Shown here piece by piece: positions 1-64,000 of a DNA stretch of 64,000 nt (the first letter of the stretch is position 1; each line of letters opens with the position of its first letter). Under the pieces are notes generated by a model. It saw nothing but the letters and a program-made list of their open reading frames with translations, searched no databases and had not been told where the DNA came from. Made by a program: the position numbers and the translations under genes. Source of the DNA: Streptomyces sp. NBC_00483 (lineage in GTDB: Bacteria > Actinomycetota > Actinomycetes > Streptomycetales > Streptomycetaceae); the NCBI RefSeq assembly GCF_036013745.1, contig NZ_CP107880.1, forward strand, positions 10,173,419 to 10,237,418, given 5' to 3'.

Positions 1-393
1 GCGCTTGATGGCGTCGTCCAGGGACAGCAGCGCGTCACCGCCGGCGTACTGGGACACCTGCCGGTAGTCCAGCTGCACCACGTCGGGGATACCGCCGCCC
101 GCGGCCTGCGTGGCCAACTTCTGGAGGTACGCGCCGAATTCACCGTTCGACGTGCGGACGGTGACGCCGGGGTGCTCCTTCTCGAAGAGGCGCACCGCCT
201 TCTCGGTGCGCGCGGCACGGTCGTCATTGCCCCACCAGGAGAACCTGAGGGTGACACCGCTCGACGTGCCGCCGCTCGCGGTGGAACAGCCGGACAACGT
301 GCCGGTCAGCGTGGCACCGACCCCGGCGGCCGCGGTGGTCAGGACGGCCCGGCGGCTGAGGTGGGGGCGCGGGCCGCTTCGGGGCTCGGGCAT
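1..393 (-). CDS. Sugar ABC transporter substrate-binding lipoprotein, N-terminal part (cut by window edge)
   Basis: Only the first 131 codons are in the window; the gene continues beyond base 1. The start ATG (391-393) opens a Tat-like lipoprotein signal: twin arginine at residues 14-15 (SRRAVL), a hydrophobic stretch, and a lipobox LSGC with the lipidated Cys at residue 36. The mature start reads VTLRFSWWGNDDR, typical of family 1 extracellular sugar-binding proteins, which capture an oligosaccharide outside the membrane for an ABC importer. It is divergent from the LacI gene at 605, and a near-palindromic operator lies between them, so LacI repression of this transporter is a reasonable inference. 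The substrate cannot be told from this fragment. Confidence 0.85.
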   Translation of the reverse strand, partial: MPEPRSGPRPHLSRRAVLTTAAAGVGATLTGTLSGCSTASGGTSSGVTLRFSWWGNDDRAARTEKAVRLFEKEHPGVTVRTSNGEFGAYLQKLATQAAGGGIPDVVQLDYRQVSQYAGGDALLSLDDAIKR

Positions 394-472
394 GGGAGAC
401 CTCTCGTGAGGCAGGCGTGTGGGGCACCGCGACTGGCGCGCAGGGGCTGCGACGCGCTCCGACGGCGGCGGA

Positions 473-486
473 TTCCAACGTTGTAA
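473..486. promoter_or_regulatory. LacI-type operator between transporter and lacI-family gene
   Basis: TTCCAACGTTGTAA is a 14-bp palindrome with one mismatched pair around the AACGTT core usual for LacI-family operators. It lies upstream of both divergent genes. Exactly the same 14 bases recur at 664-677 inside the LacI coding region. Confidence 0.6.
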
Positions 487-604
487 CCAGTGGGTGTCGT
501 CGAGGTCAACCCTCTGACGTAAATGAACGCGGACCGGAACCAGGGCTGTGAATGGCGGGCGCCACGTGCATAATCAGGGGCAACAACATGAGGGGAGCCG
601 GTCA

Positions 605-1648
605 GTGGCAGCAGTGACGCTCAAGGACGTCGCCGAGCGGGCGGGGGTGTCGATCAAAACGGTTTCCAACGTTGTAAGGGACGCGCCACGGGTCTCGGAA
701 GCCACGCGGACCCGCGTGATGCGCGCTGTGCAGGAGCTGGGGTACCGGCCGAACCCCTCGGCCCGCAGGCTGCGGACCGGGCGCAGCGGCCTGATCGCCC
801 TCGCCGTCCCCGACCTGGCCACGCCCTACTTCGCGGAACTCGCCCACCATGTGCGCACGGAGGCGGCGGCTCTCGGCTTCACCGTCCTCATCGAGGAGAC
901 CCTCGGCGACACCAAGGAGGAACTGCGCCTCGCGACGGGTGTGGGTGCGTCACTCCTGGACGGTGTGATCCTCTCCCCGCTGCATGTCTCGCCGCACGAA
1001 CTCGCCCCCGTCACCGACCAGTTCCCCCTCGTCCTCCTCGGCGAGCGCAGCTACCAAGGCGACCGCGTGGTGGCGGACCACGTCCTCATCGACAACGTGG
1101 CGGCCGCCCGCGAGGCCACCGCACACCTCGCGAGTCTTGGCCGCACCCGCATCGCCGCGATCGGCGTCGACAAGGCGGGCTCCGCCACCAGCCGACAACG
1201 CCTGGAGGGCTTCCAGCAGGCCCTGCACGACGCGGGCCTGACCTACGACCCCCGCCTCGCACCCCAGATCAAGGACTTCGACCGCCGCAACGGCCTCCAG
1301 GCGATGCGCACCCTCACCGCCCTCCCCGAGGATCAGCGCCCGGACGCGGTCTTCTGCTTCAGCGACCTCCTGGCCGTCGGCGCACGCCGCGCCCTGCACG
1401 AAGCGGACCTGACCATCCCCGGCGACGTGGCCCTGGCCGGCGTCGACGGCTCGGAGGAGGCCCTCTACGGCACCCCGTCGCTGACCTCAGTGGTCCCCGA
1501 CAAGTCGGCGATCGCCGCGCTGGCGGTGAAGTGCCTGGTCGACCGCGTCCGCGCGGAGGACCCACCGCCGTTCGAGGTGCACATGGCGCCGCATTGGCTG
1601 GAGGTGCGGGAGTCGAGCGGGGGCGAACGGAAGCCGTTGGAGCCCTGA
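605..1648 (+). CDS. LacI-family transcriptional regulator
   Basis: A 347-residue DNA-binding repressor: an N-terminal LacI helix-turn-helix (TLKDVAERAGVSIKTVS, residues about 4-21), a hinge helix with YRPNPSARRLRTG, then a periplasmic-binding-protein-like effector domain. The GTG at 605 is chosen because a strong ribosome site (GAGGGGAG) ends about 8 bases before it and the HTH then starts at residue 4; an in-frame start at 548 would add a tail without homology. It is divergent from the sugar-binding lipoprotein at 1-393, so it probably senses that sugar. Codons 20-25 are rare ones for this genome (GTT, GTA, AGG) because this stretch carries an operator copy; autorepression from inside the gene is inferred. 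The 3' end lies in a tandem repeat. Confidence 0.93.
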   Translation: MAAVTLKDVAERAGVSIKTVSNVVRDAPRVSEATRTRVMRAVQELGYRPNPSARRLRTGRSGLIALAVPDLATPYFAELAHHVRTEAAALGFTVLIEETLGDTKEELRLATGVGASLLDGVILSPLHVSPHELAPVTDQFPLVLLGERSYQGDRVVADHVLIDNVAAAREATAHLASLGRTRIAAIGVDKAGSATSRQRLEGFQQALHDAGLTYDPRLAPQIKDFDRRNGLQAMRTLTALPEDQRPDAVFCFSDLLAVGARRALHEADLTIPGDVALAGVDGSEEALYGTPSLTSVVPDKSAIAALAVKCLVDRVRAEDPPPFEVHMAPHWLEVRESSGGERKPLEP

Positions 1649-1771
1649 ACGCTCCTGCTCAGCCACGCCGTTCGCCCCTCGTTGGAGTCTTGAACGCTCG
1701 TGCTCAGCCCGTCCGTTCACCCCTCGTCGGAGTCCTGAACGCCCGCGCCCCGCCCCGCCGTTCACCCCTCG
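1637..1771. repeat. Three tandem 45-bp repeats joining the 3' ends of two convergent genes
   Basis: Units at 1637-1681, 1682-1726 and 1727-1771 each contain a GGAG-CCTGAACG block and end in CCGTTC-CCCCTCG. Unit 1 holds the LacI stop codon and unit 3 the GntR stop codon, so the repeat fills the whole convergent gap. Identity between units is high but not perfect, suggesting an old duplication. Confidence 0.85.
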
Positions 1772-2439
1772 AAGGACGCCGCCAGAATCTCCTGCACCCG
1801 CGCCGCGTTCGACGCGATGTGATGCCGTGCCTCCCGCTGCGCGCGCTCCGCGTCGCCCGCGCGGATCGCGGACATGAGAGGTTCGTGCTCGCCGAGCAGC
1901 TTGCGCGGGTTCTCGTTCTCGCGTTCGTGGGCGGACAACGCCATGAGGTAGAAGCGCAGTTCACGGGTGAGCCCGGCGTAGAACGCGTCGAGGCGTGCGT
2001 TGCCGAGCGTCGCCACGATCGCCCCGTGGAAGGCCAGGTCCGCGGCCACGATGTCGGCACGCCGCAGTGAGCCCGTGACCGTGACGAGGTTCTCGTACGC
2101 CGCCTCCACAGCGGCGAGTTGAGCCGTGCCGAGGGGCGCCGCGAGGGCCGCCGCCTCCAAGTGCTCGCGCGCCATGTAGAGCTCGTCGACGCTCCGCGGC
2201 GTGGGGGAGATGACCACGGCCCCGCGGTTGGCCTGGAACCGGATCAGACCGCCGTGTTCCAGCAGACGGACGGCCTCGCGCACCGTGTTGCGGGCGATGC
2301 CGAGTTCGGCGGCGATGGCGCTCTCGCGCAGGCGCTCGCCCGGCCGGAAGGAGCCGGCGAGGATCCGCTCCGACAGACCGTCGGCGATCTGCTGCGCGGT
2401 CGTGGTCCGCTGGGCCACCAGCCCTTCAAGTGCCGTCAT
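1762..2439 (-). CDS. GntR-family (FadR/FCD subfamily) transcriptional regulator
   Basis: A 225-residue regulator. The N-terminal winged helix-turn-helix (residues about 12-75) shows the GntR pattern: IADGLSERILAGSFRPGERL, then ELGIARNTVREAVRLLE. The C-terminal all-helical FCD ligand domain has metal-ligand-type residues in DLAFHGAIV and in the later EHEPLM and REARHHI segments. The ATG at 2439 is chosen because the open frame upstream (to 2946) has no homology and covers a repeat element. It is divergent from the APC permease at 2759, with a palindrome at 2661-2683 in the permease promoter, so it probably controls uptake and breakdown of the amino acid or amine handled by the next three genes. 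Confidence 0.92.
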   Translation of the reverse strand: MTALEGLVAQRTTTAQQIADGLSERILAGSFRPGERLRESAIAAELGIARNTVREAVRLLEHGGLIRFQANRGAVVISPTPRSVDELYMAREHLEAAALAAPLGTAQLAAVEAAYENLVTVTGSLRRADIVAADLAFHGAIVATLGNARLDAFYAGLTRELRFYLMALSAHERENENPRKLLGEHEPLMSAIRAGDAERAQREARHHIASNAARVQEILAASFEG

Positions 2440-2468
2440 GGCGTCATCGTAGCCACCCTGTGACCCTA

Positions 2469-2651
2469 GGTCCCTTCTGGCGGATCCTGCTGGAGTCGCG
2501 GGGCCTGGCACGCACATCTGCTGCGTTGTCGTCGGTTGCCAACGCTCCGCGTTGACGCCCTCCTCCGCCTTGCAGCTGCACGCACCAGGCCCCGCTCGCC
2601 TGCACCGCACGTGGACGCCGTCCGCATCCAGCCTGATCCGCCAGAAGGACC
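2469..2651. repeat. MITE-like nested inverted repeat
   Basis: Outer arms share GGTCC and then TTCTGGCGGATCnnGCTGGA (left 2469-2494, right 2628-2651). A second pair, GCGGGGCCTGG, lies inside at about 2498 and, inverted, at about 2586. The whole 183-bp unit could fold into a long interrupted hairpin and has no coding content. It resembles dispersed non-coding repeats I have seen in Streptomyces intergenic regions, but I cannot name it. Confidence 0.5.
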
Positions 2652-2660
2652 CTGGTGCCG

Positions 2661-2683
2661 AACAGTAGAACTGTTCTACAGTT
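2661..2683. promoter_or_regulatory. Probable GntR operator in the permease promoter
   Basis: AACAGTAGAAC-T-GTTCTACAGTT is a 23-bp palindrome with a single mismatched pair, containing a perfect 15-bp core (GTAGAACTGTTCTAC). It lies 76 bases before the permease start and 220 bases from the GntR gene, the nearest regulator. Confidence 0.65.
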
Positions 2684-2758
2684 GCGCACTGCTTCGGCCG
2701 CTCACGGCCCGTCGCCTGCGTGACCCACTGAACCGATGTTGCAGGAGGGCTCTCCACA

Positions 2759-4171
2759 GTGCGGACAACTCGCGAGAACGACAGGATCGATCCGGGTGAG
2801 GGGGCGGCCCCCGAGCAGCAGCCCTCCGACGCACCCCGCACCCTCAGGCAGCGGCACGTCCGCATGATCGCCCTCGGCGGCATCGTCGGCGCCAGCCTTT
2901 TCGTCGGCAGCGGCGCCGTCATCCACACCGTCGGCCCGGCCAGCATCCTGTCCTACGCCCTCGGCGGCCTCCTGGTCATCCTCGTCATGCGGATGCTGGG
3001 CGAGATGGCCACCGCCTCGCCGACTCTCGGCTCGTTCATGGAGTACGCCAGGACGTCCCTCGGTGGCTGGGCCGGATACACCATCGGCTGGCTGTACTGG
3101 TACTTCTGGGTCGGTGTCGTCGCCTTCGAGGCGGTCGCGGGCGCCAAGCTGCTGATGCTCTGGATACCCGGCGTACCGCAGTGGCTCTTCTCCCTGGTCC
3201 TGATGACACTGCTGACCGCAACGAACCTGGTGTCGACCCGCTCGTTCGGGGAGACCGAGTTCTGGCTGGCCTCCATCAAGGTCGTCACGATCGTCGTGTT
3301 CCTCGTCGCGGGCACACTCTTCGCGCTGGGGCTGTGGCCGGACGCGAAGCTGTCGGTGGGCAACGTCGCCCTCGACGGATTCGCGCCCAACGGTGTCTCG
3401 GCCATCCTGCACGGCGTCGTCCTCGTGATCTTCTCCTACGTCGGCACCGAGATCGTCACCATCGCCGCCGCCGAATCCGACAACCCAGTGAAGTCCGTCG
3501 TCAAGGCGACCTCCTCCACGGTGTGGCGGGTCATCATCTTCTACGTCGGCTCGGTCACCCTGTTGGTGATGATGACTCCGTGGGACCGGATCCCGACCGA
3601 GACCAGCCCGTACGCGGCCGCCTTCGGCAAGATGGGCGTCCCCGCGGCGACGACGATCATCAACGTCGTGGTGCTCACCTCCGTCCTCTCCGTGCTCAAC
3701 TCCGGTATCTACACGGCCTCCCGCATGCTCTTCGCCCTCCAGCGCAACAAGTGGGCACCCCGCTGGGTCGCCCACCGAAGCCGCAAGGGCACCCCGTGGA
3801 AGGCGATCCTGGCCTGCACGTCCGTCGGGTACGTGACCGTCGCCATGAGCTATGTCGCCCCTGACACCATCTTCAACTTCATCATCAACTCGGCAGGCGC
3901 CGTCGGCCTGTTCGTCTACGCGATCATCGCCGGCTCGCAGCTGCGCATGCGGCGGCAGCTGGAACGCGAGTCCCCGGAGCGGCTCAAGCTGCGCATGTGG
4001 GGCTACCCGTACCTGAGTTGGGCCACCCTCGCGGCCATCATCGTCGTCCTGAGCTCCATGCTCCTGGTCCCCGACGCCCGCTCGCAGCTGTATCTGAGCG
4101 TCCTGAGCCTGGCCGCGATCCTCGCCACCTACGTGCTCGTACGGTTCCGGCGACGCGGCACCACACACTGA
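2759..4171 (+). CDS. APC-family amino acid permease
   Basis: A 470-residue cytoplasmic-membrane secondary transporter of the amino acid/polyamine/organocation superfamily, with about 12 hydrophobic segments. The signature first helix reads LRQRHVRMIALGGIVGASLF, followed by GSGAVIHTVGPASILSYALG. This places it near the AnsP/GabP/RocE/LysP group, which import amino acids or GABA with protons. The GTG at 2759 is preceded by a good ribosome site (GCAGGAGGG). It begins a same-strand run with the aminotransferase at 4202 (30-base gap) and the NCS1 permease, which suggests its substrate is an omega-amino acid such as GABA or beta-alanine. That is inference only. Control by the GntR regulator is likely from the operator upstream. 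Confidence 0.9.
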   Translation: MRTTRENDRIDPGEGAAPEQQPSDAPRTLRQRHVRMIALGGIVGASLFVGSGAVIHTVGPASILSYALGGLLVILVMRMLGEMATASPTLGSFMEYARTSLGGWAGYTIGWLYWYFWVGVVAFEAVAGAKLLMLWIPGVPQWLFSLVLMTLLTATNLVSTRSFGETEFWLASIKVVTIVVFLVAGTLFALGLWPDAKLSVGNVALDGFAPNGVSAILHGVVLVIFSYVGTEIVTIAAAESDNPVKSVVKATSSTVWRVIIFYVGSVTLLVMMTPWDRIPTETSPYAAAFGKMGVPAATTIINVVVLTSVLSVLNSGIYTASRMLFALQRNKWAPRWVAHRSRKGTPWKAILACTSVGYVTVAMSYVAPDTIFNFIINSAGAVGLFVYAIIAGSQLRMRRQLERESPERLKLRMWGYPYLSWATLAAIIVVLSSMLLVPDARSQLYLSVLSLAAILATYVLVRFRRRGTTH

Positions 4172-4201
4172 CCGCCCACCCCCACACCTCATGGAGACCT
4201 C

Positions 4202-5476
4202 ATGGCCCAGGAGAACCCGCCCGTCCTGCCCGGCCCCGCCCTGTGGAGCGCGCAGGCCCACCTCCCGTCCGTCCTCGGACGCCAGCTGACCATCGAACGC
4301 GCCGAGGGCAGCTACCTGTTCAGCACGGACGGCCGCCGCCTCTTCGACGGCACCGCCGGCCTGTGGCACGCCAACGTCGGTCACGCACGCCCCGAACTCG
4401 CCGACGCCGCCCACGACCAGATGCGGCGCCTGGAGACGTACCACGTGTTCGGCCGCTACCTGAACGACCGCGCCGTCGCCCTCGGCGAACGCCTCGCTGC
4501 CCTGTCACCCATCGACGACCCCAAGGTCATCCTCAACAGCGGCGGCAGCGACGCCATCGACGTCGCCTGCAAGCTCGCCCGCAGGCACTGGCAGCGCGAG
4601 GGCCGCGAGGACAAGACCATGATCCTCAGCCGCGAGTTCGCCTACCACGGGCTGCACGCCTACGGCACGAGCATCGCGGGCCTCGAATTCAACCGGACCG
4701 GCTACGGCACCGAGTCCCTGGTCCCGGAGACCGCGCGCGTGTCCACGTACGACATCGACGCGGTCGAACGCACCGTGCGGGAGATCGGTCCTGAGCACAT
4801 CGCGGCGATCGTCGCCGAACCCGTCCAGGGCACCGGCGGTGTGATCCCGCCCGCGGCCGGCTACCTCGAAGGCCTGCAGCGCATCTGCCGGGAGAACGAC
4901 ATCCTGCTGATCATCGACGAGGTCATCACCGGATTCGGGCGCACGGGCCACATGTTCGCCACCGAACGCTACGGCCTCACACCCGACCTGATCACCTTCG
5001 CCAAGGGCGTCACCTCCGGCTACGCCCCGCTCGGCGGCGTCCTCGTCGCCCCGCACATCTGGCAGCCGTTCTACCGGGACGCCGACGACACACCCATGTT
5101 CCGGCACGGTGCCACCTACTCCGGGCACGCGACCGCCTGCGCCGTGGCACTGCGCAACCTCGACATCCTCGACGAGGAGAAGCTGGTGCCCAGGGTGGCC
5201 GAGCTGGAGCAGGTACTCGCCGACGAACTGCGGGTCCTGGGCACGCGGGAGTCCGTCGTCGAGACACGTGTCGCGGGACTGCTCGGCGGTGTCGCCCTCG
5301 TCGACGACATCAGCGCGGAGGCGGTCACCGACGAGCTCGTCGAGCACGGCTTCGTCACCCGTCCGCTGCGCGGCAACACCGTGCAGATCAGCCCGCCGTT
5401 CATCACCACCGACGAGGAACTGCGCGGGCTCGTGACCGCCATCGGCACGGTGCTCGCGGCACATGAAGGCCGGTGA
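4202..5476 (+). CDS. Class III pyridoxal-phosphate aminotransferase
   Basis: A 424-residue fold-type I PLP enzyme that moves an amino group, usually from an omega- or gamma-amino acid or amine, to a keto acid. Visible family marks: LFDGTAGLWHANVGH near the N-terminus, the glycine-rich cofactor site (LNSGGSDAIDVACKLAR), YHGLHAYGTS, the PLP-ring aspartate in IIDEVITGFGRTG, and the Schiff-base lysine in TFAKGVTSGYAPLGG. Length is normal. It sits between two permeases and its 3' end overlaps the next gene by 14 bases, so it is part of one transcript. The exact donor (GABA, beta-alanine, a polyamine product) cannot be read from the sequence. Confidence 0.93.
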   Translation: MAQENPPVLPGPALWSAQAHLPSVLGRQLTIERAEGSYLFSTDGRRLFDGTAGLWHANVGHARPELADAAHDQMRRLETYHVFGRYLNDRAVALGERLAALSPIDDPKVILNSGGSDAIDVACKLARRHWQREGREDKTMILSREFAYHGLHAYGTSIAGLEFNRTGYGTESLVPETARVSTYDIDAVERTVREIGPEHIAAIVAEPVQGTGGVIPPAAGYLEGLQRICRENDILLIIDEVITGFGRTGHMFATERYGLTPDLITFAKGVTSGYAPLGGVLVAPHIWQPFYRDADDTPMFRHGATYSGHATACAVALRNLDILDEEKLVPRVAELEQVLADELRVLGTRESVVETRVAGLLGGVALVDDISAEAVTDELVEHGFVTRPLRGNTVQISPPFITTDEELRGLVTAIGTVLAAHEGR

Positions 5477-6947
5477 AGCGATGCCGATGACGCAGGGGCA
5501 GTCCGGCGGCCTGGTCGAGTCGCGGTCGATCGACGTCGTGCCGGACGAGGAACGGCACGGCACCGCGTTCAGCCAGTTCACGCTGTGGGTGGGCGCGAAC
5601 CTGCAGATCACGGCCGTGGTCACGGGCGCCCTCGCGGTGGTGCTCGGCGCGACCGCCTTCTGGGCGGTCATCGGGCTCCTCGCCGGAAACCTGCTCGGCG
5701 GCTCGGTGATGGCCCTGCACTCGGCGCAGGGACCCCGGCTCGGCCTCCCACAAATGATCTCCTCGCGGGCCCAGTTCGGGGTCCGCGGCGCGGTGGTGCC
5801 GCTCGTCCTCGCGGTGTTCATGTTCATCGGCTGCACCGCGAGCGGCACCGTCCTCGCGGGCGAGGCGGTCGGCGAACTGACCCACCTGGGACCCGTCGCG
5901 GGCATCCTCATCTTCACGGTGGTCACCGCGGTGGCGGCCGCCGTCGGCTACCGCCTCATCCACTTCCTCGGCCGCCTCGCCGGAGTGGTGTGCGGCGTGG
6001 CGTTCGTCTATCTCGGCGTACGCCTCCTGCAGCACGACGACATGGGTACGGTCCTCGCCGACCACAGCTTCGCCCTGCCGGCGTTCCTGCTCGCCGTCTC
6101 GCTGTCGGCGTCCTGGCAGCTGTCGTTCGGCCCGTACGTCGCCGACTACTCGCGCTATCTGCCGCGTTCCACCTCGGCCCGCGCGACGTTCGGCTGGACG
6201 CTGGCCGGGACCGCGCTCGGGGCCCAGTGGTCGATGGCCTTCGGGGCACTGGCCGCGGCCGCCGCGGGGGAGGCGTTCGTCGGCCACGAGGTGACGTACG
6301 TGGTGTCACTCGGCGGGGCGGGCCTGATGGCGGCGGTGCTGTACTTCGTCATCGCCCTCGGCAAGCTGACCGTCACGGTCCTCAACACCTACGGCGCGTT
6401 CATGTCGACGGTGACGAGTGTGACCGGGATGCGGCGGCGGGGCGCGGTGCCCCACCGGCTCTCGCCGCGCGGGCGGGTCGGCTACATCGCCGCGATCATC
6501 GTGGCGGGCGCCGCCCTCGCCCTCGCGGGGCGGGGCGACTTCCTCAACACGTTCTCGACGTTCCTGCTCATCGTGCTGGCCTTCTTCACCCCGTGGAGCG
6601 CGGTGAACCTGGCCGACTACTACCTGGTCGCGAAGGAGCGCTACGACATCCCGGCCCTCAACGACCCCGACGGGCGCTACGGATCCTGGCGGGCGCCGGC
6701 CCTGGTGTCGTACGGAGTGGGTCTGGTGGTCCAACTCCCGTTCATGGCAACGGACCTGTTCACCGGCCCGTTCGTCGCGCCGCTGGGCGGCGCGGACATC
6801 TCGTGGATCGTGGGTCTCACGCTGCCCGGAGTCCTGTACTGGTTCCTGGCCCGCCGCGAACGGCACCGGATCCCGGACCGGATGATCTACCCGGAGGATG
6901 CGATGCCGAGTCAGGCGTCCCGGGGCGCGACGGAGGTGCCCGCCTAG
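5463..6947 (+). CDS. NCS1-family permease (cytosine/purine/allantoin type)
   Basis: A membrane transporter of about 490 residues with 12 predicted helices. The start of the domain, DVVPDEERHGTAFSQFTLWV, then GANLQITAVVTGALAVVLGA, is the hallmark of the NCS1 nucleobase-cation symporters. NLADYYLVAKERYDI near the C-terminus also fits. Members import cytosine, purines, allantoin, hydantoins or thiamine precursors with H+ or Na+. Two starts are possible: ATG 5463 (overlapping the aminotransferase end) or ATG 5481, which has a weak ribosome-site-like GGTGAAG before it; the domain begins after both. The pairing with an aminotransferase may mean uptake of a pyrimidine-derived amine precursor, but this is speculative. 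Confidence 0.88.
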   Translation: MKAGEAMPMTQGQSGGLVESRSIDVVPDEERHGTAFSQFTLWVGANLQITAVVTGALAVVLGATAFWAVIGLLAGNLLGGSVMALHSAQGPRLGLPQMISSRAQFGVRGAVVPLVLAVFMFIGCTASGTVLAGEAVGELTHLGPVAGILIFTVVTAVAAAVGYRLIHFLGRLAGVVCGVAFVYLGVRLLQHDDMGTVLADHSFALPAFLLAVSLSASWQLSFGPYVADYSRYLPRSTSARATFGWTLAGTALGAQWSMAFGALAAAAAGEAFVGHEVTYVVSLGGAGLMAAVLYFVIALGKLTVTVLNTYGAFMSTVTSVTGMRRRGAVPHRLSPRGRVGYIAAIIVAGAALALAGRGDFLNTFSTFLLIVLAFFTPWSAVNLADYYLVAKERYDIPALNDPDGRYGSWRAPALVSYGVGLVVQLPFMATDLFTGPFVAPLGGADISWIVGLTLPGVLYWFLARRERHRIPDRMIYPEDAMPSQASRGATEVPA

Positions 6948-6998
6948 CGCGGAGTCACCTGCGCGGCCCCGCTCTCGGCGATCAACGGATGGTGACGG

Positions 6999-8579
6999 TC
7001 ACTGCGGGACGGATTCGTGCGGGGGAGCGGCGGGCACCGGCTCCTCCCGGCGGGCCGTGCGGTCGAAGAACTCCGGGGCGACACGTGCGTAGCCGAGCAT
7101 CAGCAGCCAGCCCAGGAGGAGCGTGCCGACGCCGATGAGGAAGACGCCGCCGATGTGCCAGTGCGGTGCGAAGGGCAGCGTCCAGGAGGTGTAACTGTTC
7201 GCCGGGTCCCAGTCGTTGCGCAGGCTCCACAGGCCGGCGGCGACCAGTATCAGGCCACCGATCGCGGGCAGTACGACCCGCAGCCACAGATCCCCGGCGC
7301 TGCGGCGCCACTGGTCCCGGTACGCCCAGGCCGAGGTCAGCCCGGTGAGTCCGTAGTAGAACGCGATCATCAAGCCGCAGGAGGAGACCGCGTCGCCGAT
7401 CACCTGCCCGTCGCTCAGGAAGTTCATGACGATGTAGCAGATCGCGCCCGCGATCCCGGTGGCGATGGTGCCGAACTGCGGGATCGCGTACCGCGGATGC
7501 ACCTTTGCGAGGATCCGCGGGCCGGCGCCGCGCCGCCCCATCGCCAGCATCGTGCGCCCCAATGTCAGGACGGTCGTCTCGGTGGAGGCCGCCGCGGACG
7601 ACAGCACCATAAGGACGAGCAGATGCCACAGGAAGGACCCGAGGCCGCTGTCACCGAAGACGGCGCGGCCGATGGCGGAGAACACATCACCGAAGTTGTC
7701 GGGGTTGCCGAGGCCGACCCCCGTCGTGCCGATACCGGCGAACGCCAAGGTCGCGATGGTGGCCACCAGATAGAGCCCGAGGAGCGTCAGCGTGGACCAG
7801 GCGGCGGCCCGCCCCGGCGTGCGGTGCCGGTCGGTCGTCTCCTCGTTCACGGTGAGCGCCGTCTCCCACCCCCAGTAGATGAACAGCATCAGTACGAGCC
7901 CGCTGACGAAGGCGCTCGGCGAGGGGATCTCGAAGGGATTCAGCCACGACAGCTGCGGATGGTGTGCGCCGGGGCCGGCGCTGCCGGAGTAGACACGCAC
8001 GAGCGCGACCACGGAGAGCACGGCCAGCATCCCGAACTCCAGGAACAGCAGCGCGCGTTGAACGGCGGCCGCCACCTCGATGCCCCGATAGCAGACGGCG
8101 CTCATCAGGGCGATCCAGCCGAGCCCCACCAGCAGCACCCACGGGCTCGACGGGTCCGCGCCGATCCCCTCGGCGCCGAAGAGGATGAAGACGTACTGAC
8201 CCGCGACCTGCGCCAGGCTCGCGAGGACCAGGACGAACGAGGTGATGATGGCCCAGCCACCCATGAAGCCCACCCGCGGGCCGAGCACCCGGCTCGCCCA
8301 GGTGAAGATCGTGCCGCAGTCCGGCTCCTGACGGTTCAACGCCGCGTAGCCGAAGGACACGAACAGGATCGGCACAAAGGCCAGCACGACGATCGACGGT
8401 GCCTGGAAACCGACGAACGCCACGATGAACGCGAGCGTCGCCGCGAGGCTGTACGCGGGAGCGGCCGACGCCACCGACAGGATCAGGCTCGTCGTCATGC
8501 CGAGCGCGTTGGCGCGCAGACCCTGCTGAGGAGGGTCACCGGAAGGCTCGTCGGTGGTGGTGCGTGGGATGACCGGCAC
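6999..8579 (-). CDS. APC-family amino acid/amine permease
   Basis: A membrane permease of 526 residues with about 12-14 hydrophobic helices. It starts GLRANALGMTTSLILSVASA and AAPAYSLAATLAFIVAFVG, typical of the APC branch often found next to amine oxidases in actinomycetes. I place the start at GTG 8579, with AGGAAG seven bases ahead; the open frame upstream runs through the operator region and has no homology. The gene is divergent from the FAD amine oxidase at 8725. Two copies of the same 28-bp inverted repeat lie in the 145-base gap, so import and oxidation of one amine are probably induced together by the XRE-TetR regulator at 10123. Confidence 0.88.
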   Translation of the reverse strand: MPVIPRTTTDEPSGDPPQQGLRANALGMTTSLILSVASAAPAYSLAATLAFIVAFVGFQAPSIVVLAFVPILFVSFGYAALNRQEPDCGTIFTWASRVLGPRVGFMGGWAIITSFVLVLASLAQVAGQYVFILFGAEGIGADPSSPWVLLVGLGWIALMSAVCYRGIEVAAAVQRALLFLEFGMLAVLSVVALVRVYSGSAGPGAHHPQLSWLNPFEIPSPSAFVSGLVLMLFIYWGWETALTVNEETTDRHRTPGRAAAWSTLTLLGLYLVATIATLAFAGIGTTGVGLGNPDNFGDVFSAIGRAVFGDSGLGSFLWHLLVLMVLSSAAASTETTVLTLGRTMLAMGRRGAGPRILAKVHPRYAIPQFGTIATGIAGAICYIVMNFLSDGQVIGDAVSSCGLMIAFYYGLTGLTSAWAYRDQWRRSAGDLWLRVVLPAIGGLILVAAGLWSLRNDWDPANSYTSWTLPFAPHWHIGGVFLIGVGTLLLGWLLMLGYARVAPEFFDRTARREEPVPAAPPHESVPQ

Positions 8580-8610
8580 GGTCGAACTTCCTGTCGGGGA
8601 TAGGTGAATC

Positions 8611-8638
8611 GCAACGTTGACGCGAAGATCAATCATGC
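8611..8638. promoter_or_regulatory. Operator copy 1 (28-bp inverted repeat) before the permease
   Basis: GCAACGTTGA, 8 bases, then TCAATCATGC. The layout and arm sequence match copy 2 at 8681-8708, but this copy is less symmetric (7 of 10 pairs). It is 32 bases upstream of the permease start. Confidence 0.5.
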
Positions 8639-8680
8639 GCGCGACGCGCGGCATGTCAAGGGTGCCGGGCGCTCCCGGTC

Positions 8681-8708
8681 GCAACATTGACTGAATGATC
8701 AGTGTTGC
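8681..8708. promoter_or_regulatory. Operator copy 2 (28-bp inverted repeat) before the amine oxidase
   Basis: GCAACATTGA, 8-base spacer, TCAGTGTTGC: 9 of 10 arm positions pair. It ends 17 bases before the amine oxidase ATG. The distance to copy 1 is 70 bases start to start, near seven DNA turns, so both would face the same side of the helix. Confidence 0.6.
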
Positions 8709-8724
8709 GACATGCTCTCGTGCC

Positions 8725-10116
8725 ATGTGGGAACAGAGCGAAAAGAACCTGGTCGAGACCGAGGTCGTCATCGTCGGCGGCGGCTACGCGGGTCTCGCCG
8801 CGGCGCTCCAACTGCACGACCACGGCGTCGACTTCGCGCTCCTCGAGGCGGCGGACCGGGTCGGCGGCCGCGTACACACCGAGTCCCGGAGCGGCCTGCG
8901 CCTCGACCACGGAGGCCAGTGGATCGGCCCCACCCAGACCCGGCTGCACGCCCTCGCCACCCGCTTCGGCTGCACCACCTTCCCGACCTGGGAGACCGGA
9001 AAGCACATCGAGGTGTGGCACGACGGAGCCACCGTCCCCTACCTCGGTGCGGCGCCCGCCGACGGGCCCGGAATCACCGCGTACACCCACATCACCGAAG
9101 CCCTCGACACACTCGCCCGGACCGTGGACACCACCGAACCGTGGCGCACCCCCGGCTTCGCCGAACACGACGCGCAGACCGCGCAGTCCTACTTCCGCGC
9201 GCACACCGACGACCCGGACGCGCTGCGCCGACTCGCGCTCGCCGTCCAGGGTGTGTGGTGCGCGGAGCCGTACGAGATCTCGCTGTTCCACGTGCTCTTC
9301 TACGTCGCCGCGGCCGGCGGCTGGGAGCAGCTCATGGAGACCGGCGGCTGCGCCCAGGACAGCCGCTTCGTCACCGGCGCCGCCGGACCTGCCCGAGCCG
9401 TCGCCGAACTGCTCGGCGACCGGATCCGCCTCGGCGTCGCGGTCCGCCGCATCGAGCACGACACCGACGGCGTACGCGTCCACACCGCCGACACCGTGTA
9501 CGAGGCCCACAGGGCGGTCGTCGCACTCCCGCCGCCCGCGGTCCGCGCCGTTGAATTCGCCCCGGCGCTGCCGGTCAGCAGGGAGGGCTGGCTCTCGCAC
9601 AGCCCGATGGGGCGCGTCGCCAAGGTCCACGCGGTGTACGACACCCCGTTCTGGCGCGAGGCGGGCCTCTCCGGCATCGCCACGCTGTACGACGACGGTC
9701 CGCTCGGCGTCGTCTTCGACAACTCGCCCGCGGACGCGGCGCAGGGTGTGCTCGTCGGTTTCGTCTACGGCGACCGGCTCTCCGAGTGGAGCCGCCTCGA
9801 CGACGCTGCCCGACGCGAGGCCGCCCTCGCGAGCCTCACCAGCGTCGTCGGGGACGCGGCCGCCTACCCCCTCGACTACACCGAGAAGAACTGGTCGAAG
9901 GACCCGCACGCACGCGGCGGGTACGAGGCCTACGTGACCCCCGGCGGCTGGACCGGCTACGCACGTCACGGCTGGCGGACACCCACCGGGACGCTGCACT
10001 GGGCCGGCACGGAGACGGCTAGTGTGTGGAACGGCTACATCGACGGCGCACTCTCCTCCGGGATCCGGGCGGCCGACGAAGTCATCACGTCACTCCCGGC
10101 GCAGGCGGAAGGCTGA
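8725..10116 (+). CDS. FAD-dependent amine oxidase (monoamine/putrescine oxidase type)
   Basis: A 463-residue flavoprotein that would oxidise an amine to an aldehyde with release of ammonia and H2O2. The Rossmann FAD motif VVIVGGGYAGLAAAL is near residue 15, with the acidic end LLEAADRVGGRVHTES following. The flavin-contact end reads GTLHWAGTETASVWNGYIDG, diagnostic of the MAO/polyamine oxidase family. ATG 8725 starts ten residues before the fold; the earlier in-frame ATG at 8695 lies inside an operator and is less likely. No convincing ribosome site is visible. It is followed after six bases by its likely regulator and faces an amine permease. Putrescine is a plausible substrate, but that is inferred from family and context. 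Confidence 0.9.
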   Translation: MWEQSEKNLVETEVVIVGGGYAGLAAALQLHDHGVDFALLEAADRVGGRVHTESRSGLRLDHGGQWIGPTQTRLHALATRFGCTTFPTWETGKHIEVWHDGATVPYLGAAPADGPGITAYTHITEALDTLARTVDTTEPWRTPGFAEHDAQTAQSYFRAHTDDPDALRRLALAVQGVWCAEPYEISLFHVLFYVAAAGGWEQLMETGGCAQDSRFVTGAAGPARAVAELLGDRIRLGVAVRRIEHDTDGVRVHTADTVYEAHRAVVALPPPAVRAVEFAPALPVSREGWLSHSPMGRVAKVHAVYDTPFWREAGLSGIATLYDDGPLGVVFDNSPADAAQGVLVGFVYGDRLSEWSRLDDAARREAALASLTSVVGDAAAYPLDYTEKNWSKDPHARGGYEAYVTPGGWTGYARHGWRTPTGTLHWAGTETASVWNGYIDGALSSGIRAADEVITSLPAQAEG

Positions 10117-10122
10117 ATCAGC

Positions 10123-11001
10123 ATGGGCCCCGACACCGAGGGCGAGGAGACGCTCGTCGAGCGGGCCCGCCAGGTGGTCCTCTCCGCACCCATGAGTCAG
10201 CGGGAGTTCGCCGACCGCGTCGGCATGGACCCCACCGCCCTCTCCAAGGCGCTGCGCGGCAACCGCCGTCTGCGGGACGTCGAGGTCGCCGCCATCGCCC
10301 AGGTCGGCAAGGTGTCGCAGCGCTATCTGCGGACCGGCGTCGGCCGGCCACCCGTCCCGCGGCAGGGCACGAACGGTACGCAGAGCACCCGCAGGCGCGC
10401 CGACGCCGTCGACGCCGAACTCCGGCGCACGCAGATCCTGGAGGCCACGGCCCGGCTCATCGCCCGTCGCGGCTTCCACAAGGTGCGCGTCGCGGACATC
10501 GCCGAGGCCTGCGGCACCAGCACCGGCACCGTGCACTACCACTTCCCGACGAAGGACGCCGCGCTGCGCGCCGCGCTCGTCTTCTACGCGGACCGCTTCC
10601 ACACCCGTCTGGAAGCCGAGTTCGAGACCGCCGACAGCACCGTCGAGAAGCTGCGCCGCCTGATCGAGGTGCAGTTGACGACCACGGAGGAGGACGCCGA
10701 CGAGTGGTCGGTGTGGGTGCAGTCGTGGAACGAGGCGATCCTCGATCCGAGCCTGCGGGACGGCCAGCGCGGTGTCTACGCCGGCTGGCACGGCGTCGTC
10801 CTGGACCTGGTGCGCACCTGCCGGCGCGAGGGCATGGCCGAAGGCGTCGACGCGGAGGCCCTGGCCGCCCGCTTCACGGGACTCGTCGACGGCCTGGCCA
10901 TCCAAGTCCTGGCAGGAACGGGCGACATGGACGCGGCGCGCATGCGGGAACTGCTCCTGGACGCGTTCGAGCCGTACATCAGCCTGCGAAAGGGCAGTTG
11001 A
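10123..11001 (+). CDS. Double-HTH regulator: XRE-like domain fused to TetR domain
   Basis: A 292-residue transcription factor with two DNA-binding domains. Residues about 20-68 form an XRE/Cro-like HTH (MSQREFADRVGMDPTALSKA). After a linker, residues about 98-145 form a TetR HTH (RGFHKVRVADIAEACGTSTG, then TVHYHFPTKDAALRAAL), followed by a TetR ligand-binding helical domain with WSVWVQSWNEAILD. TetR proteins are usually about 200 residues, so the front domain is extra. It lies six bases after the amine oxidase stop, so it is co-transcribed with it. The paired inverted repeats at 8611 and 8681 are its most likely targets. Which domain reads them is unknown. Confidence 0.85.
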   Translation: MGPDTEGEETLVERARQVVLSAPMSQREFADRVGMDPTALSKALRGNRRLRDVEVAAIAQVGKVSQRYLRTGVGRPPVPRQGTNGTQSTRRRADAVDAELRRTQILEATARLIARRGFHKVRVADIAEACGTSTGTVHYHFPTKDAALRAALVFYADRFHTRLEAEFETADSTVEKLRRLIEVQLTTTEEDADEWSVWVQSWNEAILDPSLRDGQRGVYAGWHGVVLDLVRTCRREGMAEGVDAEALAARFTGLVDGLAIQVLAGTGDMDAARMRELLLDAFEPYISLRKGS

Positions 11002-11154
11002 GCGCGCCGTTCGCACGTGGGTTCTGGAGTAATCTCCAAGATCTTATGCGGAGTTGATGTGGGGGCTTCCGCGCCGGATGGGTCTCAACGATAGTGATGC
11101 ACCGCGGAATTGATCTTCCGTGATGCAGAATATCCGCCCATGTAGGAGTGCCCC

Positions 11155-12537
11155 ATGGCGCACGCCAACGGAAACATCGCACGCCGCGCAGGCCGTCTCC
11201 TGCGCACCAGTCTCTTCGCTCAAGTGCTGCTCGCCCTGCTGCTCGGAGTCCTCGTCGGACGCCTGTGGCCGGACGCCGGATCGGCCCTGCAGCCCCTCGG
11301 GGACGGCTTCGTCCGGCTCATCAAGGCGATGATCGCGCCCCTGGTGTTCTGCGTCGTCGTCGCGGGCATCACCAAGGCCGGTGACCTGAAGGCCTTCGGC
11401 CGGATCGGCGTGAAGGCGCTGATCTGGTTCGAGGTCGCCACCACCGTCGCCCTCGTCATCGGGCTGCTCGCCGGCAACATCCTGGCGCCCGGCGCCGGTA
11501 TGAACGTCGACCCGGCAACCCTGGACAAGGGCGCGGTCGACGAGCAGACCGGCGGCGGGCATCTCCCGTCCACCGCCCAGTTCGTGCTGGAGTCCCTGCC
11601 GGACAGCGCCGTCGGCGCATTCGCCGAGAACTCCCTGCTCCAAGTGCTCGTCCTGGCCTGCCTCGTGGGCGCCGCGCTGCTCCACCTCGGCCAGCGCAAG
11701 GTCCCGCAGATCCTGCCCTTCATCGAGCAGGCCCAGGACGTCGTGTTCACCATCGTCGGCTACATCATGAAGCTCGCCCCGCTCGCGGTCTTCGGAGCCA
11801 CCGCACACCTCGTCGGCGAATACGGCGTGGGTGCGATGTCGACGTACGGAAAGCTGATCGCCGTCTGCTACGGCGTCGCCCTGCTCTTCCTGGTGCTGCT
11901 CGGCCTCGCCCTCAAGGCGGTCACCGGTCTCAGCCTGTGGAAGTTCGTCCGCTACACCCGCGAGGAACTGCTGCTCGCCCTCGGTACCGGCTCCAGCGAG
12001 ACCGTGATGCCACGGATGATGCAGAAGCTGCGCGCGGCGGGCTGCCGGGACGACGCGGTCGGGCTCGTCCTGCCCACCGGGTACTCCTTCAACCTCGACG
12101 GCGCCTCCATCTACCTCTCCATCGGCACCCTCTTCATCGCCCAGGCCGTCGGCGTCGACCTCAGTCTCGGACAGCAGGTCACGGTCGTCCTCGTGCTCAT
12201 GCTGACCAGCAAGGGCATGGCGGGCGTGCCCGGTTCGGCGTTCCTCGCGCTGTCCGCGACCGCCTCCGCCCTTGGTGTCATCCCGGCCGCCGCGGTGGCG
12301 CTGCTGCTCGGCGTCGACCGGATCATGGACTCGATGCGCGTCGCCACCAACCTCCTCGGCAACTGTGTCGCGGTGTTCGCGGTGTCGCGCTGGGAGGGAG
12401 CCCTGGACCGGGTCACCGCGAAGCGGGTGATGAACGGCGAGGAACCGGGTGCGGCACCCGCGGCCACGACCGAGGGCGTGACACCTGCCGAGGACGTGAC
12501 GCCCGCAGGCGAGGCGGCGCCCGCCAAGGACAGCTGA
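11155..12537 (+). CDS. dctA: C4-dicarboxylate/H+ or Na+ symporter DctA
   Basis: A 460-residue dicarboxylate/amino acid:cation symporter that imports succinate, fumarate, malate or related acids. Family motifs are plain: LALGTGSSETVMPRMM, then PTGYSFNLDGASIYLSIGTL, the helix-7 substrate site, and SKGMAGVPGSAFLALSAT. Eight or more hydrophobic segments cover residues about 20-410; the last 30 residues are a polar, proline/alanine-rich tail (PAEDVTPAG). The ATG is preceded by TAGGAGTG. It stands alone between the amine-oxidase regulator and another permease. The leader (11002-11154) has short inverted repeats such as CGGAA-TTGATC-TTCCG, possibly regulatory. Confidence 0.92.
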   Translation: MAHANGNIARRAGRLLRTSLFAQVLLALLLGVLVGRLWPDAGSALQPLGDGFVRLIKAMIAPLVFCVVVAGITKAGDLKAFGRIGVKALIWFEVATTVALVIGLLAGNILAPGAGMNVDPATLDKGAVDEQTGGGHLPSTAQFVLESLPDSAVGAFAENSLLQVLVLACLVGAALLHLGQRKVPQILPFIEQAQDVVFTIVGYIMKLAPLAVFGATAHLVGEYGVGAMSTYGKLIAVCYGVALLFLVLLGLALKAVTGLSLWKFVRYTREELLLALGTGSSETVMPRMMQKLRAAGCRDDAVGLVLPTGYSFNLDGASIYLSIGTLFIAQAVGVDLSLGQQVTVVLVLMLTSKGMAGVPGSAFLALSATASALGVIPAAAVALLLGVDRIMDSMRVATNLLGNCVAVFAVSRWEGALDRVTAKRVMNGEEPGAAPAATTEGVTPAEDVTPAGEAAPAKDS

Positions 12538-12702
12538 CGCCCGGCCATCACCACATCAACCAACTCCCTTGCCGCGCCCAACATTTGGCAAAACTAGATT
12601 CATGCCGCATGGATCTCGACCGGCAGGGCAGACGGCCGCCCAGTAGCAGATCAAGCGAGCGACCTCGAAAGAGTGGGCCGCAGATCAGGGACGGATGTGG
12701 TG

Positions 12703-14376
12703 ATGGCCACGCTGACTGAGTCTTCGGGCAAGACCTCGGAGCAACAAACAGCGCTACGCAGAGACATGGGTCGCATCAGCCTGCTTTTCGCGGGCGTGGG
12801 ATCCATCATCGGGTCCGGCTGGCTCTTCGGCGCGTTGAACGCGGCGAAGATCGCCGGGCCCGCTTCCATATTCTCGTGGGCGATAGCCGCCGTGATGATT
12901 CTCCTCATCGGGCTGTGCTTCGCCGAACTCGGAACCATGTTCCCGGTGTCCGGGGGAGTGGTGCGCTTTCCACACCTCTCCTTCGGCTCCTTCGCCAGCT
13001 ACACCATGGGCTGGATCACCTGGATCGCCGCCGCGACGGTGGCACCCATCGAGGTCGAGGGCGCCCTCCAATACGCCACGAAGTGGGCGCACTTCACCGA
13101 TTTCCACAAGGCGAACGGCGCCTACACCCTGACCACACTCGGCTATGCCGTCGCGGTCGTCGCCATGGCGTTCTTCGTGCTGCTGAACTACTACGGCATC
13201 CGCTGGTTCGCCCGCGTTAACAATGTCCTCGTCTGGTGGAAACTGCTGGCCATCGCCCTGGTGATCGTGGCGTTCTTCGTGACCGCATTCCACGCGCACA
13301 ACCTCGGAGCCGCCGAGTACGGGGGCTTCGCCCCCGGCGGCGCCAAGGGCATCTTCACGGCCATCTCCACGGCGGGCATCACCTTCTCCTTTCTGGGCTT
13401 TCGGCAAGGCGTGGAACTCGCGGGCGAGACCGACAATCCGCGGCGCAACGTCCCGTTCGCCGTCATCGGCTCCGTACTGCTCACCGGCCTGATCTACGTA
13501 CTCCTCGAAATCGCCTTCCTCGGCGCGGTCCCCAAGAGCGACCTGCAGCACTCGCACGGCTGGCTCAACCTGGCCTTCGCCAACGACTTCGGACCGCTCG
13601 CCGCCATCTCCAGCGCCATCGGCCTGGGCTGGCTGGCCTACATCCTCTACGTGGACGCGGTGATCTCACCGGCCGACACCGGCCTCATCTACACCACCGT
13701 CACGGCCCGTATCTCCTACGCCATGGCCCGCAACCGCAACGCGCCCGCAGGGCTGGCCAAGACCACGCCCAAGGGTGCGCCGTTGGTCAGCCTGGTCGTG
13801 ACCTTCGTCCTCGGGCTGATCGTCTTCCTGCCCTTCCCGAGCTGGCAGGAACTGGTCGGCTTCATCACCTCGGCGACCGTCCTGTCCTTCGGGTCCGGCC
13901 CGCTCGTCCTGGCCGTGATGCGCCGTCAGATCCCGGAGCACGAGCGGCCGTACCGGATTCCAGGCGGCGACATCATCCCGTTCCTCGGCCTCTACTCGGC
14001 GAACCTGATCGTGTATTGGGCGGGCTGGAACACCAACTACAAGCTGTTCCTCACCATTTGCATCGGCTTCGTCGTCCTGGCGGTCCTCCAGGTGCTCGAC
14101 AAGGGACACGCTCCGAAGATGGACTGGAAGGCGGGCGCGAGCTGGGTGCTGCCGTGGCTCATCGGCCTCGCCGTGATCAGCTGGCTCGGCGACTACGACG
14201 GCGGGCTCGGCTGGATCGGCCTCGGTTGGGGCTTCGTCGCCAACCTCGCACTCACCGCGCTCGTCTACCTGCTGGCCCTGCGCGTACGACTCCCGCGCGA
14301 GCGCGTGCTGGAGCACATCGAGGAGGCGCGCGAGGAGTCCCGTATGGAGGACGCGGAACTGGGCGCGACGCACTGA
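12703..14376 (+). CDS. APC-family amino acid permease
   Basis: A membrane transporter of about 557 residues with roughly 12-14 helices. The N-terminus (RRDMGRISLLFAGVGSIIGS, then GWLFGALNAAKIAGPASIFS) is the classic APC/AspT-like glycine-rich first helix. GITFSFLGFRQGVELAGETD and the proline-rich RIPGGDIIPFLGL also fit. The ATG at 12703 is preferred to GTG 12673 because an AGGGACGGA sequence precedes it. The C-terminal tail is charged (REEARE-like), as in several actinomycete amino acid permeases. It is monocistronic, followed by a strong terminator at 14409-14450. Its substrate is unknown; context gives only general amino-acid uptake. Confidence 0.88.
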   Translation: MATLTESSGKTSEQQTALRRDMGRISLLFAGVGSIIGSGWLFGALNAAKIAGPASIFSWAIAAVMILLIGLCFAELGTMFPVSGGVVRFPHLSFGSFASYTMGWITWIAAATVAPIEVEGALQYATKWAHFTDFHKANGAYTLTTLGYAVAVVAMAFFVLLNYYGIRWFARVNNVLVWWKLLAIALVIVAFFVTAFHAHNLGAAEYGGFAPGGAKGIFTAISTAGITFSFLGFRQGVELAGETDNPRRNVPFAVIGSVLLTGLIYVLLEIAFLGAVPKSDLQHSHGWLNLAFANDFGPLAAISSAIGLGWLAYILYVDAVISPADTGLIYTTVTARISYAMARNRNAPAGLAKTTPKGAPLVSLVVTFVLGLIVFLPFPSWQELVGFITSATVLSFGSGPLVLAVMRRQIPEHERPYRIPGGDIIPFLGLYSANLIVYWAGWNTNYKLFLTICIGFVVLAVLQVLDKGHAPKMDWKAGASWVLPWLIGLAVISWLGDYDGGLGWIGLGWGFVANLALTALVYLLALRVRLPRERVLEHIEEAREESRMEDAELGATH

Positions 14377-14408
14377 CCGTGCCTGGCCGATCCCAGGCCC
14401 ACGCACCG

Positions 14409-14450
14409 CATGTGGAGGCCCGCCCGACAGTCCGGGCGGGCCTCCACATG
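14409..14450 (+). terminator. Perfect 17-bp stem terminator of the APC permease
   Basis: CATGTGGAGGCCCGCCC, 8-base loop, and the exact complement GGGCGGGCCTCCACATG. It lies 33 bases after the permease stop and before the small gene at 14613. No U-tract follows, as is common in Streptomyces. Confidence 0.85.
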
Positions 14451-14612
14451 TGGTGCGGTACGGCTCCTCGGATTCGCCCCTCCCCGGAAAATCGCCCAGA
14501 TCGCGATATCAGTGGCAATCCCTAGCGTTACGGAATCATCACATCATCACGACCATAGGGCTCCAGGTACGGGGCAGGCGAAAAGGGAGAAGTCGAGGAA
14601 AGGAAGCCACCG

Positions 14613-14813
14613 ATGCTGATCGTGGCTCTTTTGCTCCTGCCGGCCATGGCACTGCTCTTGCTCGGCATGGACCGCATAGAGGACCGAATGGGCGGAGTGA
14701 CCCGCCCGGGATCCGGACACCATCGACTGAGTCATCTGCGCCTCGTCCACGGTGACGAGCAAAGCAGCCGAGATACGGACACCACGAGAAGGTCCGACCG
14801 TGAGGCCGCCTGA
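14613..14813 (+). CDS. Small hypothetical membrane-anchored protein
   Basis: 66 residues: one hydrophobic N-terminal helix (MLIVALLLLPAMALLLLGMD) followed by a short, charged C-terminal part rich in Arg, Asp and His. A strong ribosome site (GGAAAGGAAG) ends nine bases before the ATG, which is the main reason to accept it as a gene. It ends 14 bases before the convergent GH130 stop. I do not recognise a family; small single-helix proteins of this shape are frequent in Streptomyces. Confidence 0.65.
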   Translation: MLIVALLLLPAMALLLLGMDRIEDRMGGVTRPGSGHHRLSHLRLVHGDEQSSRDTDTTRRSDREAA

Positions 14814-14827
14814 AGTGTCCGGCACGC

Positions 14828-15901
14828 TCAGGCCGCGTGCCCGGGCCGCCACACCGCGACACCGAGCACCGAATCCGCCATGCCGTAATAGAGGAACCAG
14901 GCATCGCGGAACCGCACCAACCCCTCGGTGAACACCACGTGGTTGACCTGGCCGTCCTGCTCGTCCGCCGACGTCGGCACGAGGAACGGCCGCTCAAGCC
15001 GGGCCACCGCCTTGGTCGGGTCGGCCGGGTCGATGAGGAGCTGACCCGTGGAGTACTGGCCCTTGGTGTACCCGCCCTTGCCGTCGGAACGGGCGTTGTA
15101 GACGAGCAGGATGTGTCCGTCGTCCGTACGCAGCGGCGGCGGACCGGGCTCGATCAGGGACCCCTCCCAGGCGTGCACGGGCTTCGCCACCGGATCGTCG
15201 TTCCCGACGGTCTCCCAGTGGATCAGATCCTTCGACCGGGCCCAGAAGACGTTGGACTCACCGAAGTACATCCAGTACGTGCCGTCGATGGGTGTACTGA
15301 GGATGGCGCCCGACTTGTTCCAGGGCTTGTCACCATGGATCGGGTCGTGCAGCTCGGGGAAGAGCGGCCCGTGCTTCTCCCAGTGCACCAGGTCCTTCGA
15401 CGTCGCCAGGCACAGCAGCGCGCTCGTCCCGTCGTAGCCGGTGTACGTCATGTAGAAGGTGTCACCGATGTGCACCACCCGCGGATCCTCGCACCCACCG
15501 GGCAGCTCGTACGGCTCGCTCGGCGTGAGCACCGGCTCCGCCCTGCGCCGGAACGTGATGCCGTCATCGCTCCAGGCGAGCCCGATGCTGGACCTCTTCG
15601 CCTTGTTCTGCGCCCGGTACAGCAACGCGATCCTGCCGCCGACCACGATGGCGCAGGGGTTGTACAGATACGCCGACTCCCACTCGTGTGCCGGCTCGGG
15701 ACGCAGAATCGGATTCGCGTCGCTCTTGGTGAACGGCCCCATGGGGAACGTCGCGGGACCACGCGGGAACCGTTCGGGCTTGTCCGCGGCCGCGGCGCTA
15801 CCCGCGCCGGCGAGCGACCCCGTGAGCGCCGCGCCGACCACGGTCGCCGAGGCCTTGAGCATGCCGCGGCGCCCGTGCGCCTGCCGGTCGTTGTGCGCCA
15901 T
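14828..15901 (-). CDS. Secreted GH130-family beta-mannoside hydrolase/phosphorylase
   Basis: 357 residues with a Tat signal peptide (twin Arg in GRRGMLKASA at residues 11-12, Ala-rich core, cleavage near GSAAAADK). The five-bladed propeller family is shown by NPILRP, YNPCAIVVGGRIALLYRA, GGCEDPRVVHIGDTFYMTYT and LLVYNARSDGKGG. GH130 enzymes cleave or phosphorolyse beta-1,2- or beta-1,4-linked mannosides. Export suggests a hydrolase rather than a phosphorylase. It follows the GH38 gene on the same strand, with a terminator between them (15939-15972), so it has its own promoter. Together with GH38 and the ABC transporter it forms a mannose-glycan utilisation locus. Confidence 0.83.
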   Translation of the reverse strand: MAHNDRQAHGRRGMLKASATVVGAALTGSLAGAGSAAAADKPERFPRGPATFPMGPFTKSDANPILRPEPAHEWESAYLYNPCAIVVGGRIALLYRAQNKAKRSSIGLAWSDDGITFRRRAEPVLTPSEPYELPGGCEDPRVVHIGDTFYMTYTGYDGTSALLCLATSKDLVHWEKHGPLFPELHDPIHGDKPWNKSGAILSTPIDGTYWMYFGESNVFWARSKDLIHWETVGNDDPVAKPVHAWEGSLIEPGPPPLRTDDGHILLVYNARSDGKGGYTKGQYSTGQLLIDPADPTKAVARLERPFLVPTSADEQDGQVNHVVFTEGLVRFRDAWFLYYGMADSVLGVAVWRPGHAA

Positions 15902-15938
15902 GTCGGGTGAACCTCCTGGTCGTCGAGTTCTCGAAAGG

Positions 15939-15972
15939 ACGGGGCCCCGCGCACACGCACGCGGGGCCCCGT
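15939..15972 (-). terminator. Terminator after the GH38 gene
   Basis: Perfect 13-bp arms ACGGGGCCCCGCG / CGCGGGGCCCCGT with an 8-base loop, 17 bases downstream of the GH38 stop. Confidence 0.8.
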
Positions 15973-15988
15973 CACACCTGCCGCGTAC

Positions 15989-18900
15989 TCAGTCCCGTAC
16001 GGCCGCCAAACGCACCGTCAGGATCTGGAACGGCCGCAGTCGCAGCCGCACCCCGTCGTCCGTGACCTCGCACGCGGGCTCGTCGGCAGCGCGCGGGCGC
16101 TCCAGCAGGTCCGTGGCCGTCGCCGAGGCGAGGCGGAAACCGGGGGTCAGGAGAGCCGTGGCGCGGGCGCCCCGGGACTCGTACAGGCGGACCACGACGT
16201 CGCCCGAGCGGTCGTCGGCGAGCTTGACCGCCTCGACCACCACGGCGGGGTTGTCGATGGCGACCAGCGGTGCCACCTCCGCCGAGCCGGACACCGTCCG
16301 CTCGGGCAGGTTGAGGTGGTAGCCCTCGCGGATCGCGTCGTCGACGTCCGCGCCGATCAGCAGGGCATAGCGCAGCCGGTGCGTGCCCTGGTCGGTGTCG
16401 GGGTCGGGGAAGCGCGGCGCGCGGGCCAGGGACAGCCGGACCGTCGTCGTGGTGCCGCCGTCCTCGCGGACGTCACGCGTGACGTCGTGCCCGTACGTCG
16501 AGTCGTTGACCAGGGCCGCGCCCCAGCCCCGCTCGCCGACGTGCACGAAGCGGTGCGCGCACACCTCGAACTTGGCGGCGTCCCAGCTGGTGTTGGTGTG
16601 CGTGGGCCGCTCGACGTGCCCGAAGGGCACCTGCGCCGTGGAGTGCCCGGCCCGCACGTCCAGCGGGAACGCCGCCTTGAGCAGCTTCTCCGTCTCGTGC
16701 CAGTCGAGGACCGTGTCGACGTCCAGGCGACGCGAGCCCGGCGCGAGCGCGAGGGTCTGCTCGATACGCGAGTCACCAAAGGCACGCACGACACGGACGC
16801 CGCCGTCCACGGCGGTCACCGACTCCGCTGCCGTCAGATCCGTGACGGTGTTGCGGTAGAAGGCGTCCAGGTCCCAGGCGTCCCACTGGTTCGGGAAGTC
16901 CTGGTGCAGCTGGAGCAGGTTGGCCACCGCACCCGGCGGCAGCGCCTCCCGCTCGCCCTCGATGTCGTACGCCGAGGTGACCAGGCCCCGCTCGTCGATG
17001 ACGATGCGGACCAGGCCGTTGTCCAGGACGAATCCGCCGTCCTGCGGCTGCGGGTCGACCGTGACCGCCACCGGCTCGCGGCGCACCGTCGTGCCCAGGG
17101 CGGCGGCGCCCGAGCGGGCGTGCGGAGCGGCGTTGAAGACGACCCGCGAGCCGTCCCCGGCGGCCGGCCCCGCGAGAGCTTCCTGCGCCGACCTGATCAA
17201 CTCGCCCAGTTCGGCCGCGACCTGACGGTACGTCTCCTCCGCCTCCCGGTGCACCCACGCGATCGACGTACCCGGCAGGATGTCGTGGAACTGGTGCAGC
17301 AGCACCGTCTTCCACAACCGGTCGATCGCCTCGTACGGGTACGCCGCCCCCGTGCGCAGCGCCGCCGTCGCCGCCCACAACTCGGCCTCCCGCAGCAGGT
17401 GTTCGCTGCGCCGGTTGCCCTGCTTGGTGGCGATCTGACTGGTGAGCGTGCCCCGGTGGAACTCCAGGTACAGCTCGCCCACCCACACCGGCGCGTCCGG
17501 GTACTCCTCCAGGGCCTTGGCGAAGAAGTCGCCCGGCTTCTCGATCTCGACGCGCGCCGAACCCTCCAGGTCCGCGAGGCGCTCGGCGCGCGCGAGCATC
17601 TCGCGGGTGGGGCCGCCACCACCGTCGCCGTAACCGAACGGGGCGAGCGAACGGTTCGCCGCGCCCTTGTCCTGGAAGTTGCGCACACTGTGCGCGACCT
17701 CCGCGCCGGACAGATCACTGTTGTACGTGTCGACCGGCGGGAAGTGGCTGAAGATACGGGTGCCGTCGATGCCCTCCCACCAGAACGTGTGGTGCGGGAA
17801 CTTGTTCGTGGTGTTCCACGAGATCTTCTGCGTGAGGAACCAGCGCACCCCGGCCAGCTTCATCAGCTGTGGCATCGCCGCGTTGTAGCCGAAGGTGTCC
17901 GGCAGCCACATGTCCTCGGTCTCGACACCGAACTCGTCGAGATAGAACCGCTTGCCGTGGATGAACTGGCGGGCCAGCGCCTCACCCCCGGTGATGTTGG
18001 TGTCCGGCTCCACCCACAGGCTGCCCGTGGGCACGAACTGCCCCGTCTTCGCCTTCTCCTGGGCTCGCTCGTACACCTCGGGCCGGTGCTCCTTGAGCCA
18101 GGCCAGCTGCTGCGCCTGGGACATCACGAACCGGAACTCCGGGTACTCGTCCATCAGTTGGGTGACATTGGAGACGGTACGCGCGACCTTGCGCACCGTC
18201 TCGCGCAGCGGCCACAGCCACGCAGTGTCGATGTGGGCGTGCCCGATCGCCGAGATGCGGTGCTCGCCGGCCGCGGCCTGTGAGGCGAGGGCCGGGGCGA
18301 GGATCGCGCGGGCGGCGGCCGCGGTGCCGCCGATGTCCTGGAGGTCCACGGCGTCCAGCGCGGAGGACAGCGCCCGCAGGATCTGCCAGCGGCGCGGCGA
18401 CTGCTCGGGCAGCTCCCGCATCAGCTGGTCGAGGACCTCCATGTCGTGGACGAGGTCATAGACCTCCGCGTCGAAGACGGCCAGGTCGAGGCGGCGCAGC
18501 CGGTAGATCGGCTCACCGTTCGAGGCGCCCTCCTCGTCCAGCCACGGGGCGCGACCGCCCAGCGGCGTGATGGCGAAGGTGCGGTCCTCGGGCCCCGAGT
18601 GCATGACGAGCGGGTTCGCCGCGGCCTCGACGTAGCAGACGAACTCCTCGCCCCCGACGGCCTGTTCGGCCACCGGCAGCCAGGTGTTGCGCGGGTTGAG
18701 CGCCTTCACGGCCGTGCCGTCGGGCCGGTACGCCAGGCCCTCGGCGGAGAATCCCGGCTCGGTGGTACCGAAGCCGAGGTCGACGACGGCCTCCACACGC
18801 CGGCCCGCCCACTCCTCGGGGACGCGGCCGCTGACCTTGAACCAGTTGGTCGTCCAGGCGGGGCCCCAGGGCGCGCCCACCTCGGTGGGCCGGTACTCGG

Positions 18901-19051
18901 CGGCCAGCCCCTCGGCCACCGGGACGGGCTCGCCCGGCACCTGCCAGATGCCGATCTCCAGGGGGACGGAGGTGGCGTGGACGGCGGGCCGGATGCGTTC
19001 GTCGAGGACGCGCCGGAGGCGGTGCTGGACGATGTCGCGGTCGGAGTGCAC
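15989..19051 (-). CDS. Alpha-mannosidase, glycoside hydrolase family 38
   Basis: 1020 residues, the normal size of bacterial class II GH38 enzymes, which release alpha-linked mannose from short oligosaccharides inside the cell; no signal peptide is visible. Zinc-binding and catalytic motifs are present: GHAHIDTAWLWPLRE (His and Asp zinc ligands, about residue 270) and the nucleophile region MWLPDTFGYNAAMPQLM (about residue 385). The C-terminal beta-rich domains follow. GTG 19051 is chosen because AAAGGTG lies five bases before it and the earlier in-frame ATG adds unrelated residues. It lies downstream of the sugar ABC operon on the same strand, so imported mannosides are probably trimmed here. 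Control by the ROK repressor at 22595 is inferred. Confidence 0.93.
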   Translation of the reverse strand: MHSDRDIVQHRLRRVLDERIRPAVHATSVPLEIGIWQVPGEPVPVAEGLAAEYRPTEVGAPWGPAWTTNWFKVSGRVPEEWAGRRVEAVVDLGFGTTEPGFSAEGLAYRPDGTAVKALNPRNTWLPVAEQAVGGEEFVCYVEAAANPLVMHSGPEDRTFAITPLGGRAPWLDEEGASNGEPIYRLRRLDLAVFDAEVYDLVHDMEVLDQLMRELPEQSPRRWQILRALSSALDAVDLQDIGGTAAAARAILAPALASQAAAGEHRISAIGHAHIDTAWLWPLRETVRKVARTVSNVTQLMDEYPEFRFVMSQAQQLAWLKEHRPEVYERAQEKAKTGQFVPTGSLWVEPDTNITGGEALARQFIHGKRFYLDEFGVETEDMWLPDTFGYNAAMPQLMKLAGVRWFLTQKISWNTTNKFPHHTFWWEGIDGTRIFSHFPPVDTYNSDLSGAEVAHSVRNFQDKGAANRSLAPFGYGDGGGGPTREMLARAERLADLEGSARVEIEKPGDFFAKALEEYPDAPVWVGELYLEFHRGTLTSQIATKQGNRRSEHLLREAELWAATAALRTGAAYPYEAIDRLWKTVLLHQFHDILPGTSIAWVHREAEETYRQVAAELGELIRSAQEALAGPAAGDGSRVVFNAAPHARSGAAALGTTVRREPVAVTVDPQPQDGGFVLDNGLVRIVIDERGLVTSAYDIEGEREALPPGAVANLLQLHQDFPNQWDAWDLDAFYRNTVTDLTAAESVTAVDGGVRVVRAFGDSRIEQTLALAPGSRRLDVDTVLDWHETEKLLKAAFPLDVRAGHSTAQVPFGHVERPTHTNTSWDAAKFEVCAHRFVHVGERGWGAALVNDSTYGHDVTRDVREDGGTTTTVRLSLARAPRFPDPDTDQGTHRLRYALLIGADVDDAIREGYHLNLPERTVSGSAEVAPLVAIDNPAVVVEAVKLADDRSGDVVVRLYESRGARATALLTPGFRLASATATDLLERPRAADEPACEVTDDGVRLRLRPFQILTVRLAAVRD

Positions 19052-19086
19052 AGAACACCTTTCGAAGAGCGTTGAACAGGACTGCA

Positions 19087-19110
19087 CGGGAGGGAAGTTG
19101 GGACCTCCCG
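19087..19110 (-). terminator. Hairpin between the sugar ABC operon and the GH38 gene
   Basis: CGGGAGG, 10-base loop, CCTCCCG, 12 bases downstream of the last permease stop. It may attenuate rather than fully stop transcription into the GH38 gene. Confidence 0.5.
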
Positions 19111-19121
19111 GGGGTGCGGGC

Positions 19122-20030
19122 TCAGCCCTTGAGGGCGCCGCCGAGGGCGAACCCGCCGCCCAGCTTGCGGGTCAGCAGCAGGTACAGCATCACCACGGGC
19201 AGCGTGTACACGAGGGAGAACGCGGCCAGCTGCCCGTACTGCGTCTGGTCATGGGCACTGAGGAACGTGAACACACTCACCGACGCCGGCAGCTTCTCCG
19301 GCGACAGCAGCAGCACGAACGGCACGAAGAAGTTGCCCCACATGCTGATGAAGGTGAACACGGTGACGACGGTGACACCCGGCCACATCAGCGGCAGCAC
19401 CACACGCCCCAGCGACTGCATGGCGTTCGCGCCGTCGATCCGCGCGGCTTCCTCCAGGACGATGGGCACCCCGTCCATGAAGTTCTTCATCAGCCAGATC
19501 CCGATCGGCAGCGCGGAGGCCGCCAGGAACAGCGTCGTCGCGAACATCGAATCGATCAGCTCGACCTGCACGAACATGCTGTACACGGGGATCATCACGG
19601 CGGTGATGGGCAGCCCGGTGGTGAACAGCACGGTGTACAGGAACGGGCGGCGCAGCCGCGAGCGGTAGCGCGAGAGCGGATACGCGGCCAGGATCGACGT
19701 GACCACGCACAGCAGGGTCGCCCCGCCGCACAGCAGCAGCCCGTTGAGCAGCGGCCGGAACGTCGTCTCGGTGTTCAGGATCGCGTGGAAGTTGTCCAGC
19801 GTCGGCGGCGAGGGAACGCTCAGCTCGAAGCTGGCCGTCGAGCTGAACGACGCGAACACCATCCACACCAGCGGCAGCACGAACAGCAGGCTGATCACCA
19901 GCAGGACAACATTGACGGCGATACGTCCCGGACGGATCCGGCGGCGTGCCGTGCCCGCCGCGGGAGACGGCCGGGCGCCGCCGTCGGCGCGGCCGGCCTC
20001 GGCAGCGGGCAGCAGATCGGTGGTCGCCAT
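19122..20030 (-). CDS. Sugar ABC transporter permease (MalG-like)
   Basis: A 302-residue integral membrane subunit of a carbohydrate importer, with six predicted helices. The cytoplasmic EAA loop that docks the ATPase is visible: VLEEAARIDGANAMQSLGRV followed by VLPLMWPGV. The ATG at 20030 overlaps the upstream permease stop by one base. Together with the MalF-like gene and the binding protein it forms one translationally coupled operon. No ATPase gene is in the operon, as usual for Streptomyces, where a shared MsiK-type ATPase serves many sugar importers. The start excludes the long open frame to 21011, which is a shadow of the neighbour. Confidence 0.93.
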   Translation of the reverse strand: MATTDLLPAAEAGRADGGARPSPAAGTARRRIRPGRIAVNVVLLVISLLFVLPLVWMVFASFSSTASFELSVPSPPTLDNFHAILNTETTFRPLLNGLLLCGGATLLCVVTSILAAYPLSRYRSRLRRPFLYTVLFTTGLPITAVMIPVYSMFVQVELIDSMFATTLFLAASALPIGIWLMKNFMDGVPIVLEEAARIDGANAMQSLGRVVLPLMWPGVTVVTVFTFISMWGNFFVPFVLLLSPEKLPASVSVFTFLSAHDQTQYGQLAAFSLVYTLPVVMLYLLLTRKLGGGFALGGALKG

Positions 20031-20956
20031 CAGTCCTCCTCCACCTTGAGCAGCTTCAGATACACGGCGGAGAACAGCGCGCCCACGACCAGCAGCACCA
20101 GAGCGATCGCGGTGCCGTAGCCGATCATGCTGTTCTGGAACGCCTGCTGGTACATGAACACCGGCAGGGTCTGGCTCTTGTTGCCGGGCCCGCCCCGCGT
20201 CATGGCGTAGATCAGCCCGAAGACCGAGAGCGTCTGCAGGGTGATCAGCATCAGGTTCGTCATGATGGTGCGGCGGATCACCGGCAGCGTCACGTGCCAC
20301 AGCCGGTGCCACACGCCCGCGCCGTCCATCTCGGCGGCCTCGACCAGCTCGCGCGGCACCTCGTTGAGCGCGGCGGAGTACACCATCATCGAGAACGCGG
20401 TGCCGCGCCACACATTGGCGAGACACACCGCGAGGATCGGCAGGGTGTACAGCCAGTTCTGCTGCGGCAGCCCCAGGAAGCCGAGGACGTCGTTGAGCGC
20501 GCCCTGCTTGTAGAAGAACGCGTACATCAGGTACCCGGCGACCACCTCGGGCAGCACCCAGGCGGCGATCACGACACCGTTGGTGAGCGTGCGCAGCGGC
20601 TTGGTGGCCTTCTCCGCCATCACCGCGAGGCTCAGGCCGAGGGTGTTCTGCCCGATGACGGCGGAGCCGACGACGAACACCAGGGTCAGCCACAGCGCGT
20701 TGAGGAAGTTCGGATCGTCGAGCGCCCGCGTGAAGTTGTCCAGGCCGACGAAGTTCGTCTCGGCGGCACCCGTCAGCTGGGCGTCGGTGAACGCGTCGTA
20801 GACGCAGTACAGGATCGGTCCGGCCAGGAACACGGCCAGCAGGACGATCGACGGCAGCAGCGGCATGCCGCGCAGCAGTGAGCGACTCGCGGCGCTGCGG
20901 CCCGCCGCGCGCCCACCGGGGGCGGTGGAACCGGCAGTGGCGACGGCGGATTTCAT
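20030..20956 (-). CDS. Sugar ABC transporter permease (MalF-like)
   Basis: 308 residues, six predicted helices after a positively charged N-terminus. The EAA loop reads LVEAAEMDGAGVWHRLWHVT, and the first helix LPSIVLLAVFLAGPILYCVY. It pairs with the MalG-like gene to form the pore of a carbohydrate importer. Its ATG overlaps the stop of the binding-protein gene (ATGA), so all three proteins are made in step. Substrate is inferred to be mannosyl oligosaccharide from the GH38 and GH130 neighbours; the permease alone does not tell. Confidence 0.93.
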   Translation of the reverse strand: MKSAVATAGSTAPGGRAAGRSAASRSLLRGMPLLPSIVLLAVFLAGPILYCVYDAFTDAQLTGAAETNFVGLDNFTRALDDPNFLNALWLTLVFVVGSAVIGQNTLGLSLAVMAEKATKPLRTLTNGVVIAAWVLPEVVAGYLMYAFFYKQGALNDVLGFLGLPQQNWLYTLPILAVCLANVWRGTAFSMMVYSAALNEVPRELVEAAEMDGAGVWHRLWHVTLPVIRRTIMTNLMLITLQTLSVFGLIYAMTRGGPGNKSQTLPVFMYQQAFQNSMIGYGTAIALVLLVVGALFSAVYLKLLKVEED

Positions 20957-22329
20957 CGGGCGCCCTTGACGGTGGCGTCCGGGCCGACGGCCGTGGCCAG
21001 GTCCTGGTCATAGGTCTTGGCGGCCTCGCCCACCGAGGCCTGCCCGGTGGTCACGGACTCCATGGCCTTGGTGACGGCGTTGGAGACCTGCGGGTACTTC
21101 GGCAGCGCCGGGCGGAAGTGGGTGTACTTCACGAGGTCGGTGAAGAACTTGTTGGTCGGCGTGGCGTTGAGGTACTTCGGGTCGGCGGCCACGTCGGTGC
21201 GCACGGCGGTCGTGGACTCGATGATGTTCCACTTCACCGAGTTGTCCTTGTCCTTGATCGCCTTGGTGAACTGCCAGGCCAGATCGGGGTTCTTGGCCTT
21301 CGACGGAATCGACCAGGCCCACCCGCCCGACATGCTGACCTTGCCGGGCGCCTGGCCGTGTTGAGTCGGCATGGCGGCGGACTTCATCGTCTTCGCCCAG
21401 TCGGGCCACGGGCTCGGGCCGGTCTTCAGCCAGTTGTTGGCCATCCAGGAACCGTCGATGTTGATGGCGAGCTTGCTCTTCGGCAGCAGCTTCGTACCCA
21501 CCTCGGTGCCCGCGTTCGGGCCGAGCGCGGTGGACTTGTCCAGGCCCAGGTCCTCGTCGTAGACGCTGTGCACGAACTTCAGCGCGTCCTGGAAGCCCTG
21601 CGAGCCGACGATCCACTTCTTCTTCTTGGCGTCGTACAGGGAGTCACCGGCAGCATCGGTCCCGTACAGCAGCATCTCGAAGCCCTGCATGGTGGACTGC
21701 TCACCACCGGCCTGACCGGTGTAGAGATTCATCGGAATGACGCCCGGGAGCTTCTTCTTCAACGTGCGCGCGGTGTCGAGCAGCTCCTGCCAACTCTTCG
21801 GCTGCCAGGGCGTCTTGATGCCCGCCTTCTTCAACAGCTTCTGGTTGTACCAGATGCCACGGGTGTCGGTGTCGTCCGGGACGGCGTACGTCTTGCCGTC
21901 GGTGGGGGAGGAGACGGCGTCCTTGGCGGCCTTCGCGAACTTGCTCCAGTCCGACCACTTGGACACGTACTCGTCGAGCGGCTTGAGATAGCCGCTGGCG
22001 ATGTCGGAGTTGATCAGCGCGGTGTCCTCGTAGACCAGGTCGGGCGCGGTCGAGGGTGACCGCATCATCAGCTGGATCTTCGTGTAGTAGTCGTTCTCGG
22101 AGGCCGTGACCGGAACGATCTGGACCTTCTTGCCCGGGTGGGCCTTCTCGAACGACTTCTTCATCGAGGCGAGGAATTTCTGCTGCTTGTGGTCGTTCTG
22201 ATCCAGGTGCTGCCAGTAGACGACCTTGATCGAGTCGCCACCGGCGGAGGATCCGGAACCACCGCAAGCGGTTGCGGACAACGTTGTCGCGATGGTGACC
22301 GCGAGGGCGGCGAAAAGCTTCTTGCGCAA
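20953..22329 (-). CDS. Sugar ABC transporter substrate-binding lipoprotein
   Basis: A 458-residue family 1 solute-binding protein with a lipoprotein signal: MRKK, a hydrophobic core and lipidated Cys at residue 22 (SATACGGSGS). The mature part has the family start IKVVYWQHLDQNDHKQQKFL and the typical central GGEQSTMQGFEMLL and SWMANNWLKTG segments. It is the first gene of the import operon, so the most abundant component. It is divergent from the ROK regulator, with an imperfect palindrome at 22476-22498 in the gap. Ligand is probably a mannose-containing oligosaccharide, judged by the enzymes downstream. Confidence 0.93.
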   Translation of the reverse strand: MRKKLFAALAVTIATTLSATACGGSGSSAGGDSIKVVYWQHLDQNDHKQQKFLASMKKSFEKAHPGKKVQIVPVTASENDYYTKIQLMMRSPSTAPDLVYEDTALINSDIASGYLKPLDEYVSKWSDWSKFAKAAKDAVSSPTDGKTYAVPDDTDTRGIWYNQKLLKKAGIKTPWQPKSWQELLDTARTLKKKLPGVIPMNLYTGQAGGEQSTMQGFEMLLYGTDAAGDSLYDAKKKKWIVGSQGFQDALKFVHSVYDEDLGLDKSTALGPNAGTEVGTKLLPKSKLAINIDGSWMANNWLKTGPSPWPDWAKTMKSAAMPTQHGQAPGKVSMSGGWAWSIPSKAKNPDLAWQFTKAIKDKDNSVKWNIIESTTAVRTDVAADPKYLNATPTNKFFTDLVKYTHFRPALPKYPQVSNAVTKAMESVTTGQASVGEAAKTYDQDLATAVGPDATVKGAR

Positions 22330-22475
22330 GGGGTTCCTCCAGGAGGTGGCGGCTCGGCACCCGAAGACGGGCGCTCAACTGCAGGCGGTACCAGAGGTGT
22401 TGCGATGCACCGGTCGGGTGGCGATGCGGAAGCCACCGACGATGCGGGCGTTGTGCGTGATGCGTTGGCGATTAC

Positions 22476-22498
22476 CTAAATCCAATGGATGGACTAAG
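22476..22498. promoter_or_regulatory. Probable ROK-repressor operator
   Basis: CTAAATCCA-5-TGGACTAAG: 7 of 9 arm positions pair; inside it ATCCAATGGAT is a perfect 11-bp palindrome. AT-rich against the background and located between the divergent binding-protein gene and the ROK gene. Confidence 0.55.
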
Positions 22499-22594
22499 TC
22501 AACGCCTGCTGCATAATCTCGACGCCGAAACCCGGTGCGCCGGCCACGAGTTGGCGGGAGTGCCGGGGCGGACTTGCCCGAAGGGAGGAACGCC

Positions 22595-23836
22595 ATGGCG
22601 CGCAGCGGCACCAACCTGCCCAGGGTCGGCGGCTACAACCAGGCCGTCGTCCTGGCCGCCATCCGCACCAAAGGGCCGGTGAGCCGCGTCGAGTTGGGCC
22701 CACTGACCGGACTCACCAACCAGACGGTGTCCAACGTCGTACGCAGACTGCTCGACGAGGGCCTGATCGCCGAGTCGGGCCACGCACCCTCCAGCGGCGG
22801 CAAACGCCGCACCCTGCTCACCCCGCGAGCCGACGGCGCCTACGCCCTCGGGGTGCACCTCGACCCGGACGCCGCCGTGATCGTCCTCGTGGACCTCGCC
22901 GGATCGATATTGCTCAGCCGCCGCTTCGCACTGCCACGCCCCAGCGATCCCGCCGAGGTGGTCGACCGGGTGGCGCGTGCGGCGCTGCGGCTGCCGGAGC
23001 GCGCCGCGATCGACCGCAGCCGGCTCCTGGGCCTGGGCATCGCGGCGCCGGGCCCCATCGACGCGGAGACGGGCGCGGTCGTGGACCCGCCCAACTTCGA
23101 CGGCTGGCGGCGCGTACCCCTGCTCGACATGTTCGCGCAGACGACGGGCATGCCGGTCGCGATGGACAACGACGCGACGGCCGCGGCGATCGGCGAGCGC
23201 TGGATCGGCGGCGAGAAACGCGCGGACGGCTTCCTCTACCTGTACATGGGCGCGGGGATCGGCGCGGGCGTCATGCTGGGCGGTCATGTGCTGCGCGGTG
23301 ATTCGGGCAACGCGGGCGAGATCGGCCACGCCCAGACCGAGCCGGGTGGCCGCCGCTGCGACTGCGGTAGTGACGGTTGCCTGGGCCCGTACTGCAACCC
23401 CGCCGCGCTGGTCGAGGACCTGTTCACCCGACACGGAGGTACGGCTGCACGCCGGATCGGCCTGAGTGGTGTCCCTGGTGCGGTACGCGCCGACTGGAAG
23501 CTGTTACGGCGCGCGGCGGGCGCGGGGGACGAAGCGGCGCTCGATGTGGTGCGCCTGGCGGGGCGTCGGATGGGGCAGGCGGTGCGAGGGGCGGTGGCGC
23601 TGCTCGACGTGAGCCGGGTGGTACTGGGCGGCGAGGCGCTCGTCGGGGTGGAACAGGTGCTGGGCGAGGAGATCGACAAGGCGATCAATACGACGTCGGT
23701 GGCTCGTGCGTTGGGTGGTGTGGTGGTGGAGCCGAGTCTGATTGGTGAGACAGCGGGGGCAGTAGGGGCGGCGTCGCTTGTGCTGTATGGGCGTTACGCG
23801 CCGGGGTGGGGGATGTTGACAGAGGTGTCGGGGTGA
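22595..23836 (+). CDS. ROK-family transcriptional regulator (contains a TTA codon)
   Basis: 413 residues: an N-terminal winged HTH (GPVSRVELGPLTGLTNQTVS, then NVVRRLLDEGLIAESG), then a ROK sugar-kinase-like domain. Visible are a nucleotide-site-like GLGIAAPGPIDAETGAV, MDNDATAAAIGERWIGG, and the zinc motif CDCGSDGCLGPYCN. ATG 22595 follows a strong AAGGGAGGA site. It is divergent from the mannoside import operon and very likely its repressor, released by a sugar ligand. Codon 304 is TTA (23504-23506), the leucine codon read only by the developmentally controlled bldA tRNA in Streptomyces. This would tie full-length regulator synthesis to development. Confidence 0.92.
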   Translation: MARSGTNLPRVGGYNQAVVLAAIRTKGPVSRVELGPLTGLTNQTVSNVVRRLLDEGLIAESGHAPSSGGKRRTLLTPRADGAYALGVHLDPDAAVIVLVDLAGSILLSRRFALPRPSDPAEVVDRVARAALRLPERAAIDRSRLLGLGIAAPGPIDAETGAVVDPPNFDGWRRVPLLDMFAQTTGMPVAMDNDATAAAIGERWIGGEKRADGFLYLYMGAGIGAGVMLGGHVLRGDSGNAGEIGHAQTEPGGRRCDCGSDGCLGPYCNPAALVEDLFTRHGGTAARRIGLSGVPGAVRADWKLLRRAAGAGDEAALDVVRLAGRRMGQAVRGAVALLDVSRVVLGGEALVGVEQVLGEEIDKAINTTSVARALGGVVVEPSLIGETAGAVGAASLVLYGRYAPGWGMLTEVSG

Positions 23837-23961
23837 GGGGGCGCTTGTACGCGGGGGAGCGGCGCTCCGGCGCGGGATGCCGCCCACGGAACGTCCCTCG
23901 CTGCCACCGGCACCGGCACCGGCGGCGCCCGCCTCGGTCACGGGGATGGCAGTCTGCCTGT

Positions 23962-24010
23962 CACCGGCCGCGACCGCCTGCCTGTCATCGGCCGGCGGTC
24001 GCGGCCGGTG
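23962..24010. terminator. Bidirectional terminator between convergent ROK and DUF3291 genes
   Basis: Perfect 16-bp arms (CACCGGCCGCGACCGC and its complement) with a 17-base loop. The right arm forms the last codons of the DUF3291 gene. A 17-bp direct repeat, CTGCCTGTCA-CGGCCG, with one mismatch, also occurs at 23954 and 23978. Confidence 0.7.
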
Positions 24011-24455
24011 CCGGATAGGGGGCGCGGAAGGTGAACGCCTCGGGCCCCGGACCGTGTTGACGGATCTGCGCGACCCGCTCCATCGCCTCGGCGGCGCTCG
24101 GCCGATGGCCGGCCGGCACCCACCACAGGGCCTGGTATGCCTCGGCCATGCGTTGGAACCACTCGCGGCGGCGGCTCAGCACCCGTAGGTGGTCGCTGTG
24201 GTAGGTGAACGCGCGCAGTGCCTCGACCGACTCCCAGACGGAGCAGTTGATGATGACCATGTCGTCGTCGCTGTCGGGCCGGAGGTCGGTGGCGTCCTCC
24301 CCTTCGTCGCCGACCATGCGCCAGACGAATCCGGGGCTGCCGTCGGCGAGCGCGTTGATCTCGGGGAGCTGTGCGACGAAGTCGGCGAGCTCGGGTCCGG
24401 TCAGCGGGGCGACGAGGCGGCCGATGTTGACCTGTGCGAGGTGGAAGTCGGTCAT
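23985..24455 (-). CDS. DUF3291 family protein (dimeric alpha-beta barrel monooxygenase-like)
   Basis: 156 residues. The start FHLAQVNIGRLVAPLTGPEL and the later INALADGSPGFVWRM, VIINCSVWESVEALRAF and YHSDHLRVLSRRREWF segments are the DUF3291 pattern, a small ferredoxin-like fold related to antibiotic-biosynthesis monooxygenases. Its reaction is unknown. It lies 55 bases downstream of a Cys-containing HTH regulator gene on the same strand and may be its target. The intergenic sequence holds AACA-CTCGCT-TGTT, a possible operator. Confidence 0.8.
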   Translation of the reverse strand: MTDFHLAQVNIGRLVAPLTGPELADFVAQLPEINALADGSPGFVWRMVGDEGEDATDLRPDSDDDMVIINCSVWESVEALRAFTYHSDHLRVLSRRREWFQRMAEAYQALWWVPAGHRPSAAEAMERVAQIRQHGPGPEAFTFRAPYPAPAATAGR

Positions 24456-24510
24456 GGGCTCAGCATGGCCGAGCCCGTTTCTATAGTCAACACTCGCTTG
24501 TTTTAGAAAT

Positions 24511-25170
24511 TCACCCGGATTCGCGAGCGGAATCCTGCTCGGAGTTCCGGCGGAGCGCCACGCAGCAGCCGCCCGGGCGCGGATCCATCGCCGGCGACCA
24601 CGCCGCGGGTGCGAGTCCCTCCAGAAGTGCGAGATTCATCCCGCAAATGAGGGCGGGGAACTCCTCGGCCAACGAGTGGAAGGGGCAGTTGCGCAGCCGC
24701 AACGTCTCCTCGTCCCAATAGGGTTGATAACCGCGCTCGCTCAGCACGTCGACCAGATCGTCGGCGGCCACGTCGGGCTGCGCCGCCCCCGCGGACCGAG
24801 CGGCCTCCTGCAACTCCCGGTCCAGGCCCGCGTTTTCCACGGTCGAGGCGAGCAGATGACTGACGGAATCGTAGGACCGGGGCGGGAGGGACACGGCGTG
24901 CTCGCCCTCCCCGCGCCGGTACACCTTCGCCGGCCGCCCCGCTCCTGGACCGGTGCGCCCGGACAGCCGCCGCGACGACGGGACGAGCAGCCCCGCCTCG
25001 ACCAGCTTGTCCAAGTGGAACGCGGCAAGCGACCGCGAGACACCGACCGCCTCCGCGGCCGCGTCACGTCCTACGTCGTCCGGTTGGGCGGCGACGTAGC
25101 GGTAGAGGCGACGGCGTACGGGGTCGCTCAGCGCGCCCACTGCTGCGAATGCGGAATCGTCATTGGTCAC
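24511..25170 (-). CDS. Winged-HTH regulator with C-terminal cysteines (ArsR/SufR-like)
   Basis: 219 residues. The N-terminal winged helix (ALSDPVRRRLYRYVAAQPDD, then EAVGVSRSLAAFHLDKLVE) is of the ArsR/COG2345 type. The C-terminal domain ends with four cysteines: NCPFHSLAEEF, ICGMN and GGCCVAL, similar in style to iron-sulfur-sensing SufR regulators. A metal or Fe-S cofactor is therefore plausible but not shown. The following gene (DUF3291, 55-base gap) is the likely target. Confidence 0.78.
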   Translation of the reverse strand: MTNDDSAFAAVGALSDPVRRRLYRYVAAQPDDVGRDAAAEAVGVSRSLAAFHLDKLVEAGLLVPSSRRLSGRTGPGAGRPAKVYRRGEGEHAVSLPPRSYDSVSHLLASTVENAGLDRELQEAARSAGAAQPDVAADDLVDVLSERGYQPYWDEETLRLRNCPFHSLAEEFPALICGMNLALLEGLAPAAWSPAMDPRPGGCCVALRRNSEQDSARESG

Positions 25171-25273
25171 GCGTCGAGTCTATGACCAACGAGGGCCCTC
25201 GATAGAGCGCGAGGCGCGAGGCGCGAGGCATGCGGCGCGAGGCGTGCGGCGCGCGGTCGGGTCCGCTGCGTCC

Positions 25274-26872
25274 TCAACACACCGCGAGGCCCGGCACCGG
25301 CTGATCGTTCTTCCCGCCGGTGAGATACACATCGCTGACGAACACCCCGGAGTTGCCGCTGTCGTCATCGGTCTTCGCCCACCACACGTTCGTCCACTCC
25401 CCGTGGGTCTCCCGCTGCGGCCGCTTGGCCTGGCAGTAGAAGTAGTTGGTGCCCGGGCGGATGGTGCCGACGGGGCGGTGCTGGGAGTCGTACGAGGTGG
25501 CGGAGCGCCACACGCGGCAGTTGGACCTGCCGCCGCCGATGTGTGTGCAGGCGGGGGAGGGGGTGGCACTCGCGGAGACGCTGGGAGCGGCGCTCGTGGA
25601 GGCGCTGGGGGTGACGGTCGCGGGAGGCGTTGCCGACGGGGTACCGGACGGCGGGTCGGAAGGCGAATGTGACGGCGGCGTCGGCGACTTGGAGCGATCT
25701 GCGGCGACGGTCCCCGCCGCACTTCCGCTCCCCTCGTCGTCGCCCTGGCTGGTCACGAGGTACGTGGCGCCGGCCCCGACGAGCAGCGCCGCGGCGACCG
25801 CGACGGCGACGGTGCCGCGTCGCCGAGTGTCGCCACGCTGCGCGCTGACGGTCTCCGCGCCGGCCGGTCCGGGGTGTCGCGGTGGAGCGGCCATGGGGGA
25901 TGCCCCGGCGGCGAAGGCATGGGGACCAGGTCTGGGCACCTGCTGCTCTGCCTGTGTCTCTGTCCCTACCTCGGGCCGGCGCAGCCGCATGGTGTCGGGG
26001 GATCGGGGTGGCAGCGGCTCACCCGCGGCCGTGGCTCTCAACAACTGCGCGGCCCGCACGGCGTCGGCCCGCAGCGCCGGATCCTTGTCCAACAGCTCGG
26101 CCAGCGCGGGCGCCAGAGGCCCGGCTCGCCGCGGCTCGGGCAGCGGTTCCGTCACTATCGCCGTGATCGTCGACCACGTGGAGGTCCGCCGGAACGGCGG
26201 CGCACCCTCGACGGCCGAGTACAACGAGGCACCCAGCGCCCACACATCCGTGGCGGGCCCCACGTCGCCGCCGCGAGCCTGCTCGGGCGCGAGGTAGTCC
26301 AGCGAACCCACCAGCTCGCCACTGCGCGTGATCCGTGTGGCGGCGCCATCATCCGGCTCCTGGAGCGCGGCGATCCCGAAGTCGGTGAGCACGACCCGGC
26401 CACCGTGCTCGAGCAGAATGTTGCTGGGCTTGACGTCCCGGTGCCACACCCCGGCCCGGTGCGCGGCCGCGAGCGCGTCCGACACCTCGGCGCCGATACG
26501 AGCCGCCTCCACGGGATCGAGGGGGCCACGCCGCTGCAACAGTCCCTGGAGCGACTCGCCGTCCACCAACTCCATCACGATCACCGGACGGCCCTCGTGC
26601 TCGACGACGTCGTGCACGGCGACCACACCGTGGTGGCGTACCCGCGCGGCCGCCCGCGCCTCGCGCTCCATCCGCAACCGCTGCTCGGTAGGATCAGGCC
26701 CGTCGGCGCCGTCGAACGACCGAAGCTCCTTGACGGCGACCTCGCGCCCCAGCCGCTCGTCGACGGCCCGCCAGACGGTCCCCATCCCGCCACTGCCGAG
26801 CCGCCCGACGACGCGATAACGCCCGGCGATCACCCGTCCGTGCCCCGCGCCGCTCGCACGCTCGTCCCCCAT
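25274..26872 (-). CDS. Membrane-anchored Ser/Thr protein kinase with extracytoplasmic domain
   Basis: 532 residues. The Hanks-type kinase domain (about 15-275) is complete: RLGSGGMGTVWRAVD loop, VAVKEL lysine, WHRDVKPSNILL catalytic loop, LTDFGIAAL, and YLAPEQARG. A proline-rich juxtamembrane segment follows, then one membrane helix (RGTVAVAVAAALLVGAGATY, about 365-385). Outside the membrane there is a long Ser/Thr/Pro linker and a C-terminal domain of about 75 residues with four Cys, resembling a small SH3-like sensor. It lacks PASTA repeats. ATG 26872 is chosen over GTG 26881; GGTGGAG precedes it. Likely autophosphorylating receptor; the ligand is unknown. Confidence 0.92.
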   Translation of the reverse strand: MGDERASGAGHGRVIAGRYRVVGRLGSGGMGTVWRAVDERLGREVAVKELRSFDGADGPDPTEQRLRMEREARAAARVRHHGVVAVHDVVEHEGRPVIVMELVDGESLQGLLQRRGPLDPVEAARIGAEVSDALAAAHRAGVWHRDVKPSNILLEHGGRVVLTDFGIAALQEPDDGAATRITRSGELVGSLDYLAPEQARGGDVGPATDVWALGASLYSAVEGAPPFRRTSTWSTITAIVTEPLPEPRRAGPLAPALAELLDKDPALRADAVRAAQLLRATAAGEPLPPRSPDTMRLRRPEVGTETQAEQQVPRPGPHAFAAGASPMAAPPRHPGPAGAETVSAQRGDTRRRGTVAVAVAAALLVGAGATYLVTSQGDDEGSGSAAGTVAADRSKSPTPPSHSPSDPPSGTPSATPPATVTPSASTSAAPSVSASATPSPACTHIGGGRSNCRVWRSATSYDSQHRPVGTIRPGTNYFYCQAKRPQRETHGEWTNVWWAKTDDDSGNSGVFVSDVYLTGGKNDQPVPGLAVC

Positions 26873-27152
26873 GGCCCGCACTCCACCCGTCTCCTGTCGG
26901 CCCTTCAGGTTCCTGCCGAACCTTGAAGCCTGGGCAATCTCACCACCACCGTAGACACCACGGACCCCGATGAGTACGCCGGCCCGTATCGGCCCCGCGA
27001 TTCAACCAGGAGGATGAGGGGACCGCCTCCGTCGCCTCGGCGGTGGCGGGACGTGGTTGTGGGCCGCTGGGAACGTCAGGGTGACCACTGCCCGTTGGGC
27101 TGCTTGTTCCTTCAGGTCGGTCGGTCAGGACCCGGGGCGCGGGCCACCGGCC
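26873..27152. other. Intergenic region without recognised gene
   Basis: 280 bases between the kinase start and the end of the next minus-strand gene. It must hold the kinase promoter. I see no convincing gene, RNA or terminator. Confidence 0.4.
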
Positions 27153-27473
27153 TCATGCATCGCTGTCCGGTCGGCCGTCCTCGGCCTGAGCGGCCTGCCT
27201 TCTGGCGAGTTCGGCCTCGTAGCGGCGTACGCGCTCGGCCAGCGGCAGCGGCGCCTCGTCCAGACCGGTGGTCGACCCACTGGCCATCCGGGCGCACACG
27301 CCCCGGCACGCGAGCGTCGGTCCCTCATCGCCGCGCGAGACGACGAAGGCGTCCGCGGTCGGCGTGGTCCGGTAGTCCGTGCCGCAGATGACACAGGTCA
27401 GACCGAAGAGTGCCTCTTCGGTCGGTGTCGAGCGACCGCTGCGACGGCTGGAAATCGAGGATTGCGAATACAT
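27153..27473 (-). CDS. Conserved-looking small protein with CxxC zinc-finger-like pairs
   Basis: 106 residues. Two cysteine pairs, CVICGTDY and CRGVCARM, about 30 residues apart could bind zinc. The C-terminal half is a charged helix (LAERVRRYEAELARRQAAQA). I start it at ATG 27473, with GGAAG five bases before it; a longer frame to 27575 has no homology-like content. It resembles small hypothetical proteins common to many Streptomyces, though I cannot name a family or function. Confidence 0.7.
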   Translation of the reverse strand: MYSQSSISSRRSGRSTPTEEALFGLTCVICGTDYRTTPTADAFVVSRGDEGPTLACRGVCARMASGSTTGLDEAPLPLAERVRRYEAELARRQAAQAEDGRPDSDA

Positions 27474-27775
27474 CGGTCTTCCGTCCTCGGGAGCCGGCGG
27501 GCTCCCCGGCTTGCCATTCCCCGAGAGCGACACCGAAAAGGGCGACGGCATGCGAGACACACCCGGTACTCGCACCGTACTCCGCCGCGTGCCGGGCCCG
27601 TGGGCAGAGCCAGATCGGGCCGAAAGTCAGAGGGCATCGAGGCGGAGCGCTTCCTTGGGAACACGTTCCGTTCAGTTCATCGGACTACATCAACCCGGTT
27701 ACGGAAGTCTCGTACTGTTTTAGTGATCAAGGCCGGGGGGTTGGCGTGAAGGCCTGACGGTGATGAGGGGGCCGG
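27474..27775. other. Intergenic region, promoter of divergent genes
   Basis: About 300 bases between the small zinc-finger-like gene and the STAND pseudogene. AT-richer patch at 27695-27730. No gene seen. Confidence 0.35.
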
Positions 27776-29100
27776 ATGGGCGCTGAGCGGGAGTAGTTCG
27801 GGGCGGTGCTGCGGGAATTCCGGCCGGCCGCGTCGCTGACCATGGAGGGCCTGGCGGAGGCCTCGGGCGTCAGCGTCCGCGGCATCGGTGACCTGGAGCG
27901 GGGACGGAAGGCCGCGCCGCAACGGCGTACCGTGGCCGCGCTCGCCGACAGCCTCGGACCGAGCGGGGCGGACCGGGACCGGCTCCTGGAGGTCGCCCGC
28001 GGCGATCGCGGCACCGGATACAGCCCCACGGGCGTACGGTCGTTCCCCCGCGGCATCGACGACTTCGTCGGACGCGAACAGGAACTCGCCCAGCTCACGA
28101 AACTCGCGGAGCGCGTCGCCTCGCAGGGCCTGGCCGAGGTGACCAGCGGACCGTGGAGCGCGCGGTCCCACCCGGTGGCGGTCGCGGTGTCCGGCCCACC
28201 GGGAACGGGCAAGACGACGCTCGCCCTCCACGCCGCACGGGACCTCGCGGACCGGTTCCCGGACGGGCAGCTGGTAGTGGACCTGCGCGGCATGGACGAA
28301 GCGCCGCCGGACCCCGCCGAGTTGATGCTCGGCGTCCTCAAGGCGCTCCAGGTCGCCGACCGGGACCTCGCGAAGGCCGGCCCCCAGGGACACGCCGGAC
28401 TGTACCGTCGCCTGCTGGCCGACCAGCGGGTCCTGCTGGTCCTCGACAACGCCCGGGACGAGGCCCAGATGCGCCCGCTGTTGCCGGGCGCCGGAGCGGG
28501 CATGGTCGTGGTGACGAGCCGGCGCATGCTCACGGGCCTGGAGAGCGTGCACCGCATTCCGTTGGGCGAACTGAGTCCCGACGAGGCGGCCGCGTTCCTG
28601 ACCACGCTCGTCGGACCGGAGCGGGCGCAGGCCGATCCGGCCGCTCTAGCCGACGTCGCCCGGTGCTGCAGGCATCTTCGGTTGGCGCTGCGCGTGGCGG
28701 CCGCCTTCCACCTGTCCTACCGTCAGCTCACCCCGGCGGGCGCCGGCCTCTTCCGCCGCTTCTCCCTCGTTCCGGGCCCGGACACCGGTGCCCCGCCCGC
28801 GGCCCGACTGACCGGACAGCACCTGTACGACGCCGAGGACACCCCCGAGGAACTGGTGGAGGCAGGGCTGCTCGGCACCGACCGGGACCGCTAGCGCCTG
28901 CACGATCTCTTGTGCCTGTTCGCTCGTGATCGTTTTGGGGTTGGTTGGAACCGGTCCACGGCGTCCCGGCTGCCGGTTGGTGCGGCGCTGTGGGCCTGTC
29001 CTCGGCCGGCAGTGCGCTGGAGTGGCTGAGGGCCGGGAGTGCCGACTGGCTGGCCGTCTTCCGTGCTGCCGTGGCGGCTGGTCGGCACGCCGCTGTGGTG
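27776..29100 (+). pseudogene. Decayed XRE-STAND (AfsR-like NB-ARC) regulator
   Basis: An eroded version of the large XRE-NB-ARC-TPR regulators. The normal ATG (27776, with GAGGGGG before it) opens MGAERE and then hits TAG at 27794; after it the expected FGAVLREFRPAASLT runs on. The XRE HTH, a linker, DFVGREQELAQL, an intact Walker A loop (SGPPGTGKTTLALHAARDLA) and LLVLDNARDEAQ follow. Sequence is missing between LALRVA and AFHLSYRQL. A second stop (TAG 28892-28894) precedes RLHDLLCLFARDRF, and a TPR-type piece (ALEWLRAGSADWLAVFRAAV) occurs in another frame at 29014-29100. At least two stops, one deletion and one frameshift therefore lie in one gene. A truncated product from GTG 27806 (362 residues) could still be made. 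Confidence 0.85.
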
Positions 29101-29370
29101 GGGGTGGCTGGGGTGTTGTGCTGGTTTTTTGGTCGGTGGTTGTTCTGGGGGTGCTGGTCCGGGGTCTTTGTCAGGGTCGGGTGGGTGGTGGGTGGTGGGT
29201 GGTGGGTTTCTGGGGGTGATTCTTTTGGTTGTGTGTGTGGGAGGTTCGGGTGGGGCTGGGAATTGTGTGGTGGGGGGTCTTTTGTTGGGTTGTGTGGGTG
29301 TTGCTGGGTGTGTTGTTGTGGTTGCGGGGTGTGTGTGGTGTTTGCAGGGTGGCGGGGTGTAGTGCTCGTC
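29100..29370. other. GT-skewed tract, almost no C or A on the plus strand
   Basis: About 270 bases made mainly of G and T (runs such as GGGTGGTGGGTGGTGGGTGG) in an otherwise C-rich genome. Open frames across it translate to low-complexity Gly/Val/Cys/Trp and are not believable proteins. Many G-tracts could form quadruplexes on the plus strand. It lies between the STAND pseudogene and the secreted-protein gene, whose promoter must be near its right end. Confidence 0.6.
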
Positions 29371-29395
29371 AACTGCAATCGCGAAAAGGTGGGTT

Positions 29396-30025
29396 ATGCG
29401 TTTTTCCCGGAAAGTCGGTGTCTTGGGGTCCACCGTGTTGTGTGGTGCGCTCGCGTTGGGTGTGGCCGGTCCGGCCGGTCCGGCGTTCTCGTCGGTGATG
29501 GATTCGCGGGCCGGTGGTGTGTCCGGTGCGTCGGTTGCTCCGGTTCCGGGGGCGGATGCGCTGGCGAAGCAGAATGCGGCGCTGGCGGGGGCGGGCGCGG
29601 TCCTGCAGCCGGTGACCGGCCTTGTTGCCGGTGTGCTGAAGGCGCCCGGCGGGAAGCTGTCCAAGGAGGAGGCCGCCGGGCATGCGGCCGGCGTGAAGAA
29701 GGCGCTGGACGGTCTGACGGCCGGTGCGAAGGCGGCGGCTGACAAGGCGGGTGCGCCGGGTGCCCGCGGGCAGGCCCCGGGCGCCGAGCTTGTCGCGAAG
29801 GCGGCGGCGGACCTGCAGGCCAAGGTGGACGCTTTGGTGAAGGCGTCGGCTGCGGGGGATGCGAAGGCGACGGCTGCGGCGCTGCAGGCGACGTTGACCG
29901 GGACGGTGAATGTGGTGGTTGCGATCGTGCTCGGTGGTGATCTGCCGGCGCCGGACCTGAAGGGTCTGCCGAAGCTGCCGTCGCTGCCGGGTGTGTCGCC
30001 GGCGCAGACGCTGCCGTCGTTGTAG
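29396..30025 (+). CDS. Secreted alanine-rich hypothetical protein
   Basis: 209 residues with a Sec signal peptide (MRFSRKVGVLGSTVLCGALA; cleavage probably near residue 30). The mature protein is rich in Ala, Gly and Lys, with helical repeats such as GVKKALDGLTAGAKAAADKA and LVAKAAADLQAKVDALVKA, then a C-terminal hydrophobic stretch (TVNVVVAIVLGG) and a proline-rich end. AAAGGTGGG precedes the ATG. It uses more G/T-ending codons than its neighbours, in keeping with the skewed tract in front. A terminator follows. Function unknown; an extracellular structural or developmental role is only a guess. Confidence 0.75.
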   Translation: MRFSRKVGVLGSTVLCGALALGVAGPAGPAFSSVMDSRAGGVSGASVAPVPGADALAKQNAALAGAGAVLQPVTGLVAGVLKAPGGKLSKEEAAGHAAGVKKALDGLTAGAKAAADKAGAPGARGQAPGAELVAKAAADLQAKVDALVKASAAGDAKATAAALQATLTGTVNVVVAIVLGGDLPAPDLKGLPKLPSLPGVSPAQTLPSL

Positions 30026-30049
30026 GTGCCTGGGGCAACTCGAGGCGGG

Positions 30050-30084
30050 GGGAGGGGCCGGCCCGTTCGGGGCCGGCCCCTCCC
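30050..30084 (+). terminator. Terminator of the secreted-protein gene
   Basis: GGGAGGGGCCGGCCC and its complement, GGGCCGGCCCCTCCC in essence, around a short TTCG-containing loop, 25 bases after the stop codon. Confidence 0.8.
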
Positions 30085-30639
30085 TTGTGCGCGCGACCGT
30101 AAGCGGTCCGTTCACCGGTAGCCGGCAGAGCGCACCGGTATGGGTGGCTGGGCGATGCCGGTGCTGGCACACGACGTCAGGAGCGGTTGTGGCCGAGCTT
30201 CCTGTCCCGGGTCGGGGCGAGGGCGCATGCCGCTTCTGCTCGGCCGGCGGTTTGGGGCGTGAGGGCTTGCGGCCAAGGGGTTCCGTCTCGCCGGTCGCGC
30301 GCGGGGATCCTGTTCGCGTGCGTCCTGGTGCGGCCCGCGGGCGCCGAATTGCGTGGTGCCGGAGACGGGGACGGGGTGGATCCCTTTCCACCTCAACCGG
30401 GGGAAAGGTGCGCGGGCTTGGGCTGCAAGGCCACTTCCGCCACGCCGTCCCCACGGGTGGCGAAGCCGCGCCATTGCCGAAGGTTCTGTCGTCAAACTCC
30501 CGTCTGCCCGGCGGCGTCTGACACGCTCGCGGCGTTGCCGAAAGGCCTGAGTAGCTCCACGACGAGGGCTTTCCGGCGCCTTGCGGTCGCACGTTTCCCC
30601 AAGCTCTCGGCTTCGCTCGAGCAGGGGTGGCCCCATTAG
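30085..30639. other. Non-coding stretch before the insertion sequences
   Basis: 555 bases with no believable gene. The last 40 bases contain AGCTCTCGGCTTCGCTCGAGC between CCCCA and AGGGG, a hairpin motif often seen in Streptomyces intergenic DNA. IS element A was inserted immediately after it. Confidence 0.4.
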
Positions 30640-31641
30640 GCACTGTTTCTCGGATCAGGTGCGGAGCCAGATGATGAGGGTTGCGAGTGTGACGGTGCCG
30701 AGGTAGATGTAGGCGCGTTTCTCGTAGCGGGTGGCGACGGCACGGAACCCCTTGAGGCGGTTGATGGCTCGCTCGACGGTGTTGCGCTTCTTGTAGTGCT
30801 CGCTGTCGAATCCGGTGGGCCGGCCGCCGCCCGACCCGCGATTCTTCCGGTGCCTTCGCTGGTCGACGCGTTCGGGGATGGTGTGTCGGATTCCGCGTCG
30901 GCGCAGGTAGCGGCGGTTGTTCCGGGACGTGTAGGCCTTGTCTGCCAGCACGCTGTCGGGTCGGCTGCGGGGCCGTCCAACCCCTTGGCGGGGCACCGAA
31001 ATCAGCTCCAGTACCCGCTCGAGCTGAGGGCCGTCACCGTAGTGTCCGGGTGTCAGGACGAGGGTGAGGGGCCGGCATCGTCCGTCGGCGGCGAGGTGGA
31101 TTTTGGTGGTGAAGCCGCCGCGGGAGCGTCCCAGGCATTCGCCGATCTGACCACCTCCTCCAGCCGGACGACCAATTTCCGCAGCACCGGATCGACCCGG
31201 TTCGTCCCCGCTGCCGCCCCCTTTTGAGGCGTGGCGGGTGGAGACTGTTTCCTCGCGCCCGCGGCGTGCTGGTGAGCGCGTACTGCGGTGGAGTCCACCG
31301 AGACGTCCCAGTCGATGCGGCCCTCGGCATCAGCGGCGGCCTGGACGCGAGACAGCAGCATCACCCACGTCCCGTCCGCCGACCAGCGCCGATGCCGCTT
31401 GTAGACGGTCTCCCACGGACCGAACCGCTCGGGCAGGTCCCGCCACTGCACCCCCGTCCGCACCCGGTACAGCACTCCGTTGATCACCCGCCGGTGATCA
31501 CTCCACCGGCCTCCGCGCGCACCACCACGAGGCAGCAACGACTCAAGCCGGTCCCACTCCGCATTCGTCAGATCCCCACGCCCCATCCACCCAGACTGGC
31601 CCCAACTCCCCACTCACGTAAGGAGATCCGAGAAACAGCCC
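30640..31641 (-). mobile_element. IS5-family insertion sequence A
   Basis: About 1.0 kb. Terminal inverted repeats: GCACTGTTTCTCGGATC (left) and, inverted, GGGCTGTTTCTCGGATC (right). Flanks fit the YTAR target of the IS5 family: TTAG on the left (30636-30639) and CTAG on the right (31642-31645). The two are not identical, and the right one is shared with element B. It carries one transposase gene in two frames. Confidence 0.85.
30655..31586 (-). CDS. IS5-family transposase A (two frames, probable -1 frameshift)
   Basis: DDE transposase. Frame 1 (from ATG 31586, open to 31053) gives the N-terminal DUF4096-like domain: LTNAEWDRLESLLPR, INGVLYRVRTGVQWRDLPER and the first catalytic Asp in DVSVDSTAVRAHQHAAG. 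The rest (IGECLGRSRGGFTTKIHLAAD, second Asp in SVLADKAY, and catalytic Glu in KKRNTVERAINRLKGFRAV) lies in the -1 frame and ends at 30655. An A4G run (31222-31226 on the opposite strand) just before the junction would allow programmed -1 slippage, as known in this IS group. All three catalytic residues are present, so the element may be active. Confidence 0.85.
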
Positions 31642-31645
31642 CTAG

Positions 31646-32542
31646 GGGCTCTCGTTTGGATCACCGTGCGGACCAGAGGAAGATTCCGGCGACGTGGAGT
31701 CCGGCCAGGTAGATCGTGGCTGTCTTCTCGTAGCGGGTCGCGATGCCGCGCCACTGCTTGAGGCGGTTGATGCACCGCTCGACGGTGTTGCGCTGCTTGT
31801 ATGCCTCACGGTCGAAGGCAGGTGGCCTGCCGCCGTCACTTCCTCGCCGCATGCGATGACGGAGCTGGTCCGCCGGGGCCGGAATGACGGTGCGGATGCC
31901 GCGCCTGCGCAGGTGGTCTCGGATCGCGCGTGAGGAATAGGCCTTGTCGGCCAGGACCATGTCGGGTCTGGTGCGGGGCCGTCCCCGGTGTCGTGGAACC
32001 CGCAGACGGGCCATGACTGCTGTGAACGCGGGTGCGTCGCCGGCCTGTCCGGCGGTCAGGACGAAGGCCAGAGGCCGGCAACGGCCGTCGCAGGCCAGGT
32101 GGATCTTTGTGGTCAGTCCGCCGCGGGAGCGGCCGATGGCGTGGTCGGCCGGTTCGCCAGCCGGGGCCCCTTTTTGCGGGCCCCGGCCGCGTGCTGGTGG
32201 GCGCGCACGATCGTGGAGTCCACGGAGACGGCCCAGTTAAGGTCCTCGTCGGCGTCGGCCTGGGCCATCAGCGCGGTGAAGACGCGTTCCCAGGTGCCGT
32301 CGATGGCCCACATCCGCAGCCGGTTGTAGACGCCTCGCCAGTTGCCGTACCGCTCCGGCAAGCACATCCACGGGGTGCCGGTCTGGAACTTAAAGGCGAT
32401 CGCATCGATCACCTCGCGGTGGTCTCGCCACCGGCCGCCCCGCTTCGGCGCCCGGTCGGGGAGTAACGGCTCAATCCGCGCCCACTGCACGTCAGTCAAC
32501 GACACACCCGGACCAACGATCAGATGATCTGAACGAAACGGC
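31646..32542 (-). mobile_element. IS5-family insertion sequence B
   Basis: 897 bp between two CTAG target copies (31642-31645 and 32543-32546). Imperfect terminal inverted repeats: GGGCTCTCGTTTGGATCA left and, inverted, GCCGTTTCGTTCAGATCA right. It abuts element A with only CTAG between them. Confidence 0.85.
31661..32505 (-). CDS. IS5-family transposase B (two frames, probable -1 frameshift)
   Basis: Same design as transposase A but clearly different in sequence. Frame 1 from GTG 32505 reads LTDVQWARIEPLLPDRAPKR and ends after SVDSTIVRAHQHAAGARKKG. The -1 frame continues GEPADHAIGRSRGGLTTKIH, then MVLADKAYSSRAIRDHLRRR, and the catalytic Glu in QRNTVERCINRLKQWRG, ending at 31661. An A5G4 run (32171-32175 on the plus strand reads T5) is at the junction. 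All catalytic residues are kept. Confidence 0.85.
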
Positions 32543-32589
32543 CTAGGCCGCCGGGCCGCCCTTGGGGCGACGACGGGAGTTTGACGACA

Positions 32590-32815
32590 GGTCTTAAGAA
32601 GGCTGACGCGCCGCTCGATGGTGTAGTGCTGCGTGTGTGTCTCGCGCTCGGGAGCCGGTGGCCTGCTGTGCCGTGTCCGGCCGCGGGGGTGGGGCCGGCC
32701 GGGACCGGAGCGACGGTGTACCGCGTGTGGCCTGGTTCACGTCATACGGCGGCGGATGCCCGTCTGCTCGAGGGCCGGTCGGTGCGCCGGGGCGGGCGAT
32801 CAAGTGCCGGCCCCG
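32590..32815 (-). pseudogene. Decayed IS5-family transposase fragment
   Basis: The sequence aligns by eye with the 3' half of the element B transposase gene. Both contain the TGCACCGCTCGACGGTG-like block, a degenerate CTGCTTGTATGCCTC block and AGGTGGCCTGC, in the same order and orientation. No frame is intact and the ends are lost. It marks an older insertion of a related element at the same spot. Confidence 0.65.
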
Positions 32816-32831
32816 GCGTGGGGCGGTGTGG

Positions 32832-33599
32832 TCAGGGTCGTGGCTCGTCGAGGTACTGGTCGGCCCAGGCGCTGATGATGTGCGCGGCGCGCTGCGCCTG
32901 TCCCCGCGCGGTCAGCAGGTGGTCGGCTCCTTCGAGGGAGATGAAACTGCGGGGGTGGCGGGCTTCCTGGAAGATTTCCGCGGCGTTGTCGATGTCGACG
33001 GTGGAGTCGGTGGGGGAGTGCGCGACCAGCAGCGGAAGGTTCAGTTCGCCGATCGTCTCGCGCAGATGCGCCTTGCGGACGTCCTCGACGAAGGCACGTT
33101 TGAGGACGAGGGTGCGCCCGCCCACGAACCATTCGTGGGAGCCCTCGCTGAGTACGCGGTCCAGGACCGTGTCGTACTGGCGCTCGACGTGGCTGGGGTC
33201 GACGGGTGCGGCGATGGTGGCGAGGGCGCGCAGGCCGGGGATGTCGCGGGCGGCGGCGAGGGCGGCGGCGCCGCCCCAGGAGTGGCCGACCAGCAGATCC
33301 ACGGGAGTCCCGCGCTCGGCCATGAAGGCCGCGGCTTGGATGGTGTCCTGGACCTTGACGGTGAAGGAGCCGTCTCCCCAGTCGCCGTCGGAGTCGCCGA
33401 TGCCAAGGTTGTCGAAACGCATCGTTCCGATGCCCTCGCGGGCCAGCTGCTTGCTGACGCGGGAGGCGGCCGGCGAGTCCTTGCCGAGGGTGAAGCCGTG
33501 CGCGAAGAGTCCCCAGCCGCGGACCTCGCCCTCCGGCAGGTCGATCACTCCGGCCAGTTCGGGGCCGACGACGCTGGGGAATCTCACTTTTTCTTTCAT
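32832..33599 (-). CDS. Alpha/beta hydrolase
   Basis: 255 residues with a full catalytic triad: nucleophile serine in VGHSWGGAAAL (about residue 107), acid in HSPTDSTVDI, and histidine in EGADHLLTARG. The oxyanion region reads LFAHGFTLGKDSPAASRVSK. This subgroup, like the hydrolase half of hydrolase-OsmC fusions, has RFDNLGIGDSDGDW. The substrate, probably a small ester, is unknown. It stands alone between the IS cluster and the tap-tpg locus. No secretion signal, so cytoplasmic. Confidence 0.88.
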   Translation of the reverse strand: MKEKVRFPSVVGPELAGVIDLPEGEVRGWGLFAHGFTLGKDSPAASRVSKQLAREGIGTMRFDNLGIGDSDGDWGDGSFTVKVQDTIQAAAFMAERGTPVDLLVGHSWGGAAALAAARDIPGLRALATIAAPVDPSHVERQYDTVLDRVLSEGSHEWFVGGRTLVLKRAFVEDVRKAHLRETIGELNLPLLVAHSPTDSTVDIDNAAEIFQEARHPRSFISLEGADHLLTARGQAQRAAHIISAWADQYLDEPRP

Positions 33600-34271
33600 C
33601 TGTGGTGCTCACCTAGGCAGGAACCGGTCGGGGGACAGGGGCGCGCGTGGCACCGGCCGGTGCCACGCGCGAGCCGGTGAGCAGCATGTCACGCGCTGAT
33701 CACTCCTCTCGACAGTTCAACTGTTGACCGCTCAGGGGGGAGGGCCGGGCGGCCCCCGCCGGCGCACACGGTCCGGCGGGCACCGGGCACCGGGCACCGG
33801 GCGGCGGGCACCGGCCCGGGCGGGCACCGGGCCGGCACATACCGGGCCGGGCGGGTGCCGGTCCGGCGTATAGCGGTCCGGCGGGTGCCGGTCCGGTGGT
33901 TTCGCCGGGTGGCGGTGGCGTGGTGTGTGGAGCAGGGGTGGTGTGGCTGGGCCGAGGGGGAGTCGGGGCCGGGCCCGCCGGGTACCGCGCCCGGACGGCC
34001 CGGACGGCCCGGACGGCCCGGACAGCCCGGACAGCCCGGACGGTCCGGGCGGTCCGGGTGGCGGCAGTGGCCTGCTCGTGGGTGTCGTTGTCTGTGCCGG
34101 TCGTTAGCTGTACGGCGTTGCCGGGAAGTGCCATCACCACCGGTGCGCGGCCACAGCGCTGCACGGGCGGCCCCTGAACAGCCCGCCTTCCCCCGTTCGT
34201 ACGCTTTCCGTACGGTCGATGTACGCGATGTGTGCGGTTGGTGGGGTAGGGTCTGGGTCGGGAGGTGTTCC
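33600..34271. repeat. Leader of tap with GC-rich short tandem repeats
   Basis: No gene seen. 33775-33905 consists of variants of GGGCACCG and CCGGTCCGGCGGGTG; 33985-34060 is a run of the 9-mer GGCCCGGAC and its variants (at least seven units). Open frames across it give Arg/Pro or Gly/Pro low complexity. The tap promoter is probably in the AT-richer patch at 34190-34260 (GTACGCTTTCCGTACG is a short palindrome). Confidence 0.65.
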
Positions 34272-36770
34272 ATGTCCGAGTCCGAGTCCGGGTCCGGGTC
34301 CGGGGCTGAGTCCGGGGCTGATTTGTTTGATGCGGTCGATGCGCTGGTGGCGTCGCGTGCGTCGTTGCCGCCCGCGCAGGAGCGCAAGCGGTTGCGCGTG
34401 GCGCATGGTCTGACGCTGGATCAGGTGGCGGTGGCGTTGAAGGTGCGGCGGGCCACGGTGTCCGGCTGGGAGTCGGCGAAGAAGCCGACGGAGCCGCGTG
34501 GTCCGGAGCGGGAGGCGTATGCGCGGCTGCTGGGCCGGCTCGCGGAGCTTTATCCCGCCCCGGCGGAACCGGGCGCGCCGGTGTCCGCCGCGTTCACCGT
34601 CGCGCCCGGTCCGGCGCACGCGCGGAGTCTGTCCCCGGGCCGGGCCCCCGGGGCTGCGGCCGTGACTGCAGCCGAGACTCGCCAGCCCCAGCCCCAGCCC
34701 CAGCCCCAGCCCCAGCCCCAGCCCGCGGCCCCGGCTGCGACGGCTTCGGCCCCGGATCCCGCGGCCGCGGTCGTGTCCGGGGCTGGGACGGCTCCGGCTC
34801 CGGGCCCCGCGCGGCGTGCGGCGCGGAGCGCCGGGCCGTCGTCGACGCCGCGCCGCCCCGGTGCGAAGAAGCCGGCCCCGGCGGCGAACTCCCCGGCCCC
34901 GGCGGCCGATTCCCCGGCGCCGGCGGCGAACACCCCGGCGCGGGCGGCGGATTCCCCGGCCCCGGCGGCCGGTACCGCGGTGGCCGGTACCGCGGTGGCC
35001 GGTGCCGGTGCCGGTGCCGGTGCGCGGTTCGCGAACGGCCCGCTGGCTGTCGTCGATGTCGATGCGGAGGGGCGGGTGGTGGCGTACTGCACCGGTGGTC
35101 TGGTCCTGGACGTGCCCGCCAGGTCGATGCCGGCCCTGGTGGAGTGGACGCTGACGGAGGCGGAGCTCGGGCAGCCGAAGCTGTCCGGGCCGGGCAAGGA
35201 CGCCGACCCGCTGCTCGTGCTCACCGAAGCCGCGCTGGAGCGTTACGGTCTCCCGGCCGCCCTCACGGAACAGGAACGGCTGGCCGGCCGTCTCCCGGAC
35301 AGCCACCGGGCCGTCAGGCAGCTGGCCCGCGCGGACTGGAAGCTGACCAAGCGCGGCTTCGGGCCCTGGGCACGCATCTACCGGCCCGCCACGGGTACGG
35401 AGCGGGCGTGTGTGCAGCTGTGCATCCCGTCCTGGCAGGCGCTGGACACCCGGCACTGGGACACGGCCGGACAGCTCCCGCCAGCCGAACTCGCCCGCGT
35501 CCTGGGCGTGTACGCCTCGCGGGTGATGACGCCGCGCGGTTCGACGGCGGTGACCGGTCTGGAGCTGATGACCGCGCTGCACCCGCCGACGCGGGCCTCG
35601 GGTCCGGACGGCGACGGTATCCGGCACTCCGAGCACAATCCCGGCTCGCTGGGCAGGGATCCGGTCGATCCGGCGCCGTGCGAGGCCCCCGACGGCCACC
35701 CGCTGCTCAGGGACCTGCCCCGTTTCCACGTCCGCGGCCCCGGCGAGAAGCTGTTCGAGGAGGCCCTGGACTGGGCGCGGCCGATGACGGACGCCGAGTG
35801 CACGCTGCGTCATCTGGTCGGCATCGACGTCAATATGGCCTTCGCGGCCGGCGCCAACGGCCTCCATGTCGGCCTCGGCGCGCCTGCGCATGTCACGGAC
35901 CCGGTCTTCGACGCGAAGCTGCCCGGCAGTTGGCTGGTGGATCTCTCCCACGTCGATCTGTCGAGGGTGAAGACCGGCAGGGACCGGTGGGTGGAGCTGG
36001 ACGGTTCGCTGCTGCCCTCCCCGTTCACACCGAAGGGCGAACGGCCGACGGGGCCGGCCTGGTATGCGACCCCGACCGTCGCCTACGCGGCCGAGCTCGG
36101 CTACGAGGTCCGCCCAATCGAGGCGTGGGTGCGCTACGACAGCGGCCGCTATCTGGACGGCTGGTACCAGCGGCTGCGCGACGCCTACCTCGCCACGATG
36201 GCCGACCTCGGCGTCGCCGCGGACCTGCCGCCCGGGGACTTCCTGGCGGCGATGGACGGCTACCGGGACCGCGACCCCCAGCTGGCGATCGTCGGCTCGG
36301 CGATCAAGGCGACCGTGAAGGGTGGTCTGGGCAAGCTGCGCGAGCGTCCCCGCGGGGAGGGCTGGCGGCCGGGCGAGCCGTGGCGCGCGCTGGCCCGCCC
36401 GACCTGGCGCCCGGACATCCGCGCGGCGGTCATCGCCCGCACCCGCATCAACCTGCACCGCAAGATCGTCAAGCATGCGGCGTTCACGGGGCAGTACCCG
36501 GTTGCGGTGCTGTCCGACTGTGTCGTCTACGCCGCGGGCGGGCCGGGTCCGCTGGATTTCCTGCCCTACCGGGACGGCAAGCCGCTGCCCGGCGGTTTCC
36601 GGCTCGGCATCAACCCCGGCCTGGTCAAGCACGAGGGCACCCAGTCCGTTTTGTGGGGTGAGGAGGTCCGCGAGCGGTTTGACGCCCCGGAGCTGAACCT
36701 CGCCCGTTACATCAAGGACGGCACCGTCACCGACGCCGACACCGGTGAGCAGGGGAGGGGAGGGCGATGA
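34272..36770 (+). CDS. tap: Telomere-associated protein Tap
   Basis: 832 residues; typical Tap proteins are about 720-740. Tap binds the 3' overhang of Streptomyces telomeres and recruits terminal protein Tpg for end patching. The N-terminal HTH is clear (LRVAHGLTLDQVAVALKVRR, then ATVSGWESAKKP, residues 40-75). The large conserved C-terminal part includes PLAVVDVDAEGRVVAYCTGG, LVGIDVNMAFAAGANGLHVG and HRKIVKHAAFTGQYPVAVLS. ATG 34272 follows GGGAGGTG. The extra length comes from low-complexity insertions: SESESGSGSGAESG at the start, a Gln-Pro run (about residues 138-150) and Pro/Ala repeats to about residue 255. It overlaps tpg by four bases. Confidence 0.93.
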   Translation: MSESESGSGSGAESGADLFDAVDALVASRASLPPAQERKRLRVAHGLTLDQVAVALKVRRATVSGWESAKKPTEPRGPEREAYARLLGRLAELYPAPAEPGAPVSAAFTVAPGPAHARSLSPGRAPGAAAVTAAETRQPQPQPQPQPQPQPAAPAATASAPDPAAAVVSGAGTAPAPGPARRAARSAGPSSTPRRPGAKKPAPAANSPAPAADSPAPAANTPARAADSPAPAAGTAVAGTAVAGAGAGAGARFANGPLAVVDVDAEGRVVAYCTGGLVLDVPARSMPALVEWTLTEAELGQPKLSGPGKDADPLLVLTEAALERYGLPAALTEQERLAGRLPDSHRAVRQLARADWKLTKRGFGPWARIYRPATGTERACVQLCIPSWQALDTRHWDTAGQLPPAELARVLGVYASRVMTPRGSTAVTGLELMTALHPPTRASGPDGDGIRHSEHNPGSLGRDPVDPAPCEAPDGHPLLRDLPRFHVRGPGEKLFEEALDWARPMTDAECTLRHLVGIDVNMAFAAGANGLHVGLGAPAHVTDPVFDAKLPGSWLVDLSHVDLSRVKTGRDRWVELDGSLLPSPFTPKGERPTGPAWYATPTVAYAAELGYEVRPIEAWVRYDSGRYLDGWYQRLRDAYLATMADLGVAADLPPGDFLAAMDGYRDRDPQLAIVGSAIKATVKGGLGKLRERPRGEGWRPGEPWRALARPTWRPDIRAAVIARTRINLHRKIVKHAAFTGQYPVAVLSDCVVYAAGGPGPLDFLPYRDGKPLPGGFRLGINPGLVKHEGTQSVLWGEEVRERFDAPELNLARYIKDGTVTDADTGEQGRGGR

Positions 36771-37324
36771 GCCTGTTCGCCGATGGTCTGGACGCCGCGG
36801 TGCAGAAGGCGTTCACGCGCCCGGCACCCAAGAGGGCGGGCCCGCAGATGCGCTACCTGGTCAGACAGCTGGGCGGCACCAGGAAGGCGGCCCAATTGCT
36901 GGGCGTCTCCCAGCGCACCGTCGAGCGCTATGTGAAGGACCAGATCAAAAAGCCCCGCCCGGATCTCGCCGCGCGCCTGGAACGCGAGGTGAAGAGGCGC
37001 TGGCAGCCGCAGGTCCGCGCCAAGGCGCGGCAGAAGGCGGCCAGCACGGACGGCCTCGTCATCGACACCCGCGCCCGCATGGGCTACACCGCCCCGATCG
37101 GCACCACCGACCAGGACCGCATCCGGCACCTGACCGTCGCGCTGCCGCCCGTCCACGCCGGCCGCCTCTTCGATGCCCGGCAGGCCGGCGCCTCCGATGA
37201 GGAACTCCGCCGGATCGCGGCCGACGCGCTGCGCGAGGTGTACTTCCAGGACGGCGGCCGCCGCGCGGGCAGCCTGGAAGAGGTCCGCTTCACCGATATC
37301 GAGCACCTGGAGTTCGACCTGTAG
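36767..37324 (+). CDS. tpg: Telomere terminal protein Tpg
   Basis: 185 residues, the normal length. Tpg becomes covalently attached to the 5' ends of linear Streptomyces replicons and primes synthesis that fills the telomere gap. Recognised from MSLFADGLDAAVQKAFTRPA at the start, the HTH-like KAAQLLGVSQRTVERYVKDQ, LAARLEREVKRRWQPQVRAKA, and the end ALREVYFQDGGRRAGSLEEV with FTDIEHLEFDL. The priming residue is a hydroxyl amino acid in this family; I cannot say which one here. ATGA overlap with tap shows coupled translation. Confidence 0.95.
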   Translation: MSLFADGLDAAVQKAFTRPAPKRAGPQMRYLVRQLGGTRKAAQLLGVSQRTVERYVKDQIKKPRPDLAARLEREVKRRWQPQVRAKARQKAASTDGLVIDTRARMGYTAPIGTTDQDRIRHLTVALPPVHAGRLFDARQAGASDEELRRIAADALREVYFQDGGRRAGSLEEVRFTDIEHLEFDL

Positions 37325-38239
37325 CGGCCGTTGCTCCGAACAGCCCGCGGGGGCCTGCCGGACGGCCCCGCGGGCAGGCGCGCCGTGCCCGCGGCATCCG
37401 GCCCTGCCGGCGACGGGCGGCCACGGGCCCGTCCCCACGCGCCTGCCGCTCGCACAGCTGCTGGATGGGGGGCAGGGCGGTCTTCGCCGCCCGGCGTGCC
37501 GGAGCACCCGGGCCCGTCTGCCGGCCGGCAGGGTGTGAGCCGCCCGCGTCCGTCCGCGTCCGCTCGTGTCCGCCGTACGTACCGCCGGTCCCGGCCGTGC
37601 CGGCACGGGAACCGGCGGCGTTCCTCGGCCCGGTGCGTGAGCGGCTTCCCGAAGCCTGAAACGGCCCCTTCTGCCGGACGGTCCGGCCCCGTCGCAGACT
37701 GCGGCTGGAGCAGGGAAGACAGAGGGGGCAGCAGAGGATGATCCGGGATCGTCCCCGAAGCCGAAGCCGAAGCCGAAGCCGAAGCCGAAGCCGAAGCCGA
37801 AGCCGAAGCCGAAGCCGAAGCCGGGTTCCCGGTCCGCATCCACGTCCTCCTCTGTGCGCGCTGGAATGACGTCCTGGCCCGGCGCGCCCATTTCCTGCCT
37901 CGTCCTCCCAACCACCCGGCCACCTGGCACCGGCAGTTCCTGGAGCGAGGGCCTGGGGCCGGCCGGCAACGTGGCCGCGACGGGTACCGGCCAGGTCCTG
38001 GCCACGTGCCCGGCAGCCACAGCCCGGTGATGGACCGCGAAGTCCTGGTCCGTGGGCTCCTCGCAGCAGGCGTCAACAGGCAGGGAGGAACGGGGGAACG
38101 GGTGCCCGGATGCATGGGACGCCGCCGGGGGAGCCCTCGGGCCGCGCGCCGGCGGAACCTCGCCGCCCTCGCCGCGCCCGCCGAACGGCCCGGGAGGAGG
38201 CGGAGGCGATCGCCGGCGGTCCGGCCCGGCGGCCTCGCC
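37325..38239. repeat. Non-coding region with an 11-copy GAAGCC hexamer array (37757-37822)
   Basis: 915 bases after tpg with no believable gene. 66 bases are eleven perfect copies of GAAGCC. Frames crossing it give Gly-Phe or Ser-Arg repeats and stay open only because of composition. The array has not diverged, so it must be recent or maintained. Confidence 0.75.
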
Positions 38240-38914
38240 TCAGGGACGGGCCCCGGCAGTGCCCATCACATCGGGCTTGCGGGCCAGGAGGCAGGCGTGC
38301 GGCCTGGTCACGTGTTGGCCGGGTTCCTGTTCCAGTCGTGCGGTGACGGCGAGGCCGGCCTGCTCCAGCAGGCCGGCCATGCGGTCCAGGGGCAGGAGGT
38401 ACGACTCGTAGGACACCGGTCGGCCGTGGCCGTGGGTCGGCTGCAGCCGCTCGTTGCCGACGTAGTCTCCCCAGAGCAGGTGGCCGCCGGGCGCGAGCGT
38501 GCGGTGGAACTCGGCGAACACCGCCGGCAGCCATTGCGGGGGCGTGTGATGGGTGGAGTACCAGGCCAGGATGCCGCCGAGTTCGCCGTCCCCCGTCTCC
38601 AGCGCGGTCATCGAGCCCTCGGTGAACCGCAGCTTTGGGTAGGCGCTTCTGGCCGGCCCGACCATCTTCGGCGACAGGTCGACACCGAAGGCGGGCACCC
38701 CCGGTCCGGCCAGGTGCGCCGTCACGCGGCCGGGGCCGCACCCCAGGTCCGCGACCGGCCCCAGAGCGGCCATCCGCACGAGTTCGGCGAACCCGGCCGG
38801 CATCGCGCGGGACAGCGGGTCCATCTCGGCCGGCGACGGGACGCGTTGGACGTAGTCGGCGGCGACCGTGTCGTAGGACTCGCGGACGGCGGTCAGGTAG
38901 GAGAGCTCAGCCAC
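38240..38914 (-). CDS. Class I SAM-dependent methyltransferase
   Basis: 224 residues. The SAM-binding motif I is VADLGCGPGRVTAHLAG; motif post-I is FGVDLSPKMV, and the later GDGELGGILAWYSTHHTPP and LAPGGHLLWGDYVG fit the ubiquinone/sterol-type methyltransferase fold. The start is taken at GTG 38914, giving VAELSYLTAVRESYDTVAAD, the usual beginning of this group; the longer frame upstream is not homologous. Methyl acceptor unknown, and the neighbours give no clue. Confidence 0.87.
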   Translation of the reverse strand: MAELSYLTAVRESYDTVAADYVQRVPSPAEMDPLSRAMPAGFAELVRMAALGPVADLGCGPGRVTAHLAGPGVPAFGVDLSPKMVGPARSAYPKLRFTEGSMTALETGDGELGGILAWYSTHHTPPQWLPAVFAEFHRTLAPGGHLLWGDYVGNERLQPTHGHGRPVSYESYLLPLDRMAGLLEQAGLAVTARLEQEPGQHVTRPHACLLARKPDVMGTAGARP

Positions 38915-39365
38915 GCGGGCGACCCCAGAGCAGACAACTGACAGGCCGTGCCACGCCCTTCGGCCGGCCTGCGCAACGCCCACCACTGTCGCCCCCAGCC
39001 GCCACCCCACCCCGCCCCGGTGATCGTTCCCGGCCACGGCACGGCGGCCACCGCCATGCCCTCCATCCCCTCCCCGGAAAGTCCGGCGCCGCACGGCACC
39101 CCGCCCGCTGAGAAGCTGCGCGACACACCCCCTGTCTTGCTCTTGCTGCAGATCGGGTGGTGCTTGGCCGCGGATGGCGCTCTGCTCAGCGGCACAGCGT
39201 TCCCGGACGGCGAGCCGCACCCGGCAGCATCTGGCCGGCCGGGTGCGGGCCTTGGCTTGCATCAGTGCCCGGGTGCGGCTCCAGCGGTGCCCGGCGAACC
39301 CGAACGCCCGCGTGGGGGGCCGGCACTTCACCGTCGCGCGGAGCAGCACGGGGCGGGCGGTTGCC
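38915..39365. other. Region without recognised gene
   Basis: 450 bases between the methyltransferase start and the MerR stop. Several frames stay open through composition, none with homology or ribosome site. It probably holds the methyltransferase promoter. Confidence 0.4.
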
Positions 39366-39788
39366 TCAGGCGGTCGGGTCCCACAGGCCGCCGGCTTCAC
39401 CGCGGGCGAGGTGTTCGGCGTAGACGCCGGTCTTCCAGGCGATGAGGGACCGGCATTCCTCCAGGGCCTGGATCTGTGCGTCGACGCGTCGGCGGTGGGT
39501 GTCCAGCAGCCGCAGACGTTGCTCCTCGTTGCCCGGTCCGTGGCGGACGAGTTCGGCGAAGTGTTTGAGGTCGGCGAGCGGCATGCCGGATGCGCGGAGC
39601 TTGACGCAGATCAGCAGCCAGTCGACATCGAGGGCGGTGTAGCGCCGGCGGCCGCCGGATGTGCGCTGGAGAGGCCCGACGAGCAGGCCCTCGCGCTCGT
39701 AGAAGCGCAGGGCGTGCACGCTCAGCCCGGTCCGTTCGGCGACCTCGCCGATGCCCAGCGACTGCATAGGAGCCCCGGTGCTGGTCAT
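39366..39788 (-). CDS. MerR-family transcriptional regulator
   Basis: 140 residues. The N-terminal MerR HTH is complete: LGIGEVAERTGLSVHALRFY, then EREGLLVGPLQRTSGGRRRY, and a second helix pair with LRASGMPLADLKHF. A coiled-coil dimer helix follows. There are no metal-binding cysteines in the expected positions, so it probably senses an organic compound or redox state through its partner. It is divergent from an SDR oxidoreductase gene with a 22-bp operator between. Start ATG 39788. Confidence 0.9.
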   Translation of the reverse strand: MTSTGAPMQSLGIGEVAERTGLSVHALRFYEREGLLVGPLQRTSGGRRRYTALDVDWLLICVKLRASGMPLADLKHFAELVRHGPGNEEQRLRLLDTHRRRVDAQIQALEECRSLIAWKTGVYAEHLARGEAGGLWDPTA

Positions 39789-39807
39789 GCCGCTCACTCC
39801 CGGACTT

Positions 39808-39829
39808 GATCTAGACCTTGCTCTAGATC
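39808..39829. promoter_or_regulatory. MerR-type operator/promoter
   Basis: GATCTAGA-CCTTGC-TCTAGATC, a perfect palindrome with 8-bp arms, overlapping a CTTGAT (-35-like) and a TAGATC (-10-like) at about 19-base spacing: the usual MerR over-spaced promoter. It lies 15 bases before the SDR gene start. Confidence 0.8.
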
Positions 39830-39843
39830 GTAGCGTCCACGGC

Positions 39844-40815
39844 ATGTCCTTCACCGATCAGCAGCAGCCCCGCGGCTCGCCCTTCTCCGCCTCCAGCACC
39901 GCCGAAGACGTCATGGCCGGCCTCGACCTCTCCGCAAGGACGGCCGTGGTGAGCGGGGGCTACTCGGGGCTCGGCCTGGAGACCACCCGGGCGCTGGCGG
40001 CCGCCGGAGCCCGGGTCATCGTTCCCGCACGCCGCCCCGACGCTGCCCGTGCCGCGCTGAAGGAGGTGAACAACTGCGAGGTCATTGCCATGGACCTGGC
40101 CGACCTCGCCGGTGTCCGCGCAGCCTGCGCGTACATCGGCGACCGTTTCGGGCGGCTCGATCTCCTGATGGCTGTCGCCGGGGTCATGGCCACAGCGCAG
40201 CGGCGCGTCGGGCCCGGCTGGGAGGGCCAGCTCACCGCCAACCACTTCGGGCACTTCACCCTCGCCTGCGAGCTCTACCCGCTGCTGGCCGCCGCGGACG
40301 GCGCGCGCGTCGTCGTCAACAGCTCCGCCGGACACGCCCTGACCGGCATCCGCTGGCACGATCCGCACTTTCGTACCGGCTACGACAAGTGGCTGGCCTA
40401 CGGCCAGGCCAAGACCGCCAACGCCCTGTTCGCGGTCCACCTCGACGCCGTCGGGCAGGGCGACGGGGTGCGGGCCTTCGCCCTGCACCCCGGCAGGATC
40501 ATCACCGCTCTCCAGCGGGAGATGACACTCCGGGAGCAGATCGACCGCGGCTGGGTGGACGAGCACGGCACGGTCATCGGCGACGGTTTCAAAACCCCCT
40601 CCCAGGGGGCCGCCACCGGCCTGTGGGCCGCCACGTCCCCGCTCCTCGCCCACCGGGGCGGCCTCTACCTGGAGGACTGCGACGTCGCCCGCGTCTGCGC
40701 CCCCGGCACCCCCATGGACGACGGCGGCGTCCGCGCCCACGCCGTCGACCCCGGCGAGGCGGCCCGGCTCTGGGACCTGTCCCTCGCCGCGACCGGCGCC
40801 ACGCCGATCACCTAG
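39844..40815 (+). CDS. Short-chain dehydrogenase/reductase
   Basis: 323 residues. The Rossmann NAD(P) motif is SGGYSGLGLETTRALAAAG (note SGG-YSG in place of the usual TGG-x-SG), with catalytic Ser in VVNSSAGHALTG and the Tyr/Lys pair in YGQAKTANALFAVHLDA. LMAVAGVMATAQ is the NNAG position, changed to AVAG. It is closest to the retinol-dehydrogenase-like SDRs. It oxidises or reduces an alcohol/ketone with NAD(P)(H); substrate unknown. It is divergent from and likely activated by the MerR gene; this pairing is common in actinomycetes. ATG 39844 overlaps the promoter spacer closely, so the leader is very short. Confidence 0.88.
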   Translation: MSFTDQQQPRGSPFSASSTAEDVMAGLDLSARTAVVSGGYSGLGLETTRALAAAGARVIVPARRPDAARAALKEVNNCEVIAMDLADLAGVRAACAYIGDRFGRLDLLMAVAGVMATAQRRVGPGWEGQLTANHFGHFTLACELYPLLAAADGARVVVNSSAGHALTGIRWHDPHFRTGYDKWLAYGQAKTANALFAVHLDAVGQGDGVRAFALHPGRIITALQREMTLREQIDRGWVDEHGTVIGDGFKTPSQGAATGLWAATSPLLAHRGGLYLEDCDVARVCAPGTPMDDGGVRAHAVDPGEAARLWDLSLAATGATPIT

Positions 40816-40905
40816 CCACCCGGGAGCCACCCCGGGAGCCCCGGCGGATCAGCGCCGAGGCCACGCGGCCACCGGAGCACCCCAACAACCAGGACCAGCA
40901 GCCGA

Positions 40906-41010
40906 GCAGACGCACCCCTGGGCCGCATCAGCAGACACACCCCTGGGCCGCATCACCGGACAGAACCCGGACCCGCAGACACGGCAGGCCCGGCAGACAC
41001 GGCAGGCCCG
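40906..41010. repeat. Two short tandem duplications in the intergenic region
   Basis: A 25-bp unit (GCAGAC-CACCCCTGGGCCGCATCA) occurs at 40906-40930 and 40931-40955; an 18-bp unit, GCAGACACGGCAGGCCCG, occurs at 40975-40992 and 40993-41010. Both begin GCAGAC, so they may share an origin. The rest of 40816-41199 holds no gene. Confidence 0.75.
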
Positions 41011-41199
41011 GCCGGCGCAGAGCCGGGCGCGGCGCGGGACTCCAGGTCCTTCTCCGGCCGAGGCCAAGGTCCCGCCACAGCCGGGCAGTTACTCCCTATA
41101 TGCGCACTTTCAAGGCGCTGTCACATGTCTGTGATGTTCTGTGCGGAATGCCTTGATGTGTGCCGCCTAGCTTCATGAGTACGCGGTCCACACGACGCG

Positions 41200-41253
41200 T
41201 TCGACTCAGCCAACTCAGCCAACTCGTTCGACTCGCTCGACTTGTTCGACTCA
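41200..41253. repeat. Six 9-bp tandem repeats in the leader of the duplicated-domain secreted protein
   Basis: Six units of TTCGACTCA/GCCAACTCG type in a row, ending 17 bases before the ATG at 41271 and just before its ribosome site. Confidence 0.75.
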
Positions 41254-41270
41254 TGGAAAGGGGCCGGCGC

Positions 41271-41939
41271 ATGCAGACCTCTCGTATTCTCCGCACGTCT
41301 CTGGCATCCGCCGTTCTCGGCCTCGGTGCCGTGACCGCCGTCGCCGCCACCGCCGAGGCCGCTCCGGCGTCCACTGGGCCCGCGGCCGCCGCCTCCGCCG
41401 CCCAGCACACTGCCACGGCGGGCCGTACCCAGACCCTGCCGCTCAGCGACGGCAGCACCGCGCATGTCACCCGGCTGGCGAACCACACCTACCAGGCCTG
41501 GATCACGCACAAGGGTGTGCGGATCGCGGCGCTGGACTCCGCGCACAAGACCCAGCGCGTGCACGGCTACACGTATGCGCTCAACCAGGCGAACGGCTTC
41601 GTCGGCGTGGTGCACCCAGGCGGCTGGCACAGCGAGCAGAACGTGCCCCAGCACCCGGCGAAGAAGCACCACAAGAACAACGACCACCAGAACAAGCACC
41701 ACAAGAACAACGACCACCAGAACAAGCACCACAAGAACCAGACCGGCAAGACCCACGACATACGGCTCGCGGACGGCGCCACCGCCCACGTCACCAAGCT
41801 GGCGAACGGCACCTACCAGGCCTGGATCACCCGGCACGGGGTGCGCATCGCCGCCCTGGACGCCGGTCACAGCACGGCCCGCGCCCACGGCCACCACTAC
41901 ACGCTGAACGCCCACACCGGAGCCGTCCACCTGCGCTGA
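41271..41939 (+). CDS. Secreted protein with two copies of a ~58-residue domain and a His/Lys/Asn-rich linker
   Basis: 222 residues with a Sec signal peptide (MQTSRILRTSLASAVLGLGA, cleavage near ATAEAAPA). Two related domains follow: LSDGSTAHVTRLANHTYQAW...VRIAALDSAHKTQ and LADGATAHVTKLANGTYQAW...VRIAALDAGHSTA. They are joined by a linker of repeated KHHKNNDHQN (two full copies and a part). The linker is rich in His and could bind metal. ATG 41271 is chosen because GGAAAGGGG precedes it and the signal peptide begins there; the frame upstream translates the 9-bp repeat array. No family is recognised. Confidence 0.8.
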   Translation: MQTSRILRTSLASAVLGLGAVTAVAATAEAAPASTGPAAAASAAQHTATAGRTQTLPLSDGSTAHVTRLANHTYQAWITHKGVRIAALDSAHKTQRVHGYTYALNQANGFVGVVHPGGWHSEQNVPQHPAKKHHKNNDHQNKHHKNNDHQNKHHKNQTGKTHDIRLADGATAHVTKLANGTYQAWITRHGVRIAALDAGHSTARAHGHHYTLNAHTGAVHLR

Positions 41940-42533
41940 CACTCCCGCAGCCCCCACCCCTGCCCCCCACCCCTGCCCCCTGCCCCCTGCTCTCTGCTCT
42001 CTGCGCCCGCGGGGGAGGGCGGGGGCGGGGCCGTGACAGTCCGGACACGGTGCCCGAGCCACGCCGTTCGCGGGAGGGGGGTGCAGACACCCGTGCGCTG
42101 CGGCCGGCCCACGGCGCACGGCGCACGCAGCACCCGGTCCACGTGCCTCGAGCGCGAAGCCGCTCGCCGCGCCGAGCGGCTCGCTGAGAGAAGAGAGCAG
42201 GGGGGGGGGCGGCGCCGCGATTCCGGGGTACCACCGCTCCCGCAGCCGGGGTGTCCTGCCGGCCGAGACCTCGGCCCCTCCACTGCGGCTGCCGAGGATG
42301 GGGGCTGGCTGGGGCGGCGTTCTGCGGCTCCGCCCAGACGACTCCAACTGGCCCCATTTCACGGATGCTTGGTGCAGATCGGGCGACTTGAGATGGTCCC
42401 GGAGGGCGGGGCCGTGTGGGACCACAGCATTGTTGCCGTCCGTGGGTACGCGGGCGGGTTCGGCCGGTCTGGGAGGAGCAGCACGGCCGATGGGGCTGCG
42501 CTGACAGACTGGGGCGGACCGACAGGGGGCCAC
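41940..42533. other. Gap with C/T-rich tract and long-range inverted repeat
   Basis: 41975-42005 (CCCCCTGCTCTCTGCTCTCT) is matched in inverted orientation at about 42186-42208 (AGAGAAGAGAGCAGGGGG). Inside, AGCCGCTC-8-GAGCGGCT (42158-42181) is a separate hairpin, a plausible terminator for the secreted-protein gene. No believable gene lies here. Confidence 0.5.
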
Positions 42534-43391
42534 GTGGTTGTCATTGAGCGGGAGCTGACCGAGCCCTGGGAAGGTGTTCTGGTCGCTCCCGCCTGCGGCA
42601 GTGGCATCGGCGTTGTGGTGCTGGCGGGTTCCAGCGGGCGTATCGAACGGGAGAGAGCGCGCATCCTCGCCCAGCAGGGCATGACGGCCTTGTCGATCCG
42701 CTGGTTCGGCGGGCCGGGCCAGGCTCCGGGAATCTGCGAGGTCCCCCTGGAGACCTTCACCGCCGCCGTCGGCTTCCTCCGGGCGAACGGGGCGGAACGC
42801 ATCGGCGTGCTGGGCAGCTCCAAGGGGGCCGAGGCGGCTCTGCTGACGGCGGTGCACGATCCGCGCGTGGACGTGGTGATCGCGCTGTCGCCCACGTCTC
42901 GCGTCTGGTGCAACGTCGGACCGGGGCGCGACGGAGCGCAGCGCCCTTATCGATCGTCCTGGACCTGGCGGGAACAGGCGCTGCCTTTCGTCCCGCTGGA
43001 TGATTCCTGGACTCCCGCCAAGCCGGGCAGCGGGCCGGTCGCCATCCGCGGATGGTACGAACGCAGCGAGCTGACGTTCGCTCACCTGCTTACTCCAGCG
43101 GAGATCGCCGTGGAGCAGGCTCGGGTCGATCTCCTGCTGGTCGCAGGCGGAGACGATGCGATGTGGCCGTCCCTTCCCTTCGCCGAACAACTGGCCGGGC
43201 GCCGACGCTTGGTTGGGGCCCCCGTGCGTCTGATCGTCCGCCATGATGCCGGCCACCGGACGCGGTTTCCTGGTGAGAGTGCCGCGTCGGCATCCCCGCA
43301 ATTCCTGTACGGAGGCACGCCCGAAGCCGACGCGGCCTTGGGGGCGGCTGCCTGGCCCCACATCCTCAACTCGCTCCGCGGCGGGGGCTGA
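42534..43391 (+). CDS. BAAT-type acyl-CoA thioesterase/alpha-beta hydrolase
   Basis: 285 residues. The C-terminal domain of the bile-acid-CoA:amino acid N-acyltransferase/acyl-CoA thioesterase family is shown by VVVLAGSSGRIERERARILA, the nucleophile elbow IGVLGSSKGAEAALL, the acid region VAGGDDAMWPS and the histidine in VRHDAGHRTRF. In this family the nucleophile is usually Cys or Ser; here it is Ser in GSSKG. GTG 42534 is the preferred start (AGGGGGC before it); a longer frame to 42033 runs through a repeat region. Most likely a hydrolase of an acyl thioester or a lipid. No neighbour points to its pathway. Confidence 0.82.
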   Translation: MVVIERELTEPWEGVLVAPACGSGIGVVVLAGSSGRIERERARILAQQGMTALSIRWFGGPGQAPGICEVPLETFTAAVGFLRANGAERIGVLGSSKGAEAALLTAVHDPRVDVVIALSPTSRVWCNVGPGRDGAQRPYRSSWTWREQALPFVPLDDSWTPAKPGSGPVAIRGWYERSELTFAHLLTPAEIAVEQARVDLLLVAGGDDAMWPSLPFAEQLAGRRRLVGAPVRLIVRHDAGHRTRFPGESAASASPQFLYGGTPEADAALGAAAWPHILNSLRGGG

Positions 43392-43435
43392 CCCCGTGTT
43401 GATCGTGTGCGAAGTTGGGGGGACGGTCTCTCACT

Positions 43436-43850
43436 TCATCCCGTTGCGCTTTTCGCTTTGGTGCGGGCCGGGCGGTAGGACTCGGTGCCGGTCTCGATCA
43501 AGGTGGCGTTGAAGGTGAGCCGGTCCACGATCGCTGCGCAGAGCCATGGGTCGGTGAAGATCGTGCTCCCACCGCTGAAGGCCGCGTTCGAGGCGATGGC
43601 GAGGCTGTTCTTCTCCTCGCACTCGGTCAGAACCTGGAAGAGCATCTCGGCGCCGCGGCGGTCGAGTTCGAGATAGCAGAGTTCATCGATTTCGAGCAGG
43701 TCGACGCGTCCGTAGCGGGTGATGGTCTTGCCGAGTGGGTCGTCGGCGGCTTCGACCAGCTCGTTGACCAGGCTGGCGGCCATGGCGGCAGCGGTGCCCA
43801 GCGCGATCAGCAGGTGGGACCTACCGGTGCTGGTAACCCTTGGTGATCCA
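43436..43850 (-). pseudogene. Truncated IstB (IS21-family helper ATPase) fragment
   Basis: The C-terminal half of IstB: TSTGRSHLLIALGTAAAMAA (after a lost Walker A), then SLVNELVEAADD, GRVDLLEIDELCYLELDRRG (Walker B), LFQVLTECEEKNSLAIASNA and IVDRLTFNATLIETGTESY. The N-terminal third, IstA and element ends are missing. Changes such as ELCY for the usual ELGY suggest decay. A start at ATG 43783 would give only 115 residues. Confidence 0.8.
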
Positions 43851-44030
43851 GCCGCCCGACGCCAGACAGACCGAACAGGCTCCGTCCTCTCCGCATGGAA
43901 GACCGCACAACCGAATCACTGTCGACCGGGGATGGCGCCGTCGCGCTCTGCGCCACGGCCGACTCGAGGCCTACCACGAGGCGACCGGCGCGGGCCCCAA
44001 GGATGCCAAGGACGAACTCGCGACCGGTGG
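43851..44030. other. Short region with possible protein remnant
   Basis: 180 bases. The plus frame contains HGRLEAYHEATGAGPKDAKD, which looks protein-like, but there is no start and no family is recognised. Confidence 0.3.
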
Positions 44031-44687
44031 TCAGTGCCGGCGGTTGCGGCGGCGCACGAGCAGCAGTACCGCCGAGCCCGCGGCGATCAGTGCAACGGCC
44101 GTACCTCCCACGGCGGTTCGCATGGTGGACGCCCCGGTCTCCGCCAGGCGCGGGTGACTGCCGGTGCCGCCCTTCGGGGGTGTGGGCAGCGGCGCGGCCG
44201 ACCGGGACGAGGTGCCGGTCGGCCGCGGGGGAAGCGTGGGGGTGTCGGTGGGAGACGCCGCGGGGGACCGCGTGGGAATGGGCTTGACCGTGGGGGGCGG
44301 GGTCGGGGTGGGGGTGGGGGATGCGGTGGCCTCGACGTTCACGGTTACCAGGTTCGCCCTGGTCTCGGCTCCGCTCGGGCTCACGCAGAAGGCGTCGAAG
44401 AGGTGCTCTCCGGGGGGTGTGTCGGCGGGGACCGTGTAGGGGCCGTAGGTGCCCTGCTTCCCGTGGGTGCTGGCGGTCACGCCGATGAGCGGGAAGTCCC
44501 GTTCGATGTCGACCACGTCGTCGGCATGGGGGCATGTGAGGCGCACGGTGTAATGGCCGCCGGCCGCGACCGGGTCCGGGTCGGTGGTCCGGAATACGAG
44601 GTCCTGGGGTGCGGCGACGGCCTGCGTGCCGCCGAGCCCTGCCAGGAGACCGGCGACTGCGGCCGCCGCACACCTTCCGAAGGCCAT
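44031..44687 (-). CDS. LAETG wall-anchored (sortase substrate) surface protein
   Basis: 218 residues. Signal peptide (MAFGRCAAAAVAGLLAGLGG, cleavage near AVAAPQD), a domain of about 100 residues with two Cys (RLTCPHADDVVDIERDFPLI, DAFCVSPSGAETRANLVTV), a Thr/Pro spacer, then the sorting signal: LAETG, a hydrophobic helix (GGTAVALIAAGSAVLLLV) and the RRRNRRH tail. LAxTG is the motif of Streptomyces class E sortases, which link such proteins to peptidoglycan. ATG 44687 is preceded by AGGGAG at nine bases. No sortase gene is nearby. Role on the cell surface unknown. Confidence 0.88.
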   Translation of the reverse strand: MAFGRCAAAAVAGLLAGLGGTQAVAAPQDLVFRTTDPDPVAAGGHYTVRLTCPHADDVVDIERDFPLIGVTASTHGKQGTYGPYTVPADTPPGEHLFDAFCVSPSGAETRANLVTVNVEATASPTPTPTPPPTVKPIPTRSPAASPTDTPTLPPRPTGTSSRSAAPLPTPPKGGTGSHPRLAETGASTMRTAVGGTAVALIAAGSAVLLLVRRRNRRH

Positions 44688-45101
44688 GAGGAAGCTCCCT
44701 GATCGACGGCGCTGCACCCCGACAGCGTGAGGCCGGCTCGTCGGACCACTGGACCAACGCGCCGCACAGGCAAAGGGAGAACCCGCACGGCGTAGGCGCG
44801 CATTGCGGCCGCGGGAGCGGGGGCGCCCGGGAACCCGCTCGTGCAGCCTGCACGCCAAGCGATCCGTTGCGGTGGCGGCAGCCGGCACGGCACGGCACGG
44901 GGCCGGGCGTGTCGACGGCCGGCCCCCTTGTGAGGACGGCGTCACGTCCCTCTCGCTCCGCGCGCCCTGTGCCGTCGCGGCCTTCCCTTGCGGACGGAGC
45001 AACGGCGGTGATGGCCGGGCTCACGCCCCGTCCGTCCTGCGCGGGCCCGCTGCTCCGGCAGCACTTAGTGCGCGCACGACAGCTGCTGGAGCGCCCACAA
45101 A
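44688..45101. other. Intergenic region without recognised gene
   Basis: About 410 bases upstream of the LAETG gene. It contains a short CACGG run (44885-44900). No gene or terminator is apparent. Confidence 0.35.
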
Positions 45102-45180
45102 GACAGAAAAGACAGAAAAGACAGAAAAGACAGAAAGGGCAGAAAGGGCAGAAAGGGCAGAAAAGGCAGAAAAGGCAGGA
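45102..45180. repeat. 9-bp tandem repeat array (GACAGAAAA/GGCAGAAAG)
   Basis: Eight full units and a partial one, drifting from GACAGAAAA through GGCAGAAAG to GGCAGAAAA. The plus strand is purine-only apart from one C per unit. It ends exactly where the csp terminator stem begins. Confidence 0.85.
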
Positions 45181-45212
45181 CGGGGCGCCCACCGTTTTGG
45201 TGGGCGCCCCGT
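45180..45212 (-). terminator. Terminator of the cold-shock gene
   Basis: Perfect 14-bp arms ACGGGGCGCCCACC / GGTGGGCGCCCCGT with a GTTTT loop, 18 bases beyond the csp stop. Confidence 0.88.
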
Positions 45213-45229
45213 GCTGGTGCGGGCGAGGG

Positions 45230-45433
45230 TTAGCCGCGCACGATGTTCTCGGCCTGCGGGCCCTTCTGGCCCTGGGTGACGTCGAAGCTGACCTTTTCGC
45301 CCTCGGTGAGCTCGCGGTAGCCGTTGCCGGAGATGTTGGAGTAGTGGGCAAACACGTCGGGGCCCCCGCCGTCCTGCTCGATGAAGCCGAAGCCCTTCTC
45401 GCTGTTGAACCACTTCACGGTGCCGCTGGCCAT
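45230..45433 (-). CDS. Cold-shock protein (CspA family)
   Basis: 67 residues, full-length single cold-shock domain. Both RNA-binding motifs are present: RNP1 KGFGFIEQ and RNP2 DVFAHYS, after [11 protein letters not shown]. These proteins bind single-stranded RNA and DNA and act as RNA chaperones. A ribosome site (AAGGAC) lies before the ATG. The leader upstream is long and may contain regulatory structure, as in other csp genes. Monocistronic, with a strong terminator. Confidence 0.96.
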
Positions 45434-46004
45434 ACGTCAGTCCTTCACATCACTCGAGCCGTTCCGTGGCGGATCGGCTCGGTTTCCACGAGCGTTCCCG
45501 GGTGGGACGCTCGGACGTCATCCTGCCCCAAACACGTCGGTGCTGGCCAGGACTTCGAGCGTCGACAGGATGCACGAACACACCGCAACATCCTTGAAGG
45601 GCCCCGCGCACCGCTTCGCACGCCGCGCGGGGCCCCGCCTTTCGGCGTCGCGCCGGCGGAGCAGACCACGACGCCGCCTGCCGGGCCAGGCCGGTGGCAC
45701 GGACCCACAACCCGCATCCGGCAGTCCTCCGGAGGCTCTCTGGTGCCGCACACCCGCGGCCCGCACACCGCGGCCCGCGGCCCGCGGATCTGGAGTCTCG
45801 CTCTCCGTGCCGCCCGCCGCAAGCCCGGCCACCAGCGGCCCCTCCACCAGCGGGCCCCCTTTACCGCGAACCGACCGCGAACCGACCGCGAACCGACCGC
45901 GAGTACCGGTCAGGAGGCCGGCGCGCCGGAGGTGGCGCGTTCGGTCCGCGTCGTGGCGCCTTCGGCCCTCCTTGCCGCGCCCTTCCCTTTCATAGCGTCG
46001 TGGC
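45434..46004. other. Region with hairpin (45599-45635) and 11-bp repeats (45867-45899), no clear gene
   Basis: GGGCCCCGCGC-15-GCGCGGGGCCC at 45599-45635 is a stable hairpin followed by CGCCTTT, so it could terminate plus-strand transcription. At 45867-45899 CGAACCGACCG is repeated three times without change. Open frames here are Arg/Pro-rich shadows. The csp promoter should lie in the first 100 bases. Confidence 0.5.
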
Positions 46005-46130
46005 ATGGACGAACACGTTGCCCGGAACGGGGCTTCAAGGGCGGGCCTGCGGCAGTGGGTGGGACTGAGTGTTCTGCTGCTGCCCACCGTGCTGCTCACC
46101 GCCGATCTCGGCGTGTTGTGGCTGGCCACT
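46005..46130 (+). pseudogene. 5' fragment of an MFS transporter gene
   Basis: MDEHVARNGASRAGLRQWVG followed by LSVLLLPTVLLTADLGVLWLA matches the start and first helix of DHA2-type multidrug transporters. After about 42 residues the frame runs into the deacetylase fragment and ends at a stop near 46217. The start context is normal, so a short hydrophobic peptide could be made. Confidence 0.65.
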
Positions 46131-46710
46131 ACCCGCAGATCATCGAAGCCGGCCGGGCCCGCGGCTGGGCCTGGCTCGCGCACGGCCGCACCAACTCCGT
46201 CCTGCAGGCCGGCATGACGCCGCAGGAGGAGCGGGAGTACCTCACCGACGTCGTCGCCACGATCGAGAAGGCCACCGGGCGCCGCCCGCGCGGCTGGATG
46301 GGCCCGGCGCTGACCGAGACCTTCCACACCCCGCGGCTGCTCGCCGAACTCGGCCTGGACTATGTGCTCGACTGGACCGCCGACGACCAGCCGTTCCTGC
46401 TGAACGAGCCCGGCATGCTGAGCGTGCCGTACTCCGTCGAACTGAACGACCTGGCACTGTTCACCCTGCACGGCATGACGGGTCCGGACTTCCTGCAGCT
46501 GGTCAAGGACCAGTTCGACCAGCTCTACGCCGATGCGGCGGACAGCGGCCGGGTGATGGCGCTGGCCCTGCACCCGTTCGTCATCGGCCAGGCGTTCAGG
46601 ACCAGATACCTCGCGCAGGCGCTGGCGTACATCTGCGGGCACCGAGGCGTGTGGCTGACAGCGACGAGATCGCCGAGCACTACCGCCGTACCGTGCAGAC
46701 AAGAACGTAG
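46129..46710 (+). pseudogene. Polysaccharide deacetylase family gene lacking its 5' end
   Basis: From HYPQIIEAGRARGWAWLAHG the sequence matches the C-terminal two thirds of allantoinase-like polysaccharide deacetylases: RRPRGWMGPALTETFHTPRL, LGLDYVLDWTADDQPFLLN and RVMALALHPFVIGQAFRTRY. It has no start of its own; it is joined directly to an MFS fragment. Near 46650 the frame shifts: GVWLTA is followed in the next frame by DSDEIAEHYRRTVQ and the stop at 46710. The open frame of 670 codons that covers it is an accident of composition. Confidence 0.8.
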
Positions 46711-46888
46711 AGGCGACCGCCGCCACGGCACGCAGGCGCCGAAGCCGACGACGGCACCCCTATCACCCATGACCGCGGGCCGAGTTGGACCGCACGCACC
46801 GCACCGCACCGCACCGCATCCACCCGGCCGGGGCCTCCCGGCGCAATACAGCGTTGTCCCCGGCCAGGGCCTGGAATAGAGTCCGGGC

Positions 46889-47917
46889 GTGTCCGCATCC
46901 GGTCGGGTTCCGGCCGGAACCGTTCCCCCGCACGTGACGCGGCTGCTGCTGCGCGCGGGACAGGCGGCGGGACTGGACCGAAGCCGGCTGGCGAAGGTGG
47001 CCGGGCTGGCAAGCCTGGACGACGAGGCCGTGCGGCTGCCCTCGGCCTCGCTCGTACGGATATGGGAGGAGTGGGCGGCTCGGCTGCGCGACCTCGGCGG
47101 CGGCTCGCTGCCCTGGCGGCTGTGGCGCCCCGGCTCGCTCGGCGTGTGGGACTACCTGTTCACCAGCGCCGATACGCTCACGGAAGCATTCGAGCACGCC
47201 GACCGCCACGCGGCAGTCGTCACCGATCCGTCGGAGTCGTTCACACCGGTGCACGATGCCGCCGGACTCACCGTCACCTTCCACGGCCGGTTCGCCAGCC
47301 ACCCGATCTTCCCGATCATCGCCGAGTTCGCCGTGTCGATGATCCTCACCGCGGCCGCCTCGGGCGCCGGCCGCCCGCTGACCCCGCTCCGGGTGACCCT
47401 CACCGGCCCTGCGCCGCGCCGGCACGGGCACCTGGCCGAGACGTACGGCACCCGCAACATCGCGTTCGGCGCGGAGACGCCCTCCGTCACCTTCTCGGCC
47501 GCCGACACGAACCGGCCCCTGCCGCGGGCGGATCCGGTACTGGCAGCCATCCTGCGCGACCACGCGCGCACCAGGGTGGCCACCTCCCGCGCCGTGCTGT
47601 CGTGGCTCGACCGCTTCCGCGGCGAGGTCGAACTGAGCCTCACCCACGGCGCACCCGACCTCACCCACATCGCCCACAGACTGGGGATGTCACCCCGCAC
47701 GGTGCAGCGCCGCCTCCACGAAGAGGACACCACCTGGCGCACGGAGCTGGAATGCGCCCGCCGGCGGCGCGTGGAGCAGCTGCTCGCGACCTCACTGACC
47801 GTGGAGTCGATCGCGACCCGCACCGGCTACACCGACCCGCGCTCCCTGCGCCGCGCCCTCCACCGCTGGTACGGCCAGGGCCCCGCCGAACTGCGCCGCC
47901 CCCGCACCTCGCCGTAA
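46889..47917 (+). CDS. AraC-family transcriptional regulator
   Basis: 342 residues with an N-terminal Arabinose_bd-type domain (LLRAGQAAGLDRSRLAKVAG at the start, RLWRPGSLGVWDYLFTSAD) and a C-terminal double HTH: DLTHIAHRLGMSPRTVQRRL and VESIATRTGYTDPRSLRRAL, then WYGQGPAELRR. GTG 46889 precedes the domain by about 15 residues. This subgroup (OruR/GadX-like) activates catabolic or stress genes. It is not adjacent to an obvious target; the conservon begins about 800 bases downstream and may be independent. Confidence 0.9.
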   Translation: MSASGRVPAGTVPPHVTRLLLRAGQAAGLDRSRLAKVAGLASLDDEAVRLPSASLVRIWEEWAARLRDLGGGSLPWRLWRPGSLGVWDYLFTSADTLTEAFEHADRHAAVVTDPSESFTPVHDAAGLTVTFHGRFASHPIFPIIAEFAVSMILTAAASGAGRPLTPLRVTLTGPAPRRHGHLAETYGTRNIAFGAETPSVTFSAADTNRPLPRADPVLAAILRDHARTRVATSRAVLSWLDRFRGEVELSLTHGAPDLTHIAHRLGMSPRTVQRRLHEEDTTWRTELECARRRRVEQLLATSLTVESIATRTGYTDPRSLRRALHRWYGQGPAELRRPRTSP

Positions 47918-48076
47918 CCCCCCAGGAACCCAGCCCCCCGGGGAGCCGGCACACACTCCGACGCACCCCATGAAACACAGCGAATCGGGGAGAGCAACGG
48001 CCAACACAGGGCGCGGTGGCGCGACGAGGACGACACGGCACACCGCCGGGCCCGCTCCGGGCGCCGTGAGCGCCGC

Positions 48077-48487
48077 GTGGATGCGGCCATGAACACCTTC
48101 ATGCCGCTGCGCCGCGGGAGCGCCGATGACGCCCGCCGGAGCGTGCCGCTCACCGGCGGCGGCACCGTACGCCTCCAGACCTCGGCCGCCCTGCGGCTGG
48201 ACGAGAACGCGTTCGCCGACGTACTGACGCAGCCACGCATCGAGGAGCGGACCGGCATGACGGTCCACGCCATGGGGTCCCCGGAGCGGATGGAGCTCTT
48301 CCCGACCTGCCCTCTGCCGTCGGGACCGATCCGAATGCTGTTGCCGAAAACCGCCAGGGGCACGCTGCTCACCGAGGCCCCTGCCCTCGTCCACGGCGGC
48401 CGTGAAAGGTGCCGATCGGTCGTCTCGCCGCTTGCCGCGAGCGCCGAGGCAGGAGCCCTCCCGGGCCGCGCGGGCACACCTGGCTGA
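48077..48487 (+). CDS. Hypothetical protein, doubtful
   Basis: 136 residues, from GTG 48077 or ATG 48089. The middle (TGGGTVRLQTSAALRLDENA, PRIEERTGMTVHAMGSPERM) reads like a real protein with balanced composition, but the last 45 residues look like noise. No ribosome site is visible and no family recognised. It may be the remnant of a longer gene. The strand opposite gives only Arg/Gly-rich frames. Confidence 0.3.
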   Translation: MDAAMNTFMPLRRGSADDARRSVPLTGGGTVRLQTSAALRLDENAFADVLTQPRIEERTGMTVHAMGSPERMELFPTCPLPSGPIRMLLPKTARGTLLTEAPALVHGGRERCRSVVSPLAASAEAGALPGRAGTPG

Positions 48488-48709
48488 AATCTGGTGGGTG
48501 TGTGGCTGGGATCATTCGGGTGCCGGGCGGGCCAAACGGAATCTTCCAACAGGGGTGCTGGGCAGGCAGGTTGAGGCGAAACGGTCCTGATAGCATCCCG
48601 GCGGCGATCTTGATCAACTCATCCAGCGTGCCGACTTGACACGTGCCTGCGGGGTGAGAGCGGGGGTACGGGTCGCCAGTTCCTCCTACCCGTGCCACGA
48701 GAGGTGTCC

Positions 48710-49924
48710 ATGACCCACGCACTTGTGTGGACCCTGGGTGCGATTGCGCTGATATCCGTCGCCGCGAATGTCGCACTCATTACCCGCAACCGAGCGGTGA
48801 CCGCGAAGAGACGCCAGGCCGAGGCCGCGCAGAAACAGGAGCTGAGCCGCGCCACCGCGCAACTCGCGGCCCAACAGGGCGAGTTGGCTGCGGCCCGCTC
48901 CGAGCGGGAGAGCGTCATCGCCGGGGCGCGCGAGGCCGCGGAGGACAGCACGAAGAGCGTCCTCAAGGGCGCGGCGAGCTTCCTGCAGAGCCTTGCGGCC
49001 GAACAGACCGCCCTGCTGGACACCGTGCAGCGCAAGCACGGCGGCCACGAGGTGCTCAGCGACCTCCTCGACGTGGCGCACGCGAACGCCCAGATGGCAC
49101 GCAAGGCACAGGGCATCGCGGTGATGTGCGGTGCGCCGCTGGGCCGCCGCAACCGGCCGGCCAGCGTGTACGACGTCGTGCAGAACGCGAAGGGCCAGAT
49201 CCGCAACTTCCAGCGCGTGTCGATCATGCAGCAGAGTGGTCTCGCCCTCAAGGCGTCCGCGGTCACGCCGGTGGCGCTGGCGGTCGCCGAGCTGCTGGAC
49301 AACGCGGCGAGCTTCTCGCAGCACGACGCTCCGATCGAGGTCACGTTCCAGCGTGTCCAGGGCAACCTCTGCATCGTCATCGACGACGCCGGCGTCAGCA
49401 TGAACGACGAGGACCGGCAGCGGGCGACCGCCCTGCTCTCCGGCGACGAGGCGCCGCGGCTGCAGCAGCTGGGCACGCAGCCCAAGTTCGGTTTCCCCGT
49501 GATCGGCCTGATCGCCCGTCAGCACGGCTTCCGGGTGGACGTCACCGGGGTCTCCCGCTACGGCGGAGTGCGGGCCGTCGTCCGACTGCCCGAGGAGTTG
49601 TGGACCATGGAAGAGGCGACCCCCAAGGCCGCGGCGCCGGCTCCCGCTCCCGCCCCGGCCCCCCACCCTGCGACCGCCCCCGTGCGGCAGGGCCCGGGCC
49701 CGTCCGGGGTCGCTCCCCAGCGCACCGCGCACGGACTGCCCAAGCGTGCTGCCCGGCAGACGCCGACGGCCTCCCCGGCCGCGGGCCGTGCGCCCCGTCC
49801 GGTGGACGAGGCCACGCAGACCGGGCCGCGGGCATCCAGCCGGGGCCTGGGTGCGTTCCAGCGCGGCACCCTTGAAGCCCGCGCCGATGAGTCCCCCCTG
49901 GGCGAAGGGTCTGATGAGCGGTGA
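48710..49924 (+). CDS. cvnA: Conservon CvnA: membrane-bound ATP-binding sensor protein
   Basis: 404 residues, first gene of a conservon. One N-terminal membrane helix (LVWTLGAIALISVAANVALI) is followed by a long Ala/Glu coiled coil (about 30-85) and a histidine-kinase-type ATPase domain: VALAVAELLDNAASFSQHDA (N box), IVIDDAGVSMND (G1) and YGGVRAVVRLPEELW. The phospho-accepting His region is not canonical, as in other CvnA proteins. The C-terminal 110 residues are Pro/Ala-rich and disordered. ATG 48710 follows GAGAGGTG. In known conservons CvnA-D assemble at the membrane in a G-protein-like complex controlling development or antibiotic production. Confidence 0.93.
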   Translation: MTHALVWTLGAIALISVAANVALITRNRAVTAKRRQAEAAQKQELSRATAQLAAQQGELAAARSERESVIAGAREAAEDSTKSVLKGAASFLQSLAAEQTALLDTVQRKHGGHEVLSDLLDVAHANAQMARKAQGIAVMCGAPLGRRNRPASVYDVVQNAKGQIRNFQRVSIMQQSGLALKASAVTPVALAVAELLDNAASFSQHDAPIEVTFQRVQGNLCIVIDDAGVSMNDEDRQRATALLSGDEAPRLQQLGTQPKFGFPVIGLIARQHGFRVDVTGVSRYGGVRAVVRLPEELWTMEEATPKAAAPAPAPAPAPHPATAPVRQGPGPSGVAPQRTAHGLPKRAARQTPTASPAAGRAPRPVDEATQTGPRASSRGLGAFQRGTLEARADESPLGEGSDER

Positions 49925-50760
49925 GCACCTCCGACCTGTCATGGATGCTCGATGACATCGTTAACAACGTGCCCGGCGCGCGCCATGCGGTCCTGCTGTC
50001 CGCCGACGGCCTGCCCCGTGCATCCACCGAGGGCCTCGGCGAGCGGGACCTGGTGACCATCTCCACGGCCATGTCCGGTATCCAGGCCCTGAGCCGGGCC
50101 ACGGCGCCCTTCGTCGGAACCGCGCCGGCCGCGTCCTGGACGCAGACCATCATCGAGTTCCAGCACGGCTGGATCTTCCTGATCGGTGCCGGTCAGGGCG
50201 CCTATCTGGCGGCGGCCGCGGAACCCCATGTGGACATGCAGCAGATCAGTTACCGCATGCACCGTCTGGTGGCCCGGCTGGGACACAACATGACGTCCGC
50301 ACCTCGCGTGGACGGTCCGCAGGCAGGCCGGCGCGGCAGCCCCGAGCCGGCGCCCGGTGAGGAGACGGCCGATGTGCTCAAGGAGCTCGATGTGGCGCTC
50401 GCCGACGTGCCCGGCGCCCGCCACGCGGTGCTGCTGGGCGGCGACGGCCTGCCGCGCGGCGGCACCTCGGGCCTGCCGCGCGATCTCGCCGACCGGATCT
50501 CGGCGGCCATGACCGGCATCCACGCCAACAGCCGGGCGGCCGCGCAGTTCGCGGGCGCGACCGCGGACGTGGCGTGGCAGCAGACGGCCATCGAGTTCCA
50601 GCACGGGTGGATCTTCCTCATCGCCGCCGGCGACGGGGCGCTCCTGGCGGCCTCCGCCGACCACGACTGCAACATCGAGCACCTGACGTCCCAGCTGCAT
50701 GCGGCAGAGCTCAGGATCGCGGCCTCTGCCGGGGCCGGCAGGGTGCCCGGCAATGTCTGA
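49921..50760 (+). CDS. cvnB: Conservon CvnB with two roadblock/LC7 domains
   Basis: 279 residues; ordinary CvnB proteins have about 140 and a single roadblock domain. Here residues 1-125 and about 148-270 are two copies: VPGARHAVLLSADGLPRAS / VPGARHAVLLGGDGLPRGG and IEFQHGWIFLIGAGQGAYL / IEFQHGWIFLIAAGDGALL. Roadblock proteins act as GTPase-activating partners of the CvnD GTPase, normally as dimers, so this may be a built-in dimer. Its GTG overlaps the cvnA stop (GTGA). It overlaps cvnC by eight bases. Confidence 0.93.
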   Translation: MSTSDLSWMLDDIVNNVPGARHAVLLSADGLPRASTEGLGERDLVTISTAMSGIQALSRATAPFVGTAPAASWTQTIIEFQHGWIFLIGAGQGAYLAAAAEPHVDMQQISYRMHRLVARLGHNMTSAPRVDGPQAGRRGSPEPAPGEETADVLKELDVALADVPGARHAVLLGGDGLPRGGTSGLPRDLADRISAAMTGIHANSRAAAQFAGATADVAWQQTAIEFQHGWIFLIAAGDGALLAASADHDCNIEHLTSQLHAAELRIAASAGAGRVPGNV

Positions 50761-51136
50761 GCCCAGCGGTCCGGACCTCGAGCTGACGTCCGACCTCGTC
50801 CCGCTCTTCGTGATCACGAACGGGCGGTCCCTGCCCCCCGAGCACGAATTCGAGCACACCGCGATGGTGACCTCTGCCGACGGGTCCGAGGCCGCCCTGC
50901 GCGCCCTGACACCCGAGGCCCGCAGGGTCATGGAAGTGGTCACCGGCGGAGTCCTGTCCGTCGCCGAGGTCGCCGGCCACACCCGGTTCCCGATCGGCGT
51001 CGTGCGCATCCTGCTGGCCCAACTCGCGGAGGCCGGCCTGCTCGACGTCCGCCAGCCGGTCCCGGCCGCCGAACTGGTGGACATCGACCTCGTCCGTGCT
51101 GTGCGCACCGGCCTGCAGAAGAAATTCGGAGTGTGA
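50753..51136 (+). CDS. cvnC: Conservon CvnC (DUF742)
   Basis: 127 residues of the DUF742 family. LVPLFVITNGRSLPPEHEFE at the start, then a winged-helix-like LTPEARRVMEVVTGGVLSVA and FPIGVVRILLAQLAEAGLLD. ATG 50753 overlaps the cvnB end by eight bases; the longer frame upstream is a shadow of cvnB. It is thought to be part of the membrane complex with CvnA, B and D; the biochemical role is unknown. Confidence 0.93.
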   Translation: MSEPSGPDLELTSDLVPLFVITNGRSLPPEHEFEHTAMVTSADGSEAALRALTPEARRVMEVVTGGVLSVAEVAGHTRFPIGVVRILLAQLAEAGLLDVRQPVPAAELVDIDLVRAVRTGLQKKFGV

Positions 51137-51137
51137 C

Positions 51138-51701
51138 GTGTACCTGGATCCCTCTGTCAGCCAGGCCGTGAAGGTGCTCATCGTGGGCCATTTCGGCGTG
51201 GGGAAAACCACCTGCATCGGCAGTCTCTCGGAGATCAAACCGCTGCGGACCGAAGAGCAGATCACGATGGCCAGTGTGGGGCTCGACGACCTCACCAACA
51301 CACCGAACAAGACGACCACCACCGTGGCCATGGACTTCGGCCGCCTCACCCTCTCCGACAGCCTGGTCCTCTACCTGTTCGGCACGCCCGGCCAGGAGCG
51401 GTTCACCGAAATGTGGGAGGACCTCTCGCGCGGCGCACTGGGCGCGCTCGTCCTGGTCGACCCCGCGCGCATCGACGAGTCCTTCGCCGTCCTCGACCTC
51501 GTCGAGTCCTTCGGTCTCACCTACACGGTCGGTGTGAACTCCTTCGCGGGCGGCACCGAGTACGCCCTCAAGGAGGTGCACGAGGCACTGAACCTCCACC
51601 CCGAGACCCCGATCGTGCGGTGCGACGTACGCGACGAGCGTTCCTCCGCCGAGGCACTGATCACCCTCGTGCAGCACCTCATGACCCAGCTCGCCGCCTA
51701 G
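51138..51701 (+). CDS. cvnD: Conservon CvnD: small Ras-like GTPase
   Basis: 187 residues. GTP-binding motifs: P-loop VGHFGVGKTTCIGSLSE, LYLFGTPGQERFTEMWEDLS (G3, DxxG replaced by GTPG, as in this family), and NSFAGGTEYA in place of NKxD. GTG 51138 lies directly after the cvnC stop. Acts as the switch of the conservon complex, with CvnB as the likely activator. Followed 10 bases later by the first P450 gene, so all share one transcript. Confidence 0.94.
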   Translation: MYLDPSVSQAVKVLIVGHFGVGKTTCIGSLSEIKPLRTEEQITMASVGLDDLTNTPNKTTTTVAMDFGRLTLSDSLVLYLFGTPGQERFTEMWEDLSRGALGALVLVDPARIDESFAVLDLVESFGLTYTVGVNSFAGGTEYALKEVHEALNLHPETPIVRCDVRDERSSAEALITLVQHLMTQLAA

Positions 51702-51711
51702 GAGCCCCTGC

Positions 51712-53142
51712 ATGTCCCAGCCGACCGACCCCCGCCTGATACCGCCCGGCTGCCCCGCGCACACCCAGGGCGGCAACACCCAGCTGTACGGGACCGATTT
51801 CGCGGCCAACCCCGAGGCCTACTACGCGCACCTGCGACAGGCCGGGCCCAGCGCGCCCGTCGACATCGCCCCCGGCGTCGAGGCCGAACTCGTCACCAGC
51901 TACGACGCCGCCCTGCACATCCTGCAGAACCCGGCCACCTTCCCGCGCGACGCGCGCCGCTGGAACGCGCTGAACGAGGGGCGGGTGCCGGCCGACAGCC
52001 CGGCCCTGCCGATGATGGCCTGGCGGCGCAACGCCCTGTTCGCCGACGGTGCCGACCACGCCAAGCTGCGCCAGGCCGTCACCGCTGCCCTGGCCACCGT
52101 GGACGAGCGTGCGCTGATCCGCCAGACCCAGGCCTCCGCCGACTACCTCATCAGCGGCTTCAGCTCGGACCGGCACGGCCGCGCCGAGCTCATGGCCGAG
52201 TACGCCGGCCCCCTGCCCCTGCTGGTCTTCTCCCACCTGTTCGGCTGCCCTCCCGAGATCGGCGACCGGGTCATCACCGGGATCTCCGGCATCTTCGAGG
52301 GCGCCGCCGGCGCGGACCAGATCCTCGGCCAGGCGCTCGCCGAGCTGATCGCGCTCAAGCACCGCCGGCCGGGCGACGACCTCACCACCGAGCTGATCCG
52401 CCAGCACACCCTCCTCACCAGCGACCGGGCCGAGGCCGACGAGGCCGTGCTCCAGCAGCTCGTCACGCTGCTCTCCGGCGGCACCGCGCCGCTCGCCGCG
52501 GCCATCGGCACCAGCGCCGCCCTGTACCTGGGGGAGGACTGGCCCACCGGCCTTCCGGTCGAGGACGCCGTCTCCCAGGCCCTGTGGTCCTACGCGCCGA
52601 TCGCCAACTACGCCGGTCACTACCCGACGGTGGACATCGAACTCGGCGAGCGGAGGCTGCGGGCCGGCGATCCGGTGCTCATCTCGTTCGCCGCGGCCAA
52701 CACGGATCCGCGGCTGACCGAGCACCGGGCCCAGCTCAACTCGAAGGCCCATCTCGCGTTCGGGGCGGGACCCCACGCGTGTCCGGCGAAGGACCCGGCG
52801 CTGCTGATCGCGGTGACGGCGGTCGAGTGCCTGCTCAACCGGCTGCCCGACCTGGAGCTCGACAGGCCCTTCTCGGCGCTCGACTGGGTGCCCTCGCCGT
52901 GGAGCCGCGCGCTGGCCGCGTTGCCCGTGCGCTTCTCCCCACGGGCCGTCTCCACCGCCTCCGCCCCGTACGAGTCCGCCGCCCCGGCGGTGTCCCGGCC
53001 CACGCCCGGCCTCCAGCCGCCCGCGGCCGAGCCGGCCGCCTCCGCTTCCACCGGAGCCGGCGTCGATGACGAGTCCGGCCAGGGCAAAAAGCGCAAGGCG
53101 GGACTGTTCAGCCGCTTCGTGGCATGGACCAGGGGCGAGTGA
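51712..53142 (+). CDS. Conservon cytochrome P450, CYP157-like (no ExxR motif)
   Basis: 476 residues. The haem-thiolate loop is HLAFGAGPHACPAKDPALL, with the axial Cys. In the K helix the usual ExxR is replaced by VSQALWSYAPIA. Loss of ExxR with a Trp at this place is the known peculiarity of the CYP157 family, which is found in Streptomyces conservons beside CYP154. About 70 C-terminal residues after the P450 fold (ending GKKRKAGLFSRFVAWTRGE) are Pro/Ala-rich and then basic, perhaps a membrane or partner anchor. Whether this enzyme oxidises anything is unknown. Confidence 0.9.
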   Translation: MSQPTDPRLIPPGCPAHTQGGNTQLYGTDFAANPEAYYAHLRQAGPSAPVDIAPGVEAELVTSYDAALHILQNPATFPRDARRWNALNEGRVPADSPALPMMAWRRNALFADGADHAKLRQAVTAALATVDERALIRQTQASADYLISGFSSDRHGRAELMAEYAGPLPLLVFSHLFGCPPEIGDRVITGISGIFEGAAGADQILGQALAELIALKHRRPGDDLTTELIRQHTLLTSDRAEADEAVLQQLVTLLSGGTAPLAAAIGTSAALYLGEDWPTGLPVEDAVSQALWSYAPIANYAGHYPTVDIELGERRLRAGDPVLISFAAANTDPRLTEHRAQLNSKAHLAFGAGPHACPAKDPALLIAVTAVECLLNRLPDLELDRPFSALDWVPSPWSRALAALPVRFSPRAVSTASAPYESAAPAVSRPTPGLQPPAAEPAASASTGAGVDDESGQGKKRKAGLFSRFVAWTRGE

Positions 53143-53231
53143 CGCAGGCAACTCCACTTTCCTGCGGTGCCATTGGATACTCAAATGATCTTGTGGGTAT
53201 CCATGGCGGCTGATGCTCGGAAAGGAGCACA

Positions 53232-54482
53232 GTGGGAATCGCCGTACTGCCGCAGGATCTTCGCCGCGCCACCGTCAGAGTCTTCTCGCGCCTGCGCACC
53301 CCCCAGGGGCAGGCAAATCCACTCCCTCACTACGCCGAACTCGCTGCATCAGGACCGGTCAGCCCCGCACCCTGGGGCGGCCACCTGGTCACCGGGTTCG
53401 CCGAGTGCGACCAGGTCCTGCGCGACCGGCAGTGGTGCGAACCCGACCGGCGCTGGCGCGAGCGGCAGGGCCGGGGCACCCGCTGGGCCGCGCCGTCCTC
53501 GCAGGAGATGAGCCACGCCCTGCCCAACCTCAACGGGCCGGAACACGCCCGAATACGCCGGGCGGCCGACGGTTTCGACCGCGCCGCCATCGGCCGTCTC
53601 CTCCCCGTGATCACGACAGCCACCGACCGCCTCCTCGACACATTCCACGAACAACTCCGCCACGGGGAGGCCGACTTCGCAGCCCTGGTCGGCGAGGAGC
53701 TCCCCATCGCCACGGTCGGACACTGGCTGGGTTTACCCCGCGCCGACTGGCCCCGGCTGCGCGAGCTCACCCACGACCAGGTGTTCACCCAGGAACTCCT
53801 GCCGACCGCGAGCCAGCTCGCCCGCTCCGACGCCGCAACCGTGGAACTGCGCACGTACTTCACCGACCTCGTCCGCGCTCGCCGCGCCCGCCCGGGAGAC
53901 GACCCCGTCTCGCAGTGGATCCGCACCTGGGACACCCTCGAAACCGACCGCGACCAGGCCGACCACCAGGTCTACCACCTGGCCCGCTTCGTCCTGCTGG
54001 CCGCGCTGGAGACCACCGCGACCCTGCTGTCCCAAGCGGTCCTCCACCTCGTCGAACACCCCCTGCACTGGGACGCGGTCGCCGCCGACCCCGAACTCGT
54101 CCCGGGCGCCGTGGAGGAGAGCCTGCGCTACGACCCACCCACCCACGTCATCAGCCGCGTCGCCTCCCACGACATGCGCCTGGCCGGCCGCCACATCCGC
54201 GAGGGCGAGATGGCCCACCTCCTGATCGGCGCCGCCCACCACGACCCGCACCGGCACGCCGACCCCGCCACCTACAACCCGCACCGAAACCCCGGGGGCC
54301 ACCTCGCCTTCAGCGGCGGCGTCCACTACTGCCTCGGCGCCCCCCTGGTCCGCCTGGAAGCACAGACCCTCATCACCCAACTCACCCGCCGCATCCCCCG
54401 CCCCACCCTCGTACGCCCGCCCACCTGGGCGCCCCGCGTCGCCTTCCGCCGCCTCCTGAACCTGGACCTCACCCTCGCATGA
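53232..54482 (+). CDS. Conservon cytochrome P450, CYP154-like (contains a TTA codon)
   Basis: 416 residues with normal P450 marks: oxygen-binding I helix around FVLLAALETTATLLSQ, ExxR in VEESLRYDPPTHV, and haem loop HLAFSGGVHYCLGAPLVRLE. CYP154 members oxidise steroids, macrolide-like or aromatic compounds. GTG 53232 follows AAAGGAG. Codon 168 (53733-53735) is TTA, needing the bldA tRNA, so the enzyme is probably made late in growth. The ATG of the next gene overlaps its end by four bases. Confidence 0.93.
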   Translation: MGIAVLPQDLRRATVRVFSRLRTPQGQANPLPHYAELAASGPVSPAPWGGHLVTGFAECDQVLRDRQWCEPDRRWRERQGRGTRWAAPSSQEMSHALPNLNGPEHARIRRAADGFDRAAIGRLLPVITTATDRLLDTFHEQLRHGEADFAALVGEELPIATVGHWLGLPRADWPRLRELTHDQVFTQELLPTASQLARSDAATVELRTYFTDLVRARRARPGDDPVSQWIRTWDTLETDRDQADHQVYHLARFVLLAALETTATLLSQAVLHLVEHPLHWDAVAADPELVPGAVEESLRYDPPTHVISRVASHDMRLAGRHIREGEMAHLLIGAAHHDPHRHADPATYNPHRNPGGHLAFSGGVHYCLGAPLVRLEAQTLITQLTRRIPRPTLVRPPTWAPRVAFRRLLNLDLTLA

Positions 54483-55234
54483 CCGACCACCTCCAGCCCT
54501 CCGACGGCTACAAAACCCTCCACCTCGACCAGGACGGGCCCGTCCTGCACGCCCGGCTCCACGCCGGCCGCACGGACGCCGTCCTCGACGTCGCCGCCAT
54601 CGACGACCTCCTGCGACTGCTCGACAGCCTCACCGAGCGCACCGACGTGAAGGTCCTGGTCCTGTCCTCGCTGGCCGACGACTTCTGCCTGGGAGCCGAC
54701 CGCAGCGAGTTCGCCGACGCACGCAAGGCCGACCCGACCGGCGCGGCCCTGCGCCGCATCGTCGACAAGGGCTTCCGGCTCTGTCAGGCACTGGAGACCA
54801 CCGACGCCATCACCATCGCGCGCCTCCACGGCCGGGTCACCGGTGCCGGCCTCGCCCTCGTCTCCTACTGCGACCTCCGCGTCGGCGCCGACACCAGCCG
54901 CTACCGCATGCCCGAAGTAGGCCTCGGACTGCCGCCCGCATGGGGAGGGGCCACCGGCCGCCTCATCACCGAGGTCGGAGTCTCCCGCATCCGCGAACTC
55001 ATGCTGACCAGCCGCGAGTTCGACGCCGCCACCGCGCACCGGATCGACTTCCTGCACGACACCGTGCCCGAAGAGGACCTCGACCGCGCGGTCACCGCCT
55101 GGACGCGTCTCCTCGGCCGCCGCTCCCAGGAATCAATGATCGCCGCCAAACGGATACTGACCGGCTACGCCCGCGCCCGTCACACTGCCGACCTGGGCCC
55201 ACTCGACGCCAATCTCCTCACCGCCCACCTGTAA
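54479..55234 (+). CDS. Enoyl-CoA hydratase/isomerase family protein
   Basis: 251 residues of the crotonase fold. Oxyanion-hole segments are SLADDFCLGADRSEF and HGRVTGAGLALVSYCDLRVG; the active-site region is MPEVGLGLPPAWGGATGRL, lacking the two Glu of a classical hydratase in the usual places, so isomerase, hydrolase or another crotonase reaction is possible. It is translationally coupled to the CYP154-like gene (ATGA), the last gene of the conservon operon. Together they could tailor an acyl-CoA or polyketide-like substrate. That is inference. Confidence 0.9.
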   Translation: MTDHLQPSDGYKTLHLDQDGPVLHARLHAGRTDAVLDVAAIDDLLRLLDSLTERTDVKVLVLSSLADDFCLGADRSEFADARKADPTGAALRRIVDKGFRLCQALETTDAITIARLHGRVTGAGLALVSYCDLRVGADTSRYRMPEVGLGLPPAWGGATGRLITEVGVSRIRELMLTSREFDAATAHRIDFLHDTVPEEDLDRAVTAWTRLLGRRSQESMIAAKRILTGYARARHTADLGPLDANLLTAHL

Positions 55235-55235
55235 T

Positions 55236-55690
55236 TCAGGTCGGGCTCGGAGCCGGGGTGGGCGCCTGCAGGAGGGAGGCGGGCAGATAGGCAGAGGTCG
55301 TCTGCAGGTCCCAGCCGTGGACCTGCACGGCCAGCACGGACAGACCGATCGCGCCCAGGGGGAGCAGGCTCTCGGGCCCGGCCTCTTCACCGGCGGCGCT
55401 TCGGTGGGTGACGAGCCGTTCGTGCAGCGCCTGCTCGAACGCGGCCTGGTCGCCGCGGAGCAGGATGCGCAGCAGCCGCTGGTCGGGGCCCGTGGCCCCG
55501 GCCGCATCCAGCGCGAGGGCAGCGTCGAGGCGCTCGCCCATCGACGGCATCCACAGGGGAACTTCCGGCCAGTAGCGGGGCAGACGGCCGGCCGACGGCG
55601 TCAAGTAACCGCACAGGGCGTCCACCTGCGCGAGACCGGCTGCATCGGAGACCGAGCCGCGCGCTACGCGCTGAACTCACCGACGCGATG
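55236..55690 (-). pseudogene. Imm49-family immunity protein remnant
   Basis: VSDAAGLAQVDALCGYLTPS, then RYWPEVPLWMPSMGERLDAA and LLPLGAIGLSVLAVQVHGWD match the C-terminal half of Imm49, an immunity family that protects against polymorphic toxins in Streptomyces. Upstream, RPLFHRVGEFSA continues the homology in another frame and then ends at a stop. The N-terminal third is not found. A 129-residue piece from GTG 55625 could still be translated. No toxin gene is nearby. Confidence 0.7.
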
Positions 55691-55896
55691 GAAGAGCGGC
55701 CTGTCGCTGCGGCGACTGCGGGTGTCGGGCGATCTTGCGGGTCTGCTGCGTCTACTCGCGATCGAGGCGCTCGGCCGGCGAACCGTGTGAGACATGCAAC
55801 GAACACCCATGATCAATTTCCGCCGCGTCCGGCCCGCCGCCTAGCGTCCCCCGGACACATCGACAGCCGGGGGCTTATCGAGCGGAAAGACAGCAC
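55691..55896. promoter_or_regulatory. Promoter region of the small membrane-protein cassette
   Basis: About 200 bases between the Imm49 remnant and the first cassette gene. An AT-richer stretch (55790-55825) is a likely promoter. No operator recognised. Confidence 0.35.
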
Positions 55897-56253
55897 GTGA
55901 TGACCCCGGCCCACAGCGGCAGAGGCTCCGGGAGCCTCATATCCGCCCTGCTGCCCGACGGGGCAGAGGGGCCGTTCCTGGTGCTCCTCTTCGCCGCCCT
56001 GATCGGGCCGGCCTTCTACGGCCGGTACAAGCAGCGCCGCGACGGCACGCACCTGCCGCGTGTGAACGCCGCGGTGCAGCGGGGCGCGGCCCGGGTCACC
56101 CTCTGCGGCGCCGTCCTTGCGGAAATCCTCGGCCTGATCGGGATCTTCGCCTTCAAAGCCACGTGGTGGGCAGGCGTCGCGCCGCTCGTCCTCTGCGCCT
56201 TCGGGATCGTCCTGGTCCGATGGGCACGCGCGCACGCCCGGGGACACAGGTGA
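55897..56253 (+). CDS. Small membrane protein 1 of coupled cassette
   Basis: 118 residues (GTG 55897 or ATG 55900; GGAAAG precedes). Three hydrophobic segments: about 26-42 (PFLVLLFAALIGPAFYG), 67-86 (VTLCGAVLAEILGLIGIFAF) and 90-110. Between the first two is a basic loop with RYKQRRDGTHLPRVNAAVQR; the end is Arg/His-rich. Not recognised. It heads a run of eight overlapping genes for small membrane proteins and its stop overlaps the next start (GTGA). Confidence 0.8.
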   Translation: MMTPAHSGRGSGSLISALLPDGAEGPFLVLLFAALIGPAFYGRYKQRRDGTHLPRVNAAVQRGAARVTLCGAVLAEILGLIGIFAFKATWWAGVAPLVLCAFGIVLVRWARAHARGHR

Positions 56254-56447
56254 CGCGCTCGGACAAGTGGCTGGTCGTCGCCCTGGTCGTGCTGATCATG
56301 GCCACCATCTGCAACGTCGTCACGAGCCGCACCGGCTGGGGCCGCGTGCGCGAGCTGGCCATCGGCGTCTACGTCATCAGCTTTCTGGCCTGGCACCTCC
56401 GCAGCGACCGGCGCAAGCGGCGCGCAGGGAAGAGGAAGCCGAAGTGA
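56250..56447 (+). CDS. Small membrane protein 2 of coupled cassette
   Basis: 65 residues from GTG 56250. Two helices (WLVVALVVLIMATICNVV, about 7-24; ELAIGVYVISFLAWHL, about 39-54) around a polar loop with TGW, then a strongly basic tail SDRRKRRAGKRKPK. Starts and ends in overlaps with its neighbours. Unknown function. Confidence 0.78.
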   Translation: MTRSDKWLVVALVVLIMATICNVVTSRTGWGRVRELAIGVYVISFLAWHLRSDRRKRRAGKRKPK

Positions 56448-56689
56448 AGCTCCACATGGACTGGACGGACCGGGTCCTGCTCATCGCACTGACCATCCTC
56501 GGCATTGCCAACGCCACGGACTCGGACACCTCGAACGGGTGGCGGCTGGGGGGCACCTTCATGCCCGCCGCCCTCGCCTGCAGCGTCATCCGCGCTGCCC
56601 GCCGCAAGCGGCGCAGGCAGCGTGCCGAGCGCCAGGCCCTGCTGACGCGCCTCGACCGCCTCATGCGCCGCGAGGTGAAGCGCCGATGA
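56444..56689 (+). CDS. Small membrane protein 3 of coupled cassette
   Basis: 81 residues from GTG 56444, with GAGGAAG in the end of the previous gene as ribosome site. First helix VLLIALTILGIANA, polar loop with NGW, second helix FMPAALACSVI, then a long basic helix (RAARRKRRRQRAERQALLTR). Same plan as proteins 2, 5, 7 and 8: helix, W-containing loop, helix, basic tail. Confidence 0.78.
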   Translation: MKLHMDWTDRVLLIALTILGIANATDSDTSNGWRLGGTFMPAALACSVIRAARRKRRRQRAERQALLTRLDRLMRREVKRR

Positions 56690-56901
56690 AGAAGCACCTG
56701 AAGAAGAACCTCCGCGCCGTGCCGGGCGGTGCTGCGGTCAGCGCGGCGGGCGGGGCGAGCGGCGCCGCCTGGGGCGGATCCGGCGGCGCCGTCGTGCCGT
56801 GGTGGCTGTGTGCCCTCGTAGGAATCGTTCTCCTCCCACTGATCGTGATCATCGTCAAGAACGTCCGTGACATGGTCCGGCTGGCGAAGGCGAACCGATG
56901 A
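56686..56901 (+). CDS. Small membrane protein 4 of coupled cassette (VKN-RD-LAKANR type)
   Basis: 71 residues. Basic start MKKHLKKNLRAVPGG, a Gly/Ala/Ser-rich stretch, then one membrane helix beginning PWWLCALVGIVLLPLIVII and the C-terminal motif VKNVRDMVRLAKANR. Clear paralogue of protein 6, which ends VKNIRDALSLAKANR. ATGA overlaps at both ends. The Gly-rich N-terminal half resembles some small secreted or bacteriocin-like peptides, but no family is recognised. Confidence 0.8.
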   Translation: MKKHLKKNLRAVPGGAAVSAAGGASGAAWGGSGGAVVPWWLCALVGIVLLPLIVIIVKNVRDMVRLAKANR

Positions 56902-57107
56902 AGTGGATCTCGCCCAGCGGGCCGCCGCGCAGCCGGAGGTTCCATGCCGTCCAGATCGGGCTCGTCGTGGGCTGCTGCCTCGCGGCCGGCGTCGAGGCCT
57001 CCGTATGGCGCTACTCGGTGCAGGCGGCCTGCACCGGCGCGCTGATTGCCTCGTCCGTCTGGAACTGGTGGCGCATGCGGCGCACATGGAAGAAGGGCCC
57101 CAAGTGA
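56898..57107 (+). CDS. Small membrane protein 5 of coupled cassette
   Basis: 69 residues. A basic N-terminus (SGPPRSRRFH), two hydrophobic segments (VQIGLVVGCCLAAGVEA; AACTGALIASSVWNWW) and a basic end RMRRTWKKGPK. Start overlaps protein 4 by four bases, end overlaps protein 6. Not recognised. Confidence 0.78.
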   Translation: MKWISPSGPPRSRRFHAVQIGLVVGCCLAAGVEASVWRYSVQAACTGALIASSVWNWWRMRRTWKKGPK

Positions 57108-57325
57108 TCAAGCGCCTGAAGAAGCTCGGTGCGATGCCCGCCACCACTGGCGGCGTCGCCGCTGGCGGGGTCGGCGGCAGCACCTGGAGCGGATTCGGTT
57201 CCGATGTCGCCGTGGTCATGCCGTGGTGGCTGTGGGCCCTCTTGGGGGCCGTCCTCTGCGCGCTGTTCGTGGCCACCGTCAAGAACATCCGTGACGCACT
57301 CAGTCTGGCAAAGGCGAACCGATGA
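57104..57325 (+). CDS. Small membrane protein 6 of coupled cassette (paralogue of 4)
   Basis: 73 residues from GTG 57104. VIKRLKKLGAMPATTGG, Gly/Ser-rich stretch, helix starting MPWWLWALLGAVLCALFVAT and the ending VKNIRDALSLAKANR, nearly the same as protein 4. The DNA of the last 30 bases is also almost identical in both copies, including the overlapping start of the gene behind (AACCGATGAAG). So genes 4-5 and 6-7 look like a duplicated two-gene unit. Confidence 0.8.
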   Translation: MIKRLKKLGAMPATTGGVAAGGVGGSTWSGFGSDVAVVMPWWLWALLGAVLCALFVATVKNIRDALSLAKANR

Positions 57326-57744
57326 AGCCGCGTGCCAAACGGCGGCTCAAGTTCGTGGGTGTGGTTGCGGACCCGCCGAAGCCGCTCACCGTCCTGGAGA
57401 TCGTGGTGAACGTTGCCACGGTCGTCATGGTCTTCGGCGCCCTCGGGTTCATCACCGGCAAGTGGGACATGGCGATCGGCGCGGGCGTCAGCGGCACGGG
57501 GGTCCACCTCCTGTTCCAGTGGTGGTGGCGCCGTTCCGACCGGCCGGAGCACAACGAGGGCGAAGATGGGGAAGCCCACGAGGCTCGTCCTGTACGCCTT
57601 GGTCGTGTTCGCCGTTCTGGGCGCCATCGGAGCCGTCACGGGAAAGTGGAACGCCGTCATCAACGGCGGGTGCATTTTTCTCGGCTCCGTGGGCTGGAAC
57701 TACTTCCACGCCCGGCGCATCGAGCAGCGCGGGAACGACGATGA
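57322..57744 (+). CDS. Small membrane protein 7 of coupled cassette, with extended overlapping tail
   Basis: 140 residues as read. The first ~75 are a believable member of the cassette: basic start, helix VVNVATVVMVFGALGFI, TGKWDMAIGAG, second helix, FQWWWRRSD. The remaining 60 residues are Arg/His-rich and lie in a different frame over the whole of gene 8, so they look like noise. A lost stop codon near 57565, where gene 8 starts, would explain this. Alternatively the long overlap is real. Confidence 0.65.
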   Translation: MKPRAKRRLKFVGVVADPPKPLTVLEIVVNVATVVMVFGALGFITGKWDMAIGAGVSGTGVHLLFQWWWRRSDRPEHNEGEDGEAHEARPVRLGRVRRSGRHRSRHGKVERRHQRRVHFSRLRGLELLPRPAHRAARERR

Positions 57745-57751
57745 TCATTAA
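57566..57751 (+). CDS. Small membrane protein 8 of coupled cassette
   Basis: 61 residues. Helix LVLYALVVFAVLGAIGA, loop VTGKWNAVI, helix NGGCIFLGSVGWNYF, then HARRIEQRGNDDDH. It shares the TGKW loop and general plan with protein 7, so the two are probably paralogues. ATG 57566 has GAGGGCGAAG before it. Its stop overlaps the start of the ninth reading frame. Confidence 0.72.
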   Translation: MGKPTRLVLYALVVFAVLGAIGAVTGKWNAVINGGCIFLGSVGWNYFHARRIEQRGNDDDH

Positions 57752-58026
57752 CGTCCTGGTCCGGATCATGTACGCGCTCATCCTCGGCGGCCTTCGGTGC
57801 CATCACCGTCGCCGTCTGCGCTGTCTGGAACCTGCGCCGGGCCACGGTGTACCGCGACAAACGGCTTGGCAGCTCCGGCACCCGTATCAGCCGGTTCCTG
57901 GCCACGCGTACCGGCCTCGCCGTCATGCTCGTAGTGCTGGCGCTGGCCATGGCGCTCTTCATGCTCGGCTGGGGCAATGTCCCACGCGGGACGCCTCCGG
58001 GAAGTGCGGCATGCCCAGCCACATGA
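57741..58026 (+). pseudogene. Ninth membrane-protein gene of the cassette, frameshifted
   Basis: ATG 57741 opens MIINVLVRIMYALILGG; from about 57790 the believable protein continues in the +1 frame: AFGAITVAVCAVWNLRRATV, then RFLATRTGLAVMLVVLALAM and ALFMLGWGN, to TGA 58024-58026. The original frame gives His/Arg-rich noise. One base change in the GGCGGCC stretch would restore a three-helix protein of about 95 residues. It may be a true pseudogene or a sequencing error. Confidence 0.65.
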
Positions 58027-58097
58027 ACTGGTAGCCAAGCAGGGAGCCTGGCCCCCCTGTCCGGGAATCGCGACCATTACGGCCGCTCCCGAAGTTT

Positions 58098-58337
58098 CTA
58101 CTCCTCCTGCTTCGGTGGGTTCCGAGTGACCTGACGGAGCTGCTTCTCGACGTCGAACCGGTTGAGGTCGCTTTTGAACGCGTACATGGAGACCGCATCC
58201 TGTGCCCTCGCCGCGGCCTCGAACCAGACCTCGCGTTGCTTCTCGCGTTCATCATCATCGAGGTGCTCGAGCTTCCGGCCCTCGTCGTCGGCCGAGTGGA
58301 GGCGCGATACGGCGGCAGAGCTCCACAACCGGATCAT
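58098..58337 (-). CDS. Hypothetical small charged protein, second of a coupled pair
   Basis: 79 residues, helical and highly charged: LEHLDDDEREKQREVWFEAA, then RAQDAVSMYAFKSDLNRFDV. No membrane segment or cysteine. Its ATG overlaps the stop of the upstream gene (ATGA), which supports both as real. Family not recognised. Confidence 0.6.
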   Translation of the reverse strand: MIRLWSSAAVSRLHSADDEGRKLEHLDDDEREKQREVWFEAAARAQDAVSMYAFKSDLNRFDVEKQLRQVTRNPPKQEE

Positions 58338-58543
58338 CGTCGGCGGAGCGAGGTCGGGTCAGCTCGGATCCGTCCGCAGCTGCCCGGTGGCGGGGCCGCG
58401 GGAGCCAGGGTGACGCCATGGGCTGCTGCGAGGCGGATGACTGCATCCTCGAAGGCCGTGATGTTCTTCCCCGTCGGGCCTTCGGAGCGGGCCCTTGCAG
58501 AGGCGGCGTTCAATTCGGCCTGAGCTGCTTCCTTTCCCTCCAT
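58334..58543 (-). CDS. Hypothetical small protein, first of a coupled pair
   Basis: 69 residues, starting MEGKEAAQAELNAASARARS and continuing GPTGKNITAFEDAVIRLAAA; the last part is Pro/Arg-rich. No convincing ribosome site, so it might be leaderless. Coupled to the gene at 58098-58337. Function unknown. Confidence 0.55.
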   Translation of the reverse strand: MEGKEAAQAELNAASARARSEGPTGKNITAFEDAVIRLAAAHGVTLAPAAPPPGSCGRIRADPTSLRRR

Positions 58544-58670
58544 GCTGCGACTTTATGAGAGGAAGCTCGGCTGACCGGTGCGGGTCCGTCCGCAAGGCGA
58601 GCGAGAACCGGCGTCGTTTCCCGCCGCCTCAGAACCGACAAGTCCACCACTGGCCCTGGAGGGCGTGACC

Positions 58671-58979
58671 GTGCCGTTCGACCCCGACCGCCCGGCCCCG
58701 GCAAACGGGATGAAGTACCGCACCGAGTACGGCTACATCCTGGCCGGCCCGGACGAACGAGGATGCTGCGTGATCCACGAACTGTGGGTCGCACCGGAGC
58801 ACCGCGGCAACGGAAAAGGACGCCTGCTCGTCGACCACGTCCGCACCTGGGCAAGAGAACACGCCCTGGCGCCGTTGATCGTCCACTGCTCGCCCCGCAA
58901 TCAGCACGGTCGCGCCTTCTACGAGGCGCTCGGGATGCGGGCTGTGTCCGTGGTCTACCAAGACGATCTGGCCGAGTAG
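58671..58979 (+). CDS. GNAT-family N-acetyltransferase
   Basis: 102 residues, a short GNAT domain. The acetyl-CoA pyrophosphate loop is in LWVAPEHRGNGKGRLLVDHV (consensus R/Q-x-x-G-x-G/A), followed by the C-terminal NQHGRAFYEALGMRAVSVVY strand-helix. The first two strands are short, so N-terminal elements may be missing. GTG 58671 is preferred, with GGAGGGC before it; a longer frame starts at 58578. Substrate unknown. Confidence 0.8.
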   Translation: MPFDPDRPAPANGMKYRTEYGYILAGPDERGCCVIHELWVAPEHRGNGKGRLLVDHVRTWAREHALAPLIVHCSPRNQHGRAFYEALGMRAVSVVYQDDLAE

Positions 58980-59326
58980 ACAAAGCGTCGTGGCAGCACA
59001 ACGGAGCTACCAGCAGATGACACCCCTCAGCCCCGGATGGCGTCAGCCGGTGAGGCGGATAACCCGCAGGGTTTCCTGAGAATCCAGGAAACCAAGCACC
59101 CGGCCCGCGGCCAGCGGGGCGCTCTTGCAGGCAGGTGCTCGCCGTGAACTCACCCCTCCACAACATGCGGCCGCCAGCGGAACACAGGATGTGGACCGCT
59201 CGCCGGCGCCGGAACAGCCGGGCAGCGTGGGCGTGACGGACCATCATGTACGCACCCGCGGAGTCGATGATCCCGGTCAGCTCGTCCTGGTCCACACCGC
59301 CACACAGGCGCGCCACCGCGGCGAGG
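58980..59326. other. Intergenic region without recognised gene
   Basis: About 350 bases between the convergent GNAT and TetR genes. A small hairpin, GGGTTTCCTGAGAATCCAGGAAACC (59071-59094), could serve as a terminator. Frames across the area show no homology. Confidence 0.4.
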
Positions 59327-59956
59327 CTATCCCGACAACCTTCGCCCGTCGGCCACAGCCCCGCGGCTCAAGAAGGCGTCAACGACACAGACGACGTCGG
59401 CGCGCTCGAGCCGTGCGCCTGCCACGAGCCGCCGGAAGAACAGGGGCCCGAGAAGCTGGGCGACGGCGAATTCCACGTCAGTGGCCGTCGACAGCTCTCC
59501 TCGGGCCACCGCATCCTCGATGACAGCAGCGGTCGTCCGGCTGCCCTCGCGGTACAAGTCCCTCTTCAGCGCCGCGAAGGCGGGACTGCTGTCGGCGCGC
59601 TCGATCACCACTCGCATGATCCGCTCGGTCGCCGGGTCGGTCAATTGGCCGCGGGCCAGGTCGAGTTCGGCCAGCAGATCCTCCCGCAGATCCCCCTTCG
59701 GGATGCTGTGACTGCGGGCCATCTGCCCGGCGAGCGCATCACGCAGGAGATCGGTGACGTCGGGCCAGTGACGGTACAGGGTGCTACGCCCCACACCGCT
59801 GCGCGAGGAAACGTTCACGTGCGTGATGGCCGGCAAGCCGCCTTCCTGCAGCAGCTCGCGTACCGCCGTCAACGCCGCCGATCTGCTCCGCGTAATACGC
59901 GGATCGACCCGTTGCGTTCCTGCGGTCTGCGTCGGGGGCGCCGGCATGGGACTCAC
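59327..59956 (-). CDS. TetR-family transcriptional regulator
   Basis: 209 residues. The HTH reads ITHVNVSSRSGVGRSTLYRH with the usual WPDVTDLLRDAL after it; the C-terminal helical domain is TetR_C-like (ERIMRVVIERADSSPAFAAL). GTG 59956 follows GGGAGAC; the longer frame to 59989 overlaps the operator. It is divergent from the membrane protein at 60071 with a 31-bp inverted repeat between, so it very probably represses that gene and itself. Confidence 0.9.
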   Translation of the reverse strand: MSPMPAPPTQTAGTQRVDPRITRSRSAALTAVRELLQEGGLPAITHVNVSSRSGVGRSTLYRHWPDVTDLLRDALAGQMARSHSIPKGDLREDLLAELDLARGQLTDPATERIMRVVIERADSSPAFAALKRDLYREGSRTTAAVIEDAVARGELSTATDVEFAVAQLLGPLFFRRLVAGARLERADVVCVVDAFLSRGAVADGRRLSG

Positions 59957-60002
59957 ACATGTCTCCCTTCTCCGCCCCCAGTCTGGCACGCGATGCCCCG
60001 CC

Positions 60003-60033
60003 CCTACTATGGGACAAGTTGTTTCACAGTAGG
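60003..60033. promoter_or_regulatory. TetR operator
   Basis: CCTACTATGGGACAA-G-TTGTTTCACAGTAGG: 12 of 15 arm positions pair. It lies 47 bases upstream of the TetR start and 38 bases before the membrane-protein start. Confidence 0.75.
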
Positions 60034-60070
60034 GAGGGTCGGCCGATCCCCCCCCGGCCCGAGGAGAGCC

Positions 60071-60475
60071 ATGGCCGTCGTCAGTCCTGGACGCGTTCTG
60101 TTGTCACTGACCTCCATCAGCACCATGTGCGGCGCCTACATCGCCGACTGGAACGAAACACACATCCACAACCCCAACTGGCCGCCACACGCGAAATTCC
60201 ACAACGCCCAGACCATGAGCACCGGCGCCGCGCTCGGCGCCATCGGGCTGTGGGCACTGTGGGGCCGCGGAGCCGACGCCTCCGGCGAGCGACTGAAACT
60301 GGCGACCGGTGCCGCCTCGCTGTACTGGATCACCCAGATGTCGGCCATCGCCTACCCCGGAACCGCCTTCATGGACCCGCCGAAGAAGGGCGCCCCGCAA
60401 GCAGTACTCGCCGGGGCCACACTCACCCTCAACGGCCTGGCCTTCGCCCTGGAACGCCGACGGCTGCGCCGGTGA
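60071..60475 (+). CDS. Membrane protein of unknown function (TetR-controlled)
   Basis: 134 residues with four hydrophobic segments (LLSLTSISTMCGAYIAD, TGAALGAIGLWALWG, LATGAASLYWITQMSAIAY, AVLAGATLTLNGLAFAL). A conserved-looking WNETHIHNPNWPPHAKFHNA follows the first helix, with Trp, His and Asn that could bind a ligand or metal. ATG 60071 follows GAGGAGAG. Resembles small DUF membrane proteins paired with TetR regulators in actinomycetes. Function unknown; an efflux or stress role is a guess. Confidence 0.83.
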   Translation: MAVVSPGRVLLSLTSISTMCGAYIADWNETHIHNPNWPPHAKFHNAQTMSTGAALGAIGLWALWGRGADASGERLKLATGAASLYWITQMSAIAYPGTAFMDPPKKGAPQAVLAGATLTLNGLAFALERRRLRR

Positions 60476-60951
60476 TACCCGGCCGCCGATTCCTCACCGT
60501 GCTCCGCCGCACGGGGATCACACAACTCCACCACCACGTGGAACAGGAGTCAGAGATACAGAGATCCCGCCCAACCTTCCGACCGGACGGGATCTCATCA
60601 CTGATCTTCGTGTGCTCCGCTTCCCTGCATGGCCAGACCAGGAGATCGACACACCAACTACCCCTCCTTGTACGCCAACTAAAAATCCTCGTCACAACGA
60701 ACACACCCACCGGGCCGAGCGCACGGGCCGCAACCCCTCCACAGGCGAGGCGATCACCACCCCCACTGCCTACAGCGTGAAGGTGACCGCGGACTCCAAG
60801 CTCAAGAAGGCCGCCAAGGACAAGCAGCCCCCTCGAAGCCGGGACGCTGGCGAGGCACGCAGACACCTCGCAGACGTGGAACCTCGAGATACCGAGAGAC
60901 GGCGATGTGTACCGAACCGCAATCGGACTCACTAGCCTTACCGCACAAGCG
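60476..60951. other. Intergenic region before the helicase gene end
   Basis: 476 bases between two convergent genes. The plus frame near 60780-60830 has VKVTADSKLKKAAKDKQPP, protein-like but without start or family. Less GC-rich than its surroundings in the middle (60640-60710). No terminator stem stands out. Confidence 0.35.
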
Positions 60952-63612
60952 TTACGCCCAGGTGATGCCCAACTCCCTTAGTGCGCCCAGCTGCTCGGCG
61001 TCGAGTTTGTCGCGCCGGGTCTTGGTGTTGGTGATCCATACGCCCAGTTTCACAATCACTGGCTCCGCTTCGCCGTCGACGGCGATCGGTTCGCTGTGTC
61101 CGCGCGGCACCGGCCGGTGGGCGCCTTCCCGCTCGACCCACTGCGTGAGGGCTGTCAGGCCTCGTTGGAATGCCTGCTGCGCTTTGCTCGGTCCCTTCGT
61201 CGTACGAGTGGCTGTCGGGGCGGGCTGGATGCCCAGCTTGGTCAGCCGCTCCTGCTGCTCGGGAAGGAGCCGTGCCCAGTTGCCCGGCTGCTTCTGCTGC
61301 TTCAGCCATTTGCCGATGTCGTCGCTGTCCATGAGTACGCCGGGTGCGATGTCGGGGAGCCGGCCGTCGGGTTCGTCGGCGGCGAGGTCGGCCAGGACGC
61401 GGTAGTGCCGCTGCCAGTCCAGCGGCCACGGGCAGTTCCAGTCCGGGTCGATCTCCGCTAGCTGCGCCGCACGTACGGCGGCGCGCACCGGGGCCTTGCC
61501 CAGGCCGTTCTTCTGCCCCTTCCGGCGGAGGTTGGCGATGTGCTGTCCGATGGGCACCATCGCCTCGCTCTCGCCCCATACTGCGTCCTGGCGGGGTGCG
61601 AGGTGTCCGGTGGCCCGCCGGTAGGAGCGGAGCGCGGCGAGCTTGTTCTCCCAGGCTTCCTCGCCCGGCTCCCACACCATCCCGGCTTCCGGGGCGTCCA
61701 GCAGGGTCTTGCGCCGCTCCTCCAGTTCCCCGGCCCGTAGTGCTTTGCGCTGCTGGTGCACCCACCTGCCGAGGGGGAAGTCCTTGGTCACCCCCACTTC
61801 GAGCTCCACGTCGTAGGACACGGCGTGGACGCCGGTGATCTCGTTCTCGGCCCGCCAGCACAGCAGGGCTTGGTAGCCCTCCAGCCACACCAGCGACTCG
61901 GGCCGGTAGACCCGAGTGCGCAGGAACGCGGCGATCGTGGCCGCGTCTCTGGGGGAGGAGAAGCGGAGCAGCACGGACTCGGCAGTGGCGTTGCTGTCGT
62001 CCTGCTCCTGGTCGGCGCCGTCATCTTCGCCGCCGGCCCCGACGATCCGGCCGTTCTTGTCCCGCTGGATGTGGACCGTGCGCTTTCCGCTGGTGAGGGC
62101 GCGGGAGGCGAGCTGCTCGACGAGTCGTTCATCATGCGAGCGCAGACCCTGGAGCACAGCTACGAGCGGGCGGAACGAGGCGCTGGCGATCATGTCGGTG
62201 GGGTTTTCGCCGGGCTTCAGGAACACGGGCACGATGATCCGTGCGACCTTGGTGGAGCCGTCTTTGTTGAGGCGGAGTGCGCGGCCGATGTTCTGCACGA
62301 TCTCGACCTGGGAGCCACGGGTGTCGGCGAAGCAGACGGCTTCCACGCCTCGTTTGCCGGTGATGTCGACGCCTTCTCCGAGTACGCGACAGCTGGCGAG
62401 GAACGCGCGGTGCACGCGCCGGTTGTTGGCGTCGATGCCCTCTGCGAACTGGCGCAGAGCTTCCCGGCGTTCGGTGACGTGGTGGTCGCCGCACAGCCAT
62501 GCCGACCAGACGCGCTCTGGTGGTACGTGGCGGCCGGCGTCGAGTTCGTAGAAGTCGGCGTCGATCGATGATGCGGGGAGCCGGTCCGCGGCCACCAGGC
62601 CGTCCTCGGAGGTGTCGTTGGCGTACAGCTCCGCGGCGGTCTCCGGCAGCTTCTCCGCGAAGGCCGCTGCTTCCTCCACCTTCTGATGGAAGGTCATCAC
62701 CGTACGGAGGTTCCACTTCGCGGCGTGTTCCAGGAGTGCGGTCTGGAGCACGGCCAGGCGCCGGCCGCGCTGCGCCTCTTCGGATTCCCCGAGGACGGGG
62801 GAGGGGTCGCGGATCTCGAGGACGTCGATCTCGAATCCGGCGAGGATTTCGCGTTCGATCGCCTCCGAGAGTCCCAGCTCGGCCAGCCATGGTCCGTAGA
62901 TCTCGGAGTCCTGGCCCATGGACGCGATCTCCGCCTCCTGGCCGTGCGGGCCCTTCTGCGGGCGGGGCGCGGCGAGGATGCGGGGGGTTGCGGTGAGGTA
63001 GAGCCGGTAGTCGGCGGGGACGCGGGCGTTGTCGTGGATCGCCGCCCATGGCTTGCCAAGATCGCCTGCGGTTGAGTGCGCCTCGTCGACGATGGCGAGC
63101 GAAAAACCGTCCATCCGCTGTCCGTACAGCTGCTCCCCGCCCGCGAGAGCGGCCTCCAGCGGCCCGCACACCTTCCGCTGACCCGCAGGGTCGTCGAAGT
63201 CCTCGCGGTCCACCAGCGAGGCGTACGTGGCGAACACGACGACGGGTCCGTGTCCGGCCCACAGGGCGAGCTGGATCGGGTTGGTGGTGGTGCGCACCCC
63301 CAACGCGCCCAGGACCGGGTCGTTCTCCAGCGAGCACACCGTGACCATCGGCGCGGTGTGGCCCACCAGACGCCAGGCCTCGACGGTCTGCGCGAGCAGG
63401 TCCAGGGTCGGCACCATGACCAGGATCCGACCGCCCGCGAACGACTCCAGCGCGCATGCGGCGGCCGTGATCGTCTTGCCCGAGCCGGTCGCGGACACGA
63501 TCGTGCCCCGGGCACCCTGCGGGGACACAGGTGCCCTTTCAGGGAACCCCACCCACCGGCGAAACGCGGAGCGTTGAGCTACCTGATGCTCCTTGAGCCG
63601 AATCGCTGACAT
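60952..63612 (-). CDS. ttrA: Telomeric helicase-like protein TtrA
   Basis: 886 residues. A superfamily 2 helicase: IVSATGSGKTITAAA (Walker A, about residue 40), ILVMVPTLDLL, VDEAHST (DEAH-like box), LYLTATPRILA, and motif VI VQNIGRALRLNKDGSTK. The C-terminal 300 residues contain several helicase-associated repeats (ALRSYRRATGHLAPRQDAVW, LTQWVEREGAHRPVPRGHSE). This is the architecture of the helicase genes found at the ends of Streptomyces chromosomes and plasmids, whose loss affects conjugal transfer. It is the last gene before the telomere and points inward. Start ATG 63612; palindromes at 63629 and 63695 lie in its promoter. Confidence 0.92.
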   Translation of the reverse strand: MSAIRLKEHQVAQRSAFRRWVGFPERAPVSPQGARGTIVSATGSGKTITAAACALESFAGGRILVMVPTLDLLAQTVEAWRLVGHTAPMVTVCSLENDPVLGALGVRTTTNPIQLALWAGHGPVVVFATYASLVDREDFDDPAGQRKVCGPLEAALAGGEQLYGQRMDGFSLAIVDEAHSTAGDLGKPWAAIHDNARVPADYRLYLTATPRILAAPRPQKGPHGQEAEIASMGQDSEIYGPWLAELGLSEAIEREILAGFEIDVLEIRDPSPVLGESEEAQRGRRLAVLQTALLEHAAKWNLRTVMTFHQKVEEAAAFAEKLPETAAELYANDTSEDGLVAADRLPASSIDADFYELDAGRHVPPERVWSAWLCGDHHVTERREALRQFAEGIDANNRRVHRAFLASCRVLGEGVDITGKRGVEAVCFADTRGSQVEIVQNIGRALRLNKDGSTKVARIIVPVFLKPGENPTDMIASASFRPLVAVLQGLRSHDERLVEQLASRALTSGKRTVHIQRDKNGRIVGAGGEDDGADQEQDDSNATAESVLLRFSSPRDAATIAAFLRTRVYRPESLVWLEGYQALLCWRAENEITGVHAVSYDVELEVGVTKDFPLGRWVHQQRKALRAGELEERRKTLLDAPEAGMVWEPGEEAWENKLAALRSYRRATGHLAPRQDAVWGESEAMVPIGQHIANLRRKGQKNGLGKAPVRAAVRAAQLAEIDPDWNCPWPLDWQRHYRVLADLAADEPDGRLPDIAPGVLMDSDDIGKWLKQQKQPGNWARLLPEQQERLTKLGIQPAPTATRTTKGPSKAQQAFQRGLTALTQWVEREGAHRPVPRGHSEPIAVDGEAEPVIVKLGVWITNTKTRRDKLDAEQLGALRELGITWA

Positions 63613-63628
63613 CTTCGTGCCCCCTCAA

Positions 63629-63648
63629 CGCCTGAATTCATTCAGGCG
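63629..63648. promoter_or_regulatory. Palindrome in the ttrA promoter
   Basis: CGCCTGAA-TTCA-TTCAGGCG, 8-bp perfect arms, 17 bases upstream of the ttrA start. Likely operator; its regulator is unknown. Its placement fits repression at the ribosome or promoter. Confidence 0.6.
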
Positions 63649-63694
63649 AGGATCTCACCCCTAGGGTGTCCCATGTTTCTGCCAAAGGTACAGA

Positions 63695-63713
63695 CTGCAT
63701 CACTTTGATGCAG
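63695..63713. promoter_or_regulatory. Second palindrome upstream of ttrA
   Basis: CTGCATCA-CTT-TGATGCAG, 8-bp perfect arms, about 80 bases upstream of ttrA. It overlaps an AT-rich stretch that could be the promoter. It lies outside the telomeric palindrome block and has a CTT loop, unlike the G-N-A loops there. Confidence 0.55.
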
Positions 63714-63768
63714 TCGAGACACCAACACCCTAAGACCTCAACCAGCCACCCACCCTTACAGCCAGCCC

Positions 63769-64000
63769 GGCCCGCGTCAGCGGGCCTAAGTTCCGCAGGC
63801 GAAGCCGAAGGAACGCCAGGGCAGGAGAGCGCAGCGAACCTGCCCACGAGGCTGGAGCGCAGCGGAAGCCTCCAGGTGAGCGCAGCCCGAACCAGCTCCG
63901 AGAGCGCAGCGAACGGAGCATCAATCCCCATGCGCAGCATGGGGATTGAGCAGGATGCGCAGCATCCCGCCAGCGCTCCCGCGAAGCGGGAGCGCAACAC
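63769..64000. repeat. Linear replicon telomere: consecutive palindromes with GCA/GAA triloops
   Basis: In order: GGCCCGC-GTCA-GCGGGCC (63769-63786); GTTCC...GGAAC around a GGC-GAA-GCC core (63790-63814); GGGCAGG...CCTGCCC (63819-63845); GAGGCT...AGCCTC (63848-63872); GCTCCG...CGGAGC (63895-63919); TCAATCCCCATGC-GCA-GCATGGGGATTGA (63921-63949); GGATGC-GCA-GCATCC (63953-63967); GCGCTCCCGC-GAA-GCGGGAGCGC (63973-63995). The third to fifth enclose a 13-base GCGCAGC-containing loop, identical in the third and fifth. The last bases AACAC would begin the next palindrome. Read from the other strand, the order and sequences match the archetypal Streptomyces telomere as I remember it, with about 60 terminal bases missing. 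Confidence 0.92.

What the first reader, a model, noticed from the sequence alone, without database searches (positions are those of the whole stretch)
55897..58026. Uncharacterised cassette of eight to nine translationally coupled small membrane-protein genes
In 2.1 kb every gene starts inside or at the stop of the one before (GTGA, GTGA, ATGA, ATGA, GTGA, ATGA...). Products are 60-120 residues with one to three helices. Most follow one plan: helix, short loop with TGW/NGW/TGKW, helix, basic tail; two belong to a second type ending VKN-RD-LAKANR. Such strict coupling suggests subunits of one membrane assembly made in fixed ratio. Possibilities include a pore, a transfer (Spd-like spreading) complex, a defence or a competition device; the sequence does not decide. 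I know no described system with this layout.
Basis: partly seen in the sequence, partly recalled or inferred. Interest (0 to 1): 0.85.

Follow-up and report, generated by a model that had tools for sequence, protein, structure and literature searches.

The report
Mosaic operons of tiny membrane proteins
The run of eight to nine tiny, tightly linked membrane-protein genes is real, and it is one slightly decayed copy of an unnamed, patchily distributed Streptomyces gene cassette whose middle genes vary between a fixed start signal and a fixed last gene, and which at one locus sits between the repeats left by a mobile element.

Summary
In detail: six consecutive junctions overlap by exactly four bases, gene 8 starts inside gene 7 and gene 9 inside gene 8. 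(1) The window is the end of a linear Streptomyces chromosome; the cassette lies in a ~35 kb terminal inverted repeat. (2) It belongs to a multi-copy family (own genome, NBC_01016, KL109B): a ~100-bp conserved leader, 4-9 small membrane genes from about 15 unnamed families, then the same last gene, ending HMNW. (3) The window copy is damaged: its last gene is frameshifted and gene 7 lost its stop; intact relatives exist. (4) Cassettes move and are shuffled: one locus is a 2.4-2.6 kb islet between 17-bp repeats at a tRNA-Ser 3' end, empty in 21 of 29 other genomes checked, with an integrase remnant in KL109B; two strains ~98% identical around it carry different interiors. No Pfam, NCBIfam, PHROG or PADLOC family is recognised; Spd membership is not supported. 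Function is inferred: most likely a variable membrane assembly used in conflict with mobile DNA, phages or competitors.

The parts
55784..55886 (+). Conserved leader found upstream of the cassettes; carries ATTTCC-N20-TAGCGT (promoter-like, by eye; exact in 5 of the 7 leaders aligned) and an inverted repeat
   Evidence: pairwise 70-97% identity over ~87 bp among six loci. The sigma-70 scan found no promoter-like site, so promoter function is inferred.
55848..55873 (+). Inverted repeat CCCCCGG / CCGGGGG in the leader (operator, or hairpin at the start of the mRNA; role inferred)
   Evidence: Read; arms kept in all 7 leaders aligned, with one G-U change (L028) and a 10- instead of 12-base loop in L031
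55897..56253 (+). p1, 118 aa, three predicted helices
   Evidence: the four relatives found are Streptomyces; frameshifted in the NBC_01016 terminal copy
56250..56447 (+). p2, 65 aa, small membrane protein with TGW loop and basic tail
56444..56689 (+). p3, 81 aa, related to p2, NGW loop, basic tail
56686..56901 (+). p4, 71 aa, Gly-rich N-terminal half, one helix, VKN-RD-LAKANR end; paralogue of p6
56898..57107 (+). p5, 69 aa
   Evidence: the related gene in L028 is interrupted by a frameshift
57104..57325 (+). p6, 73 aa, paralogue of p4
57322..57744 (+). p7, TGKW loop; 83 aa in NBC_01016, here read on to 140 aa because the stop is lost
57566..57751 (+). p8, 61 aa, TGKW loop, related to p7
57741..58034 (+). 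p9, the last gene of every cassette (111-117 aa when intact, two to three predicted helices, ends in a Cys-containing tail and HMNW); broken here by a ~50-bp deletion plus a second small frame-shifting deletion
   Evidence: intact relatives exist

Best explanation
The cassette is a member of a mobile, mosaic operon family found so far only in some Streptomyces. Shown by sequence: a fixed leader, a fixed last gene, and between them a variable choice, in largely conserved order, of short membrane-protein genes (1-3 predicted helices) that overlap so that translation can pass from one to the next. Also shown: one locus is an islet with attachment-site repeats at a tRNA-Ser 3' end, and its leader plus interior has been replaced between closely related strains. 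Inferred: one promoter in the leader makes one mRNA; coupled translation makes the proteins together; they assemble in the membrane with the last protein as the common subunit and the others as exchangeable parts. Inferred and least certain (about 0.3 on its own): the exchange and fast protein change reflect conflict, most likely exclusion of incoming phages or conjugative elements. The window copy is a decaying copy in the chromosome end and may do nothing by itself.
For: Multi-copy family and common leader/last gene; overlapping junctions, 36 of 36 scored (with the limits given under the observation check); content differs while order is largely kept. Mobility: the flanks of the tRNA-Ser islet abut with a 16-18 bp overlap in 21 of the 29 best-matching loci, from 29 genomes (from the 121-genome search); 17-bp direct repeats in L031 and L034; two cassettes in tandem plus a C-terminal integrase remnant beside tRNA-Ser in KL109B. 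Exchange: L031 and L034 are 98-100% identical per 50 bp from 8710 to ~9009, about 80% over the leader, mostly unrelated inside, and 96-100% again from ~10046 within the last gene. Fast change: dN/dS 0.30-2.47 in 16 chosen cassette comparisons, 7 of 16 at 0.94 or more, against 0.04-0.43 in 9 flank-gene comparisons; over the whole the p2/p3 type gives 0.94-2.62 in 21 of 21 pairs.
Against: No expression or phenotype data. No PADLOC family recognised. No neighbour gene is common to the cassettes: flanks are shared only by the same locus in different strains and by two pairs of loci with a common downstream stretch (L028 with L011/L027, L032/L035 with L033). NG86 dN/dS on 38-115 codons with third-position GC near 0.9 understates synonymous change, so values near or above 1 may only mean weak constraint. 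Attachment repeats were seen at one locus only, the left copy in KL109B is imperfect, and no clean empty site was seen for the 4.48 Mb locus. Several copies are broken, which also fits weak selection. The model of p9 was poor (pLDDT 58.6), so no fold supports an assembly.
Confidence: 0.42

Rival explanations
1. Orphan spreading (Spd-like) modules: sets of small membrane proteins left on the chromosome by integrative conjugative elements, which still work with TraB from other elements at septa to pass DNA along the mycelium.
For: Spd genes are described as diverse, 3-6 per plasmid for pock formation, many unique to one plasmid, and Spd proteins as assembling with TraB (passages of PMC4170104 and PMC5133688 seen). 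In pIJ101, spdB and the next small gene also overlap by 4 bases. The islet uses a tRNA attachment site as integrative elements do, and in the window's genome an AICE with a TraB (NF041214, 932 bits, cut-off 800) sits in the next tRNA. TraB in a recipient permitted spreading of a traB-deleted plasmid.
Against: The AICE TraB and Rep queries match only L034's own AICE among the 11 stretches searched, and that AICE is absent from NBC_01016 at the same place. This test sees near relatives only: the pIJ101 Tra query did not even find the AICE TraB. No plasmid match for four cassette proteins. Best SpdB similarity is no better than local shuffles (6 and 55 of 100 reach it).
Confidence: 0.2
2. A competition device: the small basic membrane proteins form a pore or act as multi-part membrane-active peptides against other strains, with some genes giving self-protection.
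For: Multi-copy, exchangeable, fast-changing, strain-limited genes and basic tails.
Against: No secretion, processing or transport gene is common to the cassette flanks (no common flank at all; Pfam of ten window neighbours). By eye the coupled genes do not split into toxin and immunity pairs.
Confidence: 0.12
3. A physiological membrane complex (envelope stress, ion or gas handling) that varies by drift.
For: Conserved leader suggests regulated expression; the last gene is under clearer constraint (dN/dS 0.45-0.78 in 25 of 28 pairs; two close pairs 0.13 and 0.91, one undefined).
Against: Not found in nearly all sampled Streptomyces; interiors exchanged between closely related strains.
Confidence: 0.1
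4. A selfish or decaying repeat family without present function for the host.
For: The window copy, the NBC_01016 terminal copy, the 8.27 Mb copy and its NBC_01016 counterpart, the first KL109B cassette and p5 of L028 carry lesions.
Against: Intact open chains of 5-7 genes remain at 4.48 and 5.16 Mb in the window's genome and at the matching NBC_01016 loci; coding-type third-position GC in p1-p8.
Confidence: 0.14

Closest known systems
Spd (spreading) gene clusters of Streptomyces plasmids and AICEs
   Same: Small, diverse, tightly packed genes, at least some for membrane proteins; 4-base overlap of spdB and the next gene in pIJ101; link to integrative elements
   Different: No tra/rep neighbours found in the islets, no significant sequence similarity detected, several chromosomal copies, a fixed leader and fixed last gene
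CIMEs (cis-mobilizable elements) and other integrase-less tRNA islets (passages of PMC5704250)
   Same: Direct repeats from a tRNA 3' end, no integrase recognised in the L031/L034 islet, accretion in tandem and an integrase remnant in KL109B
   Different: CIME describes how an element moves, not what its cargo does; the cargo here is a shuffled operon also found at loci without visible repeats
Phage superinfection-exclusion and holin-type small membrane proteins (recalled)
   Same: Size, number of helices, basic tails
   Different: No PHROG match better than E 0.011, no tblastn match of p6 or of the last protein in 50,697 phage records and none of the last protein in viral contigs; many coupled genes rather than one

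Membership tests
Spd spreading cluster | Small membrane proteins encoded by overlapping genes | tested here: met
   pIJ101 compared
Spd spreading cluster | Linked to traB/tra and rep on a plasmid or AICE | tested here: not met
   AICE TraB and Rep match only L034's own AICE among 11 stretches; that AICE is in the neighbouring tRNA-Arg site and absent from L031. Near relatives only: pIJ101 Tra did not find the AICE TraB
Spd spreading cluster | Sequence similarity to known Spd proteins | tested here: not met
   pIJ101 and one AICE; other plasmids' Spd not compared one by one; four proteins against plasmid records
Spd spreading cluster | Needed for pock formation or spread | not testable with these tools
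   Needs mating assays
CIME / integrase-less integrative islet | attL and attR direct repeats from a specific target, empty in relatives | tested here: met
   tRNA-Ser locus only. Not seen at the 4.48 Mb locus nor by direct-repeat scan of L028, L032 and the window region
CIME / integrase-less integrative islet | No integration or transfer genes of its own | tested here: met
   no match to the AICE's integrase, TraB or Rep in L031; the islet's 276-aa gene has no Pfam hit; a C-terminal integrase remnant only in L033
CIME / integrase-less integrative islet | Can be mobilised by another element | not testable with these tools
   -
Known anti-phage defence system (PADLOC-DB 2.0.0) | Match to a system model | tested here: not met
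   0 families for 9 of 9 proteins at E up to 0.1
Phage protein family (PHROGs) | Significant match | tested here: not met
   best E 0.011 over 10 frames; no phage tblastn match for p6 and the last protein

The most novel reading that the evidence does not exclude
A new class of combinatorial operon: a fixed regulatory leader and a fixed last membrane protein frame an exchangeable set of translationally coupled small membrane proteins, so that recombination between the two fixed ends builds new variants of one membrane machine used to tell apart or shut out other strains, phages or conjugative elements.
Probability: 0.28. Interest if true: 0.88.

Novelty: categorically new. Interest (0 to 1): 0.68.

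Why it matters
If the reading holds, some Streptomyces carry a recombination-diversified membrane assembly with unnamed subunits, and the fixed-ends, variable-middle design makes its function testable by swapping or deleting whole cassettes. Even on the cautious reading it defines about 15 uncharacterised protein families, a search handle (leader plus HMNW gene) and a natural experiment: one locus with different contents in closely related strains.

Tried and rejected
Six of 199 genomes matched p6; the five that are not the window's own (E 1e-5 to 1e-3) were dropped as false because in all five a ~700-aa phospholipase-like ORF covers the place in another frame. The one weak extra genome each (G196; G369), and the 14 genomes with short leader matches, were taken as chance without further examination. 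Weak Pfam/NCBIfam hits (for example YnfA, PhoR, DUF2909, GtrA, PspM, holin_5) are all below the curated cut-offs and rejected. Low tblastn E-values of cassette proteins against pIJ101 and the AICE were judged noise: tiny databases, no low-complexity or composition correction, mostly Gly/Arg-rich pieces; the one SpdB match in the right frame failed local shuffling. The single-linkage group joining p1 with p2/p3 is an artefact of the frameshifted, fused p1-p2 frame of L029. A structure of the last protein was too poor to search. A search for an empty site at the 4.48 Mb locus found the two flanks at unrelated places in other genomes. Paper searches: (listings); passages were seen in PMC4170104, PMC5704250, PMC9513070 and PMC5133688; a term search in PMC7205883 found nothing. 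None of these showed a system of this layout, but the library lacks most subscription papers.
Full report
WHERE IT IS. The window is G000:C1:10173419-10237418, the right end of a 10,237,418-base Streptomyces chromosome. Window 29111-64000 is repeated, inverted, at the left end at 99.89% identity or more, so the cassette lies in a terminal inverted repeat of about 35 kb, 6-8 kb from the tip, and exists at both ends.

THE OBSERVATION. Eight small frames p1-p8 plus the start of a ninth follow one another on the + strand. p1/p2 to p6/p7 overlap by exactly 4 bases; p8 starts inside p7; p9 starts 11 bases inside p8. p1-p7 form a chain of 7 ORFs of at least 60 aa linked this way (9 if an upstream ORF and the damaged p9 frame are counted); the longest chains in 30 dinucleotide shuffles of the window are 3-6. 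No Pfam, NCBIfam or PHROG family is recognised: all hits are weak, and below curated cut-offs where such exist; no PADLOC match. p4 and p6 are paralogues (53%), as are p7 and p8 (41% over 29 residues).

A FAMILY, NOT A SINGLETON. p6 led to a second cassette in the same chromosome at 8.27 Mb. Its last gene is intact and showed that the frame at the window's 3' end is a broken version of a 116-aa protein ending in HMNW. Sixteen proteins of this last-gene family were found among 5.8 billion; those with a source name are all Streptomyces. Four relatives of p1 and 23 of the p7/p8 group were found; again the named ones are Streptomyces. In the window's genome the last gene, whole or in pieces, lies at both ends and at 4.48, 5.16 and 8.27 Mb, with a scrap near 0.49 Mb. 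In the one scan of GTDB species genomes, 7 loci in 2 genomes were found: NBC_01016 (6 loci) and KL109B (1 locus, with two cassettes). In sampled Streptomyces it is rare: last gene in 2 of 392 genomes, own included and the other a weak 42-residue match; 1 of 150 relatives, the own genome; p7 profile in 2 of 392, own included and the other weak. These searches score only part of the first-look candidates, so absence is not proof.

A FIXED LEADER. About 100 bases before the first gene (window 55784-55886) recur before the cassettes of L028, L029/L030, L031, L032, L034, L035 and both cassettes of L033. Pairwise identity over ~87 bp among six loci is 70-97%, against 22-45% for the interiors compared globally. 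In the window's genome the leader occurs at the two ends, 5.16 and 4.48 Mb; the 8.27 Mb copy lacks it, its p6 being joined in frame to the end of a transposase-like ORF (IS630-type by recall). In 392 Streptomyces genomes the matches outside the own genome (14 genomes) were 24-56 base pieces at E of 1e-4 or weaker; that search scored two candidates per genome and returned only two of the four known leaders of the own genome, so it is a weak test. The leader holds an ATTTCC-N20-TAGCGT arrangement (exact in 5 of 7 aligned) and CCCCCGG / CCGGGGG arms (7 of 7, one with a G-U change); promoter and operator or hairpin roles are inferred, and the sigma-70 scan was negative.

VARIABLE MIDDLE, FIXED END. 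Gene lists (L035 left out of the grouping as a twin of L032) fall into 14 groups, one of which is a false merger, so about 15 families. All 36 junctions scored in six non-redundant cassettes overlap, 26 by exactly 4 bases (starts hand-chosen, see the observation check). Intact cassettes run from 5 genes (L031) to 10 (L028, one of them interrupted). By eye the family order is largely kept: first-gene types, the GYIPxDL type, the KPRTRIT type, the p2/p3 type, p5 and p4/p6, p7/p8, and the HMNW gene last in every one; an exception is KL109B, where the KPRTRIT-like gene follows the p2/p3 type.

MOBILITY. L031 (NBC_01016), L034 (own, 5.16 Mb) and L033 (KL109B) share one locus between tRNA-Arg(ACG) and tRNA-Ser(GCT). 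In the 29 best-matching other genomes of the 121 searched, 21 loci show the two flanks abutting with a 16-18 bp overlap, 6 show a gap of 43-162 bp, and 2 fetched pieces held neither flank. L031 and L034 carry a 17-bp direct repeat at both edges, one copy being the 3' end of tRNA-Ser; in KL109B the left copy is imperfect. The islet is ~2.4 kb (L031) or ~2.6 kb (L034). KL109B has two cassettes in tandem and, beside tRNA-Ser, a C-terminal piece of a tyrosine integrase (PF00589, E 4e-11); the neighbouring AICE's integrase finds nothing in L031. This is what the literature calls a CIME (passages of PMC5704250). In the window's genome an AICE with TraB and integrase occupies the neighbouring tRNA-Arg; it is a separate insertion.

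EXCHANGE. L031 and L034 are 98-100% identical per 50 bp from L031 8710 to ~9009 (the block before, next to the AICE junction, is 82%), about 80% over the leader, not alignable in the interior except for short pieces, and 96-100% again from ~10046, about 45 bases into the last gene; the following 10 kb are 98.3% identical. The tract leader + interior + first bases of the last gene has therefore been replaced as a block, most simply since these strains split (dS 0.025-0.068 in two flank genes, 0.029 in the last gene). By contrast L032/L035 carry the same interior, as do L027/L011 and L029/window.

SELECTION. In 16 chosen cassette comparisons dN/dS is 0.30-2.47 (7 of 16 at 0.94 or more); in 9 flank-gene comparisons it is 0.04-0.43. 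In the full set the range is 0.13-2.62; all 21 p2/p3-type pairs are 0.94 or more, while the last gene gives 0.45-0.78 in 25 of 28 pairs (others 0.13, 0.91, undefined). Short genes and GC-rich third positions make the absolute values unreliable; the contrast with flank genes is the point.

THE WINDOW COPY. Against NBC_01016 it has a ~50-bp and a second small deletion in the last gene, and a lost p7 stop; NBC_01016 in turn has a frameshift in p1. So neither terminal copy seems complete, while the 4.48 and 5.16 Mb copies have open chains throughout.

HOW IT MOST LIKELY WORKS. Shown: the anatomy, the family, the islet at one locus and the exchange. Inferred from anatomy: co-translation, membrane insertion and assembly around the last protein. 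Inferred from rarity, exchange and fast change: a role in conflict, with exclusion of phages or conjugative elements slightly ahead of an Spd-like transfer role. No result here decides between them.

Noticed in passing
window 59037-60081: This ~1.04 kb with a TetR-type gene is absent from the otherwise 97-98% identical terminal region of NBC_01016 (L029/L030), where the flanks meet with a 12-base overlap: a recent insertion or deletion.
   Followed up: no
window 60955-63612 (-): An 886-aa helicase (ResIII/DEAD plus four helicase-associated stretches) is the last large gene found before the chromosome tip; it recalls the telomere-adjacent TtrA-type helicases (recalled, not tested).
   Followed up: no
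window 48692-54479: A conservon-like set: sensor-kinase ATPase, roadblock protein, GTP-binding protein, then two cytochrome P450-like genes (the first P450 only by weak NCBIfam hits; the name conservon is recalled).
   Followed up: no
L034:11551-19901: The window's genome carries an AICE (TraB, integrase, excisionase-like gene) in tRNA-Arg(ACG), with a ~67-bp overlap of the flanks, right next to the cassette islet; NBC_01016 lacks it there.
   Followed up: partly
L011:9205-9621: At 8.27 Mb the cassette is cut by a transposase-like end fused in frame to p6; NBC_01016 (L027) has the matching truncated copy.
   Followed up: partly
window 41441-41865: Two ~103-bp repeats (82% identical) about 324 bases apart within the terminal repeat.
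   Followed up: no
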